Origin: Cognatundibacterium crateris
Lineage (GTDB): Bacteria; Pseudomonadota; Gammaproteobacteria; Burkholderiales; Burkholderiaceae_D
Direction of reading: 5' to 3'
DNA: 64,000 bases
NCBI RefSeq assembly: GCF_010078235.1
Contig: NZ_JAABOS010000001.1
Span: 1 to 64,000, forward strand
In this document: positions 1-64,000 of the stretch, piece after piece
How the letters are laid out: each line of letters opens with the position of its first letter
How positions within the stretch are numbered: position 1 is the stretch's first letter
The notes under the pieces: generated by a model
The model's input: the letters and a program-made list of their open reading frames with translations, nothing else
What the model was told of the DNA's origin: nothing
Databases searched by the model: none
Translations under genes and position numbers: made by a program

Positions 1-1092
1 CCTTTGAATGCGAACGGGAAGTTAGATGTTAAGGCATTGCCAGCGCCGGATGACAATGATGCTGTGCTGACTCAGCGTGCTTATCTCGCGCCGCGCAATG
101 CGACTGAACAGCGCTTGCAAACCGTCTGGCAAACCGTGCTGGGACGCACACAAATCGGCGTGCGCGATAACTTCTTTGAGTTGGGTGGGCATTCCTTGCT
201 GGCGATACGTCTGCATGCTGCTTGTAACGCTGCCTTGGATGCGGCGCTGCCTTTACGCAGTTTGTTCGCCTTTCCGACCATAGAAGCGATGGCCAGCTTA
301 CACGCGAATGCAGCGCTGCTTGGTCATGGGCCCTTGGTACCCTTGCGCGCCAGCGGATCACGCCGCCCGCTGTTTGCGATTCATCCTTATGGCGGCACGG
401 TGTTTTGCTATCAGGACTTGGTCCGGCAGTTACCGGATCAGGTACCGGTCTATGGCTTGCAGGCGCCCGGTCTGGAAGCAGGCGAACAGCCGCACACCAG
501 TATTGCAGCGATGGCCACCCACTACATCGCCTGCATACGTCAGGTGCAGGCCGAAGGACCGTATCAGATCGCGGGCTATTCGCTGGGTGGCTTGATCGCA
601 CTTGAAATCGTCAGTCAGTTGCAGGCACAGGCGCAGCCGGTTTCCTTGCTCGCTTTGATTGATGTGCCTATGGCGGTGGCTGAGCAGCGTGTAGCGGTCA
701 CGCCAACACAAATCATGGCTGAAGCGATGGAGGGCTTGGGCATAGGCGGTTTGCAGGAAATGCCACGCTCTGTCGAAGAATTGGTGCAGCTATTGCAAAC
801 CCGGGGCCTGGTGCCAGCTGGATTTGCTGTGGCAGATGCGCAGCGCTGGGTCGATGTTGCACTCAAGATGATGCAAGCGGCACATGCCTGGCAAGCGCCG
901 CGCTTGCAACTGCCTGATGACGCTGTCTGCCTGCAAATCCGCGCCACACAAAGCGCGCAACAGTTGTCTGACTGGCCTACACATTTGCAATCCGGGCTAC
1001 ATACGCTCGATCTGGACTGCAGTCACGCTGCACTGATGCAGGCCACATGGGCAGACAAGCTGGCTGCATTCCTTGCGCCGCATTTGTTTTAA
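1..1092 (+). CDS. Nonribosomal peptide synthetase, C-terminal fragment (A end, T, TE)
   Basis: The reading frame is open from base 1, so this is the 3' end of a larger gene. It opens in the A10 core motif of an adenylation domain (NGKLDVKALPAP). A thiolation domain follows, with LGGHSL, whose Ser64 (counted from base 4) would carry phosphopantetheine. Residues 110-362 are a type I thioesterase: GYSLGG with nucleophile Ser193, Asp220 in LALID, and His341 in CSHAAL fit the Ser-Asp-His triad. This is therefore the terminal module that releases the peptide by hydrolysis or cyclisation. An MbtH partner follows 31 bp downstream. The product cannot be inferred because the A-domain specificity pocket lies outside the window. 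Confidence 0.95.
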   Translation, partial: PLNANGKLDVKALPAPDDNDAVLTQRAYLAPRNATEQRLQTVWQTVLGRTQIGVRDNFFELGGHSLLAIRLHAACNAALDAALPLRSLFAFPTIEAMASLHANAALLGHGPLVPLRASGSRRPLFAIHPYGGTVFCYQDLVRQLPDQVPVYGLQAPGLEAGEQPHTSIAAMATHYIACIRQVQAEGPYQIAGYSLGGLIALEIVSQLQAQAQPVSLLALIDVPMAVAEQRVAVTPTQIMAEAMEGLGIGGLQEMPRSVEELVQLLQTRGLVPAGFAVADAQRWVDVALKMMQAAHAWQAPRLQLPDDAVCLQIRATQSAQQLSDWPTHLQSGLHTLDLDCSHAALMQATWADKLAAFLAPHLF

Positions 1093-1123
1093 TCATTCAA
1101 TCTCATCAGGAGGACATCACATC

Positions 1124-1336
1124 ATGAGCAAGGACAATCAAAACGGCCACGAAAACAATTGGGACTGGGTGGTGCTGATCAACGCTGAAGAACAATATTC
1201 AGTCTGGCCGGAACAGCTGGATATTCCCGAGGGCTGGAAACAGACTGGCACCATAGGTTCCAGAGAAGAATGCCTGGCGCAGGTCGCTGAGTTATGGACA
1301 GATATGCGTCCACGCAGCCTGCGTACTTTGGGCTAA
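1124..1336 (+). CDS. MbtH family NRPS accessory protein
   Basis: This 70-residue protein carries the family signature: NAEEQYSVWP, then PEGW, then a C-terminal WTDMRPRSL. MbtH proteins bind adenylation domains of NRPS enzymes and are often needed for their folding or activity. The ATG at 1124 is chosen because AGGAGGA at 1108-1114 lies nine bases upstream; an upstream in-frame alternative would overlap the NRPS gene and lacks family similarity. Its position directly after the terminal NRPS module suggests one transcript with it. Confidence 0.95.
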   Translation: MSKDNQNGHENNWDWVVLINAEEQYSVWPEQLDIPEGWKQTGTIGSREECLAQVAELWTDMRPRSLRTLG

Positions 1337-1383
1337 GTCATGATTGCGCATAAAGCTCAGTGCTGCCTGAGCCGGAAACAGGT

Positions 1384-2058
1384 TCAGGTTCGCGCTGGCA
1401 GGCAAATAGCGGTACACATGACGCCTGCATGTTCACGCCAGCGACCTGCGATCACGGTCCCGTTCGCGAAGCGGCCGCAGTCTTTTGTCAGCACCGCCAC
1501 AAATTCTGCATCAGAACGCAGACTTATCTCTGCATCGGAAAAATCCATCCATACTTTGGTGAGCGGATGCAGGCATTTGAATAAAGATTCTTTGGCGCTG
1601 AACACTAAAGGCAAGGGCAACGCGGCGGCACGTTCTGCTGCCGTGCAGATCACACGCGCCAGATTTGGTTCGAAACGCTGGATATTGGCGAGGTCTATGC
1701 CTATCGCTTGCCAAGCGCCACCAGCACGCGTCACAGCAACGGCTGCCACGTTTTCAGAGTGCGTGATGGAACCTAGGATGCCAGCCGGCCACAGCGGTGA
1801 GCGGTCAGCTGCCACAGGAATGGCACAGGCTAGTCCGCTTACCTCTTTCAGCGCCATGTGTGCCAGCCGCCGTCCGCTTGCGAATTCAGCCTGGCGTCGT
1901 GGCACTGCACGCGCAATGGCTTCGCGTTCTTCACTAAATAATCCCGCCAGAAGCCCGGTTTCCGTGTGCGCTGATTCTATAGTTGCTTCCGCGACGACGA
2001 TCTCGGGCGGTAGCAGTGGGCGTATCCAGCCCGAATCAGAAACGGTGTCGGTTTTCAT
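1384..2058 (-). CDS. 4'-phosphopantetheinyl transferase (EntD/Sfp type)
   Basis: About 224 residues. The family signatures are GIDLANIQRF (Mg-binding Asp) and, about 40 residues on, FSAKESLFKC, matching the W/F-SxKES motif. EntD-like enzymes transfer phosphopantetheine from CoA to the Ser of carrier domains, so this is the likely activator of the neighbouring NRPS. It is convergent with the MbtH gene and divergent from the exporter genes with about 100 bp between starts. The start is uncertain: the ATG at 2058 gives a normal family length but has no clear Shine-Dalgarno, and longer in-frame versions reach 2139. A long open frame on the opposite strand is taken to be a coding shadow. Confidence 0.88.
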   Translation of the reverse strand: MKTDTVSDSGWIRPLLPPEIVVAEATIESAHTETGLLAGLFSEEREAIARAVPRRQAEFASGRRLAHMALKEVSGLACAIPVAADRSPLWPAGILGSITHSENVAAVAVTRAGGAWQAIGIDLANIQRFEPNLARVICTAAERAAALPLPLVFSAKESLFKCLHPLTKVWMDFSDAEISLRSDAEFVAVLTKDCGRFANGTVIAGRWREHAGVMCTAICLPART

Positions 2059-2158
2059 ACGGAATTTAAATGGAATGGAATGGACGAATTCAACGCAGAC
2101 ATGATAGCACTGCATATGCGGCCACCTGAAATCAGTCAAGAGTAGCAGCCTAAAAAAT

Positions 2159-3256
2159 ATGAAAAAAAAATCTTTACTACTGTACCTGATACTGGGCTTG
2201 AGCTTACCGGCTCTGGCTTATGTCTTACTGAACCGGACTGTGCGGCCTGCCCAGTCTGGACTTGTGCTACAGCAGATCAAAGTTGACCGTGGCACCATAG
2301 AGTCTCAGCTGCGTGTCACGGGCTTGGCGGTCAGTGAGCAAAAAGTGGTGCTGACAGCCGAGGAGTCAGCCCGTGTCAGCGAGGTATTGGTGCAAATTGG
2401 TCGCCATGTGAATAAAGGCGAGGCCCTGCTGAGCCTGGATGCGACAGATATTAAAGCTGAACAGCTGGTTCAGCAGGCGCAGTTGCAGCAGGCAGAAGCA
2501 GAGTTGGGTAGCCGGCGCGCGCAACGTGATGCGCTACATCAGGATATGTTAGCCGGCGGTGAATCCCGAGAGCGTGTGAAGGAGCTGGACCTGCAATTGC
2601 GTAGCCTGGAAGCAAGGCGGGATGCAGTGCGCGCCGATGCTGGCCGACTGCAACTTCGTTTGAAAAAACGCGGTTTGTTCACACCGGTCAGCGGCGTGGT
2701 GGTCAGCGTAGAGATCAAAGCGGGTGAAACTGCACAGGCAGGTAAGCCACTGCTGGCTATCATCCCGGAAAACAGTATGCAGGTGCTCGCTAAAATCGAG
2801 CCTGCTGACGCTGCTGCAGTCAAAGAGGGAATGCCAGCACTGATTGCGCTGGATGGGCATCCTGAAACAGAAGTCAGGGAAAAAGTAATCCGCATCAATC
2901 CAGCGGTGGAGCGCGAGGGCAGTACGGATTATCTGGCCGTGTGGCTCAGTCTGGCAGCGGGCGGCCTGAATGCGCGTTTCAATCAGCAACTGGATGTCAG
3001 GATACTGACAGGCTCTGCACAGACCGTGATTCGTGTGCCAGTCGAAACGCTGTTCAGTAAAGCTGGCAAGAGCTTTGTCTGGCTGCTTGTCAACGGTAAG
3101 CTAAAGCAGCAAGCAGTCGTGGTCGGCATGATGGGCGATCGCTATGTAGAGATACGCTCGGGCTTAGAAGCCGGACAAACCATCGTCGTGCCACAGGGAG
3201 AATTGCTCAGCGAAGGCACAGTGATTGACACCGCGCACACTGTGGTCAAACCATGA
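2159..3256 (+). CDS. Periplasmic adaptor (MacA/HlyD type) of tripartite ABC exporter
   Basis: 365 residues. It begins with a membrane anchor (MKKKSLLLYLILGLSLPALAY), followed by a lipoyl/barrel-sandwich half, a coiled-coil region at about 100-165 rich in Gln, Glu and Arg, the second lipoyl half (LFTPVSGVVVSVEIKAGE) and C-terminal beta-barrel and membrane-proximal domains. This is the standard layout of membrane fusion proteins that link an inner-membrane pump to a TolC channel. The stop overlaps the ATPase start by four bases (ATGA). Location next to the NRPS suggests export of its peptide, an inference from context. Confidence 0.9.
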   Translation: MKKKSLLLYLILGLSLPALAYVLLNRTVRPAQSGLVLQQIKVDRGTIESQLRVTGLAVSEQKVVLTAEESARVSEVLVQIGRHVNKGEALLSLDATDIKAEQLVQQAQLQQAEAELGSRRAQRDALHQDMLAGGESRERVKELDLQLRSLEARRDAVRADAGRLQLRLKKRGLFTPVSGVVVSVEIKAGETAQAGKPLLAIIPENSMQVLAKIEPADAAAVKEGMPALIALDGHPETEVREKVIRINPAVEREGSTDYLAVWLSLAAGGLNARFNQQLDVRILTGSAQTVIRVPVETLFSKAGKSFVWLLVNGKLKQQAVVVGMMGDRYVEIRSGLEAGQTIVVPQGELLSEGTVIDTAHTVVKP

Positions 3257-3927
3257 TCAGCATACAGAACGGTAAAAAATCCTATGGCCACGGCGCGACT
3301 TTAGTGCCAGTGTTGAAGGATATTACGCTGGATATTGCGGCCCATGATTTTGTCGCGATTATGGGGCCATCCGGCTCCGGAAAATCAACCTTGATGAATG
3401 TACTGGGCTGCCTTGATGTACTGGATGAAGGGCGTTATATACTCAATGGTGAAAATCTGGATAACTGCAGTGAAGCCGAGCTTGCACGCGTACGCAACCA
3501 ACTGTTTGGTTTTGTTTTTCAGTCCTTCAATCTGATTCCGCGCCAGAATGCCTTGCGTAATGTGGAGCTGCCTATGGTGTATGCCGGTGTAGCGCCTGAT
3601 GAACGCCTGGCGCGTGCCAGCCAGGCACTCAGCGATGTGGGGCTTGGGCACAGACTGGATCACACTCCGGCACAGTTATCGGGTGGGCAGCAACAGCGTG
3701 TTGCGATTGCGCGGGCCTTGGTGAATGATCCGGAAATCGTGATTGCCGATGAGCCCACTGGCGCGCTGGATTCGAAATCCGGCACAGAAATCATGGAAAT
3801 TTTCTGTGATATGCATGCGAAGGGCAAGACCATCATCATGGTGACGCATGAGAATGAGATCGCAGCCTATGCACGTCGTGTGATTCATTTGCGGGATGGA
3901 TTAGTGGACAGGGATAGTTGCAAATGA
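3253..3927 (+). CDS. ABC transporter ATPase, MacB/LolD type
   Basis: 224 residues with a full set of ABC motifs: Walker A GPSGSGKST, Q-loop FVFQSFNLIP, signature LSGGQQQR, Walker B IVIADEPTGALD, and the H-loop His in MVTHE. The sequence type is that of stand-alone ATPases partnering FtsX/MacB permeases. It is coupled to the adaptor gene before it and the permease after it, each through a four-base ATGA overlap, so the three are co-translated. It should drive an inner-membrane mechanotransmission exporter rather than classical import. Confidence 0.93.
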   Translation: MISIQNGKKSYGHGATLVPVLKDITLDIAAHDFVAIMGPSGSGKSTLMNVLGCLDVLDEGRYILNGENLDNCSEAELARVRNQLFGFVFQSFNLIPRQNALRNVELPMVYAGVAPDERLARASQALSDVGLGHRLDHTPAQLSGGQQQRVAIARALVNDPEIVIADEPTGALDSKSGTEIMEIFCDMHAKGKTIIMVTHENEIAAYARRVIHLRDGLVDRDSCK

Positions 3928-5213
3928 GTGCTCAACAATCCACCTATGCGCGACAGCTCCGGCGCAGTATTCAGGGGCGCGATTTGCTGGCTCAGGCCTT
4001 ACTGAGCCTGGGACACCGGCGTTTCCGGACTTTTCTGAGCGTCCTCGGCGTCGCCATCGGGATATCTGCGGTGATACTGATCGGTGTGGTCAGTGAAGGC
4101 GGAAAAAATGTGGTGTATTCAGAGTTGCAGACCTTTGGCCTGCGCACAGTCTGGATTTATCGCGACAGAAAAATCCTTGATCCTCAGCGCTTGCAAAGAG
4201 CGGGCAGCGGCATCACAAATGAGGATTTGATCGCACTCAGTAAGTCGGGCTGCTGCACGTCGGTGGCGCGTTTTTCGCCCTTAGTCTACAACGCGCGTAC
4301 TGGCGCAAACCTGCTGAAAGCCGGTAATAAATTCAGCCGTGTGAATGCAGTTGGCGTCGGGCCAGACTACATGGAAATCAATAATGATTCCACGTCTATG
4401 GGCAGGGGATTGAATACAGATGACATCGCGCGCAAGCGTAAGGTCATCGTAATAGGTGAAACCACATGTCGTGAGCTGTTTGGCAGTCAGAGTAATCCTC
4501 TGGGCATGGAAGTGCAGTTGTATGGACAAACGTTCGAAGTTATCGGCGTATTGGCGCACAAGGACCGCAGTTTTTTATCCAGTATAGGTTCGTCCGGCGG
4601 CGGGGACGCGGACGCACGCGCACTGATCCCCTACAACCGTCAACAAGCGATCATGGGTAGTAAAGACATCGATACCATACAGGCGCAACTGGTCAACGAT
4701 CAGGCGCCGGCCGCGCTGGGAACCGGGCAGATCATTGCCTTTCTCCAGCGTGAGCACAAAGGGAATTATGACTACCGCGCTGACACCATGGAGCAGTACA
4801 TCGAAACCGCCGATAAGATTTTAGGCGGCGTCTCCAAGATAGGCATCATCGCCGCCTCGGTGTCCTTGTTTGTAGCTGGCCTGGGCATACTCAATATCAT
4901 GAGCACTTCTGTGTTGGAACGTACGCGGGAAATCGGCTTACGCAAGGCGCTGGGTGGCACTGAGCGTTCCATCCTGCTGCAATTCTTACTCGAAGCGGCT
5001 TTGATCAGCGGTCTGGGCGGTGTACTTGGTTTGTTGCTGGGATTTGCTACCAGCTACCTGATTGTGCAGCTGACCGGATTTCCCCTGTTACCTTCGCCGG
5101 TCACCGCGCTGCTTGCGTTGGTCGTTTCGGTAGTGATCGGTTTGATTTCAGGGTTTTATCCGGCATACAGGGCAGCTGCTTTACGCCCGGTTGAGGCATT
5201 ACGCTATGAATAA
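3924..5213 (+). CDS. ABC transporter permease, MacB/FtsX type
   Basis: 429 residues. One transmembrane segment near the N-terminus (FRTFLSVLGVAIGISAVILI) is followed by a large periplasmic domain (about 70-300) and three C-terminal membrane segments of the FtsX fold, ending in FYPAYRAAALRPVEALRYE, a typical MacB ending. The ATG at 3924 overlaps the ATPase stop. MacB normally fuses ATPase and permease; here they are separate genes, as in many exporters next to NRPS clusters. Cargo is not determinable from sequence; the linked peptide synthetase is the natural candidate. Confidence 0.92.
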   Translation: MSAQQSTYARQLRRSIQGRDLLAQALLSLGHRRFRTFLSVLGVAIGISAVILIGVVSEGGKNVVYSELQTFGLRTVWIYRDRKILDPQRLQRAGSGITNEDLIALSKSGCCTSVARFSPLVYNARTGANLLKAGNKFSRVNAVGVGPDYMEINNDSTSMGRGLNTDDIARKRKVIVIGETTCRELFGSQSNPLGMEVQLYGQTFEVIGVLAHKDRSFLSSIGSSGGGDADARALIPYNRQQAIMGSKDIDTIQAQLVNDQAPAALGTGQIIAFLQREHKGNYDYRADTMEQYIETADKILGGVSKIGIIAASVSLFVAGLGILNIMSTSVLERTREIGLRKALGGTERSILLQFLLEAALISGLGGVLGLLLGFATSYLIVQLTGFPLLPSPVTALLALVVSVVIGLISGFYPAYRAAALRPVEALRYE

Positions 5214-6804
5214 AAACCATGTGAAAGCACTACATGCACTCTGCAGTGTGTGTCTGATCACGCCAACGATGCCAGGTCTTGCCGAAGTGGCGCGGGCCGC
5301 AGAAACGCAGGATGCAATGATGCTGCGCTACAGTCAGAGCCTGACATTCAAACCGGCCGCAGCACGTCCTCTGCGTGTTGTCAGTATGCTGGATTCCAGA
5401 CAGGCAGCTAGCTTCCGCACACAAAAACCGGATGCACAGGGCTATGGTTCCGATGCTCCGGACGCAGCAGACCTGGCCGAAAACGCAGCTCAGTCAGCGC
5501 GCCCCCGTTCGCTTGAGCAGGCAATTCAAATCGCATTGCGTAAGCGGCTGACTATCCGTATCGCACAGCTCGCAAGGCAAAGCGCGCAAACTAAAATTGA
5601 TCAGGCGCAGGCCAGCTTTAAGCCCACAGTACGTGTGTTGGCCGATGCACTGGCGACCAATAATTACGATACCTATTCAGGCACGACGTCTTCCGTCAAT
5701 GTACCCGGCGCAGGAACATTTACCGCAGAAACCATACGCAGCCTGCCTAAATACCAGATTACGCCGTCCTTACGCATCGATTACGATCTCTACAATGGCG
5801 GACGCGATCAGGCCATGCTGGCGCACGCAGTCGTACAAAAAGACAGCATGGATGTTCAGCAAAGCCTGACGGTCAGGCGTGTCGTGCTTGAAGTTGCGCA
5901 AAGCTATTTTCAACTGCGGCATGCCTGCGTGCGGCGAGCAATGGCACAAAGCGCTGTGCAATTAGCCCAGGAAAAACAAACGCTCGCAGCAACACGCTGG
6001 TCGCAAGGGCGTATTGCTGATATCGAATATCGCACGGTCGCGAATGCGCTCAGCGAGCATCAGCTTACACTCAAGCTACGCAAGACCGAGCTCGAAAGCA
6101 CTTATCTGCAATTCAGCACAGCAATAAATAGCGTTAGTTCAGCAAATACTGAAGCGGATGCAATGTGTGGCTTTGACAGCACGCAGGAACAGGATCTGGC
6201 AGCCGTAGCACCTTACGCAGAACCCGGGCTGGACAACAAAAAAAATCTGTTGGAGCTACAGGCAGCGCAGAAACAGATACAGATACAGCAGGCTGCTGCC
6301 AGGCCTAAGATCAGTCTGTATGCGCAGTACGCGGGTGTGGGGCGCACCGACAGCAGTAACACGACTTCCGTCAGCAATGTGCACAGGCGCGATGCCAGTG
6401 TTGGCGTCGCGCTCAGCTACACGCTGTTTGATGGTGGCCTGGTACGTAACAAAATAGCGGAAAGCGTACTTGAGGCAGAGCGCCTGCAATTGCGCAATCA
6501 GGAATGGGACGATGAGCGCGCGCGCGCCAGAGAGAAGGCTCAGCTGAAAATGAAGAGTGCTCAACTGCAACAGGAACTGGCACAGAGCCGGCTGGAGCTG
6601 GCGACATCGCAGCGCCAGTTAGCGGCTGATAAACTGAACCATGGCACCGGTAGCACGCTCGCGCTGAGTGAAGCGCAAAATCGGGAAGATGTGGCTGCGG
6701 CAGAACTCGCCATCGCCCACAATGAGGCAGCGCTGGCACAGCTGGATTTCCTGTTCCCCGCGGTGGCACGTCAACGTACAGGCGCAGAGCTGACCGCGCC
6801 ATAA
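5206..6804 (+). CDS. TolC family outer membrane efflux protein
   Basis: 532 residues with an N-terminal signal-like segment (about 1-32) and two OEP repeats, each ending in the family's barrel and coil pattern (for example VGVALSYTLFDGG in the second repeat, YQITPSLRIDYDLYNGG in the first). Long Ala/Gln/Glu-rich helices supply the trans-periplasmic tunnel. The ATG at 5206 lies inside the end of the permease gene (eight-base overlap). It completes the tripartite pump with the three genes before it. An N-terminal stretch of about 90 residues ahead of the first repeat is longer than usual. Confidence 0.9.
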   Translation: MNKNHVKALHALCSVCLITPTMPGLAEVARAAETQDAMMLRYSQSLTFKPAAARPLRVVSMLDSRQAASFRTQKPDAQGYGSDAPDAADLAENAAQSARPRSLEQAIQIALRKRLTIRIAQLARQSAQTKIDQAQASFKPTVRVLADALATNNYDTYSGTTSSVNVPGAGTFTAETIRSLPKYQITPSLRIDYDLYNGGRDQAMLAHAVVQKDSMDVQQSLTVRRVVLEVAQSYFQLRHACVRRAMAQSAVQLAQEKQTLAATRWSQGRIADIEYRTVANALSEHQLTLKLRKTELESTYLQFSTAINSVSSANTEADAMCGFDSTQEQDLAAVAPYAEPGLDNKKNLLELQAAQKQIQIQQAAARPKISLYAQYAGVGRTDSSNTTSVSNVHRRDASVGVALSYTLFDGGLVRNKIAESVLEAERLQLRNQEWDDERARAREKAQLKMKSAQLQQELAQSRLELATSQRQLAADKLNHGTGSTLALSEAQNREDVAAAELAIAHNEAALAQLDFLFPAVARQRTGAELTAP

Positions 6805-6823
6805 ATTGAGATATTGTGCCAGA

Positions 6824-7564
6824 TCAGGGTTCGATGACCACTTGTACCGAACTGCTGCTAAGCAGGGAAATGCCGTATTCTATGATGTGTTTATCCTGAT
6901 CCTGATACACGCTTTCCACGCACAGCACAGGACTGGAGCTGGATTGCTGTAACTGACGTGCCACATGTTTGTCAGGCAGCTGGGCGCTGATGCGGCTCAG
7001 CTTACGCGTGAATTCCTGTACACCGCAGGCTTGCAGCGCCAGATGGGTTTTACCCAGTTCCTGATAGTGACGCGCAAAATCGGCAAAGCGCGGCAGCGGA
7101 AAGTACTGGGTACAAACGCCCAACACTTTATCTTCCACCACATCAAGGGTGTCAATTTGCAGCACCTCAGTATGTTCGTCTATGCCCAGCATCTGCGCCA
7201 CGCTGGCAGTGGCAGGCAAGACGTGGTCGTTCAATATCCGGCTGTGTCCGATTTTTCTTGCCTTAGCCAGACTATGCGCAAGCCGGGTGCGTTCCCCAAG
7301 TTCATAGGCGATCACTTCCTCGCGTACGAAGCTGCCTTTACCTTGCACCACTTCGATCAGTCCGCGTTCCGCCAGCGCTTTCACCGCTTGGCGCACCGTG
7401 TGACGGTTCACACCAAAGCGTTCAGACAGACTGGTTTCATTCTCCAGCTTGCCGCTTAATTTTCCGCTGTAGATATCTTGCGCCAGTATGGCTTCGATCT
7501 GACGCCATACCGGCGTACCCTGGCCGCGTTTAAAGGTGGAGGTGTTGGATTGCTGGTTGCTCAT
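6824..7564 (-). CDS. GntR family regulator with UTRA domain, PhnF-like
   Basis: 246 residues: a winged helix at about 18-80 (LSERFGVNRHTVRQAVKAL, then GKGSFV) and a UTRA ligand domain from about 100 on. The linker (YELGERTRLAHSLAKARK) resembles PhnF-type regulators of phosphonate use. It is the last gene of the AEP operon on this strand, 19 bp after the FAD oxidoreductase, and convergent with the tolC-like gene. It probably represses or activates the operon in response to AEP or a derivative; the ligand is an inference. See the candidate operator near 14929. Confidence 0.88.
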   Translation of the reverse strand: MSNQQSNTSTFKRGQGTPVWRQIEAILAQDIYSGKLSGKLENETSLSERFGVNRHTVRQAVKALAERGLIEVVQGKGSFVREEVIAYELGERTRLAHSLAKARKIGHSRILNDHVLPATASVAQMLGIDEHTEVLQIDTLDVVEDKVLGVCTQYFPLPRFADFARHYQELGKTHLALQACGVQEFTRKLSRISAQLPDKHVARQLQQSSSSPVLCVESVYQDQDKHIIEYGISLLSSSSVQVVIEP

Positions 7565-7583
7565 GGTCTGTGTTTTTGGTGGA

Positions 7584-8708
7584 TTACAGCGATTCTACCA
7601 CCTGCGCTGCCAGCGCCAGAGCTACGCTCATCCCTATGCCTGCCGTCATGTTGACTGTGGTGAGGCAGGGCTGAGGCTTCAGAACCTGATAGGGTTGAGC
7701 TGCGCTCGCATACACGCCTTGCCAGTGGCGGATAGCAGAGACCGGCGTCTGCAATAGCTCACTGCACAGTTCACGCAAAATCACATCGGCTTCCGCGCTC
7801 TGAAAGATGGCCGCGTCGTCTGCGTAATGATGGGTGTCACCGACGATGATGCGGCTGGGGTCGTCTAATTGCTGTACGATCAGATGGATACCATGCTCCG
7901 GTATTGCCGGATGTTGTTGCTGTAAATGCGTATGGTAGCGCTCAGCCAGCAGCGCGAGTTGCGGTGTCTGGCGGAAGGCCGGATAGTGCAGGCAGGACAG
8001 ACCAGTCAGCAAGGTCGGCGCGATACGGCGTGGCGCAATCCCTAATTCCTGCATTTGCAGACTGCATAAGCGTATGCCGCTGTCTGCATACAAATGCGGC
8101 ATTAAATGACGGAATTCATGACCGCTGCACAGCAGAATATGGTCGGCCTTCACCAGCCCCTGCGCGGTGTGCAGCACCTGATCATCTATGCCCAGCACCG
8201 CGCATTGATAATGTATGCGTACGTCCTTGGTTTGCTGCAGCCATGCACTCAGACGCGGTATCAGCCGGGCCGAGGCAAAGCCGATTTCATGTGGACTCGA
8301 TAAGGCCGATACTGCCGACTCGCGCTGCCAGCCAGCATCAGCCAGCTGGTGTTGACTCATGAGCTGCGTGCCATACTCGCTGCCCAGCGCTTGCTGAAAG
8401 CATTCCAGTATGTCAGCTTCATAGCGGTTACACGCCAACATCAGACTGCCAGCTTCTTTGTACCAGACACCTAATTCCGGTAGCAGCTGACGCCAGCGCT
8501 GCAAGCTGGCGCGTGCCAGCTCCAGCATCTCTCCCCGGGCATGGCCCAGATGCAGACCCAGGCCGAAATTCCTGACCGATGCCCCCAGCGCCTGGCTATC
8601 GCGCTCATAGACATCGACCTGAAAGCCCCGTTCAGCCGCCGCCAGCGCATGGGCTAAACCCAGCATGCCAGCGCCGACGATAGCCAGGCGTGGTTTGTGC
8701 GTAGTCAT
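7584..8708 (-). CDS. FAD-dependent oxidoreductase of AEP cluster (TIGR03364-like)
   Basis: 374 residues of the DAO/glycine-oxidase fold, with an N-terminal dinucleotide motif (LAIVGAGMLGLAHALAAAERG) followed by VYERD and a C-terminal segment TVNMTAGIGMSVALALA. This family recurs in phosphonate gene clusters. Members have been reported to oxidise AEP or its N-methyl derivative, so a role in feeding alternative amino-phosphonates into the phosphonoacetaldehyde route is plausible but not shown here. The start overlaps the phnX stop (ATGA), which ties it to the operon. Confidence 0.85.
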   Translation of the reverse strand: MTTHKPRLAIVGAGMLGLAHALAAAERGFQVDVYERDSQALGASVRNFGLGLHLGHARGEMLELARASLQRWRQLLPELGVWYKEAGSLMLACNRYEADILECFQQALGSEYGTQLMSQHQLADAGWQRESAVSALSSPHEIGFASARLIPRLSAWLQQTKDVRIHYQCAVLGIDDQVLHTAQGLVKADHILLCSGHEFRHLMPHLYADSGIRLCSLQMQELGIAPRRIAPTLLTGLSCLHYPAFRQTPQLALLAERYHTHLQQQHPAIPEHGIHLIVQQLDDPSRIIVGDTHHYADDAAIFQSAEADVILRELCSELLQTPVSAIRHWQGVYASAAQPYQVLKPQPCLTTVNMTAGIGMSVALALAAQVVESL

Positions 8709-9595
8709 GGGCGTTCGCCACCTTGCATGCGCAACTGGATGTCGTTTAACACCGGCAGCAATTGTGCGACGCTGTCGATCAGGTAATGCGCGCCAGCCTG
8801 TGCCAGTAACTGACCTGCATACTGGCGTTTTTTATCCTTCAGACTGGCATCTGCAGCTTCAAATTCTGCCAGGCTGAAACCCGCTTCATTACCCGATAAA
8901 ACCAGACCTACCGTCCACATGCCGGCATTGAGGCCTTCTGCAATGCCAGGCACGGTATCATCGACCTTGACGCAGGCAGCGACATCTGTGATGCCCAGTG
9001 CGATCACGTTTTGCAAGGCCATCCACGGTCCCGGACGCGCACCGGCCGCCAGATCATCCGCCGCTACCGCACAGTCGACGGTAATGCCAGCCTGGCTCGC
9101 GTGTGGCAACAAGGTATTCATGACCTGACGTGGATAGCCAGAGCAGGAACCTATTTTGATTTGCCGCTCACGCAGAGCCTGCAAAGTCTCCAGTGCGCCC
9201 GGTATCGGTGCTGAATATTGTGCGACCTGGCTGATCTGCATAGGCATAAAACTTTCGTAAATATGATCGATCTGCGCTTCGGTGGCGCTGCTGCCAAATT
9301 GTGCGAGCCAACGCTGTTCCACAGCCGGGATGCGGGTAATAGCACGGATATGATCCCGCTTCGCCATCCCCATCGGTACCCGCGCTTCCGCCAGTGAGAT
9401 CTGGAAGCCATAAGCGGCAAATGCATCAACCAGTACCTGAGTCGGTGCGAACGAGCCAAAGTCGACCAGGGTGCCAGCCCAGTCAAAAATTACGGCTTGC
9501 AGGGGACCGCTGTAGCGGCGCTGATAGCGATAAGGGTGTTGAACTGCAGCGTCAATAACATCGCTGATGGCGGCTTGCGGAGTCTGTGTAGTCAT
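8705..9595 (-). CDS. phnX: Phosphonoacetaldehyde hydrolase (phosphonatase)
   Basis: HAD-superfamily enzyme of 296 residues that hydrolyses phosphonoacetaldehyde to acetaldehyde and phosphate. The nucleophile motif is AVIFDWAGTLVDFG (Asp38), and the cap domain contains MGMAKRDHIRAI, whose Lys79 fits the Schiff-base lysine typical of PhnX. Later motifs GSCSGYPRQV and KVDDTVPGI supply the remaining HAD loops. The ATG at 9595 is preceded by AAGGAA at a normal distance. Compared with typical PhnX there is an extra N-terminal segment of about 25 residues. It acts directly after PhnW. Confidence 0.95.
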   Translation of the reverse strand: MTTQTPQAAISDVIDAAVQHPYRYQRRYSGPLQAVIFDWAGTLVDFGSFAPTQVLVDAFAAYGFQISLAEARVPMGMAKRDHIRAITRIPAVEQRWLAQFGSSATEAQIDHIYESFMPMQISQVAQYSAPIPGALETLQALRERQIKIGSCSGYPRQVMNTLLPHASQAGITVDCAVAADDLAAGARPGPWMALQNVIALGITDVAACVKVDDTVPGIAEGLNAGMWTVGLVLSGNEAGFSLAEFEAADASLKDKKRQYAGQLLAQAGAHYLIDSVAQLLPVLNDIQLRMQGGERP

Positions 9596-9662
9596 ACTGA
9601 GTTTCCTTAAATTTGAAATTGGTAGTTTGTGTGGGATCACAGCCGTGAGCTGAGCTGCTTTT

Positions 9663-10772
9663 TCATTGTTCTTTCGGGATGCCCATCTGTGCTAAGGCAT
9701 CTGCAATGGCTGCCAGCGCGCCGTCCAGATCGGCCACTTGTATCGCGCCGATACAGCCTATGCGGAAGCTCTCCACTTCAGTCAGTTTGCCCGGATACAG
9801 GATGTAGCCACGCTGTTTGACCAGCTCATAGAACTGCTGGAAGTTCCAGTGTGGATGAGCGGGCGCATGGACTGTCACGATGATGGGTGCCTGAATCTCA
9901 GCGGGCAGGAAAGAGCGCAAGCCCAGACGCTGCAAGCCTTGCAGCAGGTGGTCGCACAGTTGCTGGTAACGCGCCAGTCTGCCGGTTTGCGCGCCAGCTT
10001 GCTGGTACTGCTCCAGTGCGCTGGCCAGCGCCGCGACGACATGGGTAGGCGGGGTGTAACGCCACTGGCCGGTACGCTGCATATACGTCCATTGCTGGTA
10101 CAGATCGAGCGACAGTGAATGGCTATTGCCTTCCGCTTCCATTAATGCGCTACGGCGGGCCAGTACGAAGCCCATGCCCGGTACGCCTTCCAGACATTTA
10201 TTACTACTCGCAATCACCGCATCAAAGCGCAGGCTGCGGCTATCGAGTGGTAAGGCGCCGAAGGCACTCATGGCATCGATGATCAGACGGCGGCCGGCAG
10301 CATGTACGATGTCAGCGATTTGCTGCAGCGGATTCAGGATGCCGGTACTGGTTTCTACATAAATCACGCCGACATGGCTGATCTCAGGATGAGCTGCCAG
10401 ATAGCTGCGTAATTGTTCGGTATCGATGGCCTCGGTTTCGCCTGCATCCAGCACGGCGCAGGCGCGCCCCATCATCTGGGTCAGCTGTGCCATGCGCTTG
10501 CCGTAAGCACCATTCACCAGTACCAGCAATTTGCCGTCTTTAGGCAGCAGGCTGCCAATCGCGGCTTCGACCGCAAAGGTGCCCGAGCCTTGCAAGGGAA
10601 CGCAGACAAATTCGTCGTCAGCCGGATTTATAATGGCGAGTAATTGCTGGCAGACGCTGGCGGTCAGACGATTAAAATCAGCATCCCAGGAACCATAATC
10701 ATGCAGCATGGCGGTTTTGGTTGCCAGGCTGGTGGTCAGCGGGCCGGGGGTGAGCAGGATGGGATCACGCAT
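9663..10772 (-). CDS. phnW: 2-aminoethylphosphonate--pyruvate transaminase
   Basis: 369-residue class V aminotransferase that converts AEP and pyruvate to phosphonoacetaldehyde and alanine. The N-terminus [10 protein letters not shown], the PLP-contacting Asp in [10 protein letters not shown] (about 166) and the Schiff-base Lys in [11 protein letters not shown] (about 192) identify PhnW. AAGGAG lies before the ATG, and the stop of the permease gene (TGA) is one base upstream of this start, so translation is coupled. Length is normal for the family. Confidence 0.96.
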
Positions 10773-10773
10773 A

Positions 10774-12528
10774 TCAGGACTCCTTGGTAAGTGGTTGTTG
10801 CCAACGGCGATGACGGTTTTCGAGCAGGCCAGTCAGCATTTGCAAAATCAGGTTGATGAATAATGAGGTCACAACGATCAGGGTCGCCATTGCTGCTGCA
10901 GCAGCGGTATCTCCGGCATCATCCATATTCAGTACTGATACCGATGCCAGCACGGTGTCCGGGCTGTACAGGAAAATCACGCAGCTGACCGTGGTCATGG
11001 CAGAGACAAAGAAATAGCGGAATACGTCAATCAGCGCAGGCAGGCACAGGGGCAGGGTGATGCGCCAGAACAGGGTAAGCCAGCTGCGCCCCATACTCTG
11101 GCCTGCGGCCTCAAATTCCTTGTCCAGCTTGCGTAATTGCGTACTCAGGGTCAGGTAGGCGGTAGTGTAAAAGTGCATGATGGTCGCCATTACCATCAGA
11201 CTCATGCCGCCATACAGGAAGTGCAGCGGATGCGCAGGCTGATTGAAGCAGAAAATATAGCCCAGACCCAGTACCATGCCGGGTATCGCCATCGGCCACC
11301 ATGCCAGTTGTTGCAGGCAGCGGCTGAGCCAGTGCTGGCTGAATTTTTTCAGGCTCAGATAGCTGCTCACCGTGACCAGCACCGTGCCACCCAGCGCGGT
11401 CAGCAAGGCCAGTTGCAGGCTGTTCAGAAAGGCTGACCAGCCACCGCCATCGACCGCATCAAAATTGAAATGACGCAGTGTGAGTTCCATTTGATATGGC
11501 CACAAACGGATCAGCGCTGCATAAATGCCGGTGCCAAACAGAGCCAGCACAAACAACAGCATCAAAGCGCAAAGCAAGCCCAGCAGCGCATCACGCCAGA
11601 CATTGCGCCGTATTTGTAAAGTCAGGCTGCGTGCGCTCAGACCGGCTTCCGGGCGACTGGCGGTATAGCGTTCCAGTGCAAAGCTCAGCAAGGCCGGGGT
11701 CAGCAGTAGCAGTCCTATCACCGCACCCTGAGAAAAATTCTGCTGGCCGATGACTTGTTTATAGGCTTCCAGTGCCAGCGTCTGGGTCTGGCCGCCTATC
11801 ACTTTAGGAACGCCAAAATCCGTCACCACCATCGTCAATACCAACAGCGCGACCGACAATAAGGCAAAGCGTATACCGGGCAAAGTAATGCTGAAAAACT
11901 GGCGCATGCGGCTGGCGCCCAGGCTTTGCGCTGCTTCGTAAAGGCGTGCGTCGGCCACGCTGAGCGCGGTGCTGAGGATCAGGATGGCATGCGGCAGCGT
12001 GTAAAACACCTCGCCGATGACGATGCCTATCGGCCCGTAAATACTGTGTGATCCCAGCCAGGATTTCAGTAAGCCCTGATTGCCAAATAAATAGACCAGA
12101 GAAATCGCAGGCATCAGCGAAGGGCATAACATAGGCAAGAGCAGCAAGCCACGTAATTGGCGGCGCAGCGGCAAGGCCGAACGCATCAGCGCAAAGGCCG
12201 CCAGCAAGGCAACAGGTAACACGATGGCCAGCGTGATCAGCGCCAGTTGCAGACTGCTGGCGGCTGCCTGCCAGATTCTTGCTTCGCTGAGTACAGCAAA
12301 GAAATGCTGCAAGCCTATCCATTCGCCAGCCTGATTTTGCAGCGCTTTTTGCAGTATGCTCAATACTGGCCAGACCAAAAAGAGCAGCAGTAAAGCCGCC
12401 GCTAAGATCAGCAAGAGTTTGCCGAATGCGTCGCTCCAGGCGTGCGATGAGATGGAGCGCAACAATGCAGATGTTGATGGCGTTTGCATGGCGTCCGCCG
12501 TCTGCAGCGTCGTTCTGGGCGCGTTCAT
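10774..12528 (-). CDS. AEP ABC transporter permease, two permease modules fused
   Basis: 584 residues holding two copies of the binding-protein-dependent transport permease domain, each with about six membrane segments. The first has its coupling loop around [21 protein letters not shown], the second around [21 protein letters not shown]. Such fused permeases are known in the putative AEP transporter family (PhnU2 type). The ATG at 12528 overlaps the ATPase stop (ATGA). It lies between the ATPase and phnW, so it forms the channel for AEP import with the two upstream genes. Confidence 0.92.
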
Positions 12529-13673
12529 GCAGACTCCGTGTCGAATACGGTCAGGCTGGCTGGCGGTAAATGCGCGCACACCATTTGTCCGGCCACCAGC
12601 TGGCTATAGGCGGGATCACGCTGATGTAACTCCACCTCAAAGCGGATATCACGTTGCTTGCACAAAGACAGGGTGGCACGGCGGCGGCCAGCCAGAAAAT
12701 CCACTCTTTCGACTATCGCCATCCATTGATTGGCTTGCTGGCTGTGCGCCTGCCATTCGCTTTGTATCTGCACATGCTCAGGACGGCAGAATACTTCCAG
12801 CTGTTGTTTGCCTGGTGTCGCTGTTGCATGCAGCTGCAGCGTTTCACCGGCCAGTTGCCAGTGCTCGCTCTGATGCTGCGTGATTGGAAACCAGTTGCAG
12901 CGTCCGACAAAATCAGCCACAAAACGATTTGCAGGCTGGTGGTAGATTTGCTCGGGTGTGCCGCTCTGTACGATGCGTCCCTGATGCATGACCGCGATGG
13001 TATCTGACAGCGCAGCGGCTTCATCCTGATCATGTGTCACCATGATTGTGGTGACGCCTAGTTTTTCTTGCAGGCGGCGCAGCTCGGCCTGCAAATGATC
13101 GCGCACCTGCGCATCCAGTGCCGACAATGGCTCATCCAGCAATAACAGGCTGGGCGCAGTCGCCAATGCACGCGCCAGTGCCACTCTTTGCTGCTGGCCA
13201 CCTGATAGTTGTGCCGGATAGCGTTGTTGTATGCCTTGCAGGCCGATCAGATCCAGTAATTCATCAACCCGTCTTTGTTTAGCATGACGGCTGTCGCGCA
13301 AAGCAAATGCGATATTGTCACTGACATTCAGATTGGGGAATAAAGCATAGGATTGAAACACGATGCCGTAATGACGCTCAGCCGGTGGCAAGCATGAAAT
13401 GTCACGGTTACCCATCAGGATTTGCCCCTGATCTTGCTGCTCCAGACCAGCGATGATACGCAGCAGTGTGGTTTTGCCACAGCCGGATGGCCCCAGCAGG
13501 CACAGGAATTCGCCTTTGCGTATATCCAGGCTGATGTGATCCAGTACCTTGGTTGTGCCAAATTGCTTGCTGATATCGCGGCAGCGCAGCCAGGCTTCTG
13601 TGTGAGGCTGCGCTAATGGTGCGCTCTGTGCTGACTGTGCTGACTGTACTGTCGGCAGATCGTGTAAATGCAT
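12525..13673 (-). CDS. AEP ABC transporter ATP-binding protein
   Basis: 382 residues. ABC motifs are Walker A GPSGCGKTT, signature LSGGQQQR, Walker B LLLLDEPLSALD and the H-loop MVTHDQDEA, followed by a TOBE-type C-terminal domain from about 280, as in CUT1/ferric-iron type importers. AGGAAA precedes the ATG. The N-terminus is odd: residues 10-20 are an AQS repeat encoded by a 9-bp tandem repeat at 13627-13653. It works with the fused permease downstream and the binding protein upstream. Confidence 0.93.
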   Translation of the reverse strand: MHLHDLPTVQSAQSAQSAPLAQPHTEAWLRCRDISKQFGTTKVLDHISLDIRKGEFLCLLGPSGCGKTTLLRIIAGLEQQDQGQILMGNRDISCLPPAERHYGIVFQSYALFPNLNVSDNIAFALRDSRHAKQRRVDELLDLIGLQGIQQRYPAQLSGGQQQRVALARALATAPSLLLLDEPLSALDAQVRDHLQAELRRLQEKLGVTTIMVTHDQDEAAALSDTIAVMHQGRIVQSGTPEQIYHQPANRFVADFVGRCNWFPITQHQSEHWQLAGETLQLHATATPGKQQLEVFCRPEHVQIQSEWQAHSQQANQWMAIVERVDFLAGRRRATLSLCKQRDIRFEVELHQRDPAYSQLVAGQMVCAHLPPASLTVFDTESA

Positions 13674-13688
13674 AATTTTTTCCTGAAC

Positions 13689-13710
13689 AGCGTGCTTTGC
13701 ATAGCACGCT
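13689..13710 (-). other. Intercistronic hairpin between binding protein and ATPase genes
   Basis: AGCGTGCT and AGCACGCT form a perfect 8-bp stem with a 6-base loop. With the second hairpin at 13777-13800 it lies in the 138-bp gap after the binding-protein gene. No U-tract follows on the minus strand, so an mRNA-stabilising or partial-termination role is more likely than full termination. Confidence 0.5.
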
Positions 13711-13776
13711 GCGCTGACTCATGTTGACGCAACAGACCAGACGCGGAGGCTGTCCACGCCTGCCTGCGACGGCTGC

Positions 13777-13800
13777 TTGCCGGGCAATCTGGCCCGGCAA
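13777..13800 (-). other. Hairpin just after the binding-protein gene
   Basis: TTGCCGGGC and GCCCGGCAA form a perfect 9-bp stem with a 6-base loop, 11 bp beyond the stop of the binding-protein gene. There is no run of T after it on the minus strand. Such elements often protect the upstream message so that binding protein exceeds the other transporter subunits. Confidence 0.5.
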
Positions 13801-13811
13801 GGCCTGCTGCT

Positions 13812-14843
13812 TTATTTGCTGACTGGTTTCGGTTCGGTTTTGGCGTCGTAACGCTTGCTCCATTCTTTCAGGATGCGTTCACGCTGTTCCGCGGCCCAGC
13901 GCAAGTCCTGCTTGATCAGCAGTTGCTCATAATTGGCAGGGATGTAGGCATTGGGTTTGGCGACGCCTGGATAGGCCACGATGGCGAAGTTCTTTTCATA
14001 CTGTTCATTGGCCGAACGCGATGCCGCCCAGTCGGCCAGTTTGCGTGCTGCTTCCGGAAATTTTGTGCCCTTCATGATGGCAGTCGCTTCCAGATCCCAG
14101 CCCAGACCTTCTTTTGGAAAAATCAGGTCTATCGGTGCGCCGGATTCTTTCAGCTTGGCAGCACGATATTCAAACGCGATCCCGATAGGGAATTCGCCAG
14201 CTGCGGCTTGCTTACAAGGTTTGGAGCCGGAGTGCGTATATTGCGCGATATTCTCATGCAGCTTGTCCATATACGACCAGCCTTCCTGTTCGCCAAACAA
14301 ATGCAGCCAGGCAGTCACATCAAAATAGCCGGTGCCACTGGAGGCTGGATTTGGCATCACGATGCGGCCTTTGTATTCAGGCTTGAGCAAGTCTTTCCAG
14401 CTTTCCGGTTTTTTCAATCCCAGTTTGGCTGCTTCAACAGTGTTAAAGCACAAGGTCGCACCCCAAACATCCATGCCTACCCAGGCTGGCGGGTTCGCGC
14501 TGTCTACATAGTTTTTGCTGAGCTTGGCGACGTCTTTCGGTGCATAGTGCTGCAGCATGCCTTCTTTATCCAGAATCAGCAGCGAGCTGGCCGCCACCCC
14601 CAACACCACATCCGCTTGCGGCGCAGCTTTTTCAGCCAGCAGCTTGGCCGTGATGATGCCGGTGGAATCACGCACCCATTTGATTTTCACATCCGGATAT
14701 TCTTTTTCAAACTGCGCCTGATACGCCTTGAGCTGATCGGCTTCCAGTGCCGTGTACACGGTCAGTGTGGTATTGGCCAGCGCGTTAGCGCATTGCAGCG
14801 ACAGCAGAGTGGCACAGCTGAGTACAAATTTTCGCAAAGTCAT
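13812..14843 (-). CDS. AEP ABC transporter substrate-binding protein
   Basis: 343 residues: an Sec signal peptide (about 1-23, ending ANALA) and a periplasmic binding fold of the iron/AEP type (LTVYTALEADQLKAYQ, VRDSTGIITAKLLAEK, VMPNPASSGTG). The start at 14843 is supported by AAGGAA upstream. It is the first gene of the minus-strand operon running through the ATPase, permease, phnW, phnX, FAD enzyme and GntR regulator. The AEP assignment rests on the family type and on linkage to phnWX; the same fold also binds ferric iron in other systems. Confidence 0.92.
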   Translation of the reverse strand: MTLRKFVLSCATLLSLQCANALANTTLTVYTALEADQLKAYQAQFEKEYPDVKIKWVRDSTGIITAKLLAEKAAPQADVVLGVAASSLLILDKEGMLQHYAPKDVAKLSKNYVDSANPPAWVGMDVWGATLCFNTVEAAKLGLKKPESWKDLLKPEYKGRIVMPNPASSGTGYFDVTAWLHLFGEQEGWSYMDKLHENIAQYTHSGSKPCKQAAAGEFPIGIAFEYRAAKLKESGAPIDLIFPKEGLGWDLEATAIMKGTKFPEAARKLADWAASRSANEQYEKNFAIVAYPGVAKPNAYIPANYEQLLIKQDLRWAAEQRERILKEWSKRYDAKTEPKPVSK

Positions 14844-15142
14844 GACGGTTTCCTTGTTAGGGTTGAACAGGTGGCGGATAAACACTGCACGCTGCGCACT
14901 GTAACAAGTGAAAATGACAGGCTAATGACATCTAGATGACTTGATATTTCTGTTTGTTTTAAATGATTCTTAGATTCTATTCGGTCTTAGTGATAGCGCC
15001 GCTTGCGGTCGATATAGCGCCATAGTTTTGGCAATTGGCTGCCTGCTCTGTATGGCACAAAGCAGCTTTTTAATGACAGACTATCGCTTGGTCAGCTGCT
15101 GGTGATTTCATCTCGCTGTGTCAGTAACTGGTAAATACGAAC
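14844..15142. other. Intergenic region between AEP operon and toxin-antitoxin operon
   Basis: Divergent promoter region. Apart from the small palindrome near 14929 I see no gene or clear structure. The AEP operon promoter must lie here on the minus strand, but no unambiguous -35/-10 pair stands out. Confidence 0.6.
14926..14941. promoter_or_regulatory. Candidate operator for the PhnF-like GntR regulator
   Basis: CATCTAGATG (14929-14938) is a 10-bp perfect palindrome with a CTAG centre, 85 bp upstream of the first AEP gene. GntR/HutC-type regulators commonly bind short palindromes of this sort. Only one copy is visible, so the call is tentative. Confidence 0.3.
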
Positions 15143-15178
15143 TTGGCTTGATCTTGAAAAAAGTCTATAATGAGACTT
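15143..15178 (+). promoter_or_regulatory. Promoter with embedded inverted repeat, toxin-antitoxin operon
   Basis: TTGGCT (15143-15148) and TATAAT (15166-15171) are spaced by 17 bp. The -10 sits inside the inverted repeat AAGTCT-ATAATG-AGACTT (15161-15178), and a further half site AGACTT follows at 15195-15200. This is the arrangement expected for autorepression by the Xre-family antitoxin. Confidence 0.65.
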
Positions 15179-15271
15179 AATTAAATCCAATGTTAGACTT
15201 TATTGGCTTTGGGTGAAGTGAAATCAGTAGCAGTGGCATGTGCGTTTTTATGGATGAAAGCGGAGGTGAAT

Positions 15272-15799
15272 ATGGCAGTCAGCATCAAAAAAGGTGGCGA
15301 TAAAATAGGCGGTGGTCCGGTCTTGCCACCGATGTCAGGCCTAGCAGTACGCAGCAAATCTTCATCTGCCACCACTGCTGCAACAGAAAAAACTTCAGCC
15401 AAGGTACTGACGATGCCTTTTCGTGGCAATGTGACCGAAGTGATACACCATATGCGCAATGGGGTCAGTGCTGAACTGGTGCCTGTGATTGCGCGTCAGT
15501 TTGGTATGACGCAGGATGGCTTGTTTGAGCAATTGCGTCTGCCGAAAAGCACCATGAAATCCCGCATCAGTAAAAATGGCTTACTGTCTTCTGCTGAGCA
15601 GGACAGAATGTACCGTGCTGACAGAGTCTGGAAGCGCGCTTTGAGTGTGCTGGAAGATGAGTCGGCGGCACGGCAGTGGATACGCGGCGTCAACCGTGCG
15701 CTGGGTGGCGAAACGCCTTTATCGCTACTCGATACCGAGGCGGGTTATGAGCTGGTGCTCGACACCTTAGGAAGGATAGAGTACGGCGTGGTGTCCTGA
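15272..15799 (+). CDS. Xre/MbcA/ParS-type antitoxin (DUF2384)
   Basis: 175 residues. The region around ELVPVIARQFGMTQDGLFEQLRLPKSTMKSRI is an Xre-like helix-turn-helix, and the C-terminus (ARQWIRGVNRALGGETPLSLLDTEAGYELVLDTLGRIEYGV) is the typical toxin-binding domain that ends many RES antitoxins. The ATG at 15272 is preferred because GGAGGT lies six bases before it; longer in-frame starts reach 15203. The stop overlaps the toxin start by one base (TGATG). It should neutralise the RES toxin and repress its own promoter. Confidence 0.9.
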   Translation: MAVSIKKGGDKIGGGPVLPPMSGLAVRSKSSSATTAATEKTSAKVLTMPFRGNVTEVIHHMRNGVSAELVPVIARQFGMTQDGLFEQLRLPKSTMKSRISKNGLLSSAEQDRMYRADRVWKRALSVLEDESAARQWIRGVNRALGGETPLSLLDTEAGYELVLDTLGRIEYGVVS

Positions 15800-16275
15800 T
15801 GTCGGCGCAACTGGTCTGGCGTATCGCTAAACATACGCCACAATACCGCGCCGATGATTTGAGTGGCGGTGGTGCCAAAGCAGTCGGCGGGCGCTGGAAT
15901 GCCAAGGGTAGTGCGGTGGTGTACAGCGCTTCCAGTATTGCACTCGCGACGCTGGAGACACTGGTGCATCTGGGTGACCAGATCGCGATCCGCAATGCCT
16001 TTCTGGTGCAGATCACCATACCGGCTAAAGTCTGGAAAGAACGCGAAGTGATAGAAGCCAGCGAGCTGGATCCGACCTGGCTGGCCGAGCCACCAGGCTC
16101 CGCCAGTATTGATTTTGGTACGCAATGGCTGCAGGGGATGAGCGCGCCGCTGTTGCTGGTGCCATCCATCATCGTGCCGGAAGAATACAATGTGTTGATT
16201 AATCCCGCCCATGCTGCGGCCAGACAAATCAGCGCGACCGTGAAGCGGCAGTTTATTTACGATCCGCGTTTGTGA
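15799..16275 (+). CDS. RES domain toxin
   Basis: 158 residues with the RES fold. The motif Arg-x-n-Tyr-x-n-Glu is visible as GGRWNAKG (Arg32), VVYSAS (Tyr42) and ATLETL (Glu53), the positions linked to NAD+ binding and degradation in characterised RES toxins. Translation is coupled to the antitoxin. RES toxins deplete NAD+ and can act as stress or phage-response modules; such a role here is inference. The unit sits 2.6 kb from the RADAR genes. Confidence 0.92.
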   Translation: MSAQLVWRIAKHTPQYRADDLSGGGAKAVGGRWNAKGSAVVYSASSIALATLETLVHLGDQIAIRNAFLVQITIPAKVWKEREVIEASELDPTWLAEPPGSASIDFGTQWLQGMSAPLLLVPSIIVPEEYNVLINPAHAAARQISATVKRQFIYDPRL

Positions 16276-16332
16276 GCTGATATCAGCTGCGCCTCAACCC
16301 TGATTCAGCTTAACAGCAGCCTCGGATGTAGC

Positions 16333-17022
16333 CTAAGCTGCAGCGCTGGATGCAAGCGCACCCGCCCAGAAATCGCGCAGGCTGGCCAGCAATTCCGTCT
16401 GAAAATCTGGCCGTATCGGTGCAAATTGTGGTGCCGCCAGGATGCGCTGCAAATATTCAGGATAATCCAGCGTCTGCCACAAACCGCGTATCAGCGCATA
16501 AGTGCGCAATAGCAGCGCCACCCCGCGCCCCGCTGGCAACTGCAAAGCCTGATCAACGCGCTGGCCGGTGCTGACCAGGGTCTGGGTCAAGGATGTTTTA
16601 AATTCCAGTAAATACGCTTCACTCAGATTCTGTTCCAGCACGCTGTAGGCCATCGCATCCAGCCGCAGAAACTCAGGATGGGTCGCGATGTATTCGCAGA
16701 CTTCCTGCAGCAAACCATCCAGTCCTTGCGCCAATGCCGCACTCTCCAGATAGCTGCTGATACGGCGCAGTAAGCCATCAAATTCCTGCGCTAACAGCGC
16801 AACAAAAATTTCCTCTTTTGTGCGGAAGTACAGGTAGACCGTGCCTTTCGCGAGGCCGGACGCCTGCGCAATTTGTGCGGCCGAGGGCAGTTGATGGCTG
16901 TCGCGCACAAACAGCTCACGCGCCGCTGCCAGGATGGCGTTGCGGCGTAAGACTTTATCGTCGTCGGACAGGGCTCTTTGCTTCATGGGTGCGTGAGGGT
17001 GGGGGATACAGTGGTCAGACAT
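16333..17022 (-). CDS. TetR family transcriptional regulator
   Basis: 229 residues with a TetR helix-turn-helix at about 30-75 (AILAAARELFVRD, IAQASGLAKGTVYLYFRTKEEIF). It is the last of three minus-strand genes after an SDR and an NAD(P)-binding protein. Two TGAC-N-GTCA palindromes upstream of the first gene are the probable binding sites, giving autoregulation of the whole unit. The start could also be the internal ATG at 16986; neither has a clear Shine-Dalgarno. Confidence 0.9.
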   Translation of the reverse strand: MSDHCIPHPHAPMKQRALSDDDKVLRRNAILAAARELFVRDSHQLPSAAQIAQASGLAKGTVYLYFRTKEEIFVALLAQEFDGLLRRISSYLESAALAQGLDGLLQEVCEYIATHPEFLRLDAMAYSVLEQNLSEAYLLEFKTSLTQTLVSTGQRVDQALQLPAGRGVALLLRTYALIRGLWQTLDYPEYLQRILAAPQFAPIRPDFQTELLASLRDFWAGALASSAAA

Positions 17023-17081
17023 TGTAGCTGTTCTGGGCTATAGCCGCAGCCGTGGCGCACATCACAACGCAATCGCAGCGT

Positions 17082-17804
17082 TCAGCCCTGCAACTGCTCC
17101 GATTCAAGGATCAGCAGCTTAGGCATTGGCGCCGCTTGTTGCGCTGATTCTGCTTTGCCTGCATAAGCCGACTGCGCCAGTCTCAACATCGCGCCTGCCA
17201 CCACCGAAATCCCAACCGGGCGATAACGTGCCGGCAGCAGCCAGCGCAACGGACGCAACACACGCAGCGCAATCGCTTCACCGCTTCTGTGATCCGGCCG
17301 CTGTTGTCCTTCATTGTCGAGTAAAGCAGGACGCACGATGCCCAGCGTGCCAAAGCCCAGCGCCGCCAGATCACGCTCGGTTTCAGCTTTTACCCGCAGA
17401 TAAAATGAGGATGCCTTGAGCGCCGCACCCAGCGACGAGTTATAGACCATGCAGTTCACACCCGCTGCCCGCGCCATCGCCGCACAACGCAGCACCAGAT
17501 CATGATCGGTCTGGTAAAACGCCGCCTGCGAACCCGCAAGCGCCATCGTGGTACCGAGCGCGCACAACAGCACATCAGCCTGCCAGATTGCATCGTCAGC
17601 CTGTAGCTGATTGAAATCACGGATTGGATTGTGCAGGCGGGCATCATCAACAAAGCCAGTCAGCGCACGGCGCGTCGGTGCGCACACCTGGGTTACGCCA
17701 GGCAAGGCCAGCGCTTGCCGTATCAGTGATTGCCCGACCAGCCCGCTGCCGCCCAGTATCAGGATACGCAATTGGCTATTCGTGGCTGTCTGTGAGATTT
17801 GCAT
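17082..17804 (-). CDS. NAD(P)-binding Rossmann protein (atypical SDR)
   Basis: 240 residues with an N-terminal dinucleotide motif (LRILILGGSGLVGQSLIRQA) and a GTMALAGS loop after strand 4, typical of small NAD(P)H-binding, NAD-dependent epimerase-like proteins (YwnB/HTATIP2 group). Active-site residues VYNSSLGA and FYLRVKAETE (Tyr-x3-Lys-like pattern shifted) are seen. The substrate is unknown. AAGG lies before the start. It is 22 bp upstream-coupled to the SDR gene before it. Confidence 0.8.
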   Translation of the reverse strand: MQISQTATNSQLRILILGGSGLVGQSLIRQALALPGVTQVCAPTRRALTGFVDDARLHNPIRDFNQLQADDAIWQADVLLCALGTTMALAGSQAAFYQTDHDLVLRCAAMARAAGVNCMVYNSSLGAALKASSFYLRVKAETERDLAALGFGTLGIVRPALLDNEGQQRPDHRSGEAIALRVLRPLRWLLPARYRPVGISVVAGAMLRLAQSAYAGKAESAQQAAPMPKLLILESEQLQG

Positions 17805-17826
17805 GATGCCTTCGGCTCCGTGGGTT

Positions 17827-18612
17827 TCAGTTTTTCATGAGAGTGTACGCGACTTTGCTTTGTATGCTGCGTGGCGTAAAGCGATTGCTAAAGATCGTGA
17901 GCTTATTCATCAGCCCCGGCACCACGCTGAGTTTGCCTTTGAACATAGCCTGCAAACCGATGTGCGCCACTGGCCGCGATTGCATCATCACCAGCCTTTG
18001 ATACAGCGTTGGCCGCTGACCCGACACCGCCAGAAAATTTGTCGCTGTAATCCCCGGTGACAGCACGCTGACCTTCACGCCATACGGCGCCAGCTCCTGA
18101 TGCAGCGCCTCGCCAAACAACAGCACATAGCCCTTACTGCCTGCATACGCCGCGTAAGTCGGCGTCGCCTGATAGGCCGCGATACTCGCAATCAGCAACA
18201 TATAACCCCGCCCGCGCTGCTTCATCTGCTGGCCAAACACATGCGTGAGCCGGGTCAGGCTCAGCATATTCAATTGCATCATGTCCAGTGTCTTTTCCAG
18301 TGGCTGCTGCAGGAATTCGCCATACAAACCATAGCCCGCATTATTGATCAGAATATCAATCGCTATCCCATCCGCATCCAGCCCCTGTTTCAATTGCGTA
18401 GCCGCATCCGCCGCCGTCAAATCCAGCCCCGTCACCCGCACCTGCACCCCATGCTGCGCCCGCAATTGCGCCGCCAGCTCTTCCATAGGCGCAGTCCGTC
18501 GCGCCACCAACACCAGATTCGCCCCCCGCGCCGCCAGCAAATGCGCAAAATCCACCCCAAAGCCACTGGATGCCCCGGTAATCAAGGCCCATAAACCGCG
18601 AATGTCTTGCAT
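17827..18612 (-). CDS. Short-chain dehydrogenase/reductase
   Basis: 261 residues, classical SDR: ALITGASSGFGVDFAHLLAARG (cofactor Gly motif), INNAGYG (NNAG), Ser in LIASIAAYQ, and YAAYAGSKGYVLLF (Tyr-x3-Lys, with the S/K spacing YAGSK). The ATG at 18612 is chosen because AAGGA lies seven bases upstream; longer in-frame starts exist but would run over the operator palindromes. First gene of the SDR-oxidoreductase-TetR unit. The substrate cannot be told from sequence. Confidence 0.9.
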   Translation of the reverse strand: MQDIRGLWALITGASSGFGVDFAHLLAARGANLVLVARRTAPMEELAAQLRAQHGVQVRVTGLDLTAADAATQLKQGLDADGIAIDILINNAGYGLYGEFLQQPLEKTLDMMQLNMLSLTRLTHVFGQQMKQRGRGYMLLIASIAAYQATPTYAAYAGSKGYVLLFGEALHQELAPYGVKVSVLSPGITATNFLAVSGQRPTLYQRLVMMQSRPVAHIGLQAMFKGKLSVVPGLMNKLTIFSNRFTPRSIQSKVAYTLMKN

Positions 18613-18643
18613 ATTTCCATCCTTTTCCATGCTGGATTTGATT

Positions 18644-18694
18644 AAATGACTATTGGTCAGTTGTATTCTAAAAATAAATGACCGTTGGTCATTT
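18644..18694. promoter_or_regulatory. Tandem palindromes, probable TetR operators
   Basis: AAATGACC-GTT-GGTCATTT (18676-18694) is a perfect inverted repeat, and AAATGACTATTGGTCAGTT (18644-18662) is a near copy with the same TGAC/GTCA arms. Both lie within 85 bp upstream of the SDR start, where a repressor would block transcription. Confidence 0.7.
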
Positions 18695-18926
18695 GAGTGC
18701 ATCGTAAATCTGCTGTTGAGGCTTGTCAATAAAAAATATCGTATTTAGCAGGGCGGGGATGCCGCTTATTTATCGTCATCTAAGACATTTTCCGCTTAAA
18801 AATCGCCATGACAGTCTGATAAAACACAGTTTGTCGATGAAATTACTTCAAGGCTAGTTTTTTGCTTAACAAACTGACCATGCCTGACATATAGTTGCTG
18901 TTTTGTATCGAAAATCGGCAAAAGTC
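18695..18926 (+). other. Intergenic region before rdrA
   Basis: AT-rich divergent region between the SDR operon and the RADAR genes. No strong promoter pair, attachment site or tRNA end is apparent at this left boundary of the defence island. Confidence 0.5.
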
Positions 18927-21752
18927 ATGAGCGACAATAAAGAGAACATCATCTATTTCCCTGTTGATCAGGGCGAACAGGCCAGACAGCCTAAAGCAGA
19001 AAATTTGCTGGCGCGCGATGTGTACAAGCGCATTGCCGATTTATTGGAGCGAAGCGACAAAAAATTAAATGGAAAACTGGACGTTGAATTAGATGATTTG
19101 CGTGCGCATGAAGCCATTCTGATCGATGGCGGCAGAGGCACCGGTAAGAGTTCTATTCTCGTGAATTTACCGCTATACCTGAATCAAGAGCCTGAGCTTA
19201 AGGATAAATTATTGATCCTGAAACCGGTGGACCCTACTTTGCTGGAAGACGGTGATGACTTATTCCTCAATATTATTGTGGCGGCTTTGCTGCGTGATAA
19301 ACAGATTAAAGATGCGCTAAGTCGCGTAGATCATAAAACCGAGGCATTTTATGAGCAATTGCAGCGCCTGGGCACGGCCTTAGAAGGCGTGCAAAAGCAA
19401 AAGAATGAATTTGGTCTGGATAAATTACGTGCATTCATCGGCAATCATGGCATCGCCGATGAAGTCCATAAGTTATTTGGTCTGGCCTTAGGTGTCACAA
19501 ACAAGCGCCTGATAGTCTTACCTATCGACGATGTAGACACTTCATTACAGCATGCGTTTGAAAATCTGGAAGTGGTCAGAAAATATCTTGCTTCGCCATA
19601 CGTAGTTCCTATCATCAGTGGTGATTTAAATCTTTATCGTGATGTGACCTGGCGTGAATTTTATGGACGTATTACCGATAAAGTGAAAGACCATGCAGAA
19701 GGGGTACGCCGTACAGCGAATGAGCTTGCGATCGAATATCAGCGCAAGGTTTTACCTTTACCTCGCCGAGTTAATGTTCCTGACGTGATGGAGTATTTGT
19801 GTAAGAAAGATATTCTGCTTATAAAGGGCGACAAAAAGCTATTGTCATTTGCAGATATGTATGACTTGTTGATATTGATACTAAACGGTGCAGTTAACGG
19901 GCGTGATAACAGTTACCTTGAGCTTCCGGTTTCGTCGGTCAGGGAGTTGTCACAATTGATTATTTCGATTGGCGGTAATCTTGCAGATTTAGCGCCGCAT
20001 TTGAGTAGAAATAAACGTAGTACAGATGCTGTAGAAAATGACGAGGATAAATTAAATGGTGTGGATAAAAATCCTTACTTCGATCAGATACTGAATCAAC
20101 GAACTGTTAACAGTGAGTTTGATAAGTTGTTGAGTCAACTCATAGGAAAGCTTGCAGCCTATTTTTCAATTCACGATAGGGCAGGTGCGGCATATCTGGT
20201 CGTCCAAGCTGACCAATACTGGTACAGAATTTGGGGGGGATCAAAAAAAGAATCAAAAAATAAGTCAGAAGGGCAACCACCAGAACAAAAAACAGCTTGC
20301 CAAAATCCGTTGAACATCCCTTTGTTCGCTCCTCTTTCGCATTCTGCTCATCAATTTTCAATGTTCGAAAAAGAAGATGGTTTAAAAGAAAATTGGAATC
20401 AGCAACTCAAAGAAATAGTACGCAATCCAAAATGGCTACGTGAGCTACCTGAGCAAACTGTTTTGCCTTATCCAAATCTAGATCTGGGAGCGCAAGTGCA
20501 CAGGCAACTGGCATGGCCTGTTAAATCGACAGATCAGGAATTGAAGCGGGACCATTCAGAGTATTTTGATGAACTGTTGCGGCAGTTGTTGATACATGAG
20601 GGATCTTATTCAATTGGGAATGACGCCGTCTTGGTTCAGATTGGACGCATCTTTGAACTTCTTATTGCGAGTTTGACGCAAGATCTTACTGCGGACTATG
20701 TCAAGGATTTGCTGCAAAGGCCACCTTTTTATTCTGCTTCAGCTCTTTCTCTTAATACCACGGGAGCTTTTTTGGTGACAGAGTTTGGAAGTAAAAAAGA
20801 TGCGACGGAGACAAGCGATTTAGTGGAAAACGATAAAAAGAGCGAGAAAATTCGATTTGAAAAATCGATTGATTCGTTTGTTGAAGAAATCAATATCTGG
20901 CGAGAGGGACAAAAGCTGGATCAATTTCGTTTGAGTCCTTGGTTGGTCTACTGTGTGTTTCACAAGCTTTTTACACGTGCGGCTTCAGGAGATTCATCGA
21001 GAGAAAAGGCTTCATCGGAAAAGAAGAACCTATCGCCCCTATACAGAGTCAAATATGATCTAGAAAGCGGCCAACTCAATTATTCGCCGAATGGACACTT
21101 GCCTAAATTTAACTATGTCATAGATGTTGGTATTCGTGCGTTTAATGCAATCTGTGCAGATTTTGGTAGTTTTGAAAAAGGAAGCTTCAGTGGTCAACAC
21201 AAAAAGATCAGTGATAACGAGGTAGGGACAGCATGGAATAATTTTCATAAGGCCTCTTTGTTTACCCAAAATATCAGTCCATTCTTAGAAAATGTGAATT
21301 TCTCTAACGATAGCGATTTCAGTAACACGAAATCAAAATTAGGAGCAGTTGTAGGTAAGCTATACCTTCATCCTTTGGGACAGATGTTGAAGAAATCACT
21401 GAGAGAAAAAGAAGTTGTTGTGATTGATCAACCTTTAAAAAGTCTTCGAGTCCTGTCTCAGGATGAAATTTCAAAGGATGAAATCGCAATGAACAACCTT
21501 TTACGTAGTGAAATTGACGGGGTGTTACTCCAATTTGTTGGCGAAAATTTCAATGAACGTTTGAAGATTTTGTCAGAGCAACCTAAGAACATAAAAGACA
21601 AAGTTAAGACCAGTTTTTTAAGAGGACTTTCTACGACACTTCAAAGGTATCTCAAGGGATATTTAGTAAGTAAGAGTGGAATACACGGCAGTAGTCATTT
21701 GGCTCGATTTATAAAAGCGATAGAACTAGTTCCAAGTGATTTAAATGCTTAA
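18927..21752 (+). CDS. rdrA: RADAR defence ATPase RdrA
   Basis: 941 residues. A P-loop is at 68-76 (GGRGTGKSS) and a Walker B-like strand at about 195-204 (LIVLPIDDVD). RdrA is the AAA+-type ATPase of RADAR; in characterised systems it forms rings that cooperate with the deaminase shell and cause abortive protection from phage. Identification rests on size, ATPase type and strict pairing with RdrB. The ATG at 18927 has only a weak Shine-Dalgarno; a TTG at 18903 is the alternative. The gene overlaps rdrB by eight bases. The second half is visibly richer in A+T than rdrB. Confidence 0.88.
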   Translation: MSDNKENIIYFPVDQGEQARQPKAENLLARDVYKRIADLLERSDKKLNGKLDVELDDLRAHEAILIDGGRGTGKSSILVNLPLYLNQEPELKDKLLILKPVDPTLLEDGDDLFLNIIVAALLRDKQIKDALSRVDHKTEAFYEQLQRLGTALEGVQKQKNEFGLDKLRAFIGNHGIADEVHKLFGLALGVTNKRLIVLPIDDVDTSLQHAFENLEVVRKYLASPYVVPIISGDLNLYRDVTWREFYGRITDKVKDHAEGVRRTANELAIEYQRKVLPLPRRVNVPDVMEYLCKKDILLIKGDKKLLSFADMYDLLILILNGAVNGRDNSYLELPVSSVRELSQLIISIGGNLADLAPHLSRNKRSTDAVENDEDKLNGVDKNPYFDQILNQRTVNSEFDKLLSQLIGKLAAYFSIHDRAGAAYLVVQADQYWYRIWGGSKKESKNKSEGQPPEQKTACQNPLNIPLFAPLSHSAHQFSMFEKEDGLKENWNQQLKEIVRNPKWLRELPEQTVLPYPNLDLGAQVHRQLAWPVKSTDQELKRDHSEYFDELLRQLLIHEGSYSIGNDAVLVQIGRIFELLIASLTQDLTADYVKDLLQRPPFYSASALSLNTTGAFLVTEFGSKKDATETSDLVENDKKSEKIRFEKSIDSFVEEINIWREGQKLDQFRLSPWLVYCVFHKLFTRAASGDSSREKASSEKKNLSPLYRVKYDLESGQLNYSPNGHLPKFNYVIDVGIRAFNAICADFGSFEKGSFSGQHKKISDNEVGTAWNNFHKASLFTQNISPFLENVNFSNDSDFSNTKSKLGAVVGKLYLHPLGQMLKKSLREKEVVVIDQPLKSLRVLSQDEISKDEIAMNNLLRSEIDGVLLQFVGENFNERLKILSEQPKNIKDKVKTSFLRGLSTTLQRYLKGYLVSKSGIHGSSHLARFIKAIELVPSDLNA

Positions 21753-24552
21753 GCCGGAGATTATTCAACTTGGTATCAGCACTTGCTTCTGTAGTTCGGC
21801 TTTCGCTACGCAACTGAAACAACACCTGCTCAGCCCCGACCCATGCCATCTGATGGAGCACAGCCATTTTCACGCTGCCTGTCTGGACGTGTTGCAGGCT
21901 GACCTGGACAGAGACTGGCCGCGGCGTTTTCGTCTAAATGAAATCCGGCATGGTTTGCAAATCGTGTGGCCGCAAACGGCCTTGCGTGGTCCTGCATTCA
22001 GTAGCCTGGATTATTTGTATGAACAGCTGTTTATCGCAGATGGTGATGCGCTGCGTTATCGCGATGGGCAGGAGCAGGATTATGTGCGCTTTTGTGCGCA
22101 GCTCGATCCGGCGCTGGTGGTGGGTTGGAAGTTTGCGCAGCATCTGATGTCGCCGCATAGTCTGACTACCTACGATATGCAGCGCATCGTGGGGCAGCAG
22201 CAGGCTTTGTTCAGTCCGGCTGCAGTCGATGGCAATGCGGTCGCGGAAAATCATGTGCATCTGGGCGGCGTGCATACCAGCGGGCTTGCTTTGTTATTGG
22301 GTGTACTGGCTCCGGATAGCGATCACCTTAAACAGCATCCTCAGCATTCGACTTTGTGCGAACTGCAGCGTGTGCTGCATGGTTTGTTGACGCGCGCGAG
22401 CTGGCTGCCTGAGTCCTATGAGTATGGGGCAGAACCAACATGCGATGCCACGCTCAATTTGCTGCTGCAAGATAGTCTGGGCGAGCGTTGGCGCACCCAG
22501 CCGCAACGGCGTAGCGACTGGCAGTTGATTGCGCAGCAAAGTGTGCATGCCTCAGTGCGCGATCCGGCCTGGCTGCGCCAGCAAATGGCAGTCGCGATGT
22601 TGGCCGGGCGCGTTGCCCAAGCCTGGTTATGGTTGCTGATCTGGCTGTGGCGGCATTATCAAAGTCCGCAATGCCCTTACGCGCTGCGCGTACTCATCAT
22701 TTATTTTTTGAATCGTCTGATGCATTTACGGCGCGAGCTGATTATGGATGGTCAGGGCTTGACGCGCTTCGTGGCTTATTACGACAGGCCATTGCGCTGG
22801 GGTGAGCAGCAACCCAATCATCTGAATGCCGCGCAAGTGCTGTTCCAGCATCCCGACGATGTGGCAGAACTCAAGGTAACGCGTTCCAAATTCAATCCCG
22901 AGGAAATCGGTTTGTGGTTGCGTCAGCTTGCCAGCGCGACTGGCGTGGCTGCGCCGCAGGGGCTGGCGCCTTTGCCTGCGGACGAGGCTGCAGCGTACCG
23001 TACATTGATGGATCGCTGGCATTTCTGCATACATTTTTTACGCATCCCTAAATTCCAACATCATCCGGAACTGGTGTGGCGGGAGGCGCGCCAATTACGT
23101 GAACAATGCCTGTCGCAGGCGGGCTGGGACAGGCCGGAATTGCTGGGCCTGAGCAGCCGTTTTCCGCAGGATATGCGTCGTCAATTGCTGCCGGTGCGCT
23201 GGGTGCGCGGCCTGGATGTGGCTGGCGATGAAAATCTGGTGCGGGTTGAAACCTATGCGCCTGCATTGCGCTGGCTGCGTCAGGGTTTGCAGCATCAGGC
23301 AGAGCGACAGGAGTCTGTCGCGGGCTTGCATTTGAGTGTGCATGCGGGTGAGGACTATGCCCATCCTTATTCCGGCATGCGCCATCTGGATGAAACCGTC
23401 CAGTTTTGCGAGATGCGTTCCGGCGACAGGCTGGGACATGCGCTGGCACTGGGCATACGTCCGCGCGACTGGCTGCAGCGTCATGGTGACATGGTGGTGC
23501 CGGTCGATGAGCATGTCGATAATCTGGTCTGGGCCTGGCATTATGCGGGGGTGATGGCAGAGCGCCTGCCCTTAGCGGCGCAAGTCATGCCTATGCTGGA
23601 GCGACGCATACGGCGCTTTTTGCGCTATGTACCGTGGATGCATCCGGCTTGTCTGGATTGGCTGCAGCCGGGCAGTACTCTGAAAGCAGCGCATGAACAA
23701 TTTGCCTGCAAGGCCGACGCGCATATCACGTGCACCCATCCGGAAACCTTATTCAAAGCCTGGCAGTTACGCCGCAATTGCAGCTGGCAATTGAAGCAGG
23801 CCGAGCTGTCTGGTATTTGTGATGCGGAATCGGCGCAGGCATTACCGGATCGCTATAAGCTGATGAAGCCTTGTACCCCGCCTGCGCAGTTGCAGGGTGA
23901 TGCAAGTACAGCTGAAGCAGCATCGGATTATTTGCCCGATGTACGTTTGTTCCGCGACCGCGCGCGCTGGTTAGATATGCAGAAGGGCGGCAAGCCAGCA
24001 CCGGCCTGGGGTTGTCGCCAGACCCATGCGGCTTTGCCTCAGGTCAGAGTCTCGCTGAGCGGGCCTGAACACAGCGACAGTCGCTGGCAGCAGCAAGCTT
24101 TAAATGCGCTGGGCACCCTGAGCGATCAGCATACGGAAACCGAGCTGGAATTTATGGAAGCTTTGCAGGATTATCTGCTCGATCTGTACGATGCGCGCGG
24201 CTTGATGATAGAGGTGAATCTGACCAGCAATGTGTATATCGCAAGGCTGGAAAGTTTCAGTGAACATCCGGTATTCAGATGGTATCCGGTCTCGGAAAGC
24301 GTGCTCAAACCGGGCGAAGCGGCTAACCGCTTTGGTCTGCGCCGTGGTCCGATCAAGGTCTGCATTAATACCGATGACCCCGGCATCATGCCGACCACAC
24401 TCAGAACCGAATTTGCCTTGCTGCGCGCCGCCGCGATGGAGCATGGCGCCACCCGCACCGATGCCGAAAGCTGGACCGAACGCCTGCGCCAAACCGGCGT
24501 GCAGGAATTCCGCCGTAAACATCAGGCTGTGTGGACCCAGCGTAGCGTGTGA
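21745..24552 (+). CDS. rdrB: RADAR defence adenosine deaminase RdrB
   Basis: 935 residues with a divergent, split metal-dependent adenosine deaminase core: NHVHLGG (His170, His172), LHLSVHAGEDYAHP (His533, Glu536), DRLGHALALG (His565) and NTDDPGIM (Asp877, Asp878). These are the Zn ligands and catalytic residues of the family, separated by long insertions as expected for RdrB rather than for housekeeping deaminases of about 350 residues. Characterised RADAR deaminases convert adenosine in RNA and/or (d)ATP to inosine forms during infection. The start lies within the end of rdrA, so translation is coupled. Confidence 0.92.
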   Translation: MLKPEIIQLGISTCFCSSAFATQLKQHLLSPDPCHLMEHSHFHAACLDVLQADLDRDWPRRFRLNEIRHGLQIVWPQTALRGPAFSSLDYLYEQLFIADGDALRYRDGQEQDYVRFCAQLDPALVVGWKFAQHLMSPHSLTTYDMQRIVGQQQALFSPAAVDGNAVAENHVHLGGVHTSGLALLLGVLAPDSDHLKQHPQHSTLCELQRVLHGLLTRASWLPESYEYGAEPTCDATLNLLLQDSLGERWRTQPQRRSDWQLIAQQSVHASVRDPAWLRQQMAVAMLAGRVAQAWLWLLIWLWRHYQSPQCPYALRVLIIYFLNRLMHLRRELIMDGQGLTRFVAYYDRPLRWGEQQPNHLNAAQVLFQHPDDVAELKVTRSKFNPEEIGLWLRQLASATGVAAPQGLAPLPADEAAAYRTLMDRWHFCIHFLRIPKFQHHPELVWREARQLREQCLSQAGWDRPELLGLSSRFPQDMRRQLLPVRWVRGLDVAGDENLVRVETYAPALRWLRQGLQHQAERQESVAGLHLSVHAGEDYAHPYSGMRHLDETVQFCEMRSGDRLGHALALGIRPRDWLQRHGDMVVPVDEHVDNLVWAWHYAGVMAERLPLAAQVMPMLERRIRRFLRYVPWMHPACLDWLQPGSTLKAAHEQFACKADAHITCTHPETLFKAWQLRRNCSWQLKQAELSGICDAESAQALPDRYKLMKPCTPPAQLQGDASTAEAASDYLPDVRLFRDRARWLDMQKGGKPAPAWGCRQTHAALPQVRVSLSGPEHSDSRWQQQALNALGTLSDQHTETELEFMEALQDYLLDLYDARGLMIEVNLTSNVYIARLESFSEHPVFRWYPVSESVLKPGEAANRFGLRRGPIKVCINTDDPGIMPTTLRTEFALLRAAAMEHGATRTDAESWTERLRQTGVQEFRRKHQAVWTQRSV

Positions 24553-24647
24553 GGCGCTTGCAGGGTGTATGACACATCTGTGGCTGAAGATAAACACAGA
24601 AAACTTCTTAAAAATTTAACTCAAATAAAAAAGAAAAGGGATAAACG

Positions 24648-25394
24648 ATGGCTGAAAACGATTTAGCTGTGAATACGCAGAATCAAAGTGACACCACCGC
24701 GCTTGCGGCAAATGGGGCTGTTGAACCAGTCGCAGATACGGCGGCTGATGTTGCTGTGGTATCGGCGCCAGCACCAGACGCGGGCACCGATTTGGCGCCC
24801 ATCGTTGATCCGGCGCAGCTGGAGGTGCCGTTTAATACTGAGGCGATGGGCTTGATCGCTGCTGCGAAAACCAAACTCTTAGGCGAGATTGATACCTCAA
24901 TCCGCTGGTATGCGGAAAAGGCACCGCAGCGTGGCTTAAAGGCCAGACGTTTGCGGTTTTGGATGATCACCTTTGGTGGCTTGTCTGCTGTCGTGCCTTC
25001 GCTGACGCAGATGCATTTGCCAGAATGGCTGGTTACGTGGATAGGCCCGACGATCTCGCCGATGTGGACCTCGGTACTGATTGCACTGACGGCGACCCTG
25101 TATGCGTATGAACGTTTTTATGGTGACGCTGAAGCCTGGATGCGCTTTGTACTGGCGCAACAACAGTTACAGCGTTTGCGCGAAGAATTTGAACTGAACT
25201 GGCTCACGATACAGGTTTTACGCGTGGGTCAGCCCGATCTGGGTAAGGAAATGGCCGAGCTGATCCGCGTATCCCGCGCACGCCATCGCATCATCCAGCT
25301 CGAGACTGAGCAATGGACAGCGGCGTTTAAGGCTGGTCTGCAAGCGACTACGCCTAAGCAAGTGGAAGAGAAGGGTGCTTCCCCCGAAATTTAG
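24648..25394 (+). CDS. SLATT-type membrane protein, RADAR accessory
   Basis: 248 residues. An Ala/Asp-rich, probably disordered N-terminus (1-65) precedes the SLATT pattern: IRWYAEKAPQRGLKARRLRF, then two membrane segments (about 103-120 and 137-155), then a helix starting AEAWMRFVLAQQQLQRLREE with the conserved Trp and Leu-Arg-Glu-Glu. SLATT proteins are predicted pore formers paired with nucleotide-based defence effectors, and SLATT genes have been noted as ancillary genes in some RADAR loci. AGGGATAA lies before the ATG. It is 95 bp after rdrB on the same strand. Confidence 0.82.
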   Translation: MAENDLAVNTQNQSDTTALAANGAVEPVADTAADVAVVSAPAPDAGTDLAPIVDPAQLEVPFNTEAMGLIAAAKTKLLGEIDTSIRWYAEKAPQRGLKARRLRFWMITFGGLSAVVPSLTQMHLPEWLVTWIGPTISPMWTSVLIALTATLYAYERFYGDAEAWMRFVLAQQQLQRLREEFELNWLTIQVLRVGQPDLGKEMAELIRVSRARHRIIQLETEQWTAAFKAGLQATTPKQVEEKGASPEI

Positions 25395-25677
25395 TTCCCC
25401 AAAGGTGACGTAAAATCAATGACACTTTGGAAAAACAAATGATAAACAGGATACCAAAAGCAGCTTACACGGCCGAGTTTAAAGAACTGGCCGTTAAACC
25501 TGTTTCAGATGGTGAAGCCATCTCTGTAGTTAAAGAAACAAAATCAAGAGAATCTCGCTGCATGACATTCACCTGATGGTGAACTAATTATCTAGTGAAG
25601 ATCACTCTTGCTGATCAATCGAAAAGCGCCGATAAACTCAACAACAATCTTCGGCATATAGCTATAAAAGGAAAGAG
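25395..25677 (+). other. Intergenic region between SLATT gene and Sel1-repeat gene
   Basis: Holds the IS3 OrfA scar. After it there are about 100 bp of AT-rich sequence that must carry the start region of the next gene; no clear promoter or terminator is visible, so it is open whether the next gene is transcribed with RADAR. Confidence 0.5.
25439..25576 (+). pseudogene. IS3-family OrfA transposase remnant
   Basis: The 45-codon frame reads PKAAYTAEFKELAVKPVSDG near its start, which matches the N-terminus of IS3-group OrfA (helix-turn-helix) proteins. It loses similarity after about 33 codons and stops; no OrfB is present and no terminal inverted repeat was found. It lies between the SLATT gene and the Sel1-repeat gene, a scar of an insertion or of island assembly. 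Confidence 0.7.
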
Positions 25678-28524
25678 ATGGACTCATTTACGATTGCTTG
25701 CGACAACATGTTCAGCACTGACGATAACACCGCGCATTTCATCGAGGCCATGTTTAGTGAGAAATTTGATCTCGCTTCTGATTTGCCAGAAATGCTGATC
25801 AGAATTCATCCGGCAAAGAAAACGTTATTTGAACATTTACATCGTGAGAATCTACAAGAAAGACCGGGCTCTGAGAGGAACGTCATCGAGTTCAATGTCA
25901 ATAAATCATCAGGTGGAAGCGAATCTATTCCTTATAGCCGCTTACGAGGCGTGAATCCGAAAAAAGTGATTCGAGAAGTCGACGTTGATGGTTTCGATAA
26001 CAATGCAAATCCTGTTATTCGAGAGCTAGATAATGGTAGCCTGCGTATTGTGTTTTGCAACTTGCCACCAATCTCCTATACAGGTGATTCCGAGTTTGAT
26101 ATGAATGACTTTGGCAGCAAATTGCTAAAGTCTAGCGAAGCCAGAATTATCTGGGAAGATCGAGATGTTTTTTATGTTTCACATCCGATTCCCGAAACGA
26201 TAGATGACATCCAGAAATTCATTCAAAACTATAGCGGCACAAAGAATATTACGACTGCAACTACCACTATCAATTCAAAAAGCAAGGCTCCTTTTTGCGA
26301 ACGTGCGATTGCGTATGTCAAATCGACTCTTGCACCAACCGACACATCCAATTCCCTTGGCACTGTTGACTGCAACTTCTCTCAATTAGTCGATCATCTT
26401 TTTACACTATACGTAGTGGACGAACCACAGGGCTTGGTCTTCATTCAAGACTATCATCTGGAAGCAGAAAATATGTCGCATGAAGCGCTACGTGAAATTG
26501 GTTTGCAAAATTTGCGATCGCTTTTTCAGAAAGAACTCAAGGTCAAAAAAATGGGCGACATCTTCGGGATATTCGTCAACCATAATTTTGAAGCGAGCGG
26601 CCTTTTGTTAGATGAACTCTGGGATCAAATGCTGTGCTCATTGATCGACAACTCTTTTGTGGTGGCCGTACCCTCCCGCGACGTTCTTGCATTTTGTGAT
26701 AGCCAATCAATAGAAGGAATAAAGACCTTACAAGAAGTCGTTCGTCGCACCTACGCTGAACCAGCAAATCCTAACCATCTTCTCAGTCAGGATCTCTATC
26801 AACGTATCGATGGGAAATGGGTAAAATTCAATCCTGCACAGATACAAGATCAACAAGCAGAAGACGATCACTTACAGCAAAAGCTCCGAAAAAATGCGGA
26901 CAAATTGCGTCAGCTCGTCAAAGAAAAAATGAATGTTGAACTCAATTACGACGCCAAAAGCATTGGCTGGATCAACAGCTACATCGACAAACTTAGTGCA
27001 AAAGACGAGCTCAAAAATAAAGATAGCTTAATCCAACTATTGGCAGCATTTTCTGGCGAGTGCTTTGTTCAAAACTATGGTGGAAAATGGTCCACTCAAC
27101 AAGTGGGCGTCGTCTTGAGGATTGGAGATCGAACTATCGACCCATTTCGTTTAGTCCGTCTGCAAATGGAACGCCAGCTTTCCGACAATCTCAGCGTTTT
27201 CAACCTCTATGAAGCAGAAACTGTGCACGATCCACTGGAAAAACAAAAACGCACACACGCTGCGGCGGAAATTCCCGGACTAGATGCAGGTGCCGTTAAA
27301 CGCTATGTGGTGACGCCGCCGCCTTGGATTGCGAAAGACCCACTAAAAAAGCTCTTTGATAATGTGGAAAACCTACTGCAACACGGTCGAATCGTGTGGG
27401 CTACCTTGATACAAGCGAACCGCGTTCTATTTGAATTGGATCCTAAGACTGGCCTAACAGGTGCAGCCGCCGAACTCTTGTATGATCCGACTGGAAATAC
27501 TTCGGTCGAAGACATGCTCCCAGTGAGCAAAAGCATTTTGCAATTGCATTCAGAGAACGTATCGGACCCTGATCTCAACTACATTAAAGATCACCTTAAT
27601 GCAGAAGTGACTCGTCTCTTCGGCCATTCCGTGCCCGCATCCTTGTCATCCAAGGGACTCAAAATGTCGAGCACATGGATAGAGCGTTCCTATTTCCCGC
27701 ATGGCGTTATCGTGCTCCCATATTTTCCGGTGCTAATCTCTGACGACTTCCCAGGCCTGGTTCTGCCAGTGCCGAGTTCGTTCTGGCATCAAGATCTGAA
27801 AGATCAGTGGCTTGAGAATTTACCTCAAACGACATCAAGTCAGAAGCCGCAGCGATATGTTCCGCCTGCCGAGATCGCCCATCTGCATCCATTCAGCTTG
27901 GTTGAAGAAGGTGCCATTTATCTTCTCGGTAATGATTTTCCGCGAGACTATGAAAAAGCGAAGCTCGCCTTCGAGAAAGCAATTTCACAAGGAAGCACGA
28001 GTGCCTATGAGTGGCTAGCAAAAATATACGATGATGGCCTCGGCGTTCTTAAGGACGCTGAACACGCGGCAAAACTCAGAGAGAAAGGAATGGAGTTAAA
28101 TCAACAAAAGAAAGACGCTGAAACTATTAGCGCAAAAACTAATAATCCTGAAGAGAGCAAAACACAAACGCCAGAGGAGCGACTAAAAGTAGAAATCGAA
28201 AAAAATGCCCACGATCCACTGCTACAACTATATCTCACTGGCGTGGCACATTACGAAGGGATTGGTGAAGTCAAGAGTGTCGCGAAAGCTCGTACAATCT
28301 GGCAAAAGGGTGCAAAATTGGGGGACCGTAGTAGCATGTATAGTTTGGGTTGCATCTACTTCTTTGGTGAACTAGACAAAGCAGATCGACGTACTGGAAT
28401 GGGTTATTTTGATGAGGCAGCTAAACGAGGCTGCGAAAACAGCAAACGGCTAATCACCCAACGAAGAAAAACACTACTTGGTTTATACGAATGGGGGTTT
28501 CGTAAGAAGAATCTTATCGACTAA
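25678..28524 (+). CDS. Unrecognised 948-residue protein with C-terminal Sel1-like repeats
   Basis: I do not recognise the first 740 residues. They are hydrophilic, with no signal peptide, membrane segment or P-loop visible; notable stretches are PYSRLRGVNPKKVIREVDVDG (about 81-101), a charged helix around 400-430 and an aromatic/Pro-rich segment YFPHGVIVLPYFPVLI (about 670-686). Residues 748-935 contain Sel1/TPR-like repeats: FEKAISQGSTSAYEWLAKIY, then IWQKGAKLGDRSSMYSLGCI, then FDEAAKRGCENSKRL. Such repeats serve protein contact. AGGAAAGAG precedes the ATG. Base composition is more A+T rich than the flanks. Its place beside RADAR suggests a defence role, which is inference only. Confidence 0.85.
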   Translation: MDSFTIACDNMFSTDDNTAHFIEAMFSEKFDLASDLPEMLIRIHPAKKTLFEHLHRENLQERPGSERNVIEFNVNKSSGGSESIPYSRLRGVNPKKVIREVDVDGFDNNANPVIRELDNGSLRIVFCNLPPISYTGDSEFDMNDFGSKLLKSSEARIIWEDRDVFYVSHPIPETIDDIQKFIQNYSGTKNITTATTTINSKSKAPFCERAIAYVKSTLAPTDTSNSLGTVDCNFSQLVDHLFTLYVVDEPQGLVFIQDYHLEAENMSHEALREIGLQNLRSLFQKELKVKKMGDIFGIFVNHNFEASGLLLDELWDQMLCSLIDNSFVVAVPSRDVLAFCDSQSIEGIKTLQEVVRRTYAEPANPNHLLSQDLYQRIDGKWVKFNPAQIQDQQAEDDHLQQKLRKNADKLRQLVKEKMNVELNYDAKSIGWINSYIDKLSAKDELKNKDSLIQLLAAFSGECFVQNYGGKWSTQQVGVVLRIGDRTIDPFRLVRLQMERQLSDNLSVFNLYEAETVHDPLEKQKRTHAAAEIPGLDAGAVKRYVVTPPPWIAKDPLKKLFDNVENLLQHGRIVWATLIQANRVLFELDPKTGLTGAAAELLYDPTGNTSVEDMLPVSKSILQLHSENVSDPDLNYIKDHLNAEVTRLFGHSVPASLSSKGLKMSSTWIERSYFPHGVIVLPYFPVLISDDFPGLVLPVPSSFWHQDLKDQWLENLPQTTSSQKPQRYVPPAEIAHLHPFSLVEEGAIYLLGNDFPRDYEKAKLAFEKAISQGSTSAYEWLAKIYDDGLGVLKDAEHAAKLREKGMELNQQKKDAETISAKTNNPEESKTQTPEERLKVEIEKNAHDPLLQLYLTGVAHYEGIGEVKSVAKARTIWQKGAKLGDRSSMYSLGCIYFFGELDKADRRTGMGYFDEAAKRGCENSKRLITQRRKTLLGLYEWGFRKKNLID

Positions 28525-28915
28525 TAGTTTTGCGGATCTAAGAGTTTCACAAGCAAGACGACAAATCGAACGTAGGAATTACAAACCTTTGTAGACGCAC
28601 GTGGCGGACTGTCAATGGGGTGAACAGGGTCCTTCGGCAAACTGGAAGCGGTGTTGTCAGGTGCTTGATACTGGAATCGCGAAGCGCTAGATGTCGCGGC
28701 GCTTCGCGTATTTCGGTTGTTTCGTAAAGTCGGTAAATCGCTGTCGCAGGCTGGATCAAAAATAAGACCGGGGTCAAGCTATTACAAATAAACATTTAAT
28801 GAATTTCACCAACACGTGCACTCCAATATCCAGGGCGACGTGACTGATGGGCAACCGCAACAACAATTACTGAAACACACAGGCAGGCGCACAGCCTGCC
28901 GCGAAAAAAACACAT
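28525..28915. other. Intergenic region with two hairpins, right edge of defence island
   Basis: No gene is supported. Two inverted repeats stand out: CGCGAAGCGC / GCGCTTCGCG (28678-28708, 10-bp stem, 11-base loop) and GGCAGGC / GCCTGCC (28882-28900). The first may end transcription from the Sel1-repeat gene, although it lies 150 bp beyond its stop. AATAAGACCGGGGTCAAGC near 28760 resembles sequences seen at the ends of REP-associated transposons, a weak hint of mobile DNA. Confidence 0.5.
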
Positions 28916-28945
28916 AAAAAAAGCGAGCACCAGGCTCGCTTTTTT
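28916..28945 (-). terminator. Rho-independent terminator of the DAACS symporter gene
   Basis: A-run (28916-28922), stem GCGAGC/GCTCGC with loop ACCAG, and T-run (28940-28945). It works on both strands by sequence; on the minus strand it lies about 20 bp after the symporter stop. Confidence 0.85.
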
Positions 28946-28966
28946 GTGGTTCAGTTTAGCTGTAAA

Positions 28967-30235
28967 TCATGCAGCTTTTTTGGCAGCGACAGCTTCCAGA
29001 TGAACCGGTGTTTCTATGCCGTTTTCCCATTTCGCGATCACAGCGGCGGCGATGGAGTTGCCGACGGCATTGGTGGCGGAGCGGCCCATGTCGAGGAATT
29101 GGTCCACGCCCATGATCAGCAACAGACCGGCTTCAGGAATATTGAACTGATTCAGGGTCGCAGCAATCACCACCAGCGAAGCACGTGGTACGCCAGCCAT
29201 ACCTTTGGAGGTCACCATCAACAGCAGCAGCATGGTGATCTGGGTGCTGGTTGAGAGTTCTATGCCGTAAGCCTGAGCGATGAACAACACTGCGAAAGTG
29301 CAATACATCATCGAGCCATCGAGGTTGAACGAGTAACCCATAGGCAGTACGAAGCTGGAGATTTTGCGTTTGACGCCGAATTTGTCCAGTGCATCCAGAA
29401 TCTTAGGATAAGCGGCTTCCGAGCTCGCGGTAGAGAACGCCAGCAGGAAAGGTTCGCGTATCAAAGTCATCAGACGGAAAATCGATTTGCCGAGGAAGAT
29501 AAAGCCTGCGAATATCAGCAGCGCCCACAGGATGCCGAGGCCCGCATAGAAACCTGCCATGAACTTGGCGAAGGTAACCAGCACGCCCAGACCCTGAGTT
29601 GTGATCACCGAAGCCATTGCGGCGAACACTGCTACCGGTGCCATTTTCATGATGGAGCCAGTGATAGTCAGCATCACGTGTGACAATTCATCAATCACGC
29701 CAGTCAGTTTTTTACCGGTTTCACCCATCGCAGCCAGCGCAGAGCCGAAGAACAGCGAAAACACCACGATTTGCAGAATCTCGTTATTTGCCATTGCTTC
29801 CATCGGGGATTTTGGTACCAGATGGTTCACGAATTCCTTGAGCGAGAAAGCGGCGGTTTTCAGATTGGTGGCTGTACCTACTTCCGGCAAAGGCAGATTC
29901 AGGTTGACGCCTAATTGCAGCGCATTCGATAACAGCATGCCGATAGACAGCGAGACCAGCGAGGCGATAATAAACCAGCCCATGGCTTTCACGCCGATGC
30001 GGCCTACCGTCTTGGTGTCGCCCAGATGCGCAATACCGATGGTCAGGGTTGAGAACACCAGCAACGCAATGATCATCTTGATCAGGCGCAGAAAGACATC
30101 GGTGAAAATGGAAAAGTAACCTGCCAGTTCGGTCGCAAATTTGCTGCCGGCCCAGGTTTCATGACAGCCATATCCAACCGCGATACCAGCCAGCATCGCG
30201 ACAAAGATGAGCGGGGTCATCGATTTTTTCTTCAT
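28967..30235 (-). CDS. Dicarboxylate/amino acid:cation symporter (DAACS family)
   Basis: 422 residues, inner-membrane protein with about eight membrane segments and the two re-entrant loops of the family. Signature regions are AFSTASSEAAYP (Ser-rich hairpin), FNLDGSMMY (equivalent of NMDGT), SKGMAGVPRASLVVI and DMGRSATNAVGNSIA. It takes up C4-dicarboxylates or glutamate/aspartate with Na+ or H+. DctA versus GltP cannot be decided by eye. GGAG precedes the ATG; it is a single gene with its own terminator. Confidence 0.92.
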   Translation of the reverse strand: MKKKSMTPLIFVAMLAGIAVGYGCHETWAGSKFATELAGYFSIFTDVFLRLIKMIIALLVFSTLTIGIAHLGDTKTVGRIGVKAMGWFIIASLVSLSIGMLLSNALQLGVNLNLPLPEVGTATNLKTAAFSLKEFVNHLVPKSPMEAMANNEILQIVVFSLFFGSALAAMGETGKKLTGVIDELSHVMLTITGSIMKMAPVAVFAAMASVITTQGLGVLVTFAKFMAGFYAGLGILWALLIFAGFIFLGKSIFRLMTLIREPFLLAFSTASSEAAYPKILDALDKFGVKRKISSFVLPMGYSFNLDGSMMYCTFAVLFIAQAYGIELSTSTQITMLLLLMVTSKGMAGVPRASLVVIAATLNQFNIPEAGLLLIMGVDQFLDMGRSATNAVGNSIAAAVIAKWENGIETPVHLEAVAAKKAA

Positions 30236-30861
30236 ACATGCTCCGTGTGAGAGGCAGATTGCGCTGCGGTCTCGTTATGTTAGGGAATGACGCAATGAGC
30301 CTCAGTGGCGACACATTGCATACGCGTTGCGGCACAGCTGAAATTCATGAATCGGGTTGATGAGCGTTCAGGGATACTGCACGCGCGACTTCAGTTCGCC
30401 GGGGATGTGGGCGCTGATCCGATTGGTCGGTTTAGTCTGCTTTCCGGACTTCTTCTGAGAGAGTTTGAGGATAAACATAATGGGGTCGCATCATGGCACT
30501 AAGCGCAGATGCACCATATTGGGGAAAACCACAATTGCCCGTCGTTTTAAGCGGAAATTTGCGAAAAAAGCAGATGAAATTTGATTTTTGGGGTGTTTTA
30601 GAGCTTTTTGCTAAGAAAAAGCCCGGTTTTGACTGCATGCAAGGCCGGGTTGCCTGTATGTAGGCCGTATTCAGTCAGGGAGTCTCAAGCTGCATGCGGC
30701 TGCCAGCCGTTTTTGCCTTGCCAGACCGCATCAATACTCAGTCTCTTATTTTGGAATGGTGGTCAGTGTGGTGTAGTGCTGCGCTGTGCAGTCCTGTCCT
30801 GTCCTGACCTGTCCTGTCTGGACCTCAGATGTGTGGCTGAGGTCCGGAAAGAAATCTGCGT
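30236..30861. other. Intergenic region between symporter and SEC-C protein genes
   Basis: 626 bp without a supportable gene. It contains a run of five TGTCC-like pentamers (30791-30819) and, 16 bp beyond the stop of the SEC-C gene, the inverted repeat GGACCTCAG / CTGAGGTCC (30820-30845, 9-bp stem, 8-base loop). No U-tract follows on the minus strand, so it is at best a weak terminator. Confidence 0.5.
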
Positions 30862-31755
30862 TCAGACGTTGACGCCGTGGCACTTCTTGTATTTTTTGCC
30901 GCTGCCGCAAGGGCAGGGATCATTGCGGCCTATCTTGGCTTCTTTGCGTATGGTCTGGGTGGTATAGGTTTGGCGGAAGTTAGGTTTCTTTTCTTCCTGA
31001 AAACTGTCCCACCAGCCCATTTCTTTTTCCACGTCGTGGATATAGCCTTTGCCATGTTCCAGCTCCAGCGCGCGGCTGGCATTGAAGTCGGCTGCAATAT
31101 GTTCGTTGAACCAGTCCTGATCGCTCATTTGCGGGTCCAGCAATTTGTCGGCGAACCAGCCATTGACCTGCTCCGCCATTTCTTTGGCGCACAATGCGGT
31201 GGCGACATCGACGATGGTTTCTAATAAAACCGCATCGCCCTCACTCGCGGTACGACGCTGACTGGCCAGCAGTTCGCCCTGGGCCTGCAGATATTCCAGC
31301 AATTCCTGACGTGGATTGTCACCCGCGATCACGCGTACCTGCCAGGCGATCAGCGCAGCGGTGCGCGACCAGATCGAGATGCCGGTATTTTCGAACAGGG
31401 TTTTGAGTGGCGCGACATTGCCATCGCAGACTGAGGCCAGGCAACGGCCATAGGTTTCTGTGACCACGTCGCCCATCATGCTCTCTATCACTTCATCGCT
31501 ATAGCTGCCCATCGCGATCATCGGTGCATAGGCGCTGCTGTCACGCCATGAAGCCAGTAAATGCATCGCATACATATGCAGCATGTACTCGCCGTTTTCG
31601 GTGATGGCGGGGGTGGTGGCAACCTGCTGCAAGACTTCTGTCAGGTAAGGCGCGAGTTCGGTTTTATTTTCTTCGGCTTGCGCAATTGCAGCACGCGGAA
31701 AAGGGGAGGAAAAAAATTCGAGTTGCTCGCGCAGCGCAGGCCAGATGGAAGACAT
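30862..31755 (-). CDS. DUF1186 protein with C-terminal SEC-C zinc motif
   Basis: 297 residues. The main part is an all-helical HEAT-like DUF1186 domain ([20 protein letters not shown]). The last 22 residues are a SEC-C motif, [19 protein letters not shown], with the CxC...CH zinc ligands also found at the end of SecA. Such tails are thought to mediate contact with SecB, ribosomes or other partners. The function of this family is unknown. The gene stands alone. Confidence 0.88.
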
Positions 31756-32199
31756 AATTAACAGATTCGGAAAGTAAAGAGTGGTGCAACTTCAGGCTGA
31801 CCGGGAAGATCAACATGGTGAAAAACACCTAATCGCCCAGTATAACAGCTGCACCTGTTGAAAATTGTGACATCACCATCTTTTTGGTGGGCTTACTCAG
31901 TCTGTTGTCCGGCGTCAGCGTTGCTGCGCTTCCGTACAGACTGAGTGCTGTTTTGCTGATCCTGCCCAGCATCGTAGACATGACACACCAGCGCCGGCAG
32001 GAAAGCGCTTATGCATCGGTATTTGTCATTGTCATAAGCAGTGCTGACACTGTATATTTGCACAGATATTCAGACTGCATGATGTACTGACGCCAGGCTG
32101 TGGTTAGCCCCACGGCTGGCAGCATCGGGCTAACAGAAGCACAGACCAAAATACTCATATTGTGATGCCTGCAGATGCAGGCAGGGACTAAGCATACAG
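31756..32199. other. Intergenic region upstream of recC
   Basis: 444 bp between divergently transcribed genes. No coding region, RNA gene or strong repeat is evident; it must hold the promoters of the SEC-C gene and of recCBD. Confidence 0.5.
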
Positions 32200-35100
32200 A
32201 TGGCTTCAACGATCACTCCCGGACTGATTGCGATACATGGCAATCAGCTCGAACAACTAGGCGCGGCCATCTTCAGCTGGCTGCGGCAGCAACCATTAGA
32301 CGTGCTGGAACAGGAAACCTTCATCGTGCAATCGAACGGGGTGGCGGAATGGCTCAAGATTTCGCTGGCTGCCGAAAACGGCATTTGCGCCGCGACCCGC
32401 GTCATGTTGCCTGCGCGTTTTTTGTGGGAATCCTACCGCAGCGTGCTGGGCCCGCAGGCGGTGGCACGTCGTTCACCGTTTGATAAATCCTCGCTGACCT
32501 GGCGACTGATGCATATGCTGCCGCAGTTACTGGCGCAGGAGGTGTTTGCGCCTTTACGCCATTTTCTGGCGGATGGTGCGCCTGAACGGCGTTTGCAACT
32601 GGCGCAAAAACTCGCAGATTTGTTTGACGGTTATCAGGTATTCCGTTCTGACTGGCTGGCAGACTGGGATGCCGGGCGCGATGAATTGCGCTGTGCGGCG
32701 GGCCCGGCTTTGCCTTTGCCGCCGGATCAGGCCTGGCAGGCAGCCTTGTGGCGCGCAGTGATGCAGAGTGTGGATGAACAGCAGCGCTACGGTGGCCGCG
32801 CCCATGTGCATCAGCATTTTTTACAGGCTTTGATGCCAGATGCCGCTTCAGATCTGCAGCCTGCTGCAAAGCCTGATGCAAATCCCACCTTGCCGCGCCG
32901 CATCGTGGTGTTTGGCCTGTCTGCACTGCCACGGCAAACGCTGGAAGCACTGGGCGCACTGGCCCAGCACACCCAGGTCGTGATTGCGGTGGCCAATCCC
33001 TGCCAGTTTTATTGGGGCGATATTATTCAGGGCAGAGAATTGCTGCGTGCGAACCGCCATCGTCAGGAATTACGCGAAGGCCGCGACCTGAGCCAGATTC
33101 CACCTGAAGAATTACACAGCCACAGCCATCCGCTGCTGGCTGCCTGGGGCCGCATGGGACGCGATTTCATCCGCATGCTGGATGAGTTTGACGATGCCAA
33201 TGCGACCCGCGCGAGTTATCAGAATTTGCGGCTGGATTTATTCAGTGAAGGACCCGGTCAGCATTTGCTGGCACAGGTGCAGGCAGCTATCCGTGATTTG
33301 CTGCCGCTGTCTGAGCATGCGCGGCTGCCGCTGGCTGCCGATGACCGTTCTGTGCAATTCCATATCGCCCACAGCGTACAGCGTGAGGTGGAAGTCTTGC
33401 ATGACCAGCTGTTACTGATGCTGGCGGAAGCGCCGTCCGATGCCGGCGGCAGCGTGCTGCGTCCGCGTGACATCGTGGTGATGGTGCCGGATATCGCGCA
33501 GTTCAGCCCGGCGATACAAGCCGTGTTTGACCAATATGGGCGTCAGGATGCACGCTATATTCCGTATGAAATCGCCGATACCACAGAGCGTCAGATTAAT
33601 CCTTTATATATCGCGCTGGAATGGCTGATGCGCTTGCCGCAGCAGCGTTGTCTGCAAAGTGAAATCCGTGACTTGCTGGATGTGCCTGCGATTGCGACGC
33701 GTTTCGGGCTGGAAGAAGCCGACTTGCCGCGTCTGGGCAGCTGGATAGAAGGGGCCGGTGTGCGCTGGGGCCTGGATGCCAGCCATCGTGCCAGCCTGGG
33801 GCTGGGGCAGGTCGGTGAGCAAAATAGCTGGCTGTTCGGCGTGCGCCGCATGTTACTCGGCTATGCGAATGGCGATGCGGTCGATTTTGATGCGATCCAG
33901 CCTTATCCGGAAATCGCAGGTCTGGATGCGGCGCTGGCCGGTTCGCTGGCCGATATGCTGGATAAGCTGATGGTATGGCGCACCGTACTCAGTGAAGTCG
34001 CCACACCGGCCGTGTGGGCACAACGTGCGCGCAGTTTGCTGAGCACCTTTTTTGCGCCTGAATCGGAACGCGACAAGCTGTCGCTGGCGCAACTGGAACA
34101 AGCGCTGCAAAGCTGGCTCGACGATTGTGAGATTGCGCAATTTGAGCAGGCGGTGCCGCTGGCAGTCATGCGCGAAGCCTGGCTGGGGCAGGTCGAGGAA
34201 AGCAATCTGACCCAGCGTTTTGTATCGGGTGGCGTGACGTTTTGCACGCTGATGCCTATGCGCGCCGTGCCTTTCCGTGTGATTTGTTTGTTAGGCATGA
34301 ATGACGGCGATTATCCGCGCCGCGCCCAGCATGCCGATTTTGATTTGCTGGCCTTGCCCGGCACCCAGCGTCCGGGTGACCGCTCGCGCCGCGATGATGA
34401 CCGCTATCTGATGCTGGAAGCCTTGCTGGCAGCGCGTGAACGTCTGTACATCAGCTGGGTGGGGCGCAATATCCGCGACAACTCGGAGCAGCCGCCTTCT
34501 GTGCTGGTGGCGCAATTGCGTGATTATCTGGCGGCAGGCTGGGATCTCGATCTGGCCAGTCTGACCAGCGAGCATCCTTTGCAGCCTTTCAGCCGCCGTT
34601 ATTTTGAAGCCGACGGGCCGCTTACTTTTGCACGTGAATGGCGCGCAGCGCATGAAACCGAGGCGCTCGATTGCCTGGCAGATGGTCACGCGACTACGCT
34701 GACTGCGCTGGCCGCGATGGAGTCCGGTTACCGCCTCAATCTGTCTGAATTCAGCCGTTTCATGCGCCAGCCGGTGACGTATTTTTTCCGGCAAAGACTG
34801 CAAGTCAGCTTCCCGGAACAACAACTGGTGTCGGCCGATGAAGAGCCGTTCAGTCTGAACCGGCTGGATGAATATCAATTCGCCCAATTGCTGTTGCAGG
34901 ATGACGGGGATCGCGAAACCCTGGACGATGTGCAGCCTGATATGGAGCGCAAAATAGCGCGCCTGGCGCGTGAAGGCGTATTCCCGGTCGGGCAGATGGG
35001 ACGGTGGTGGCAGCAGCAGTTGTTGAGCCAGCTGGTGCCGGTACGCCAGCAATGGCTGCGCCTGTGCGCGCGCTATCCGCAGCCAGCCGCCAAACATGCG

Positions 35101-35709
35101 CTGGCGCTGAGTTTTCCGGCAGTGCAGATCGAGGACTGGCTGGATCAGTTGTGGACTGACGGCGCGCACACCGTGTGGCTTGCGATGTCGCCCGCTAATC
35201 TGTGTCAGGCTAAGGGCGAAGAACTGCAGGTACGGCCGGATGCCTGTTTGCCTTACTGGTTGCGGCAGCTGGTGTCGGCAGCCTGTGGTGTGGCCGTTCC
35301 TGGTTATCTGGTTGGGCGCGATGCCGTGCTGTATTGCCTGCCGCTGTCACAGCAGGATGCGCTGCAGACGCTGGACAGTGTGCTGGCCTGTTGGCAGCGC
35401 GCTTGTCAGCAACCCTTGCCGGTTGCACGCAAAACCGCGTTTGCTTTACTGAGCGGGAAAAATCCTGAAGAGTGCTATGACGGCAGTTACACCACGACCG
35501 GTGAAAGTCAGGACCCCTGTCTGCATCGCATGTGGCCCGATTTCGCCGCTTTGTCGGCAGAACCCGATTGGGAAGAACTGAGCCGGACTTTATATCAGCC
35601 TGTGCTGGACTGGATACAGAGCGCGGTACAGGTACAGCCGCTGCAGTCTTTGGATGGCGGAGCGACAGAACAAAACACAAATCAGTCAGTCGGGGAGGCT
35701 GCATCATGA
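32200..35709 (+). CDS. recC: Exodeoxyribonuclease V subunit gamma
   Basis: 1169 residues. The N-terminus (LIAIHGNQLEQLGAAIFSWL, TFIVQSNGVAEWLKISLA) and central motifs (ICLLGMNDGDYPRRA, DRSRRDDDRYLMLEALLAAR) are those of RecC, which has a degenerate helicase fold and reads Chi sites in the RecBCD complex. Length is slightly above the enterobacterial protein. Its stop overlaps the recB start by three bases. The order recC-recB-recD is usual in betaproteobacteria. Confidence 0.96.
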   Translation: MASTITPGLIAIHGNQLEQLGAAIFSWLRQQPLDVLEQETFIVQSNGVAEWLKISLAAENGICAATRVMLPARFLWESYRSVLGPQAVARRSPFDKSSLTWRLMHMLPQLLAQEVFAPLRHFLADGAPERRLQLAQKLADLFDGYQVFRSDWLADWDAGRDELRCAAGPALPLPPDQAWQAALWRAVMQSVDEQQRYGGRAHVHQHFLQALMPDAASDLQPAAKPDANPTLPRRIVVFGLSALPRQTLEALGALAQHTQVVIAVANPCQFYWGDIIQGRELLRANRHRQELREGRDLSQIPPEELHSHSHPLLAAWGRMGRDFIRMLDEFDDANATRASYQNLRLDLFSEGPGQHLLAQVQAAIRDLLPLSEHARLPLAADDRSVQFHIAHSVQREVEVLHDQLLLMLAEAPSDAGGSVLRPRDIVVMVPDIAQFSPAIQAVFDQYGRQDARYIPYEIADTTERQINPLYIALEWLMRLPQQRCLQSEIRDLLDVPAIATRFGLEEADLPRLGSWIEGAGVRWGLDASHRASLGLGQVGEQNSWLFGVRRMLLGYANGDAVDFDAIQPYPEIAGLDAALAGSLADMLDKLMVWRTVLSEVATPAVWAQRARSLLSTFFAPESERDKLSLAQLEQALQSWLDDCEIAQFEQAVPLAVMREAWLGQVEESNLTQRFVSGGVTFCTLMPMRAVPFRVICLLGMNDGDYPRRAQHADFDLLALPGTQRPGDRSRRDDDRYLMLEALLAARERLYISWVGRNIRDNSEQPPSVLVAQLRDYLAAGWDLDLASLTSEHPLQPFSRRYFEADGPLTFAREWRAAHETEALDCLADGHATTLTALAAMESGYRLNLSEFSRFMRQPVTYFFRQRLQVSFPEQQLVSADEEPFSLNRLDEYQFAQLLLQDDGDRETLDDVQPDMERKIARLAREGVFPVGQMGRWWQQQLLSQLVPVRQQWLRLCARYPQPAAKHALALSFPAVQIEDWLDQLWTDGAHTVWLAMSPANLCQAKGEELQVRPDACLPYWLRQLVSAACGVAVPGYLVGRDAVLYCLPLSQQDALQTLDSVLACWQRACQQPLPVARKTAFALLSGKNPEECYDGSYTTTGESQDPCLHRMWPDFAALSAEPDWEELSRTLYQPVLDWIQSAVQVQPLQSLDGGATEQNTNQSVGEAAS

Positions 35710-38700
35710 GTCAGCCTTTACATGCCGTCGATTTTCCTTTGCGCGGCGCGCGTCTGATCGAAGCCAGTGCCGGTACCGGTAAAACCTGGACCATCGCCGC
35801 GCTGTATATCCGTCTGGTGCTCGGGCATGGTGGCGAGCATGGATATGGACGTCCCTTGCTGCCGACTGAAATTTTGGTCATGACCTTTACCCGTGCCGCG
35901 ACCCGTGAATTGTCTGACCGTATCCGTCAGCGCCTGGTGCAGGCCGCTGCGTATTTTCGCGGTGAGCCGGGCGCGGAAGACGATCCGTTTTTGCAGGCCC
36001 TCAGCGACAGTTATCGTGAGCCACAGCAAGCGCTGCAAGCCGCCCACCGGCTGATGATGGCGGCTGAAGCAATGGATGAATGCGCGATCTTTACCATCGA
36101 TGCCTGGTGCCAGCGCATGTTGCGTGAACACGCATTTGACAGCGGCTGCCTGTTCGATGAAGAACTGGTCAGCAGCGAAACCAGTCTGCTCGATGATGCG
36201 GTGCGCGACTATTGGCGGCAACAAGTGTATCCGCTGCCCGCGCCCGTATTTGCCCAGGTGGCTGAGGCCTGGGCCGATGTGCACGCCTTGCGCAGCGCGA
36301 TACCGCCTATGCTGAATTATGCAGAACGTTACGCAGAACTGGGTGCGGCATCGCTCGCTCAACTGTTAGCCACCAAACGCGAAACAGAATTGAGCTGTGC
36401 GCAGCAATTGAAAAACCAGTGGCGTGCGCTGCTGGAGGAATTACAGCTGTGGTTAGAAAAGCATAGCGCTATCCTCAATGGCAACCGCTTGCGCAAAACG
36501 ACGCTGGCGGCATTTTTTGAGAGTGCGCAGCAATGGCTGGATCAGGCGCAGCAACTCAGCCCTGACAGCGGTTTCTGGAATGCCTGCGACAAGTTAAGTG
36601 CAGACAATTTGCAGACTTGCTTTAAAAAAGATCAGTCCGCCGCGTTGCCGCAGGCTGCCAGCCTGTTACCCGAATTGAAGGCGGCCTTGCTTGGCTTTGA
36701 ACCGGTGCAGCATGTGATGCTCAAACATGCGGCAGTGCGGGTGGCCCAGCGCATGCAGCAGCTCAAGCAAATGAACCGTCAGTTTGGCTTTGCCGATATG
36801 CTGCAGCGTTTGCGTCTGGCGCTGGAATCCGCCAACGGCACGACGCTGGCGCGCCGTATGAGCAGCCAGTATCCGGTTGCGCTGATTGATGAGTTTCAGG
36901 ATACCTCGCCCGATCAGTACCGGATTTTTGATTTGCTGTATCGCTTGCATGATGCTGACACGCCGCATGGGATTTTTTTGATTGGCGATCCTAAACAGGC
37001 GATTTACGGCTTCCGTGGTGCCGACATCCACAGCTATCTGGATGCGCGGCGTGCCACCAGTGGCCGTCACTATGTGTTGAATACGAATTTCCGTTCCTCG
37101 GCTGCGTTGGTGGGGGCGGTGAATCAGTTGTTTGAACTGGCTGAAGGGAATTCTGATCAGCCCGGTTATCCGGCCGGGGCCTTCCGTTACCGCACAGCGC
37201 AAGGCAATCCGCTGCCTTTCGAACCCGTGCAAGCGAGAGGCAGGGCAGAGCGTTTCGTTACTGTGGCAGGGTCTCCGTCCGCCATGACGCTCAGTTATGT
37301 GCAGCAGGAAATGAGTAAAGACGAACTGCATCAGCATGTGTCTGCCGTTTGCGCCGAACAGATTGTGCGCTTGCTCAATGATGTGGACGCCGGTTTTCTT
37401 CAGGATGAACAACTGACGCCGGTGAAACCGGCAGACATCGCGATTCTGGTGCGTGATCGCAGCGAAGCCCGAGCCGTGCGGCATGCTTTGCAACAGCGTG
37501 GTGTGGCCAGTGTGTATTTATCGGATAAAGATTCGATTTTCGACAGCGATGAAGCGCGTGACATGCTGTTGTGGCTGCAGGCGATTGCGAACCCTATGCA
37601 GGCAGCCACTGCACGTGCCGCCTATGCCACCCGCAGTGCCAATCTGTCGCTGCAGGAACTGGCGACGCTGGTCAGTGATGATCTGGCCTGGGAAGCCAGA
37701 ACGGAATTGCTTAGACAGATGCATAGTATCTGGCAGCGTCAGGGCATACTCGCGATGCTGCGCCGTTTCATTCACGAGCTGCACTTGCCGGCCACACTGC
37801 TGGCGCAAACCGGTGGCGAACGACGACTCACCGATATGCTGCATCTGGCTGAATTATTGCAATCAGCCAGTCAACAATTGGATGGCGAGCAGGCGCTGAT
37901 ACGCTGGCTGGCGGAACAGATTCATGATCCCGCTGACAGTGGGGCCGATGAGCTGGTGTTGCGGCTGGAAAGTGATGCCGAGCTGGTACAGGTCATCACC
38001 ATCCATAAATCCAAGGGTCTGGAATTCCCTATCGTGTTTTTGCCGTTTGCGGCAGCAGCGCGCCCGGTAGCCCGCCGCGCCGGGAAATTGCTGACCTATA
38101 CCGATGCCGACGGCGTGACGCAACTGGATCTGACACAAAGCAAGGAAGTATTGGAACTGGCAGATGCAGCGCGGCTGGAGGAAGATTTGCGTTTGCTGTA
38201 TGTGGCGCTGACGCGGCCCCGGCATGCATTATGGATGGGCGTGACGGCGCAAAAAGGGCGCTTCCAGCATTCTGCACTTGGTTATTTGCTGAATGCGGGG
38301 AATGCGACAGAAGCGGGTCAACTCGCGCAACTGCTACAGCCCTTACTCGCTAACAGCGCGATTGCCGTGCAGGATAGCAGTGCGCAGTCCGGCCTGAGCA
38401 GGCTGATGCGCCAGCAAGCCGCTCCTGTGTTGCAGGATGCGCCCGTGTACACGTCACAGTTTGAACGCAACTGGAGTGTCGCCAGTTATACCTCGATCAC
38501 CCGTGGTTTGGGTGAAACCCGGCAAGCGCACAGCGCGCTGATGGAAAAACTGTCAGAAGTCGATGATGCCGCATCCTGGCAGCAAGTACAGGATAGTCCC
38601 TGGCACCGTTTTCCACGTGGTCCGGTGCCGGGACAATTTTTGCATGAACAGCTGGAATGGCTGGCCGGCGAAGGCTTTGACTTTGTGCATAGCGAACGCT

Positions 38701-39320
38701 ATCGCGCCGTGATGGAAAAGCGCTGCGAACGCGCAGGCTGGGCGCATAGGCAGGACGATGTGATTGCCTGGCTGGCCGCAGTTTGTAGCCGCGAGCTGCC
38801 CGCACTGGCTTGTGCGCTGTCCGGTTTGCAGCAATGTGTGCCTGAAATGGAGTTCTGGTTTCCGGCCAGTGGCTTACTCAGTGCAGAACTGGATCAGCTG
38901 TGCCGTCTGCATGTGTTGCCAGGGCTGGCGCGTCCTGCCCTGAGCGAGCGCGATATGCATGGCATGTTGCGCGGTTTTCAGGATCTGGTGTTTTGTCATG
39001 AGGGGCGCTATTGGGTGATGGATTACAAGTCTAATACCATAGGGCCGAATGATGCGAGCTATCACAGCCAGGCTTTGCAGCTATGCCTGGTTCACCATCG
39101 CTATGATGTACAGGGCGTGCTGTACCTGCTGGCCTTACACCGTTTGCTCAGGCAGCGTCTGGGTGAGGACTATGCGCCGGAACAGCATTTAGGTGGTGCG
39201 CTGTTTTACTTCATGCGCGGTGTGGCTCATGCTGACACGGCCGGCTGTATCCGTATCGCGCCGGACGCCGCTTTGCTGACGCAGCTGGATCAGCTGTTTC
39301 CAGCCCAAACCAGTTTGTAA
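35706..39320 (+). CDS. recB: Exodeoxyribonuclease V subunit beta
   Basis: 1204 residues, SF1A helicase plus nuclease. Walker A is EASAGTGKTWTIA (about 19-31), motif II LIDEFQDTSPDQYRIFD, motif IV-VI include TIHKSKGLEFPIVFLPF and LRLLYVALTRPRHAL. The C-terminal nuclease contains WVMDYKSN with Asp1106 and Lys1108, and the upstream catalytic Asp in GFQDLVF. It degrades and processes double-strand ends, as an anti-phage barrier and for recombination. The ATG at 35706 is coupled to the recC stop (ATGA); a longer in-frame extension is open but overlaps recC. Confidence 0.96.
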   Translation: MSQPLHAVDFPLRGARLIEASAGTGKTWTIAALYIRLVLGHGGEHGYGRPLLPTEILVMTFTRAATRELSDRIRQRLVQAAAYFRGEPGAEDDPFLQALSDSYREPQQALQAAHRLMMAAEAMDECAIFTIDAWCQRMLREHAFDSGCLFDEELVSSETSLLDDAVRDYWRQQVYPLPAPVFAQVAEAWADVHALRSAIPPMLNYAERYAELGAASLAQLLATKRETELSCAQQLKNQWRALLEELQLWLEKHSAILNGNRLRKTTLAAFFESAQQWLDQAQQLSPDSGFWNACDKLSADNLQTCFKKDQSAALPQAASLLPELKAALLGFEPVQHVMLKHAAVRVAQRMQQLKQMNRQFGFADMLQRLRLALESANGTTLARRMSSQYPVALIDEFQDTSPDQYRIFDLLYRLHDADTPHGIFLIGDPKQAIYGFRGADIHSYLDARRATSGRHYVLNTNFRSSAALVGAVNQLFELAEGNSDQPGYPAGAFRYRTAQGNPLPFEPVQARGRAERFVTVAGSPSAMTLSYVQQEMSKDELHQHVSAVCAEQIVRLLNDVDAGFLQDEQLTPVKPADIAILVRDRSEARAVRHALQQRGVASVYLSDKDSIFDSDEARDMLLWLQAIANPMQAATARAAYATRSANLSLQELATLVSDDLAWEARTELLRQMHSIWQRQGILAMLRRFIHELHLPATLLAQTGGERRLTDMLHLAELLQSASQQLDGEQALIRWLAEQIHDPADSGADELVLRLESDAELVQVITIHKSKGLEFPIVFLPFAAAARPVARRAGKLLTYTDADGVTQLDLTQSKEVLELADAARLEEDLRLLYVALTRPRHALWMGVTAQKGRFQHSALGYLLNAGNATEAGQLAQLLQPLLANSAIAVQDSSAQSGLSRLMRQQAAPVLQDAPVYTSQFERNWSVASYTSITRGLGETRQAHSALMEKLSEVDDAASWQQVQDSPWHRFPRGPVPGQFLHEQLEWLAGEGFDFVHSERYRAVMEKRCERAGWAHRQDDVIAWLAAVCSRELPALACALSGLQQCVPEMEFWFPASGLLSAELDQLCRLHVLPGLARPALSERDMHGMLRGFQDLVFCHEGRYWVMDYKSNTIGPNDASYHSQALQLCLVHHRYDVQGVLYLLALHRLLRQRLGEDYAPEQHLGGALFYFMRGVAHADTAGCIRIAPDAALLTQLDQLFPAQTSL

Positions 39321-39366
39321 GTGAGGCGTCTGATGTCGTCTTTTGTATTCTATTCAGTGAGCCAAG

Positions 39367-41463
39367 ATGTCCAGCTTAGAACTTAACCCGGCCCTGCCGC
39401 CGCAATCCCAGCCTCAATCTCAGCCAGTCAATCCCGCGCTGCAGGAAATCGCTGCAGTCACCGCTGCCCAGCATGGCTTACCGGCCGCGCTGGATCAACA
39501 ACTGGAGCTGCTGATGCAGCAAGGCGAGTTGCGCCGTCTTGGCGTGGCATTTACCCGCTTCGTGGCACAGCTGGGCACAGCCGACCCGGTATTGCTGCTG
39601 AGTTGTGTGGTGCTGTCAGAGCTAGAAGGACGCGGGCACAGCTGTCTGCGCATTCCCGATTTATTGAACGATCCGGATGCCTTGCTGGGCTGGCCTGCCG
39701 GACAGTGGCAGGCTTTGCAAAACAGCGCCGGACCTTTACCCGCCACTAGCCGTTTGTGGCTGCGTCAACTCGCCGCCTGCAGTCAGGTGTTGCTGGAAGC
39801 GGAGTTGGATCACGGTCAGCCTTTGCTGCTGGTCGATGACAGGCTGTATCTGCGCCGTTACTGGAATTATGAATGTGCGGTCGCCAGCGCAGTACAGCGC
39901 AAGGCCAGTCAGCCACGCCCGTTGGATTTGCAGCAGGTCAGACAGGGACTGGATTTGCTGTTCGGCGTAGCCAAAAACACAGACGCAGCGCAGACAGTAG
40001 ATTGGCAAAGAATCGCGTGTGCGATTGCAGTGCGCAGCCATTTCAGCATCATTACCGGCGGCCCCGGTACCGGTAAAACCTATACCGTGGCGCGTTTGCT
40101 GGCATTGCTGTTTTCTTTATCTGCGCAGGCAGAGCAATTGCGCATCGTGCTGGCTGCACCGACCGGCAAGGCTGCCGCGCGTCTGAAGCAGGCGATAGAC
40201 CATGCCTTATCCGGGCTGGCAGAAAAAATGCAGGGCCAACTGCCGCTGACTGAACTGGCGGCGCGCATGGCACCGGCAGCGACTTTGCACAGCTTGCTGG
40301 GTGCGCGTCCCGATACCCGCAGCTTCCGCCACCATGCGGGTAATCCGCTCGATGTCGATGTGCTGATTGTGGATGAGGCTTCGATGGTGCATCTGGAAAT
40401 GATGGCGGCTATTCTGGATGCCTTGCCACCGCATGCAATGCTGATTTTACTCGGTGATAAAGACCAGCTGGCCTCGGTAGAAGCCGGTGCGGTACTTGGC
40501 GATTTGTGTCAAAACGCGAGTGCCGGTGCCTATCTGCCTGAAACCGCTGCCTATGTGCAGGCCGCCAGCGGCCAGCAACTGCCAGCGGCGATGCTGCATG
40601 GTCAGTCCACACTGGCGCAGCAAACCGTGATGCTGCGTGAGAGTCGCCGTTTCGGTGGCCCCATCGGTCAGCTTGCGCTCGCAGTCAATGCGGGTGAGGT
40701 AGCGGCCAGCAGCCACTTACTGCAGACCGATAACAGCGGCATGCTGAGCTGGTATGCGCAGGCGCAATTGCCCGCCTTGTTGCAACTGGCGCTGGCTGGC
40801 CGTGCCGGGGTGGAGGACAGTTATCTGCCTTATCTGCAATTGTTGCAAGCTGCGCCGGTGTTGCAGCCTGGCGCTGCAGATGGCGGCGCAGATGGTGGCA
40901 ATGAGGAAGGCTATCTGGCCTGGGTAAAGCAAGTGCTGCTCGCGTTTGACCGCTTCCGCATCCTGTGTGCGGTACGTGAAGGCGAGTGGGGCGTGGCCGG
41001 TGTGAATGCGCTGATCGAGCAAGCCTTGATTGCACAGCGCTGGATACAAAAACGCAGCGACTGGTATGCCGGACGTCCGGTCATGATTACGCGGAATGAC
41101 TATGGCCTGGGTGTATTTAACGGCGATATCGGCATGACCCTGCCTGACCCGCGACGTCCTGATTCGCTGCGTGTATATTTTCTGCAGGGTGAGCAGGTGC
41201 GCAGTGTACTCGCAACCCGATTGGCCGATGTGGAAACTGCCTTCGCGATGACAGTACACAAATCCCAGGGCTCGGAATTCTCACACGTCGCACTGGTCTT
41301 GCCCGGGCAGGGCGGCAGCTTACTGGCAAGAGAATTGCTATACACCGGCATCACCCGCGCGCGCCAGTTCTTCACACTGCTGACACCACAGCCTGGTGTT
41401 TTTGGCGATGCTTTGCAGCGCCAGACTAAGCGTGTGAGTGGCTTATCAGCCTTGTTGTCTTAA
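39367..41463 (+). CDS. recD: Exodeoxyribonuclease V subunit alpha
   Basis: 698 residues, SF1B helicase. Walker A ITGGPGTGKTYTVARLL (Lys237), motif II VDVLIVDEASMVHLEMM, then LLGDKDQLASVEAGAVLGD and the C-terminal UvrD-like AFAMTVHKSQGSEFSHVALVL and ELLYTGITRARQ. It is the fast 5'-3' motor of RecBCD. The first 35 residues are Gln/Pro rich. It lies 46 bp after recB and completes the operon. Confidence 0.95.
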   Translation: MSSLELNPALPPQSQPQSQPVNPALQEIAAVTAAQHGLPAALDQQLELLMQQGELRRLGVAFTRFVAQLGTADPVLLLSCVVLSELEGRGHSCLRIPDLLNDPDALLGWPAGQWQALQNSAGPLPATSRLWLRQLAACSQVLLEAELDHGQPLLLVDDRLYLRRYWNYECAVASAVQRKASQPRPLDLQQVRQGLDLLFGVAKNTDAAQTVDWQRIACAIAVRSHFSIITGGPGTGKTYTVARLLALLFSLSAQAEQLRIVLAAPTGKAAARLKQAIDHALSGLAEKMQGQLPLTELAARMAPAATLHSLLGARPDTRSFRHHAGNPLDVDVLIVDEASMVHLEMMAAILDALPPHAMLILLGDKDQLASVEAGAVLGDLCQNASAGAYLPETAAYVQAASGQQLPAAMLHGQSTLAQQTVMLRESRRFGGPIGQLALAVNAGEVAASSHLLQTDNSGMLSWYAQAQLPALLQLALAGRAGVEDSYLPYLQLLQAAPVLQPGAADGGADGGNEEGYLAWVKQVLLAFDRFRILCAVREGEWGVAGVNALIEQALIAQRWIQKRSDWYAGRPVMITRNDYGLGVFNGDIGMTLPDPRRPDSLRVYFLQGEQVRSVLATRLADVETAFAMTVHKSQGSEFSHVALVLPGQGGSLLARELLYTGITRARQFFTLLTPQPGVFGDALQRQTKRVSGLSALLS

Positions 41464-41502
41464 ATGCTCTTGCTTGTTTTGGCTGATCAACTGAGATGTG
41501 AC

Positions 41503-41534
41503 GAGTCCGGCACCGCGCAGGCAGCACCGGACTC
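41503..41534. terminator. Inverted repeat after recD, possible terminator
   Basis: GAGTCCGG and CCGGACTC form an 8-bp stem around a 16-base loop between the convergent recD and NmrA-type genes. No T-run follows, so it is only a candidate. Confidence 0.4.
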
Positions 41535-41554
41535 AGATCATTGAGCGCAAAAAA

Positions 41555-42412
41555 TCAAACAGCAGCTAATGCAGCGCGTACATAGTCGCTGAGCGGGGTG
41601 GTCGGGCGGCCCAGCAGTGCAGACAGTTGTTTGCTGTCGTCAAACAAGACGCCTTTGGCGGCTTCCACATCCCAGCCTGCGATGCCGTTTGCCCAGACTT
41701 CCGGTAAGCCAGCTTGCAGCAGGATGGCGGCGAATTCTTGTTCTGGCAGCGAATGATATGGAATCGTTTTGCCGGTTTGTGCAGAGATTTCCTGTGCGAT
41801 TTCAGTCATGGTTGGCGCGCTGTCACCAGCCAGTTCATAGCTGAGTCCTGCATGGGCGGCCGGGTTAGCCAGTACGATGGCAGCGGCTTCGGCGTAATCG
41901 GTGCGCGGTGCCAGCGACAATTTGCCATCGGCTGCGCTGCCGGCCAGTGCGCCATGTGCAATGGCGGGTGCCAGATTGCCGGTGTAATTTTCTGCATACC
42001 AGCCATTGCGTAATATCGTATAGCTGAGTCCGGATGTCTTGATCAGTTGTTCAGTTTCAAAATGCTCGGGTGCCAGGTTCAGGCTGGAGCGGTCTGCATG
42101 CAACAGGCTGGTATAGACCAGATGACGCACGCCAGCCAGTTTGGCCGCTTCTATCACATTGCGGTGTTGCGCCAGGCGTTGGCCCAGTTCATTGCCGGAA
42201 ATCAGTAGCAGAGTATCCACGCCTGTCAGTGCCAGTTGCAGGGTGGCGGCATCGCTGCTGTAGTCTGCTGCTTTGACTGCGACGCCGAGGTCGGCGGCTT
42301 TTTCCGGTGAGCGTACCAGCGCCAGGATGTCGCTGTTGGCGACGCGTGTGCTGAGGTGTTGAATGACGAGACGTCCGAGTTGGCCGTTAGCGGCTGTGAT
42401 TGCGATAGTCAT
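41555..42412 (-). CDS. NmrA family NAD(P)H:quinone oxidoreductase (QorB-like)
   Basis: 285 residues with an N-terminal dinucleotide motif (TIAITAANGQLGRLVIQHL) and the signature pattern of the SDR-like NmrA/QorB group (YTSLLHAD, LRNGWYAENY, LAPRTDYAEAAA). QorB reduces quinones with NADPH. It is divergent from an HxlR-family regulator, as YtfG/YtfH in enterobacteria, which supports the assignment. Confidence 0.9.
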   Translation of the reverse strand: MTIAITAANGQLGRLVIQHLSTRVANSDILALVRSPEKAADLGVAVKAADYSSDAATLQLALTGVDTLLLISGNELGQRLAQHRNVIEAAKLAGVRHLVYTSLLHADRSSLNLAPEHFETEQLIKTSGLSYTILRNGWYAENYTGNLAPAIAHGALAGSAADGKLSLAPRTDYAEAAAIVLANPAAHAGLSYELAGDSAPTMTEIAQEISAQTGKTIPYHSLPEQEFAAILLQAGLPEVWANGIAGWDVEAAKGVLFDDSKQLSALLGRPTTPLSDYVRAALAAV

Positions 42413-42503
42413 GGCTTTTTCCTTGAATGAGATAAACGAGTGGCTATGGTCCGGGTGCTTGCATCCGGCACTGAAATCATTGTACGATTCGCGCTAACTT
42501 TTC

Positions 42504-42515
42504 GTAAGTACTTAC
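42504..42515. promoter_or_regulatory. Palindromic operator in the NmrA-HxlR divergent region
   Basis: GTAAGTACTTAC is a perfect 12-bp palindrome midway between the two starts, with another GTAAGT half site at 42522-42527. HxlR regulators bind such sites in intergenic regions, so this is the likely control point of both genes. Confidence 0.6.
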
Positions 42516-42533
42516 ATAAAGGTAAGTGATAAC

Positions 42534-42977
42534 ATGAATAAACCACCAAAAAAACCGGCTGATACTGCAGAGCGCCTGCCCTTGTCGGAGGCGGTAAGGC
42601 GTGGCGATTTGCTGATGGAAGCATGTCCTTCGCGCGATGTGCTCAAACATGTGACCAGCCGCTGGGGCGTGCTCATTCTGATGGTGCTGGAAAACGGAAC
42701 GCATCGTTTTTCTGAACTCAGGCGCGCGGTTGGCGGTGTCAGCGAGCGCATGTTGGCGCAGACCTTGCAATGGCTGGAAGCAGATGGCTTAATTCTGCGT
42801 GAGGCAAAAGATGTGGTGCCACCGCATGTGGAATACAGCCTCACACCACTGGGGCAGGAAGCTGCAGAAAAAGTACGGGTGCTGGCAGACTGGATAGAAA
42901 TCCGTATTGGCGATGTGCTGGCCGCACGTGAACGCCATGAAGCGCAGCCGGTATCCACCCGCAATCGTGCCAAATAA
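42534..42977 (+). CDS. HxlR family transcriptional regulator
   Basis: 147 residues with the HxlR winged helix: CPSRDVLKHVTSRWGVLILMVL, FSELRRAVGGVSERMLAQTLQWLEADGLI and the wing EYSLTPLGQEA. It carries the Cys near the N-terminus typical of redox or electrophile sensing members (ACPSRD). AAGGTAAG precedes the ATG. It presumably represses the divergent quinone reductase gene until a quinone or other electrophile is present. Confidence 0.92.
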   Translation: MNKPPKKPADTAERLPLSEAVRRGDLLMEACPSRDVLKHVTSRWGVLILMVLENGTHRFSELRRAVGGVSERMLAQTLQWLEADGLILREAKDVVPPHVEYSLTPLGQEAAEKVRVLADWIEIRIGDVLAARERHEAQPVSTRNRAK

Positions 42978-43003
42978 TTTGAATGTCCAAACCGGGAGTG
43001 AGT

Positions 43004-43876
43004 ATGTGTAATGAACAAACCGCAGCAGCCCTAGACGACGCATCGAATGCAGCGCAGTCAGCACAATCAGCACAATCAGCCGCAGCTGACTGGCGCGCTG
43101 CCATCGCGCCACAATGGCAGTCGCATGGCGTAGAGCTGACGCAGAGCGAGGTCGTGATCGATACGCCGGATGGCAAGATGGATGCCTGCTTTGTGCATCC
43201 GGCTAAGGGCAGCCATCCGGCCGTGTTGCTGTGGCCGGACATCGCCGGTCTGCGTGAAGCGAAACGCATCATGGCAGCACGGCTGGCCGCTGCAGGCTAT
43301 GCAGTGCTGGTGCTGAATCACTATTATCGCGATGCGCCAGCGCCGCTGTATGTGGAATTCAGCGACTGGCTGGCTGACCGTGATTCGGCCTGGCCACGGG
43401 TGGCAAGAATACGTCCGGCTGGTATCGCGGCGGATACGCAGGCGGCGCTGGCTTTTCTGGATGGGCAGGCGGCGGTTGACCATAGCAAAAAAATCGCCAG
43501 CATCGGTTATTGTCTGGGGGCGGCGTTTGCGCTGCGTGCAGCAGCGGCAGCGCCTGAACGCATCCATGCCGCGGTCTCGTTTCATGGCGCATTTTTGATT
43601 ACCAATCTGGCCGATAGCCCGCATCGCCTGTTTGCGCAGATGGCGCCCGGTGTCAGCCTGTTGCTGGCGATAGGCGAGGATGATCATGCACAGCAACCCG
43701 AACATCAGGCCATCCTGCAGCAGGCTGCGCAGGATGCGGGCAGGGCGGCACAGGTGACGGTGTTCCCGGCTCAGCATGGCTGGTGTGTGATCGATATGCC
43801 GCGTTACGATGCACAGCAGTCGGAACTCGCGTGGCAGCAAATGCTGGCCTGCTTTGCGCGCGGCGGGGTGGCCTGA
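43004..43876 (+). CDS. Dienelactone hydrolase family protein
   Basis: 290 residues, alpha/beta hydrolase of the DLH group. The nucleophile elbow is GYCLGA (Cys), the acid lies around AIGEDDH, and the His is in PAQHGWCVID. The ATG at 43004 is chosen because GGGAGTGAG lies upstream; an upstream ATG at 42983 is in frame. Residues 15-27 are an AQS repeat encoded by 9-bp units at 43055-43081. It follows the HxlR gene by 26 bp and is closed by a strong terminator. The substrate is unknown. Confidence 0.88.
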   Translation: MCNEQTAAALDDASNAAQSAQSAQSAAADWRAAIAPQWQSHGVELTQSEVVIDTPDGKMDACFVHPAKGSHPAVLLWPDIAGLREAKRIMAARLAAAGYAVLVLNHYYRDAPAPLYVEFSDWLADRDSAWPRVARIRPAGIAADTQAALAFLDGQAAVDHSKKIASIGYCLGAAFALRAAAAAPERIHAAVSFHGAFLITNLADSPHRLFAQMAPGVSLLLAIGEDDHAQQPEHQAILQQAAQDAGRAAQVTVFPAQHGWCVIDMPRYDAQQSELAWQQMLACFARGGVA

Positions 43877-43916
43877 GGTCCTTGCTGATTAGTGATTAAT
43901 CTCTGAAGCAGCAAGC

Positions 43917-43974
43917 TGCGGGTGTTGAGTCCGGTTCTGATTCTGAACCCGACTCACCACCCGCAAATTTTTTT
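43917..43974 (+). terminator. Strong Rho-independent terminator after the DLH gene
   Basis: A long hairpin with arms TGCGGGTG/CACCCGCA, TGAGTC/GACTCA and GGTTC/GAACC, followed by seven T at 43968-43974. It separates the HxlR-DLH unit from the valine operon leader. Confidence 0.9.
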
Positions 43975-44004
43975 CATCACTATTTTTTTGGTGTTCCTTA
44001 AAAG

Positions 44005-44038
44005 TGACGTTTACGTAAACGTCAATCGGTGTTATTGT
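44005..44038 (+). promoter_or_regulatory. Promoter with perfect 20-bp palindrome, valine operon
   Basis: TGACGTTTACGTAAACGTCA (44005-44024) is a perfect palindrome. TTTACG (44010-44015) and TATTGT (44033-44038) are spaced by 17 bp and could be -35 and -10, placing the transcript start near 44045, exactly where the riboswitch begins. A regulator on the palindrome would cover the -35. ACGT-centred palindromes of this style have been predicted for MerR-type LiuR regulators of branched-chain amino acid catabolism; no such regulator gene is in the window. Confidence 0.6.
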
Positions 44039-44044
44039 TTTCTG

Positions 44045-44227
44045 CATCAGGTGCTGCGCGTTCGTTCTGGATGCGACAGTTAAACGGGAAAGCGGTGCGT
44101 CTTTACACAGACTATGCCGCTGCTGCCCCCGCAACGGTAAGTAAGTGTGGTTGTCACTCTGTGCCACTGGTCGACAGACTGGGAAGGCGTGACAGCAAGT
44201 CTTACGAGCCCGGATACCGGCCTGATG
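44045..44227 (+). ncRNA. Cobalamin riboswitch
   Basis: The conserved blocks of the B12 riboswitch are all present in order: TTAAACGGGAAAG (44081 region), GCCGCTGCTGCCCCCGCAAC (the B12 box core), GCCACTG, TGGGAAGGCG and GAGCCCGGATACCGGCC. The closing P1 helix is CATCAGG (44045-44051) with CCTGATG (44221-44227). Such elements usually turn gene expression down when adenosyl- or other cobalamins bind. The next gene is mmsA, 282 bp further on, with no B12 synthesis, transport or isozyme gene between. Confidence 0.95.
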
Positions 44228-44509
44228 ATCTGTAGCGAATCGCGGGTTGGCGATCAGGCTGCAACGGCATCATGGCGATGCGGTTGGCGTCTGCGTCTCA
44301 CGCTGTTCTCTGAGGTCGCGGTCTGGCACGGTGGGTGCTGGCCGTGGCGCACAATTTTTTCCCTTGCTGCGCTTTCAGTCAGGTCACCGAAGCTGTGTTG
44401 CTTCGTGTCGCTTCGTGTCAGCACACGTCCGCACACGTCCGCACACGCGCCGGTGACTTTTATCGCTAATTTCTGTGCCAAGCACAGTGACGATGTAAAG
44501 GAAGCTGAG
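44228..44509 (+). other. Leader between riboswitch and mmsA
   Basis: No convincing gene is present; the open frames lack similarity to known leader proteins or CbtAB. It holds small hairpins (ATCGC/GCGAT near 44242), a weak stem with T-run (44335-44360) and the large periodic hairpin at 44382-44461. It may be the expression platform or the relic of a lost B12-related gene. Confidence 0.5.
44382..44461 (+). promoter_or_regulatory. Periodic hairpin in the mmsA leader, candidate expression platform
   Basis: Outer arms GTCACCG (44383-44389) and CGGTGAC (44451-44457) pair and are followed by TTTT. Inside, the left arm repeats GTGT every 10 bases (GTGTTGCTTC, GTGTCGCTTC, GTGTCAG) and the right arm repeats ACAC every 10 bases (GCACACGTCC twice, GCACACGCGC), so three short stems stack with 5-base internal loops. 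It could be a terminator-like platform read out by the riboswitch. Confidence 0.5.
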
Positions 44510-46066
44510 ATGACCCATCCTGCCGTATCCCCTGTAAATTCCGTATCTTCCGCTGCGCATTCCGGCAGCACCGTGCCGGCTATTCCACTGTTGATTAATG
44601 GCGAATTCGTGCAATCGCGCAGCACAGAGTGGCGCGATATCGTTAACCCTGCCACGCAAGAAGTGCTGGCGCGCGTGCCGTTTGCGACGCCGGAAGAAAC
44701 TGATGCCGCGATCAATGCCGCGCATCAGGCCTTTCAACACTGGCGCAAAACGCCTATCGGTGCGCGTGCGCGCATCTTCCTGCGCTATCAGCAACTGATA
44801 CGCGACAACATGAAGCAACTGGCGGCGATGCTGACTGCGGAACAGGGCAAAACCCTGGCCGATGCGGAAGGCGATATTTTCCGCGGGCTGGAAGTGGTGG
44901 AGCACGCAGCCAATATCGGCAATCTGCAAATGGGCGAGCTGGCCAATAACGTCGCGAATGGTGTCGATACCTATACCTTGTTGCAGCCCATCGGTGTGTG
45001 TGCCGGGATTACGCCGTTTAATTTTCCGGCCATGATACCGCTCTGGATGTTCCCTATGGCTATCGCCTGCGGTAACACCTTTGTGCTGAAACCGTCTGAA
45101 CAAGATCCTATGGTGACCATGCGTCTGGTCGAGCTGGCGCTGGAAGCCGGTGTGCCAGCCGGTGTGCTGAACGTGGTGCATGGCGGCGAGCAGGTGGTGA
45201 ATGCCTTGTGTGATCATGCGCATATCCGTGCACTGTCCTTTGTCGGCTCGGGTCGTGTGGGGCAGCATGTGTATCAGCGTGCCAGCCTGAATGGCAAACG
45301 CGTGCAATGCATGATGGCGGCTAAAAATCATGCGGTGGTGATGCCGGATGCAAACCGTGCCCAGACCATCAATAGTCTGGTGGGGGCGGCGTTTGGTGCG
45401 GCCGGTCAGCGTTGTATGGCGGTCTCGGTGGCGGTGTTGGTCGGAGCAGCGCGTGAATGGCTGCCGGATCTGATCGAAGTAGCGCGCACCCTCAAAGTCA
45501 GCGCCGGTACGGAGGCCGGTACCGATATTGGGCCCGTCATTTCACGCAACGCAGCGGACCGCGTGGCGACCCTGATAGAGCGTGGTGTGCAGCAGGGTGC
45601 CAGGCTGGAACTGGATGGGCGCAACCCGCAAGTACCTGGCTATGAAAAGGGCAATTTCTTTGGCCCCACGCTGTTTTCCGGGGTGCGTCCCGGCATGGAT
45701 ATCTATGAACAGGAAATCTTCGGCCCGGTCTTATGCGTGATGGAAGCCGAGAATCTGGCGCAGGCTATCGCGCTGATCAATGCCAGCCCGTATGGTAACG
45801 GCACTGCGATTTTCACCCAGTCGGGTGCGGCGGCACGTCAGTTTCAGGAAGAGATTGATGTCGGTCAGGTCGGTATTAATGTGCCGATTCCGGTGCCGGT
45901 ACCTTTGTTCTCGTTTACCGGTTCGCGCGGCTCCAAGCTCGGTGATCTGGGCCCTTACGGCAAGCAGGTCATCAGCTTTTATACCCAGACTAAAACCGTG
46001 ACTCAGCGCTGGTTTGACGACAGCCAGGCTGGTGCTGGTGTGAACACCACCATCTCTTTGAAGTGA
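44510..46066 (+). CDS. mmsA: Methylmalonate-semialdehyde dehydrogenase (acylating)
   Basis: 518 residues, ALDH superfamily, CoA-acylating. It converts methylmalonate semialdehyde to propionyl-CoA in valine breakdown. Catalytic Cys302 is in [31 protein letters not shown] and KKS-free [16 protein letters not shown] patterns are typical of MmsA. AAAGGAAG lies before the ATG at 44510; upstream in-frame sequence overlaps the riboswitch and is rejected. It starts the five-gene valine operon. Confidence 0.95.
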
Positions 46067-46079
46067 ATGGGTGAGTGCG

Positions 46080-47240
46080 ATGAATTTCGATCTCAACCAG
46101 GAACAGCGCGCGTTTCAGGACGCGGCGCGCAGTTTCGCTGAATCAGAGTTACAACCGCTGGCGGCTCAATGGGATGCGGAAGGGTTTTTTCCGCGTGCCG
46201 TGATAGAAAAAGCCGGTGACATGGGCTTTTGCGGCCTGTATTCGCCCGAAAGCGCAGGCGGACTGGGCTTGTCACGACTCGATGCCAGCATCATTTTTGA
46301 AGAGCTGGCAGCAGCTGATCCATCCACCACCGCCTATCTGAGCATACACAATATGGCGACCTGGATGCTGTGCAGCTGGGGCAGTGCAGCCGTGCGCGAA
46401 CGTTGGGCCAGCGCGCTGACCTCGGGCCGCCAGCTGGCTTCGTATTGCCTGACCGAGCCGGGTGCAGGTTCCGATGCGGCAGCCCTGCGTACCAAGGCCA
46501 GCGCGGTTGATGGCGGTTACCGTATCAACGGTGCCAAGGCGTTTATCTCTGGCGCCGGTGCTTCCGATGTGCTGATCGTGATGGCGCGCACCGGTGAGGC
46601 GGGTGCGGCCGGTATCTCGGCATTTGTGGTGCCGGCGGACAGCGCCGGTATCAGCTATGGCCGGCTGGAAGAAAAACTGGGCTGGCATAGTCAACCTACG
46701 CGTGCGGTGTTTTTTGAAGATGTGTGGGTACCGCAGGATCATTTGCTGGGTGAGGCTGGCCAAGGCTTCCGGCTTGCTATGCGCGGACTGGATGGTGGCC
46801 GTATCAATATCGCTGCCTGTTCTATCGGTGCCGCACAGGGCGCGCTGAATGCAGCGCAAAACTATGTGCGTGAACGGCGTCAGTTTGGCCATCTGCTGGC
46901 AGATTTTCAGTCTGTGCAATTCAAACTGGCAGACATGCTGACTGATCTGATTGCGGCACGTCAGTTAGTCCGTATGGCGGCGGTCAAACTGGATGAACAG
47001 GCGGTGCATGCGACAGCCTATTGCGCCATGGCCAAGCGCTTTGCCACCGACGTCGGTTTCCAAGTCTGCGATGAAGCGATGCAGATTTGCGGCGGCAATG
47101 GCTATATCCGCGAATACCCGCTGGAACGCCTGATGCGCGATGCACGCGCCCACAAAATCGTGGAAGGCACCAATGAAATCATGCGCTCCATTATTGCGCG
47201 TCAATTCCTCAACACCCTGAGTACCGGAGAACTGCGATGA
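46080..47240 (+). CDS. Acyl-CoA dehydrogenase, probably isobutyryl-CoA dehydrogenase
   Basis: 386 residues with acyl-CoA dehydrogenase signatures (YCLTEPGAGSDAAALRT; QICGGNGYIREYPLERLMRD) and the catalytic Glu362 in VEGTNEIMRSI. In this operon it is the likely FAD enzyme that oxidises isobutyryl-CoA to methacrylyl-CoA. The start is the ATG at 46080 by family alignment; a GTG at 46071 is an alternative. Its stop overlaps the next start by four bases. Confidence 0.92.
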   Translation: MNFDLNQEQRAFQDAARSFAESELQPLAAQWDAEGFFPRAVIEKAGDMGFCGLYSPESAGGLGLSRLDASIIFEELAAADPSTTAYLSIHNMATWMLCSWGSAAVRERWASALTSGRQLASYCLTEPGAGSDAAALRTKASAVDGGYRINGAKAFISGAGASDVLIVMARTGEAGAAGISAFVVPADSAGISYGRLEEKLGWHSQPTRAVFFEDVWVPQDHLLGEAGQGFRLAMRGLDGGRINIAACSIGAAQGALNAAQNYVRERRQFGHLLADFQSVQFKLADMLTDLIAARQLVRMAAVKLDEQAVHATAYCAMAKRFATDVGFQVCDEAMQICGGNGYIREYPLERLMRDARAHKIVEGTNEIMRSIIARQFLNTLSTGELR

Positions 47241-48019
47241 ATCACTACCATAATCTGCAAGTCCAGCTTGAACAGCATACTGCGCTGATCAGCTTGCACA
47301 ATCCACCCGCCAATACCTTCACGCGTGAAGGCCTGATGGCGCTGACCCAGTTAGTGCATGACCTGAATGCGCGACCAGAGATCACTAGCCTGATCTTAGC
47401 CGGCAGCGGGCAAAAGTTTTTTTCTGCGGGCGCGGATTTGCAGGCCTTCGCATCTGGCGACAAAGCGCTGGCACGCGAAATGGCGCGCCGCTTTGGTGAG
47501 GCCTTCGAAGCACTGGCGGCTTTTCGCGGGGTGTCGATTGCCGCGATTAATGGCTATGCCATGGGCGGCGGGCTGGAATGCGCGCTGGCCTGTGATATCC
47601 GTATCGCAGAAACCCAGGTCGTGCTGGCCTTGCCGGAAGCTACCGTCGGTTTGCTGCCTTGTGCCGGTGGTACCCAGCATCTGAGCTGGCTGGTTGGTGA
47701 AGCCTGGGCCAAACGCCTGATCTTGCTGGGTGAACGCATCGACGCCGCGACTGCCTTGCGTATCGGTCTGGTACAGGAAGTGGTGGATAGCGGCATGGCC
47801 AGCGAGCGTGCGCAGCAACTGGCGGCCCTGGCTGCTAAACAAAGCCCGCGCAGTCTGCGCACTTGCAAGCAATTGATACAGGGTGCACGCAGCCAGCCGG
47901 TACAACACATGCTGGTGCAGGAGCGTGAAGCCTTTGTGGATTTGTTTGACGGGCCGGATCAGGCCGAGGGTGTGCAGGCGTTTTTAGAAAAACGTCAGCC
48001 TAACTGGAGTTATCAATGA
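47237..48019 (+). CDS. Enoyl-CoA hydratase
   Basis: 260-residue crotonase-fold enzyme: AGSGQKFFSAGADLQAFAS, then AINGYAMGGGLECALACDIRI with the oxyanion-hole Gly, then ALPEATVGLLPCAGGTQHL with the catalytic Glu region. In this operon it should hydrate methacrylyl-CoA to 3-hydroxyisobutyryl-CoA. It is coupled on both sides by four-base overlaps. Confidence 0.92.
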   Translation: MNHYHNLQVQLEQHTALISLHNPPANTFTREGLMALTQLVHDLNARPEITSLILAGSGQKFFSAGADLQAFASGDKALAREMARRFGEAFEALAAFRGVSIAAINGYAMGGGLECALACDIRIAETQVVLALPEATVGLLPCAGGTQHLSWLVGEAWAKRLILLGERIDAATALRIGLVQEVVDSGMASERAQQLAALAAKQSPRSLRTCKQLIQGARSQPVQHMLVQEREAFVDLFDGPDQAEGVQAFLEKRQPNWSYQ

Positions 48020-49248
48020 TGGAGGCTAAGGTGATGAATGATAAGGCTATGGATGTCGTCTTATTTGAAGAGCGCGTGTGTGCCGATGGCAAGCGGCTGG
48101 CGATCGCAACCCTGAACGTGCCTGCGACCTTAAACGCCTTATCGCTGCCTATGGTGCAGCTGCTGACTGCGCGCCTGAAGCAATGGGCCAGCGACCCGCA
48201 GATTGCGCTGGTGCTGTTGCAAGCGAGTGGTGATAAAGCCTTTTGTGCTGGCGGCGATTTACAACAGCTGTATCAGTCTATGCGCACGCATCATGCCTCG
48301 GCTGCAGCGGATGATTGCTGCGCGAATGCGTATGCGGCAGAATTTTTTGCGAGTGAATACCAGCTCGATTATCTGATACACCGTTATCCCAAACCTGTGC
48401 TGTGCTGGGCGCATGGCGTGGTGATGGGCGGCGGTGTGGGTTTGATGATGGGCGCCAGCCATAAAGTGGTGACTGAAGCGACCCGCTTTGCGATGCCAGA
48501 AGCCGCGATAGGCTTATTCCCGGATGTCGGTGGCTCCTGGATGCTGTCACGCCTACCCGGCAAAATTGGCTTGTTTCTGGCACTGACCGGCGCCCAGCTA
48601 CGCAGCGCCGACTGTCTGTATGCGGGCATCGCTGATTACGCAATTCCACATGCGAGCCGTGAGCAACTGATCGGCGCTATCCTGCGCCAGGGTTGGAGCA
48701 TTTCACCATTTGAAGCGGCTCAGCAATTGAGCCAGCTGCTGCATAGTGTCGCCATGCCGGAAGCCGTATTGGCCGGGTCTTTGCAAGAAGCAGCTACATT
48801 GATAGATCGTTTGTGTGAGGGCGGGAATTGGCAACAGGTCGTGCAGAAACTGCGTGACCATGCATACACTGACCCTTGGTTGCAGAAAGCCGCAGCCAGC
48901 CTGCATAAGGCCGCACCTTTGTCGCTGGCGCTGGCCTGGGAAGCGCAGCGGCGTGCAGCTACCATGTCGCTGGAACAGGTGTTTCAGATGGAATATGTGC
49001 TGGCTTTACGCTGTGCCGCTCACAGTGATTTTGCAGAAGGGATTCGCGCTTTACTGATAGACAAAGACGGTAAGCCGCAATGGCAGCCTGCCGATCTGCG
49101 GCAACTGACGGCAGCCCACATGGAGGCGCTGGTGGCGGCCATGTTTGCCGCGCCAGACTGGCCTCAGCATCCGCTACAAGACTTAAATCAGCTGCAAGTG
49201 TTGGGGCAGCACATTGAGCACATTAACCTGGAGGAGCAAGCAGCATGA
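48016..49248 (+). CDS. 3-hydroxyisobutyryl-CoA hydrolase
   Basis: 410 residues of the crotonase fold but longer than hydratases, as expected for HIBCH. Motifs are KAFCAGGDLQQLYQSM, CWAHGVVMGGGVGLMMGA and FAMPEAAIGLFPDVGGSWML, the last being the hydrolase signature. It releases free 3-hydroxyisobutyrate from its CoA ester. ATG at 48016 overlaps the previous stop; an internal ATG at 48034 preceded by GGAGG and AAGG is an equally possible start. Confidence 0.93.
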   Translation: MMEAKVMNDKAMDVVLFEERVCADGKRLAIATLNVPATLNALSLPMVQLLTARLKQWASDPQIALVLLQASGDKAFCAGGDLQQLYQSMRTHHASAAADDCCANAYAAEFFASEYQLDYLIHRYPKPVLCWAHGVVMGGGVGLMMGASHKVVTEATRFAMPEAAIGLFPDVGGSWMLSRLPGKIGLFLALTGAQLRSADCLYAGIADYAIPHASREQLIGAILRQGWSISPFEAAQQLSQLLHSVAMPEAVLAGSLQEAATLIDRLCEGGNWQQVVQKLRDHAYTDPWLQKAAASLHKAAPLSLALAWEAQRRAATMSLEQVFQMEYVLALRCAAHSDFAEGIRALLIDKDGKPQWQPADLRQLTAAHMEALVAAMFAAPDWPQHPLQDLNQLQVLGQHIEHINLEEQAA

Positions 49249-50150
49249 GTCAGATTGCATTTATCGGTTTAGGCAATATGGGTGCGCCGATGGCGCTGAA
49301 TTTACTCAAGGCCGGACATAGCCTCAGGGTGTATGACTTATCGGCTGCAGCTATGGATAAGCTGGCCAGCGCGGGTGCGCAGTGTGCCAGTTCCGCCGCC
49401 GATGCGGTGGTTGAAGCGGAGGTGGTGATTTCCATGCTGCCAGCGAGCCGCCATGTCGAAGCCCTGTATTTTGGTGCCAAGAATAGCCCCGGCATACTGG
49501 GGCTGATCGCAGACGATGCACTGGTTTTGGATTGCAGCACAATCGCGCCGCAGACTGCGATACAGCTGGCCAGCGCGGCGGCGGAGCGTGGCCTGAGTTT
49601 GCTCGATGCGCCGGTTTCAGGCGGCACTGCCGGTGCGGCCGCAGGCACGCTGACCTTCATGGTGGGCGGCTTGCTCAATGATCTGGAACGCGCGCGTCCT
49701 ATACTGTCCGCAATGGGAAAAAACATTTTTCATGCAGGCAGTTATGGCGCAGGTCAGACTGCAAAAATCTGCAATAACATGTTATTGGGCATACTGATGG
49801 CGGGTACCGCCGAGGCGCTGGCGCTGGGTGTGGCGAACGGGCTGGATGCGCATGTGCTGTCGGATATCATGCGTCAGAGTTCAGGCCGTAACTGGGCGCT
49901 GGAATTGTATAACCCTTGTCCCGGTGTGATGGATAATGTGCCCGCATCACGCGGCTACAGCGGTGGTTTTGGGGTAGATCTGATGTTGAAGGATCTGGGC
50001 CTGGCTGCAGAATCAGCACGCACGGTACAGGCCGCAGTGCCGCTGGGTGAGCTGGCGCGGAATCTGTATGCTTTACACAGTCAGCAAGGCGCGGGCGCTT
50101 TAGATTTTTCCAGCATTTACAGCTTGCTGGCGCCTAAGACTGAGGGCTGA
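49245..50150 (+). CDS. mmsB: 3-hydroxyisobutyrate dehydrogenase
   Basis: 301 residues of the beta-hydroxyacid dehydrogenase family: N-terminal NAD motif IAFIGLGNMGAPMALNLLKAGH, substrate motif DAPVSGGTAGAAAGTLTFMVGG and the catalytic Lys in GAGQTAKICNNMLLG. It oxidises 3-hydroxyisobutyrate to methylmalonate semialdehyde, the substrate of MmsA, closing the set. The start overlaps the previous stop. It is the last gene of the operon, followed by a 40-base inverted repeat. Confidence 0.95.
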   Translation: MSQIAFIGLGNMGAPMALNLLKAGHSLRVYDLSAAAMDKLASAGAQCASSAADAVVEAEVVISMLPASRHVEALYFGAKNSPGILGLIADDALVLDCSTIAPQTAIQLASAAAERGLSLLDAPVSGGTAGAAAGTLTFMVGGLLNDLERARPILSAMGKNIFHAGSYGAGQTAKICNNMLLGILMAGTAEALALGVANGLDAHVLSDIMRQSSGRNWALELYNPCPGVMDNVPASRGYSGGFGVDLMLKDLGLAAESARTVQAAVPLGELARNLYALHSQQGAGALDFSSIYSLLAPKTEG

Positions 50151-50184
50151 GGACTTAAGCGGTTCATCAGTTTGACTGATTTGT

Positions 50185-50224
50185 GAGCACCTGAGTCCGC
50201 AAGCTTGTGGATACTCAGGTGCTC
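50185..50224. terminator. Long hairpin between mmsB and metE, possible bidirectional terminator
   Basis: GAGCACCTGAGT (50185-50196) and ACTCAGGTGCTC (50213-50224) are perfect 12-bp arms, and the loop can extend the helix (CCGCAAG/CTTGTGG with one G-U). It lies between two convergent genes; no T-run follows on either side. Confidence 0.55.
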
Positions 50225-50272
50225 AGGTACGCAGATGTTCAGCTTTTTAAGTACAGATTATTTCAAATGCGC

Positions 50273-52591
50273 TCAGACTGGCTGTGTCACTGATTCCACC
50301 GCTGCGCTGGCTTGCTGCTCCTGTTCAGCCTGCAGCCTCAACTGACGTGCTGCTGCCACCATATTCGCGAGTGCCAGTTCGGTTTCCTGCCATTGACGGG
50401 TTTTCAAACCGCAATCCGGATTCACCCATAAACGCGCATCGGGAATCACGCTGCGTGCCTTGCCCAATAAGCGTGCGATTTCTTCCGGTTTGGGTACCCG
50501 TGGTGAATGGATGTCATACACGCCGGGCCCAATATCGTTAGGGTAGGAAAAGCTGGAAAAGCCATCCAGTAATTCCATGTCTGAACGCGAGGTTTCTATC
50601 GTAATCACGTCGGCATCCATCGCAGCGATCCAGGGCAGGATGTCGTTGAATTCGGAATAGCACATATGGGTATGAATCTGGGTGGTATCGCGCACTCCGG
50701 CTGCACACAGCTGGAAGGCCTGTACCGCCCAGTCCAGATAATGCGCCCAGTCTTGCTGGCGCAAAGGCAGGCCTTCGCGGAATGCAGGTTCATCGATTTG
50801 TATCATGCCTATGCCTGCCTGTTCCAGATCGCAGACTTCATCGCGTAAGGCCAGTGCAATCTGGCGCGCCGTGACTTCGCGTGGCTGATCGTCACGTACG
50901 AAAGACCATTGCAACATCGTCACCGGCCCGGTCAGCATACCTTTCATCGGCTTGTCGGTCAGGCTTTGCGCATAGGCGCTCCAGCTTACCGTCATCGCTT
51001 CCGGACGATACACATCACCATAAATAAACGGCGGTTTTACGCAGCGTGAACCATAACTCTGTACCCAGCCAAAATCGGTGAAGCCATAACCCCACAGCTG
51101 TTCACCGAAATACTCCACCATGTCATTGCGTTCCGGTTCGCCATGTACCAGCACATCCAGCCCCAGTTCTTCCTGTTTGCTGACCACCAGGCTGATTTCT
51201 GCGCGCATTTTTTCCAGATAATCGAGATGGCTGATCTCAGCACGCTTATACGCGGCGCGGGTCTGGCGTATGGCTGGCGTTTGCGGGAAGGAGCCAATCG
51301 TGGTGGTCGGGAACAGCGGCAACTGCCATTTTTCTTGCTGGGCGCGGATACGTTCACTGAAGCCGGAATGACGCTGGGTATCTTTGGCAGCAATTGCTTG
51401 CAGACGCTTTTGTACCAGCGGATTGTGGATGCGCTTAGAACTCTGGCGTGACTGTACTGCCTGATCGCTGGCCGCCAGCTGGGTCGCGACTGCTGCTTCA
51501 CCCTGATCCAGTGCCAGTCTCAGGGTTTGGATTTCTGTGATTTTCTGATTCGCGAAAGCCAGCCAGTTTTTCAGTTCGCTATCCAGCCGTGTTTCGCTGT
51601 CCAGATCGACCGGCACATGCAGTAAAGAACAGCTGCTGCTGATCCAGCAACGCTCACCCAGTGCCGCATGCACAGGCTGCAGCTTGTGCAGCACGCGGCG
51701 CAAATCGGTGCGCCAGATATTGCGGCCATCGACTACGCCCAAAGACAAGATCTGTGGTGCTGGCCAGTTCGCCAGCACATCATTGGTCAGAGTTGTGCCA
51801 CGCACCAGATCCAGATGCACACCGGCCACTGGCAGGCTTTGCAGTAAGTCCAGATGCTGACTCACATCGCCAAAATAGCTGGCCAGTAAAATCTTAGGCG
51901 CTTGCTGGCTCAATGCCTGATAGCAGGGCAGGAATTGCGCCAGATATGCCGCGTCCAGATCCAGTGACAACACAGGTTCATCGATTTGCACCCAGGTCAC
52001 GCCTTGTTGTTGCAGGCGTTGCAGTATGCGTTGATAGGCGCTCAGTAATGGCGGCAATAATTCCAGTGCATGTGACAGTCCGGATTTGACTTTGCCCAGT
52101 GCCAGCAGACTCAGCGGCCCCAGTAACACCACCTTAGGCTGTAAGCCCGCGGCCTGCGCCTGACTGACTTCTTCAAACAGCCAGTCAGTGCCGCCGTCAA
52201 AGCGCGTGTGCTGGCTCCATTCCGGGACCAGGTAATGGTAGTTGGTATCAAACCATTTGGTCATTTCCATCGCAAACTGCTGGCTGTTACCGCGTGCCAG
52301 TTCGGAATACTGCTGCAGATTCAGACTGGCGGGATCGAAGCCAAAACGTTCCGGGATCGCGCCCAGTAAAGCCAGGGTTTGCAATACATGGTCGTAATAC
52401 GCAAAATCGCCCACCGTGACCAGATCCAGACCGGCATTCGCCTGGCTTTGCCAATGGCGCAAACGCAGGCTGGCGGCCAGTTCCTGCAATTGCTGTTCGT
52501 TGCTGTCGCCGCGCCAGAACGATTCCAGCGCAAACTTCAATTCTCTGTGGGCGCCTATGCGCGGATAACCGGGGATATGAGCTAAGGACAT
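50273..52591 (-). CDS. metE: Cobalamin-independent methionine synthase
   Basis: 772 residues. It transfers a methyl group from 5-methyltetrahydropteroyl-triglutamate to homocysteine without B12. N-terminus [21 protein letters not shown] and zinc-site motifs [10 protein letters not shown] and NPDCGLKTR (His, Cys, Cys) are characteristic. GGAG precedes the ATG at 52591. It is divergent from metR. Although metE is a common B12-riboswitch target, no such element lies in its own upstream region. Confidence 0.97.
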
Positions 52592-52720
52592 GATGGACTC
52601 CAGATAAAAGGGTGGTTGCAAACCTGAGGCTTTGCTGAGTAAGGCGGAATACAGGTTTCAGGCTTGTCATTTTGTCGTCAGGTCGAGTATTATTCAAACG
52701 ATAAAAATTCGTAATCATCA

Positions 52721-52733
52721 TGAAATTTACTCA
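52721..52733. promoter_or_regulatory. Candidate MetR binding site
   Basis: TGAAATTTACTCA fits the MetR pattern TGAA-N5-TTCA with one mismatch and lies in the metE-metR divergent region next to the metR start. Confidence 0.4.
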
Positions 52734-52735
52734 TA

Positions 52736-53656
52736 ATGGCATCCATCCTTGAAGTCCGACACTTAAAAACCCTGGTGGCTTTGCGCGAGGCAGGCAATCT
52801 GATGCGTGCCGCGAGCTTGCTGAATGTGACGCAGTCGGCCTTGTCGCATCAGATCAAGCAACTGGAAGAACACTACGGCCTGGAATTATTTGAAAGGAAG
52901 TCGGTGCCGGTACGCTTTACCGCAGCCGGTGAGCGCCTGCTGCAACTGGGCGATGACTTGCTACCTGCCGTGGCGGAAGCCGAGCGCGATATGGCGCGGC
53001 TGGCGCAGGGCGAAGCCGGGCAGTTAAGAATCTCGGTAGAATGCCATACCTGCTTTGACTGGCTGATGCCAGCCATGGATATTTTCCGGCAACGCTGGCC
53101 AGCAGTTGAGCTCGATATCGTGTCGGGCTTTCATGCCGATCCTATCGCTTTGCTGCATGAGCACCGCGCCGATATTGCGATTGTGGCCGATCGTGATGCC
53201 GATGAGGTGGTCGATTACCATCCGCTGTTCCGCTATGAAATTGTGGCGCTGGTCGCCAAAGATCATCATCTGGCGGCACGCGATTATCTGGTGGCTGAGG
53301 ACTTTGGCAGCGATACCCTGATTACCTATCCGGTACCGGATGAGATGCTGGATGTGGTGCGTCAGGTGTTGCGACCGGCCGGTATCAAAACCACACGCAG
53401 GACGACTGAACTGACAGTGGCGATGCTGCAGTTAGTTGCGAGTAAACGCGGCATCGCGACCTTGCCTTTATGGGCCGCGCAAAACTATCTGAACCGGAAT
53501 TATGTGCTGGCCAAAAAAATCAGCGCTGAAGGTTTGACCGGTCGTCTGTATGCGAGCTGCCTGCCAGCCATGTCATCCAAAGCCTATCTGCTCGACTTTG
53601 TGCAAACTATCCGTGAAAGCAGTTTTCTGACGCTGAGTAATGTGGAACTATTATGA
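52736..53656 (+). CDS. metR: LysR family regulator MetR
   Basis: 306 residues with an N-terminal LysR helix-turn-helix (ASLLNVTQSALSHQIKQLEEHYGLELFERK) and a substrate-binding domain of MetR type (ISVECHTCFDWLMPAMDIFRQ). MetR uses homocysteine as co-inducer and activates metE. The divergent arrangement with metE is the classical one. No strong Shine-Dalgarno is seen before the ATG. Confidence 0.93.
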   Translation: MASILEVRHLKTLVALREAGNLMRAASLLNVTQSALSHQIKQLEEHYGLELFERKSVPVRFTAAGERLLQLGDDLLPAVAEAERDMARLAQGEAGQLRISVECHTCFDWLMPAMDIFRQRWPAVELDIVSGFHADPIALLHEHRADIAIVADRDADEVVDYHPLFRYEIVALVAKDHHLAARDYLVAEDFGSDTLITYPVPDEMLDVVRQVLRPAGIKTTRRTTELTVAMLQLVASKRGIATLPLWAAQNYLNRNYVLAKKISAEGLTGRLYASCLPAMSSKAYLLDFVQTIRESSFLTLSNVELL

Positions 53657-53665
53657 AACAGTCGT

Positions 53666-53705
53666 AAAAAAGCCGGAGCGTGGCTTAGACACACGATCCG
53701 GCTTT
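53666..53705. terminator. Rho-independent terminator between metR and hemerythrin gene
   Basis: AAAGCCGGA and TCCGGCTTT form a 9-bp stem, with an inner CGTG/CACG. On the minus strand a T-run follows (from the A-run at 53666-53671), so it ends the hemerythrin gene; on the plus strand the tail is weaker but could serve metR. Confidence 0.7.
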
Positions 53706-53710
53706 AAAGT

Positions 53711-53740
53711 AGTTTGCAGTGGTTTGCAGTAGTTTGCAGC
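53711..53740. repeat. 10-bp tandem repeat, three copies
   Basis: AGTTTGCAGT, GGTTTGCAGT and AGTTTGCAGC follow each other without gap, between the terminator and the end of the hemerythrin gene. No function is evident. Confidence 0.8.
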
Positions 53741-53761
53741 GGGGGGATTGCAATCGAAGAA

Positions 53762-54361
53762 TTACAGCGGGTCAGCCACACCGATAGGTGCCGGGCTGAT
53801 ATTCACGATCAGTGAAAACAACTGTTCATAGCGATAGCGTTCACCGCTGTCATCCAGCCGTTCACGGTTTTTCATAAAGGCCGCATCCACTGCCTGCCAG
53901 TCTTCAACAAACAGCACTTGTCTGGCGACTGGCATGATCACATCTTCTTCTTTGCGCATATGCGCGTAGTAAAACTTGGCATATTGTTCGACCAGTTCAT
54001 AGAATTTATCAAACGCAGGCTGACCCTGGAATTCATACTGTAGCAAGGCATCCTGCAAACGATGGACTAAGGCTTCGCCACTGCTATGCTGTTCGGTCAG
54101 CGCATCTAGCTCGGTATCGAGCTGATGGGTGCGTTGCTTGATTTTGGCGAACAGATACTGATCCTCCTTAGGATGATGGACTTTCTCAGGATATTCCGCG
54201 ATGTAATACAACATCGCGCGGAACACCTTCAGATCCGGTACCGGTCCGCCCTGTTTGACTGAGCGTACAAAGTACAGCATGCCCTGGATCACGGCGGATA
54301 AATGCTCGTGTTCCTGATGAATGATATCGACAGAAACCGGATGAAAATTCCTGGCACTCAT
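53762..54361 (-). CDS. Hemerythrin-domain protein
   Basis: 199 residues, a four-helix hemerythrin-like bundle. Ligand motifs are HQEHEHL in helix 1, HHPKEDQYLF in helix 2, and YAHMRKEEDVIMP in helix 4, enough for a di-iron site. Such proteins bind O2 or NO or sense iron. GGGAG precedes the ATG at 54361; a longer frame to 54439 is less likely. It is a single gene with its own terminator. Confidence 0.9.
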   Translation of the reverse strand: MSARNFHPVSVDIIHQEHEHLSAVIQGMLYFVRSVKQGGPVPDLKVFRAMLYYIAEYPEKVHHPKEDQYLFAKIKQRTHQLDTELDALTEQHSSGEALVHRLQDALLQYEFQGQPAFDKFYELVEQYAKFYYAHMRKEEDVIMPVARQVLFVEDWQAVDAAFMKNRERLDDSGERYRYEQLFSLIVNISPAPIGVADPL

Positions 54362-54842
54362 CTTAAATCTCCCTGTTTTTTGAATTTGGCTGGACGGACG
54401 CAAAAGCACGCAAGCCGGGTTGTGGCCGCTTGTCGTCAAGCGCTGCTGGCCTCATATCGCGTCTGTCCTCGGTGGGTGTCTTGTTATAAAAATCTGAATT
54501 TTTGCTGTGCACGCTTAGACGGAGGAACTGCGATGAATTTACTCTGAGTGAGGATTGGGGTTTTTGATCTTGCTCAAATTGCACACAGTACGGTTGAGGT
54601 TTTGGACTATATCAGACCTGCTTCAGGTTCAGGTCTGCGCAAGCTGAACCGCTTGCTGCCCTAACTGGCGGTGAAGCTTGCGCTCACCCAGGCCACACTG
54701 CGCGAACATCCCCAAGACAAACACCTAATACCGCTGCGCCTTTCCGAGGCTTTTGCTCCGCTAAGCCGCGTCTTTACTGGGTCTTCGTATTTCAAAACTA
54801 CTTTTTGCCTTGCTCATCGATTAGCCCGGTTTTAGTGATAAT
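54362..54842. other. Intergenic region with FNR-like box and inverted repeats
   Basis: No gene is supported. TTGATCTTGCTCAA (54564-54577) resembles an FNR/ANR site with one mismatch. Further on, CAGACCTG/CAGGTCTG (54613-54637) and GCGCAAGCT/AGCTTGCGC (54637-54683) can fold. The next element rightwards is a bidirectional terminator. A small plus-strand RNA is possible but unproven. Confidence 0.45.
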
Positions 54843-54877
54843 AAAAAAGCCTGCTCGTTTTAAGAGCAGGCTTTTTT
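54843..54877 (-). terminator. Rho-independent terminator of the M3 peptidase gene
   Basis: A6-GCCTGCTC, loop GTTTTAA, GAGCAGGC-T6: a symmetric, bidirectional terminator 28 bp beyond the peptidase stop on the minus strand. Confidence 0.9.
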
Positions 54878-54905
54878 CATTGCCGTGACCCGTCCTGAAA
54901 TTGAT

Positions 54906-56774
54906 TTAGCGCGCTTTTTTGGCCAGTATCCCTTCAATCTGATCCATGATGCTGTTCATGCGCTTGAACACCGCCTGATATGGGGCCGGTGAGGCGAGGT
55001 CGACGCCGGCTTGTTTCACCAACTGATACGGGTAGGCAGCGCCGCCGGTTTTCAGGATGTTGAGGTAGTTGTCGCGTGCGCCTGGGGTGCCTTTCAGTAC
55101 TTCATCGGCAAACATGGAACCGGCAGCGATCGAGGTCGCATACTGGAACACATAGAAGCGGGTGTAGAAGTGCGGGATGTAAGCCCATTCGGTGGCATAC
55201 ACATCGTCGATTTTCATGATGCCTTCCTGATCGCCATGGTAGCGTTTCAGAATGCCGCTATAGATCTGGCTCAGGCCTTCGCCAGTCAGGGATTCGCCTT
55301 TGTCGACCTTGGCATGGACTTCGCGTTCGAAGTCGGCGAACATGGCCTGGCGGAAGAAAGTGCCGCGCAGGTTTTCTAATGCTGAACCCAGATACAGCAG
55401 GCGTTCATCATCCGATTTTGCGATTTTCAGCATGTGATCGAGCAGGAACACTTCATTGGTAGTGGAAGCGATTTCTGCGGTGAAGGTCGGGTAGTCTGAC
55501 GTGATGAAGGGTTGCGCCTTATTCGCCAGATAGGAGTGCATCGCATGGCCCCATTCGTGGCCCAGCGTAGAGAGCGACTCATAATCGTCGTTGTAATTCA
55601 ACAGGATGTAAGGGTGCACGTCATAGCCAGCGCCGGTCATGTACGCGCCTGAGCGTTTACGCGCGCGTGGGTAGACATCCATCCAGCGTTCGGTAGTCGC
55701 CTTGGTCATCGCCTTGGTGTAATCCTCACCCAGTGGCTTGACCGATTCCAGCATGTATTTCACGCCGTCAGTGATGCTGTATTTGAAGTCGCCCGATACC
55801 AGCGGCGGATAGATATCGTAATAGCGCAGATCGTTCACACCCAGCATACGCGCACGCAGCTTGAAATAGCGGTGCAGGGTAGGCAGATTAGCCTGAGTCT
55901 GGCTGATCAGGGTGTCATACACGGCGCGCGGCAGATTATTGGCATCAAGTGCATGGGTCAGGGAATCCGGATAATTTCTGACCTTGGCATAGGTGCTGTC
56001 TTTTTTGAGTTGTTCATAAAACGTCACGCCATAGCTGCGTTCAAATTCCTTCCATTTACCCCAAAACGCATCAAACACCAGCTTGCGGTCAGCACGGTTC
56101 GGTGCGGCGCGGTATTTGGTATAGGCCGCCTGGTCGATCACAACTTCTTCGCCATTCGATAATTTCACTTTAGGCCAGGGCATATCGGCATTCGACAGCG
56201 TGGAGTAAACCGCGCTGGCGGTGCCGGTTGCCATACCGAAGGTGGCGATCAGCGCTTCAGATTTTTGATCCAGTGTGTGTTTGGCACCGCGAAGTATGTC
56301 ATTGAGCGGGTGGCGGTAAATGCTCAGGGACTTATCTTTAGCCAGGTAAGCATCGATTTTTTTTGCGCCCAGGCTCAGCACTTCAGGGCGGATAAATGAA
56401 CTGGCTTCTTCAAATTTACTGCCCAGGATGTCGGCGGTCTGCGCCAGATCCTGACCGGCGTTATTGCCGGTATCCTGGTCGCGGAATTGTGCGGCATAGG
56501 TGCTCAGGCGTGCATAGCGTTTTGCGATGTCGGCATACAAGTCCATGCAGGATTTGAATTTCGGCAGTGTGTCGCCGAGGCGGCCGCTGCAAGTCTGCAG
56601 TTGTGGCAATTGCGACTCCAGTTTTTTTGCATCGATATCCCAGGCTGTGCGATCCTGATACAGGTCTTGCAGATTCCAGCGGTAGGCTTCCGTGTCATTC
56701 GGATGGTTGGCGTAGCTGCTGACAGGGAAGGCAAAGGCCAGGCCTATCAGTGCGGCGATCAGATTTTTTTTCAT
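54906..56774 (-). CDS. M3 family oligoendopeptidase F with signal peptide
   Basis: 622 residues. The zinc motif LGHEWGHAMHSYL (HEWGH at 406-410) and flanking AEIASTTNEVFLLDHML (third ligand Glu) place it in the oligopeptidase F branch of M3. The first 22 residues (MKKNLIAALIGLAFAFPVSSYA) form a clear signal peptide, so it acts in the periplasm or outside, unlike cytosolic PepF. GGAG precedes the ATG. It should cut small peptides; a link with the nearby collagenase is possible. Confidence 0.92.
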   Translation of the reverse strand: MKKNLIAALIGLAFAFPVSSYANHPNDTEAYRWNLQDLYQDRTAWDIDAKKLESQLPQLQTCSGRLGDTLPKFKSCMDLYADIAKRYARLSTYAAQFRDQDTGNNAGQDLAQTADILGSKFEEASSFIRPEVLSLGAKKIDAYLAKDKSLSIYRHPLNDILRGAKHTLDQKSEALIATFGMATGTASAVYSTLSNADMPWPKVKLSNGEEVVIDQAAYTKYRAAPNRADRKLVFDAFWGKWKEFERSYGVTFYEQLKKDSTYAKVRNYPDSLTHALDANNLPRAVYDTLISQTQANLPTLHRYFKLRARMLGVNDLRYYDIYPPLVSGDFKYSITDGVKYMLESVKPLGEDYTKAMTKATTERWMDVYPRARKRSGAYMTGAGYDVHPYILLNYNDDYESLSTLGHEWGHAMHSYLANKAQPFITSDYPTFTAEIASTTNEVFLLDHMLKIAKSDDERLLYLGSALENLRGTFFRQAMFADFEREVHAKVDKGESLTGEGLSQIYSGILKRYHGDQEGIMKIDDVYATEWAYIPHFYTRFYVFQYATSIAAGSMFADEVLKGTPGARDNYLNILKTGGAAYPYQLVKQAGVDLASPAPYQAVFKRMNSIMDQIEGILAKKAR

Positions 56775-57045
56775 GTAGTCTCCAGTGTTGTAGCGTGCAG
56801 GCCGGGCAGCCTGTAGTCATGCATGATGCAAAGCCTGAAAATATACCGCGAACGCTGCGCTAATCCTAAGAAAAACCGGCTGCTTCAACGCGTAAAAACA
56901 GAAATCCATAGAATCTTTGGCGAGCTGATGGCGCCTGCTGTTTTTATATGAAAATTCCTTGCTGTGAGCTGGAATTCTTTGGCTGATAAGTCGGGTGCAT
57001 GTCGCTTTCCGGTACAATTCCAAAACTCAGACTGCAGATTTCATC

Positions 57046-58011
57046 ATGAAACACTTCCGTTTTTCTCCTGACCCAATGACCATGATGTTGTTGGCGATGA
57101 TAGCGCTGGCCAGTTTTTTTCCGGCGACCGGCGCTTATGCCCTGGCGTTTGACCGTTTATCGATGCTGATGATCGCTGTGCTGTTCTTCATGCACGGCGC
57201 ACGTTTATCACGTGAAGCGGTGGTGGCTGGCATGATGCACTGGCGGCTGCATCTGCTGGTATTGGGCATTACCTTCGTGCTGTTCCCGATACTGGGTCTG
57301 GTGTTGCGGCCGGTGCTGGAGCCGCTGGTGACGCCTGAGATTTATTTAGGCATCCTGTATCTGTGTGTTTTGCCGTCGACGGTGCAATCCTCAATTGCGT
57401 TCACTTCTGTCGCGCGCGGCAATGTCTCGGCTGCGGTATGCAGTGCTTCGGCCAGTAATATTTTGGGCATATTCATCACACCTGTGCTGGTCAGTCTGAT
57501 TGTGAAATCCGGTTCTGGCCTGCCTTTTTCCTGGGAGCCGGTACTGAAGATTGTGGTGCAGCTCTTGCTGCCTTTTGTCGCAGGTCAGTTGTTGCGTCCC
57601 TTGATACGGCAATGGGTGGATCGCTGGTCGGGTGCGCTCAAAAAGCTGGATCAGAGTTCGATTTTACTGGTGGTGTATGTGGCGTTTGGCGAAGCGGTGG
57701 TGCAGGGTATCTGGCAGCGTGTACCGCTGACGATGCTGCTGGTGATACTGATGATCAGTGCGCTGCTGCTGACCATCATTATGCTTATCACGACTTATGG
57801 CAGCCGGCGTCTGGGGTTTTCTAAGGAAGATGAAATCACTATCGTATTTTGTGGTTCGAAAAAAAGTCTGGCCAGTGGTGTGCCTATGGCCAAAGTGTTG
57901 TTTGCAGGTGGTTCCGCAGGTTTGGTTTTACTACCCATTATGTTGTTTCATCAGTTACAGTTGATGGTGTGTACGGTGTTGGCGCAGCGGTATGCCAATC
58001 GGAAAAGCTGA
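57046..58011 (+). CDS. Bile acid:sodium symporter family transporter (YfeH-like)
   Basis: 321 residues with about ten membrane segments of the SBF/BASS fold. Typical positions are FFMHGARLSREAVVAGMMHWRLH, LCVLPSTVQSSIAFTSVARGN (crossing helix) and the C-terminal FCGSKKSLASGVPMAKVLF. The YfeH subgroup has no known substrate. The ATG at 57046 is chosen because upstream sequence is not conserved in this family; no Shine-Dalgarno is seen. hyi follows 48 bp downstream and may be co-transcribed. Confidence 0.88.
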   Translation: MKHFRFSPDPMTMMLLAMIALASFFPATGAYALAFDRLSMLMIAVLFFMHGARLSREAVVAGMMHWRLHLLVLGITFVLFPILGLVLRPVLEPLVTPEIYLGILYLCVLPSTVQSSIAFTSVARGNVSAAVCSASASNILGIFITPVLVSLIVKSGSGLPFSWEPVLKIVVQLLLPFVAGQLLRPLIRQWVDRWSGALKKLDQSSILLVVYVAFGEAVVQGIWQRVPLTMLLVILMISALLLTIIMLITTYGSRRLGFSKEDEITIVFCGSKKSLASGVPMAKVLFAGGSAGLVLLPIMLFHQLQLMVCTVLAQRYANRKS

Positions 58012-58059
58012 GCGGACAATGTCTTCCGTTTTCAGTCAACTCACTTAAGGATAGAAAGC

Positions 58060-58857
58060 ATGCCTCAGTTCGCCGCCAACCTCAGCATGATGTATCAGGA
58101 ATATCCCTTCTTGCAGCGTTTTGCCGCTGCTGCGCAGGATGGATTCAAAGCGGTTGAGTATCTGTTTCCCTATGATTTTTCTGCGCAGGAATTGCGCGAC
58201 GCACTGGATGCGGCAGGATTACAGCAAGTCTTATTCAATGCACCGCCAGGTGACTGGGCTGCGGGTGAGCGCGGTATTGCGGCTTTGCCCGGACGCGAGG
58301 CCGAATTCAGACAGGGCTTTGATCTGGCACTCCGCTATGCCGAAGTGTTGGGTAATCCGGCCATTCATGTGATGGCTGGTATCGTCGATGCGCAGCAAGA
58401 CCCTGAGCGTTGCCGTGCGGTGTATCAGCGTAATCTGGCGTATGCGGCATTGCACGCTGCACGGCATGGGAAGATAGTATTGATCGAGCCGATTAATACC
58501 CGTGATATGCCAGGCTATTTTTTGAATTTGCAGGAAGACGCACAGCAAATCTGCCATGAAATCGGCGTCGAAAATCTGCAACTGCAGTTTGACATCTATC
58601 ATTGCCAGATCATGCAGGGCGATGTGACGACCCGCATGCTGGATGGCTTGCGACGTCAGGTCGGCCAGATCGCGCACATACAGATCGCAGGCGTGCCGGG
58701 CCGGCATGAACCTTCGCTGGGAGAGCTGAACTATCCCTATCTGTTTGCACAACTGGATGCGGCGGGCTATGCGGGCTGGGTCGGTTGCGAATACCGTCCG
58801 GCGGCTGGCACCTCAGCCGGGCTGGACTGGCTGCGGCCTTACTTAAAGCGTGATTGA
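58060..58857 (+). CDS. hyi: Hydroxypyruvate isomerase family protein
   Basis: 265 residues, TIM-barrel of the AP-endonuclease 2-like group. [56 protein letters not shown] (catalytic Glu), [10 protein letters not shown] and GCEYRPA (second Glu) match Hyi/OtnI. These enzymes isomerise hydroxypyruvate to tartronate semialdehyde or 2-oxo-tetronates. No glyoxylate or tetronate genes are near, so the substrate is open. AAGGATAG precedes the ATG. Confidence 0.9.
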
Positions 58858-58888
58858 AAAGCTGCTTTACTGCGCGCTAAGCATGGGC

Positions 58889-58917
58889 GACAAAGCCCCG
58901 GTACTGCGGGCTTTGTC
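58889..58917. terminator. Terminator between hyi and collagenase gene
   Basis: GACAAAGCCC and GGGCTTTGTC form a perfect 10-bp stem with a 9-base loop between two convergent genes. The T-rich tail is short (GCTTTC). Confidence 0.65.
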
Positions 58918-58936
58918 GCTTTCAGCAGGTTTATAT

Positions 58937-61534
58937 TCAGTATTGCGTTGTGACTTTCAGACCCGAGAACTTAGTCACTCCATATAAGCTGATATAGATG
59001 TAACCGGCAGGCGGGTTGTTGATGATCACGCTTTCGTTGTTGCCCGGATTGACCGAACTCGCATTGTAGTGGTCACGTGAAGGCCAGCTGCCATTGGTGC
59101 TCACATACATATCCGCATTGCCGGTTCCGCCACTGGTGCTGATGGTCAGTTTGGTGGTGCCAGCCGGGACACTGAGATACAGATATGCGTAGTCGCCTGC
59201 CACACTGCTCACATTGCTGCGACTGCAGTTTTTTCCGAGTGCAGCAGCACTACCCGGGCATTCCGGTAAATTTCCCCCACTGCTGAGATTGATGGTTGTT
59301 GAGACTTTACTGCTGTCGCCCGCATTGTCTTTAACCGTCAAAGTAACCGTGTAGCTACCTGGATTGCTATAGGTTTTCGAAGGGTTGCTGGCGCTGGAGC
59401 TGCTGCCATCGCCAAAGTCCCAGCTACGGCTGACGATACTGCCATCACTGTCGGTCGAGGTATCGCTGAAACTGACGCTAAGGCCATTGATGCTGCTATT
59501 GAATGCGGCTACCGGTGGCTTGTTTGCCGGTGGCACAGTCGAGCTGCATTGTGGTAAAGAGCTATTGTTCACGCAAGGCAGCCATGCACTGAAGTCCGCA
59601 TCCAGCGTGGTGTTGATGCCATTCATATAGCTGGTGTAAGCGCTGTAATTCCCAGGCCGGAAATAGGAATTCAACAGCGTGCTGACCCGATTGCGCTGTT
59701 TTTCAAACATATAGCGTACTGCCAGATAGCCCCAGTTATACACTCTGGTCTGACCGGACGAATAATCGTTGTTGAAAATCTGACTCAGTTTGTAGGTGCC
59801 GCTGGCTGCCTGAGTTTTAGCGTCGTTGTAATCGAGCTTACGATACGAGTAAGACATATACTCCGCAAAACCCTCTATCCACCAGATAGAATTGACGCTG
59901 ACGGCAGCATTGAAATCACCAGACATATTGAAACGCCCATCCAGATAATGGATGTATTCGTGGGTCAGATTCCAGATTTCAAAAGCAGGCAGCTTCCATT
60001 CGGCCTGGTAAGCGATAAAACGTGCCTGGTTATTCGCAGCGGAAGGATCACCTTCCAGATACATACCGCCGTTATTGGTATCGATGCCAAAAATTGCACC
60101 GGCATAGGTGGCGTAGGATTTACTGCTATTGAAAATCACCATTTCCAGCTGCTTGTTATTGTCATTCGCAACCGGCACATTGCCAGACTGTACCTGCTGA
60201 TGAAAATACGATTCTTCACCGCCGACGATGCTGCAAGCTTCCTGCAGTTGTGCGCTGGTCAGCGACTGCGCTTTGAGTTTCAGTGTCGGTGAGCAGCTAT
60301 ATCGTACCGGCAGCACATTGCTATCCAGCGTAGACTGGAAATTACACAGATTGTAGTAAGCGCAATTCGCCTTATCGTAGTATTCGACCATTTCGCCAAG
60401 CCCTACCCAGACAGCGGCCGTGCTACCCGTCACATTGCTACGGTCTAGCATGGTTTTTACGCGGGATTTGGCCAGATTTTTTAATGCGCCGCCTTCGCTA
60501 TATTGCAGAAAGCGCGCCATTTCACGGCCTGCATTGGCGACCAGGTAGTCGTTATCGCTTCCTAACAAACCGAAGTTCGCATTCATGAAATTGTAGAGGC
60601 TGTCCACGATAGCAGGGTCAGACTGCACCAGCGACTTGAAGTCGGCATTCTGATGCCCGCGGAACAGAATGGTGAACGCGTTGTTGACTGCACTGCGCAT
60701 GTACCAAAAATTGAGGAAGCTGCTATTCAGGCTCAGCATGCGTTTGACTGCCGTGTTCAGGTAGCGTGCGTTCTCAGTTGCGCTGTCTATCAGGGTGATG
60801 AACTCAGACAGGATTTCGCCGTGCACGTCATTAATCAGCGCAAAATTCGGATTCTTGATAAATGCGTCTAAGGCTGCGCGTATCGCTGTCTGCAGATTCG
60901 TGCCATAGCTGCCCACTGCCGTATCGTAAAACTGCACATAGTAACCCGCACGCAAAAACATCACCATTTGCAATGCGCTACCCGCATTGCTGCCGTTATA
61001 GCTGGCGGCTTCGTTTTCAAAGGCTTTGGCAATCGTGACCATTTGCGCTTCTTTAAAAATGGCATACGCCTGAGCGCCACTGACGCCGAATAAATCATTG
61101 ATGCAAGCTGAGCTTGAGGACTTCACCAGACTGACCAGCGCAGCGCCGCTTGCAGAGGCAAACGCATTGCGATCACAGGCCGCGAGTGCTTTGTCCAGTG
61201 TTAAACCACGCGATGACTTGGCCAGTTCAGCTTTGGACAGATTCGTGCTCAAGGACGAGGGGCGGTTTGGAATAGCGGGCTGGTCGGCGCTGCTATAGCT
61301 GGTGCGGGCGTTGATCTGGCTCGCCTGTTGCGGTGCACGTTCAGCAGCAGTGTAGGATTTTTTCTGGTGGTGCTTGCTGGACGCTTGAGACTCCAGGCTG
61401 GCGGTTTTTTTGACTGGCGGGGATAGCTTGTCCTGAGCGTCAAGCGCATGGCCTTCTGAGGCAAGCAGAGCGCCGCTGATCGCTGCGCAGGAAATAAGTA
61501 AACGGGGTAAGGCAGTGGAAAGATAGCGTTTCAA
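58937..61534 (-). CDS. Secreted M9 family collagenase with PKD and PPC domains
   Basis: 865 residues from the TTG at 61534. Signal peptide (about 1-29, ending EGHA), a pro/M9N region (about 90-400), and the metalloprotease with HEYIH (525-529) and WWIEGFAEYMSY (third ligand Glu). Then a PKD domain (VAAFNSSINGLSVSFSDTS to TVTLTVKDNAGDSS) and a C-terminal PPC domain (LYLSVPAGTTKLTISTSG to the end). This is the layout of ColA-type bacterial collagenases. TTG is chosen because AAAGGAG lies seven bases before it; an ATG at 61555 overlaps that Shine-Dalgarno. Confidence 0.92.
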   Translation of the reverse strand: MKRYLSTALPRLLISCAAISGALLASEGHALDAQDKLSPPVKKTASLESQASSKHHQKKSYTAAERAPQQASQINARTSYSSADQPAIPNRPSSLSTNLSKAELAKSSRGLTLDKALAACDRNAFASASGAALVSLVKSSSSACINDLFGVSGAQAYAIFKEAQMVTIAKAFENEAASYNGSNAGSALQMVMFLRAGYYVQFYDTAVGSYGTNLQTAIRAALDAFIKNPNFALINDVHGEILSEFITLIDSATENARYLNTAVKRMLSLNSSFLNFWYMRSAVNNAFTILFRGHQNADFKSLVQSDPAIVDSLYNFMNANFGLLGSDNDYLVANAGREMARFLQYSEGGALKNLAKSRVKTMLDRSNVTGSTAAVWVGLGEMVEYYDKANCAYYNLCNFQSTLDSNVLPVRYSCSPTLKLKAQSLTSAQLQEACSIVGGEESYFHQQVQSGNVPVANDNNKQLEMVIFNSSKSYATYAGAIFGIDTNNGGMYLEGDPSAANNQARFIAYQAEWKLPAFEIWNLTHEYIHYLDGRFNMSGDFNAAVSVNSIWWIEGFAEYMSYSYRKLDYNDAKTQAASGTYKLSQIFNNDYSSGQTRVYNWGYLAVRYMFEKQRNRVSTLLNSYFRPGNYSAYTSYMNGINTTLDADFSAWLPCVNNSSLPQCSSTVPPANKPPVAAFNSSINGLSVSFSDTSTDSDGSIVSRSWDFGDGSSSSASNPSKTYSNPGSYTVTLTVKDNAGDSSKVSTTINLSSGGNLPECPGSAAALGKNCSRSNVSSVAGDYAYLYLSVPAGTTKLTISTSGGTGNADMYVSTNGSWPSRDHYNASSVNPGNNESVIINNPPAGYIYISLYGVTKFSGLKVTTQY

Positions 61535-62178
61535 TTGAGTCTCCTTTATTGGCATGGATGCTTGGAAGTTTGTCCATGACGTGTAGATGCTTAACTGTTT
61601 TGCACATCATTGAAGCCTGTCAGTGTCCTCCTGAAATGTGGGTGGATAAAATGAATATTTGTTTGTTTTTATTCGGAATGGCAGAGCTGAATTTTCTATT
61701 TATTGCTTATTTAATACCAAAAACTATGATTTAGGCATTAAAAATAGTAAATAAAGCAATAATTTCAAGAAAATATTTGCATTGGTGTAATGGTTAAATA
61801 TATTTATATCAGATTTGCGAAAAGTCAAATATATTTAGCGCGCAGGCTTAAAAAGAGCAGGGCGGGCAAGCAGCGCACTTTTCAGCGTTTATTGCCCGTT
61901 CTTGTCACCAGCCTGCGAAGACCGCAAGACAGAAATGGCGTGGTAGCGGATTCAGACTTGAGCGCTGAAGCAGCGGCGGCAGGCTGGTCTGAGGTAGCCG
62001 TGCAAAAGTGAGATAGTTAAGGAGTTGGGCAAAGCGGTGGGGCGGTGATGTAGCGATATGTACGCTGAGCGTCAACGCTGCATATAGATAGGATAGTGGG
62101 CAAGTGGAAGAGCCGGCATCAGCCAGCTCCTCCAGTCCCTCCAGTTTTTGACCGGCAGTTTATTTACTGCTATCTGCT
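61535..62178. other. Intergenic region between collagenase and CurA-type genes
   Basis: About 640 bp; the part from 61640 to 61830 is strongly AT-rich and must contain the collagenase promoter region. No gene, RNA or repeat could be supported. Confidence 0.5.
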
Positions 62179-63204
62179 TTATTCGTCCGAGACTTGCAGT
62201 ATCAGTTTGCCGAAATTTTTACCTTCAAACAGCATCAGCAGGGCTTGCGGGAATTGTGCTAAGCCTTGCACGATATCTTCGCGGGTATGGAATTGTCCCT
62301 GCTGCATCCAGGCGCCCATTTCAGCAACGGCTTCCGCATAGCGGCTCGCATAATCAAACACCACGATGCCCTCCATGCGTGCGCGGTTGACCAGTAAAGA
62401 CAGGTAATTCGCCGGGCCTTTCACTGGCGAGGTGTTGTTGTACTGGGAGATCGCGCCGCAAATGATGATGCGTGCTTTCAGGTTGATGCGGGTCAGCACC
62501 GTATCGAGAATGTCGCCGCCGACGTTGTCGAAGTAGATATCCACGCCATTCGGGCAATGTGTTTTGAGTCCTTCTTTGACTGAGCTGTTTTTATAGTCTA
62601 TGCAGGCGTCAAAACCCAGTTCATTGACCACGAAATCACATTTCTCTTTGCCGCCTGCGATGCCCACCACGCGGCAGCCTTTTTGTTTGGCGACCTGGCC
62701 CACGGTTTGTCCTACCGCACCGGCGGCACCTGACACCACCACGGTTTCGCCAGCCTTGGGTTGTCCGACATCGAGCAGGCCGAAATACGCGGTCATCCCC
62801 GGCATACCCAGCGCATTCAGAAATTTTGGCAGCGCCGCCAGCTTGGGCGAGACCGGATAAAACGCCGCGTGTTTATCATTGGCGTCGCCTATCCAGTATT
62901 CCTGCACACCGGTTCCGCCGGACACATAATCACCCGCTTTAAAACGCGGCGATTTGGAGGCGACCACCTGGCCGATGCCGCCCGCACGCATGACTTCACC
63001 GATCGCAACCGGGCGTATATAGGATTTACCTTCATTCATCCAGCCACGCATGGCCGGGTCCAGCGACAGGTAAATGGTTCTGACCAGGATTTCGCCGTCC
63101 TGCAAGTCGCGCAGCGGCTCTTCGGTGAATTGCCAGTCGCTGGCTTGTGGTAAGCCGACCGGGCGGGCTGCCAGGCGGATTTGGTGGTTGATGCTTGCGT
63201 TCAT
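62179..63204 (-). CDS. NADP-dependent oxidoreductase, CurA/PTGR type (MDR superfamily)
   Basis: 341 residues. The N-terminus (NHQIRLAARPVGLPQASDW, LSLDPAMRGWMNE) and the cofactor motif GAAGAVGQTVGQVAKQKGCRVVGIAGG belong to the zinc-free medium-chain group that reduces alkenal, 2-enone or curcumin-like double bonds with NADPH. GGAG precedes the ATG. Single gene, divergent from purU with 285 bp between; no structure stands out there. Confidence 0.92.
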   Translation of the reverse strand: MNASINHQIRLAARPVGLPQASDWQFTEEPLRDLQDGEILVRTIYLSLDPAMRGWMNEGKSYIRPVAIGEVMRAGGIGQVVASKSPRFKAGDYVSGGTGVQEYWIGDANDKHAAFYPVSPKLAALPKFLNALGMPGMTAYFGLLDVGQPKAGETVVVSGAAGAVGQTVGQVAKQKGCRVVGIAGGKEKCDFVVNELGFDACIDYKNSSVKEGLKTHCPNGVDIYFDNVGGDILDTVLTRINLKARIIICGAISQYNNTSPVKGPANYLSLLVNRARMEGIVVFDYASRYAEAVAEMGAWMQQGQFHTREDIVQGLAQFPQALLMLFEGKNFGKLILQVSDE

Positions 63205-63489
63205 GTCGTCTCCGTTTTTTTAGGGGGGGATATCAGCGTGCACGCGCGGTGCGGGGGGAATCTCTTTTTTGTCGCCGCACACAATATACATCAAATCAGA
63301 ATAAATAGAACGATCGTACTTTTTAAATTTTTTTGATGAATCTGGATTTTCTCAGTGCCGCTGGCCTTGCCCGGTCTGAATAAAAACGCGTTCTCATGCG
63401 ACAATGCACACTGCGCTGTTTGCAGCATTATCCGAATATTATTTGAAAACCCTATTCGTCAGAATAGCTGAACCAACGAAAAAACGAAA

Positions 63490-64000
63490 ATGAGTCAAAA
63501 ACCTGAATTTATCCTGACCTTGTCCTGTCCCGATCAGCGCGGCATCGTGCATCGCGTATCCGGCTTACTGAGCCAATATGCATGCAATATCATTGACTCA
63601 GCCCAGTTCGGCGATGCACAATCCGCCAGCTTCTTTATGCGCGTGCATTTTGCAGCAGAGGATGACAGCGCGAGTCATACGGTATTGCATGCGGCATTTG
63701 CCGGACTGGCGCAGGAACTGGGCATGGAATGGCAGTTACATGACGCGCATCATAAGCCGCGTGTGATGATACTGGTGTCACGCATAGGTCACTGCCTGAA
63801 TGATTTATTGTTCCGCCATAAAAGCGGTTTGCTGCCGGTAGATATACGTGCCATCGTGTCGAATCATCCGGATTTTTACCAACTGGCCGCCAGCTATAAC
63901 ATTCCTTTCCATCATTTGCCCTTAGCAGCCGGGGCGCCGGAAGGTCTCAAGCGCGCGCAGGAGAAAAAGATCCTGGAAATCGCTGAAGCGCAGGATGTGG
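63490..64000 (+). CDS. purU: Formyltetrahydrofolate deformylase, 5' part
   Basis: Open from the ATG at 63490 to the window edge (170 codons). An N-terminal ACT domain (ILTLSCPDQRGIVHRVSGLL) is followed by the start of the formyl transferase fold (KPRVMILVSRIGHCLNDLLF, DIRAIVSNHPDF, IPFHHLPL). PurU hydrolyses 10-formyl-THF to THF and formate, balancing one-carbon pools. The gene runs past the end of the window, so its catalytic C-terminal part is not seen. Confidence 0.94.
   Translation, partial: MSQKPEFILTLSCPDQRGIVHRVSGLLSQYACNIIDSAQFGDAQSASFFMRVHFAAEDDSASHTVLHAAFAGLAQELGMEWQLHDAHHKPRVMILVSRIGHCLNDLLFRHKSGLLPVDIRAIVSNHPDFYQLAASYNIPFHHLPLAAGAPEGLKRAQEKKILEIAEAQDV

What the first reader, a model, noticed from the sequence alone, without database searches (positions are those of the whole stretch)
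18927..25394. RADAR anti-phage system with a SLATT membrane partner
rdrA (P-loop GGRGTGKSS) and rdrB (split deaminase motifs NHVHLGG, HAGE, DRLGH, NTDDPG) overlap by eight bases, and a two-membrane-segment SLATT-like protein follows on the same strand. RADAR as a family is known, and SLATT genes have been noted beside some members. What is less clear is whether the SLATT protein is an effector pore that senses inosine nucleotides or a membrane dock. The triplet in this lineage would be a good test case.
Basis: partly seen in the sequence, partly recalled or inferred. Interest (0 to 1): 0.8.

Follow-up and report, generated by a model that had tools for sequence, protein, structure and literature searches.

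The report
RADAR defence with swappable sensor lobe
This is a known type of bacterial anti-phage system (RADAR, with a small membrane partner), but in sister species the presumed phage-sensing part of one protein has been swapped for very different versions while its partners stay nearly identical, which offers a ready-made way to find out what RADAR senses.

Summary
In detail: rdrA 18927-21752, rdrB 21745-24552 (8-base overlap) and a SLATT gene 24648-25394, in an Undibacterium-like genome. RdrA, RdrB and SLATT_2 models score above curated cut-offs. RADAR with SLATT is in print, so the locus is a new member of a known kind.

The new part is comparative. In U. curvum and U. rugosum CY7W the same locus has RdrB 95% and SLATT 86-88% identical to the window, but RdrA beyond residue ~282 is only ~30% identical, with synonymous sites saturated, against dS 0.16-0.19 in rdrB. 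Trees of the two RdrA parts conflict. C-terminal classes cross species lines while SLATT follows species (two of five pairings inferred from equal contig lengths). In 7 of 9 swap-like pairs, Aeromonas included, identity drops at residues 282-293, the end of the AAA+ core, before the lobe that Duncan-Lowey et al. proposed as sensor. E. coli shows no such exchange. SLATT stays with RdrB, so it seems to belong to the effector side; pore or dock remains open. The fourth gene (25678-28524) lies in a window-only insertion.

The parts
18927..21752 (+). rdrA, AAA+ ATPase of RADAR, 941 aa
   Evidence: NCBIfam NF041743 799.7 bits, cut-off 600; PADLOC RdrA E 8.7e-175
18927..19769 (+). rdrA core module, residues 1-281: AAA+ core including the region that forms the RdrB-docking crown in E. 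coli RADAR; ends with the conserved motif EYQRKVLPLPRR (residues 270-281). Shared with U. curvum and P0008, itself replaced in CY7W and P0009
   Evidence: 94% aa identity to U. curvum up to the change point at residue 282; 70% to CY7W and 77% to P0009 over residues 41-245; profile aligns to E. coli RdrA 8fnt residues 72-315; crown docking from PMC9994260 section 11
19762..21817 (+). exchanged segment: rdrA lid plus C-terminal lobe, running into the first ~24 codons of rdrB
   Evidence: No DNA match to U. curvum here, about 92% on both sides; synonymous sites saturated
21745..24552 (+). rdrB, adenosine-deaminase-type RADAR effector, 935 aa, catalytic motifs intact
   Evidence: NCBIfam NF041744 980.8 bits, cut-off 800; motifs; PDB 8fnw/8hr7 relatives E 5.8e-20
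24648..25394 (+). SLATT_2 accessory protein, 248 aa; model helices 64-119, 139-158, 160-191, 198-233; residues 1-61 low confidence
   Evidence: NCBIfam NF033633 59.3 bits, cut-off 40; AlphaFold mean pLDDT 67 from 8 sequences
25380..28866 (+). window-only insertion between SLATT and the flanking carrier-like gene; 250-300 bases stand in its place in U. rugosum and U. curvum; holds orf4
   Evidence: blastn breaks at 25379 and 28867
25678..28524 (+). orf4, DUF1444 + Sel1 protein, 948 aa; not judged part of RADAR
   Evidence: Pfam; not found in the matching loci of U. rugosum, U. curvum and G633
28967..30235 (-). flanking gene shared by these loci; membrane carrier of the dicarboxylate symporter type by appearance (not tested against a family library)
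   Evidence: 99% identical in U. curvum, 98% in U. rugosum, 88% in G633

Best explanation
A three-gene RADAR locus. By homology, RdrA heptamers dock through their N-terminal crown on the RdrB dodecamer and switch on RdrB, which turns (d)ATP into (d)ITP during infection (shown for E. coli RADAR in print, inferred here). The RdrA lid and C-terminal lobe (residue ~282 to the end) is an exchangeable recognition module: homologous recombination replaces it with strongly different versions of the same domain, using the conserved AAA+ core and the start of rdrB as anchors, while RdrB and SLATT stay as a constant chassis (mosaic: shown; recombination as its cause: strongly supported; that the lobe sets phage specificity: inferred). 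In some alleles (CY7W, probably P0009) the exchange takes nearly the whole of rdrA, from about codon 20-38 in CY7W. SLATT is a membrane accessory of the RdrB side, most likely an effector that acts on the membrane once RADAR fires (inferred, weak).
For: RADAR identity. Exchange: window versus U. curvum dS 0.17 (rdrA codons 41-245) and 0.19 (rdrB from codon 25), but synonymous differences 0.78, saturated, in rdrA from codon 286; DNA borders near 19760 and 21817. Tree conflict in 34 RdrAs: the N-terminal tree unites window, curvum and P0008 (SH-aLRT 99), the C-terminal tree unites window with P0009 (100) and curvum with P0008 (99); AU tests reject the other grouping on each side, p 0.0057 and 2.6e-55 (groups named after the identities were seen). 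Same SLATT, different lobe: CY7W and P0001 SLATT 98%, lobes of CY7W and P0008 32%; U. curvum and P0002 SLATT 97%, lobes of U. curvum and P0009 29%. Recurrence: of 125 pairs with N-terminal identity of at least 85%, 9 have lobes under 45%, 7 of the 9 with a change point at 282-293 (the pairs share members, so they are not 9 separate events). Lobes keep common landmark residues (G573, R574, E577, P600, S603, W658, H815, P816 invariant in 46 sequences). Crown docking and the C-terminal sensor hypothesis: PMC9994260.
Against: No functional data. Two of the five SLATT-RdrA pairings rest on equal contig lengths (682743, 511855), not on DNA that I read. SLATT itself is more diverged at synonymous sites (dS 0.39-0.52) than rdrB (0.16-0.19), so the chassis is not perfectly uniform. 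E. coli shows no exchange: of 23 genomes with a match among 5426, 21 carry the whole query rdrAB at 99.9-100% and 2 only the rdrB tail (near-identity search, other E. coli RADAR alleles not covered). In three pairs from other lineages with RdrB 73-78% identical, the lobe follows at 62-68%. P0013/P0014 does not reject sisterhood on the lobe (p 0.105), so that pair may be fast divergence. Over all 181 pairs with N-terminal identity of at least 80%, change points at 240-259 (42), 340-359 (27) and 820-839 (51) are more frequent than at 280-299 (23). The exchange could be neutral rather than selected for recognition.
Confidence: 0.62

Rival explanations
1. The lobe diverged in place under strong positive selection, without exchange between lineages.
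For: Immune proteins often evolve fast; the RdrA lobe is generally less conserved than the AAA+ core (PMC9994260). P0013/P0014 may be such a case.
Against: Between window and U. curvum, synonymous sites are saturated only inside the segment, beside dS 0.17 and 0.19; DNA similarity ends and resumes abruptly; lobe and core trees conflict.
Confidence: 0.05
2. Lobe exchange is real but neutral: a recombination-prone locus where divergent RADARs can donate, with no change in what is sensed.
For: No selection on specificity was measured; the neighbouring interval after SLATT also turns over.
Against: RdrB next door stays at 95%; change points recur near one domain border in Undibacterium and Aeromonas pairs; lobe classes are shared across species.
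Confidence: 0.25
3. SLATT is a membrane dock or regulator that places the RADAR complex at the membrane, not an effector.
For: SLATT is found only on one RdrB branch and follows it; another multi-TM family, RdrD, takes the same place in three other loci.
Against: [quoted passage not shown] Two-gene RADAR protects without a membrane protein (PMC9994260), so docking is not generally needed.
Confidence: 0.3
4. SLATT is unrelated to RADAR and only sits next to it.
For: A 95-base gap separates rdrB and SLATT; two-gene RADAR works without it (PMC9994260).
Against: Same strand and place in 5 of 5 loci on this RdrB branch; in the genus, present in exactly the 5 genomes of 43 that have RdrB; no + strand terminator-like site between the two genes.
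Confidence: 0.12
5. orf4 (DUF1444-Sel1) is a fourth RADAR gene.
For: Same strand, 283 bases after SLATT.
Against: Not found in the matching loci of U. rugosum, U. curvum and G633; lies in a window-only insertion, GC 44.6% against 54.0% for the window.
Confidence: 0.04

Closest known systems
RADAR (RdrA-RdrB), E. coli / C. rodentium / S. suis types
   Same: Tandem rdrA-rdrB, AAA+ core with Walker motifs, split deaminase with intact motifs; family models above cut-off
   Different: Sequence distant from the solved E. coli proteins; carries SLATT; RdrA lobe is exchanged between sister species, which I saw in none of the four RADAR papers held
RADAR variants with a SLATT or Csx27 membrane protein (Gao et al. 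2020, as cited in PMC11676413)
   Same: A SLATT gene beside rdrAB
   Different: Nothing categorical; this SLATT_2 type has no PADLOC hit and is not NCBIfam RdrD
Type I restriction HsdS target-recognition domains (recalled, no call)
   Same: Exchangeable recognition module on a constant catalytic chassis, exchanged by recombination in conserved borders
   Different: Unrelated proteins; recognition target of RdrA unknown; only an analogy of behaviour
NLR-type immune receptors such as ROQ1 (compared with RdrA in PMC9994260)
   Same: P-loop core with a C-terminal region thought to sense
   Different: In ROQ1 sensing is by a leucine-rich repeat domain; the RdrA lobe is helical and its sensing role is not demonstrated

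Membership tests
RADAR | RdrA AAA+ ATPase by family model | tested here: met
   NF041743 799.7 bits, cut-off 600
RADAR | RdrB adenosine deaminase by family model | tested here: met
   NF041744 980.8 bits, cut-off 800
RADAR | Intact Walker A/B, sensor 1 and deaminase catalytic motifs | tested here: met
RADAR | rdrA and rdrB in tandem on one strand | tested here: met
   8-base overlap
RADAR | (d)ATP to (d)ITP conversion on infection, supramolecular assembly | not testable with these tools
   needs biochemistry
SLATT (SLATT_2) | Family model above curated cut-off | tested here: met
   Pfam 27.5 vs 25; NCBIfam 59.3 vs 40
SLATT (SLATT_2) | Two transmembrane helices and a cytosolic helical part | tested here: inconclusive
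   AlphaFold helices fit, mean pLDDT 67; my simple hydropathy scan called no TM segment in the window copy, one in L072 and two in L003
SLATT (SLATT_2) | Pore formation | not testable with these tools
   prediction in print only
RADAR accessory RdrD (NF041745) | Family model match | tested here: not met
   no match in G000; 3 of 30 genomes with an RdrB match have one, each beside rdrB

The most novel reading that the evidence does not exclude
RADAR is a modular recognition system: the lid and C-terminal lobe of RdrA are trans-species allele classes, exchanged by recombination (alone from a fixed domain border, or together with the AAA+ core) onto a constant RdrB/SLATT chassis, so that sister strains sense different phage triggers with the same ATP-deaminating effector and the same membrane partner.
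Probability: 0.5. Interest if true: 0.75.

Novelty: new member of a known kind. Interest (0 to 1): 0.6.

Why it matters
What RADAR senses is an open question stated by its structural authors, who hypothesised that the uncharacterised RdrA C-terminal domain is the sensor. Natural alleles that differ in that domain, on 95% identical RdrB, are a clean experiment for it: three lobe classes, one chassis. The same set suggests that SLATT does not have to match the lobe, which narrows the search for its signal to RdrB, its products or the RdrA core.

Tried and rejected
Fourth gene as a RADAR component: rejected, it lies in a window-only insertion. A short open stretch 25439-25576 after SLATT looked like the start of an IS3-type transposase by recalled motif, but Pfam gave no match, so I leave it unnamed. 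Empty-site test: in G662, a genome without RADAR and with an 84% identical carrier gene, the other side of the site showed no match to the window, so no clean empty site was shown. Mobile origin: no RdrB match in 50,697 phage records, none confirmed in viral contigs (pattern-limited); 7 of 72,556 plasmid records hold distant RdrB relatives. E. coli as a population test of the swap: negative. SLATT_5 Pfam model in the own genome: no match, uninformative. SLATT relatives in the PDB: none.

Rows dropped. RdrB family searches gave matches in 50 genomes; I went on with 30 and left out 20 whose best match was weak (E 1.3e-6 to 8.5e-4; most looked like ordinary adenosine deaminases). Several of the 30 are themselves weak or partial, and in some no RdrA was found in the stretch read. 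P0100 left out before alignment, 126 sequences left, 7750 of 7875 pairs passed my overlap limits; searches use the best 120 of 567 proteins plus 7 more. One search uses 34 of those 126. One search uses 32 RdrBs over 600 aa; L074 and L075 (short pieces) and 4 duplicate loci were left out; L004, L067 and L080 have only 925, 497 and 346 bases after rdrB and L064 begins inside rdrB. The MAG copy of rdrB (L003/L021) has an in-frame stop early in the matched stretch, so it may be broken or misassembled.

My own errors: one search stopped with an error at L075 after printing the earlier loci (redid the downstream survey); the home-made RdrD profile held a mis-framed L070 row and is not used (NCBIfam results are used instead).
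Full report
What is there. The window lies in a 4.31 Mb, 42-contig genome (G000) whose closest named relatives at this locus are Undibacterium. On the + strand, rdrA (18927-21752, 941 aa), rdrB (21745-24552, 935 aa) and a SLATT gene (24648-25394, 248 aa) follow each other; rdrA and rdrB overlap by 8 bases. RdrA and RdrB score 799.7 and 980.8 bits against NCBIfam models with cut-offs 600 and 800, SLATT_2 59.3 against 40. Walker and deaminase motifs are intact. The solved RADAR proteins are the only significant PDB sequence relatives: RdrB to 8fnw, 8hr7 and 8fnv, RdrA to 8fnt and 8hr7.

What is already known. RADAR converts ATP and dATP to ITP and dITP; RdrA docks on RdrB almost entirely through a helical crown on its N-terminal AAA+ domain, and the authors hypothesise, without direct evidence, that the C-terminal helical lobe senses phage (PMC9994260: outline, parts 1 and 2 of 9 of the text, section 11 and found passages seen). 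A review states that some RADAR variants carry a SLATT or Csx27 membrane protein (PMC11676413, passages). [quoted passage not shown] Two further reviews were seen in passages and say nothing of SLATT. The primary RADAR paper of 2020, the Csx27 paper, the SLATT paper and the second structural paper of 2023 are not held. So RADAR with SLATT is not new.

SLATT distribution. By handle number all 43 were in the RdrB searches, which found RdrB in the same five. In each, SLATT directly follows rdrB. Among 30 genomes with an RdrB match (20 weaker ones left out, see Tried and rejected), SLATT_2 occurs in 8, but beside rdrB only in these 5; the other 3 hits lie on other contigs. The accessory family RdrD follows rdrB in 3 of 30 (two of the three below the model's cut-off). 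The second RADAR of G633 (L068) has neither. In a tree of 32 RdrBs the five SLATT-bearing ones form one branch (SH-aLRT 99.8, a quick tree with long branches elsewhere). This fits one gain of SLATT on this RdrB branch.

The exchange. Window, U. curvum and U. rugosum CY7W are collinear at about 88-93% DNA identity on both sides of the locus. RdrB is 95% and SLATT 86-90% identical among them. RdrA is not: against U. curvum it is 94% identical up to residue 282 and 27% after it. DNA similarity stops near 19760 and resumes at 21817, in rdrB codon 25. dS is 0.17 in rdrA codons 41-245 and 0.19 in rdrB from codon 25, but synonymous differences reach 0.78 (saturated) in rdrA from codon 286; the first 40 codons and codons 246-285 stand between at 0.38 and 0.40, and SLATT at 0.39-0.52. 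In CY7W the replaced stretch begins earlier, at about codon 20-38 of rdrA, and ends at the same place in rdrB. Fast amino-acid change in place would not saturate synonymous sites in one segment only; replacement by recombination would. All three rdrA genes are GC-poor, the lobes most (GC3 44-49% before codon 282, 34-38% after, rdrB 62%).

Allele classes. Two further alleles came from the protein search: P0008 (a second U. rugosum RdrA) and P0009. Lobe identities (window residues 286-941) give three classes: window and P0009 (55%); U. curvum and P0008 (79%); CY7W (P0017) and P0015 (82%); between classes 25-34%. The N-terminal part (41-245) groups otherwise: window-curvum 98%, window-P0008 89%, window-P0009 77%, window-CY7W 70%. 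Trees of the two parts in 34 sequences conflict, and AU tests reject the alternative grouping on each side (p 0.0057 for window+P0009 on the N-terminal part; 2.6e-55 for window+curvum+P0008 on the lobe; groups were chosen after seeing identities, so the p values are not strictly a priori). SLATT follows another pattern: CY7W and P0001 98%, U. curvum and P0002 97%, the window 86-88% to all four. P0001 shares its contig length (682743) with P0008, and P0002 (511855) with P0009, so I infer, but have not read, that these are neighbours. If so, near-identical SLATT genes stand beside different lobes in two species, and lobe classes cross species lines.

How general. Among 126 RdrAs, 7750 pairs compared, 125 pairs have N-terminal identity of at least 85%; 9 of these have lobes below 45%, including an Aeromonas veronii / A. 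jandaei pair (94% and 37%). The 9 pairs share members and stand for fewer events. A single-change-point fit puts the drop at window residues 282-293 in 7 of the 9, and at 250 and 347 in the others. That border lies just past the conserved motif EYQRKVLPLPRR, maps to about residue 308 of E. coli RdrA, and is close to where the profile match to the E. coli protein ends (residue 315; a second, weak stretch at 695-755 also scores). By the published numbering, Walker A, Walker B and sensor 1 (D253) lie before the border, sensor 2 (R377) and the lobe after it. Against generality: in 3 pairs of other lineages with RdrB 73-78% identical the lobe follows at 62-68%, though two further pairs, L061/L068 and L062/L068, show 43 and 41% with RdrB at 79 and 73%; 21 of 23 matching E. 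coli genomes carry one nearly unvarying allele; P0013/P0014 does not reject sisterhood on the lobe; and over all 181 pairs with N-terminal identity of at least 80% other change points are more common.

Mechanism. Shown: the RADAR and SLATT identities, the mosaic and its borders, SLATT staying with RdrB. Inferred: that the N-terminal crown docks on RdrB as in E. coli; that the lobe is the recognition part; that exchange is selected because phages escape recognition; that SLATT acts on the membrane downstream of RdrB. SLATT residues 150-190 are identical in the five closest copies and hold 18 of the 48 positions invariant among eight sequences, for example W164, M165, R166, F167, R176, E179, which makes this stretch a candidate contact or ligand face. 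The model is only of moderate confidence (mean pLDDT 67). Pore and dock are both open; I lean to effector at about 0.4 against dock at 0.3.

Literature check for the exchange. Searches for RADAR with RdrA and RdrB (4 papers), with recombination and C-terminal (2 papers), with sensor (4 papers) and for hypervariable sensor domains in anti-phage systems (8 papers, listing and abstract starts only) gave nothing on exchange of the RdrA lobe in what I saw. Several key papers are not in the library, so I cannot say it is absent from print as a whole. Low general conservation of RdrA outside the ATPase core is in print (PMC9994260).

Noticed in passing
window 15203-16275: RES/Xre toxin-antitoxin pair (NCBIfam Xre_ParS 100.7 bits, Res_ParT 158.4 bits), a few genes upstream of RADAR, inside the stretch collinear with U. 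curvum.
   Followed up: partly
P0100 (1530 aa, longest contig 4975 bases): One open frame joins RdrA (profile 1-682 of 742) to RdrB (profile 78-850): a possible natural RdrA-RdrB fusion lacking the end of the lobe and the start of RdrB, or an assembly artefact.
   Followed up: partly
L068 and L072 (both genome G633): One genome, probably U. squillarum, carries two RADAR loci of different RdrB branches, one with SLATT and one without SLATT or RdrD.
   Followed up: partly
window 24850-25090: The first helix region and loop of the window SLATT (about residues 68-135) differ from the other four close copies; DNA identity falls to 76-81% at 24900-25099.
   Followed up: no
L003 / L021 (MAG, G754): The rdrB copy has an in-frame stop early in the matched stretch; broken or misassembled, not pursued.
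   Followed up: no
L005 12598-14637: A 679-aa same-strand gene directly follows rdrB in Vibrio sp. SCSIO 43135; not identified.
   Followed up: no
H29, H30 (E. coli ET826, ET881): Two E. coli genomes match only the last 770 bases of the query rdrAB, apparently remnants of a lost RADAR.
   Followed up: no
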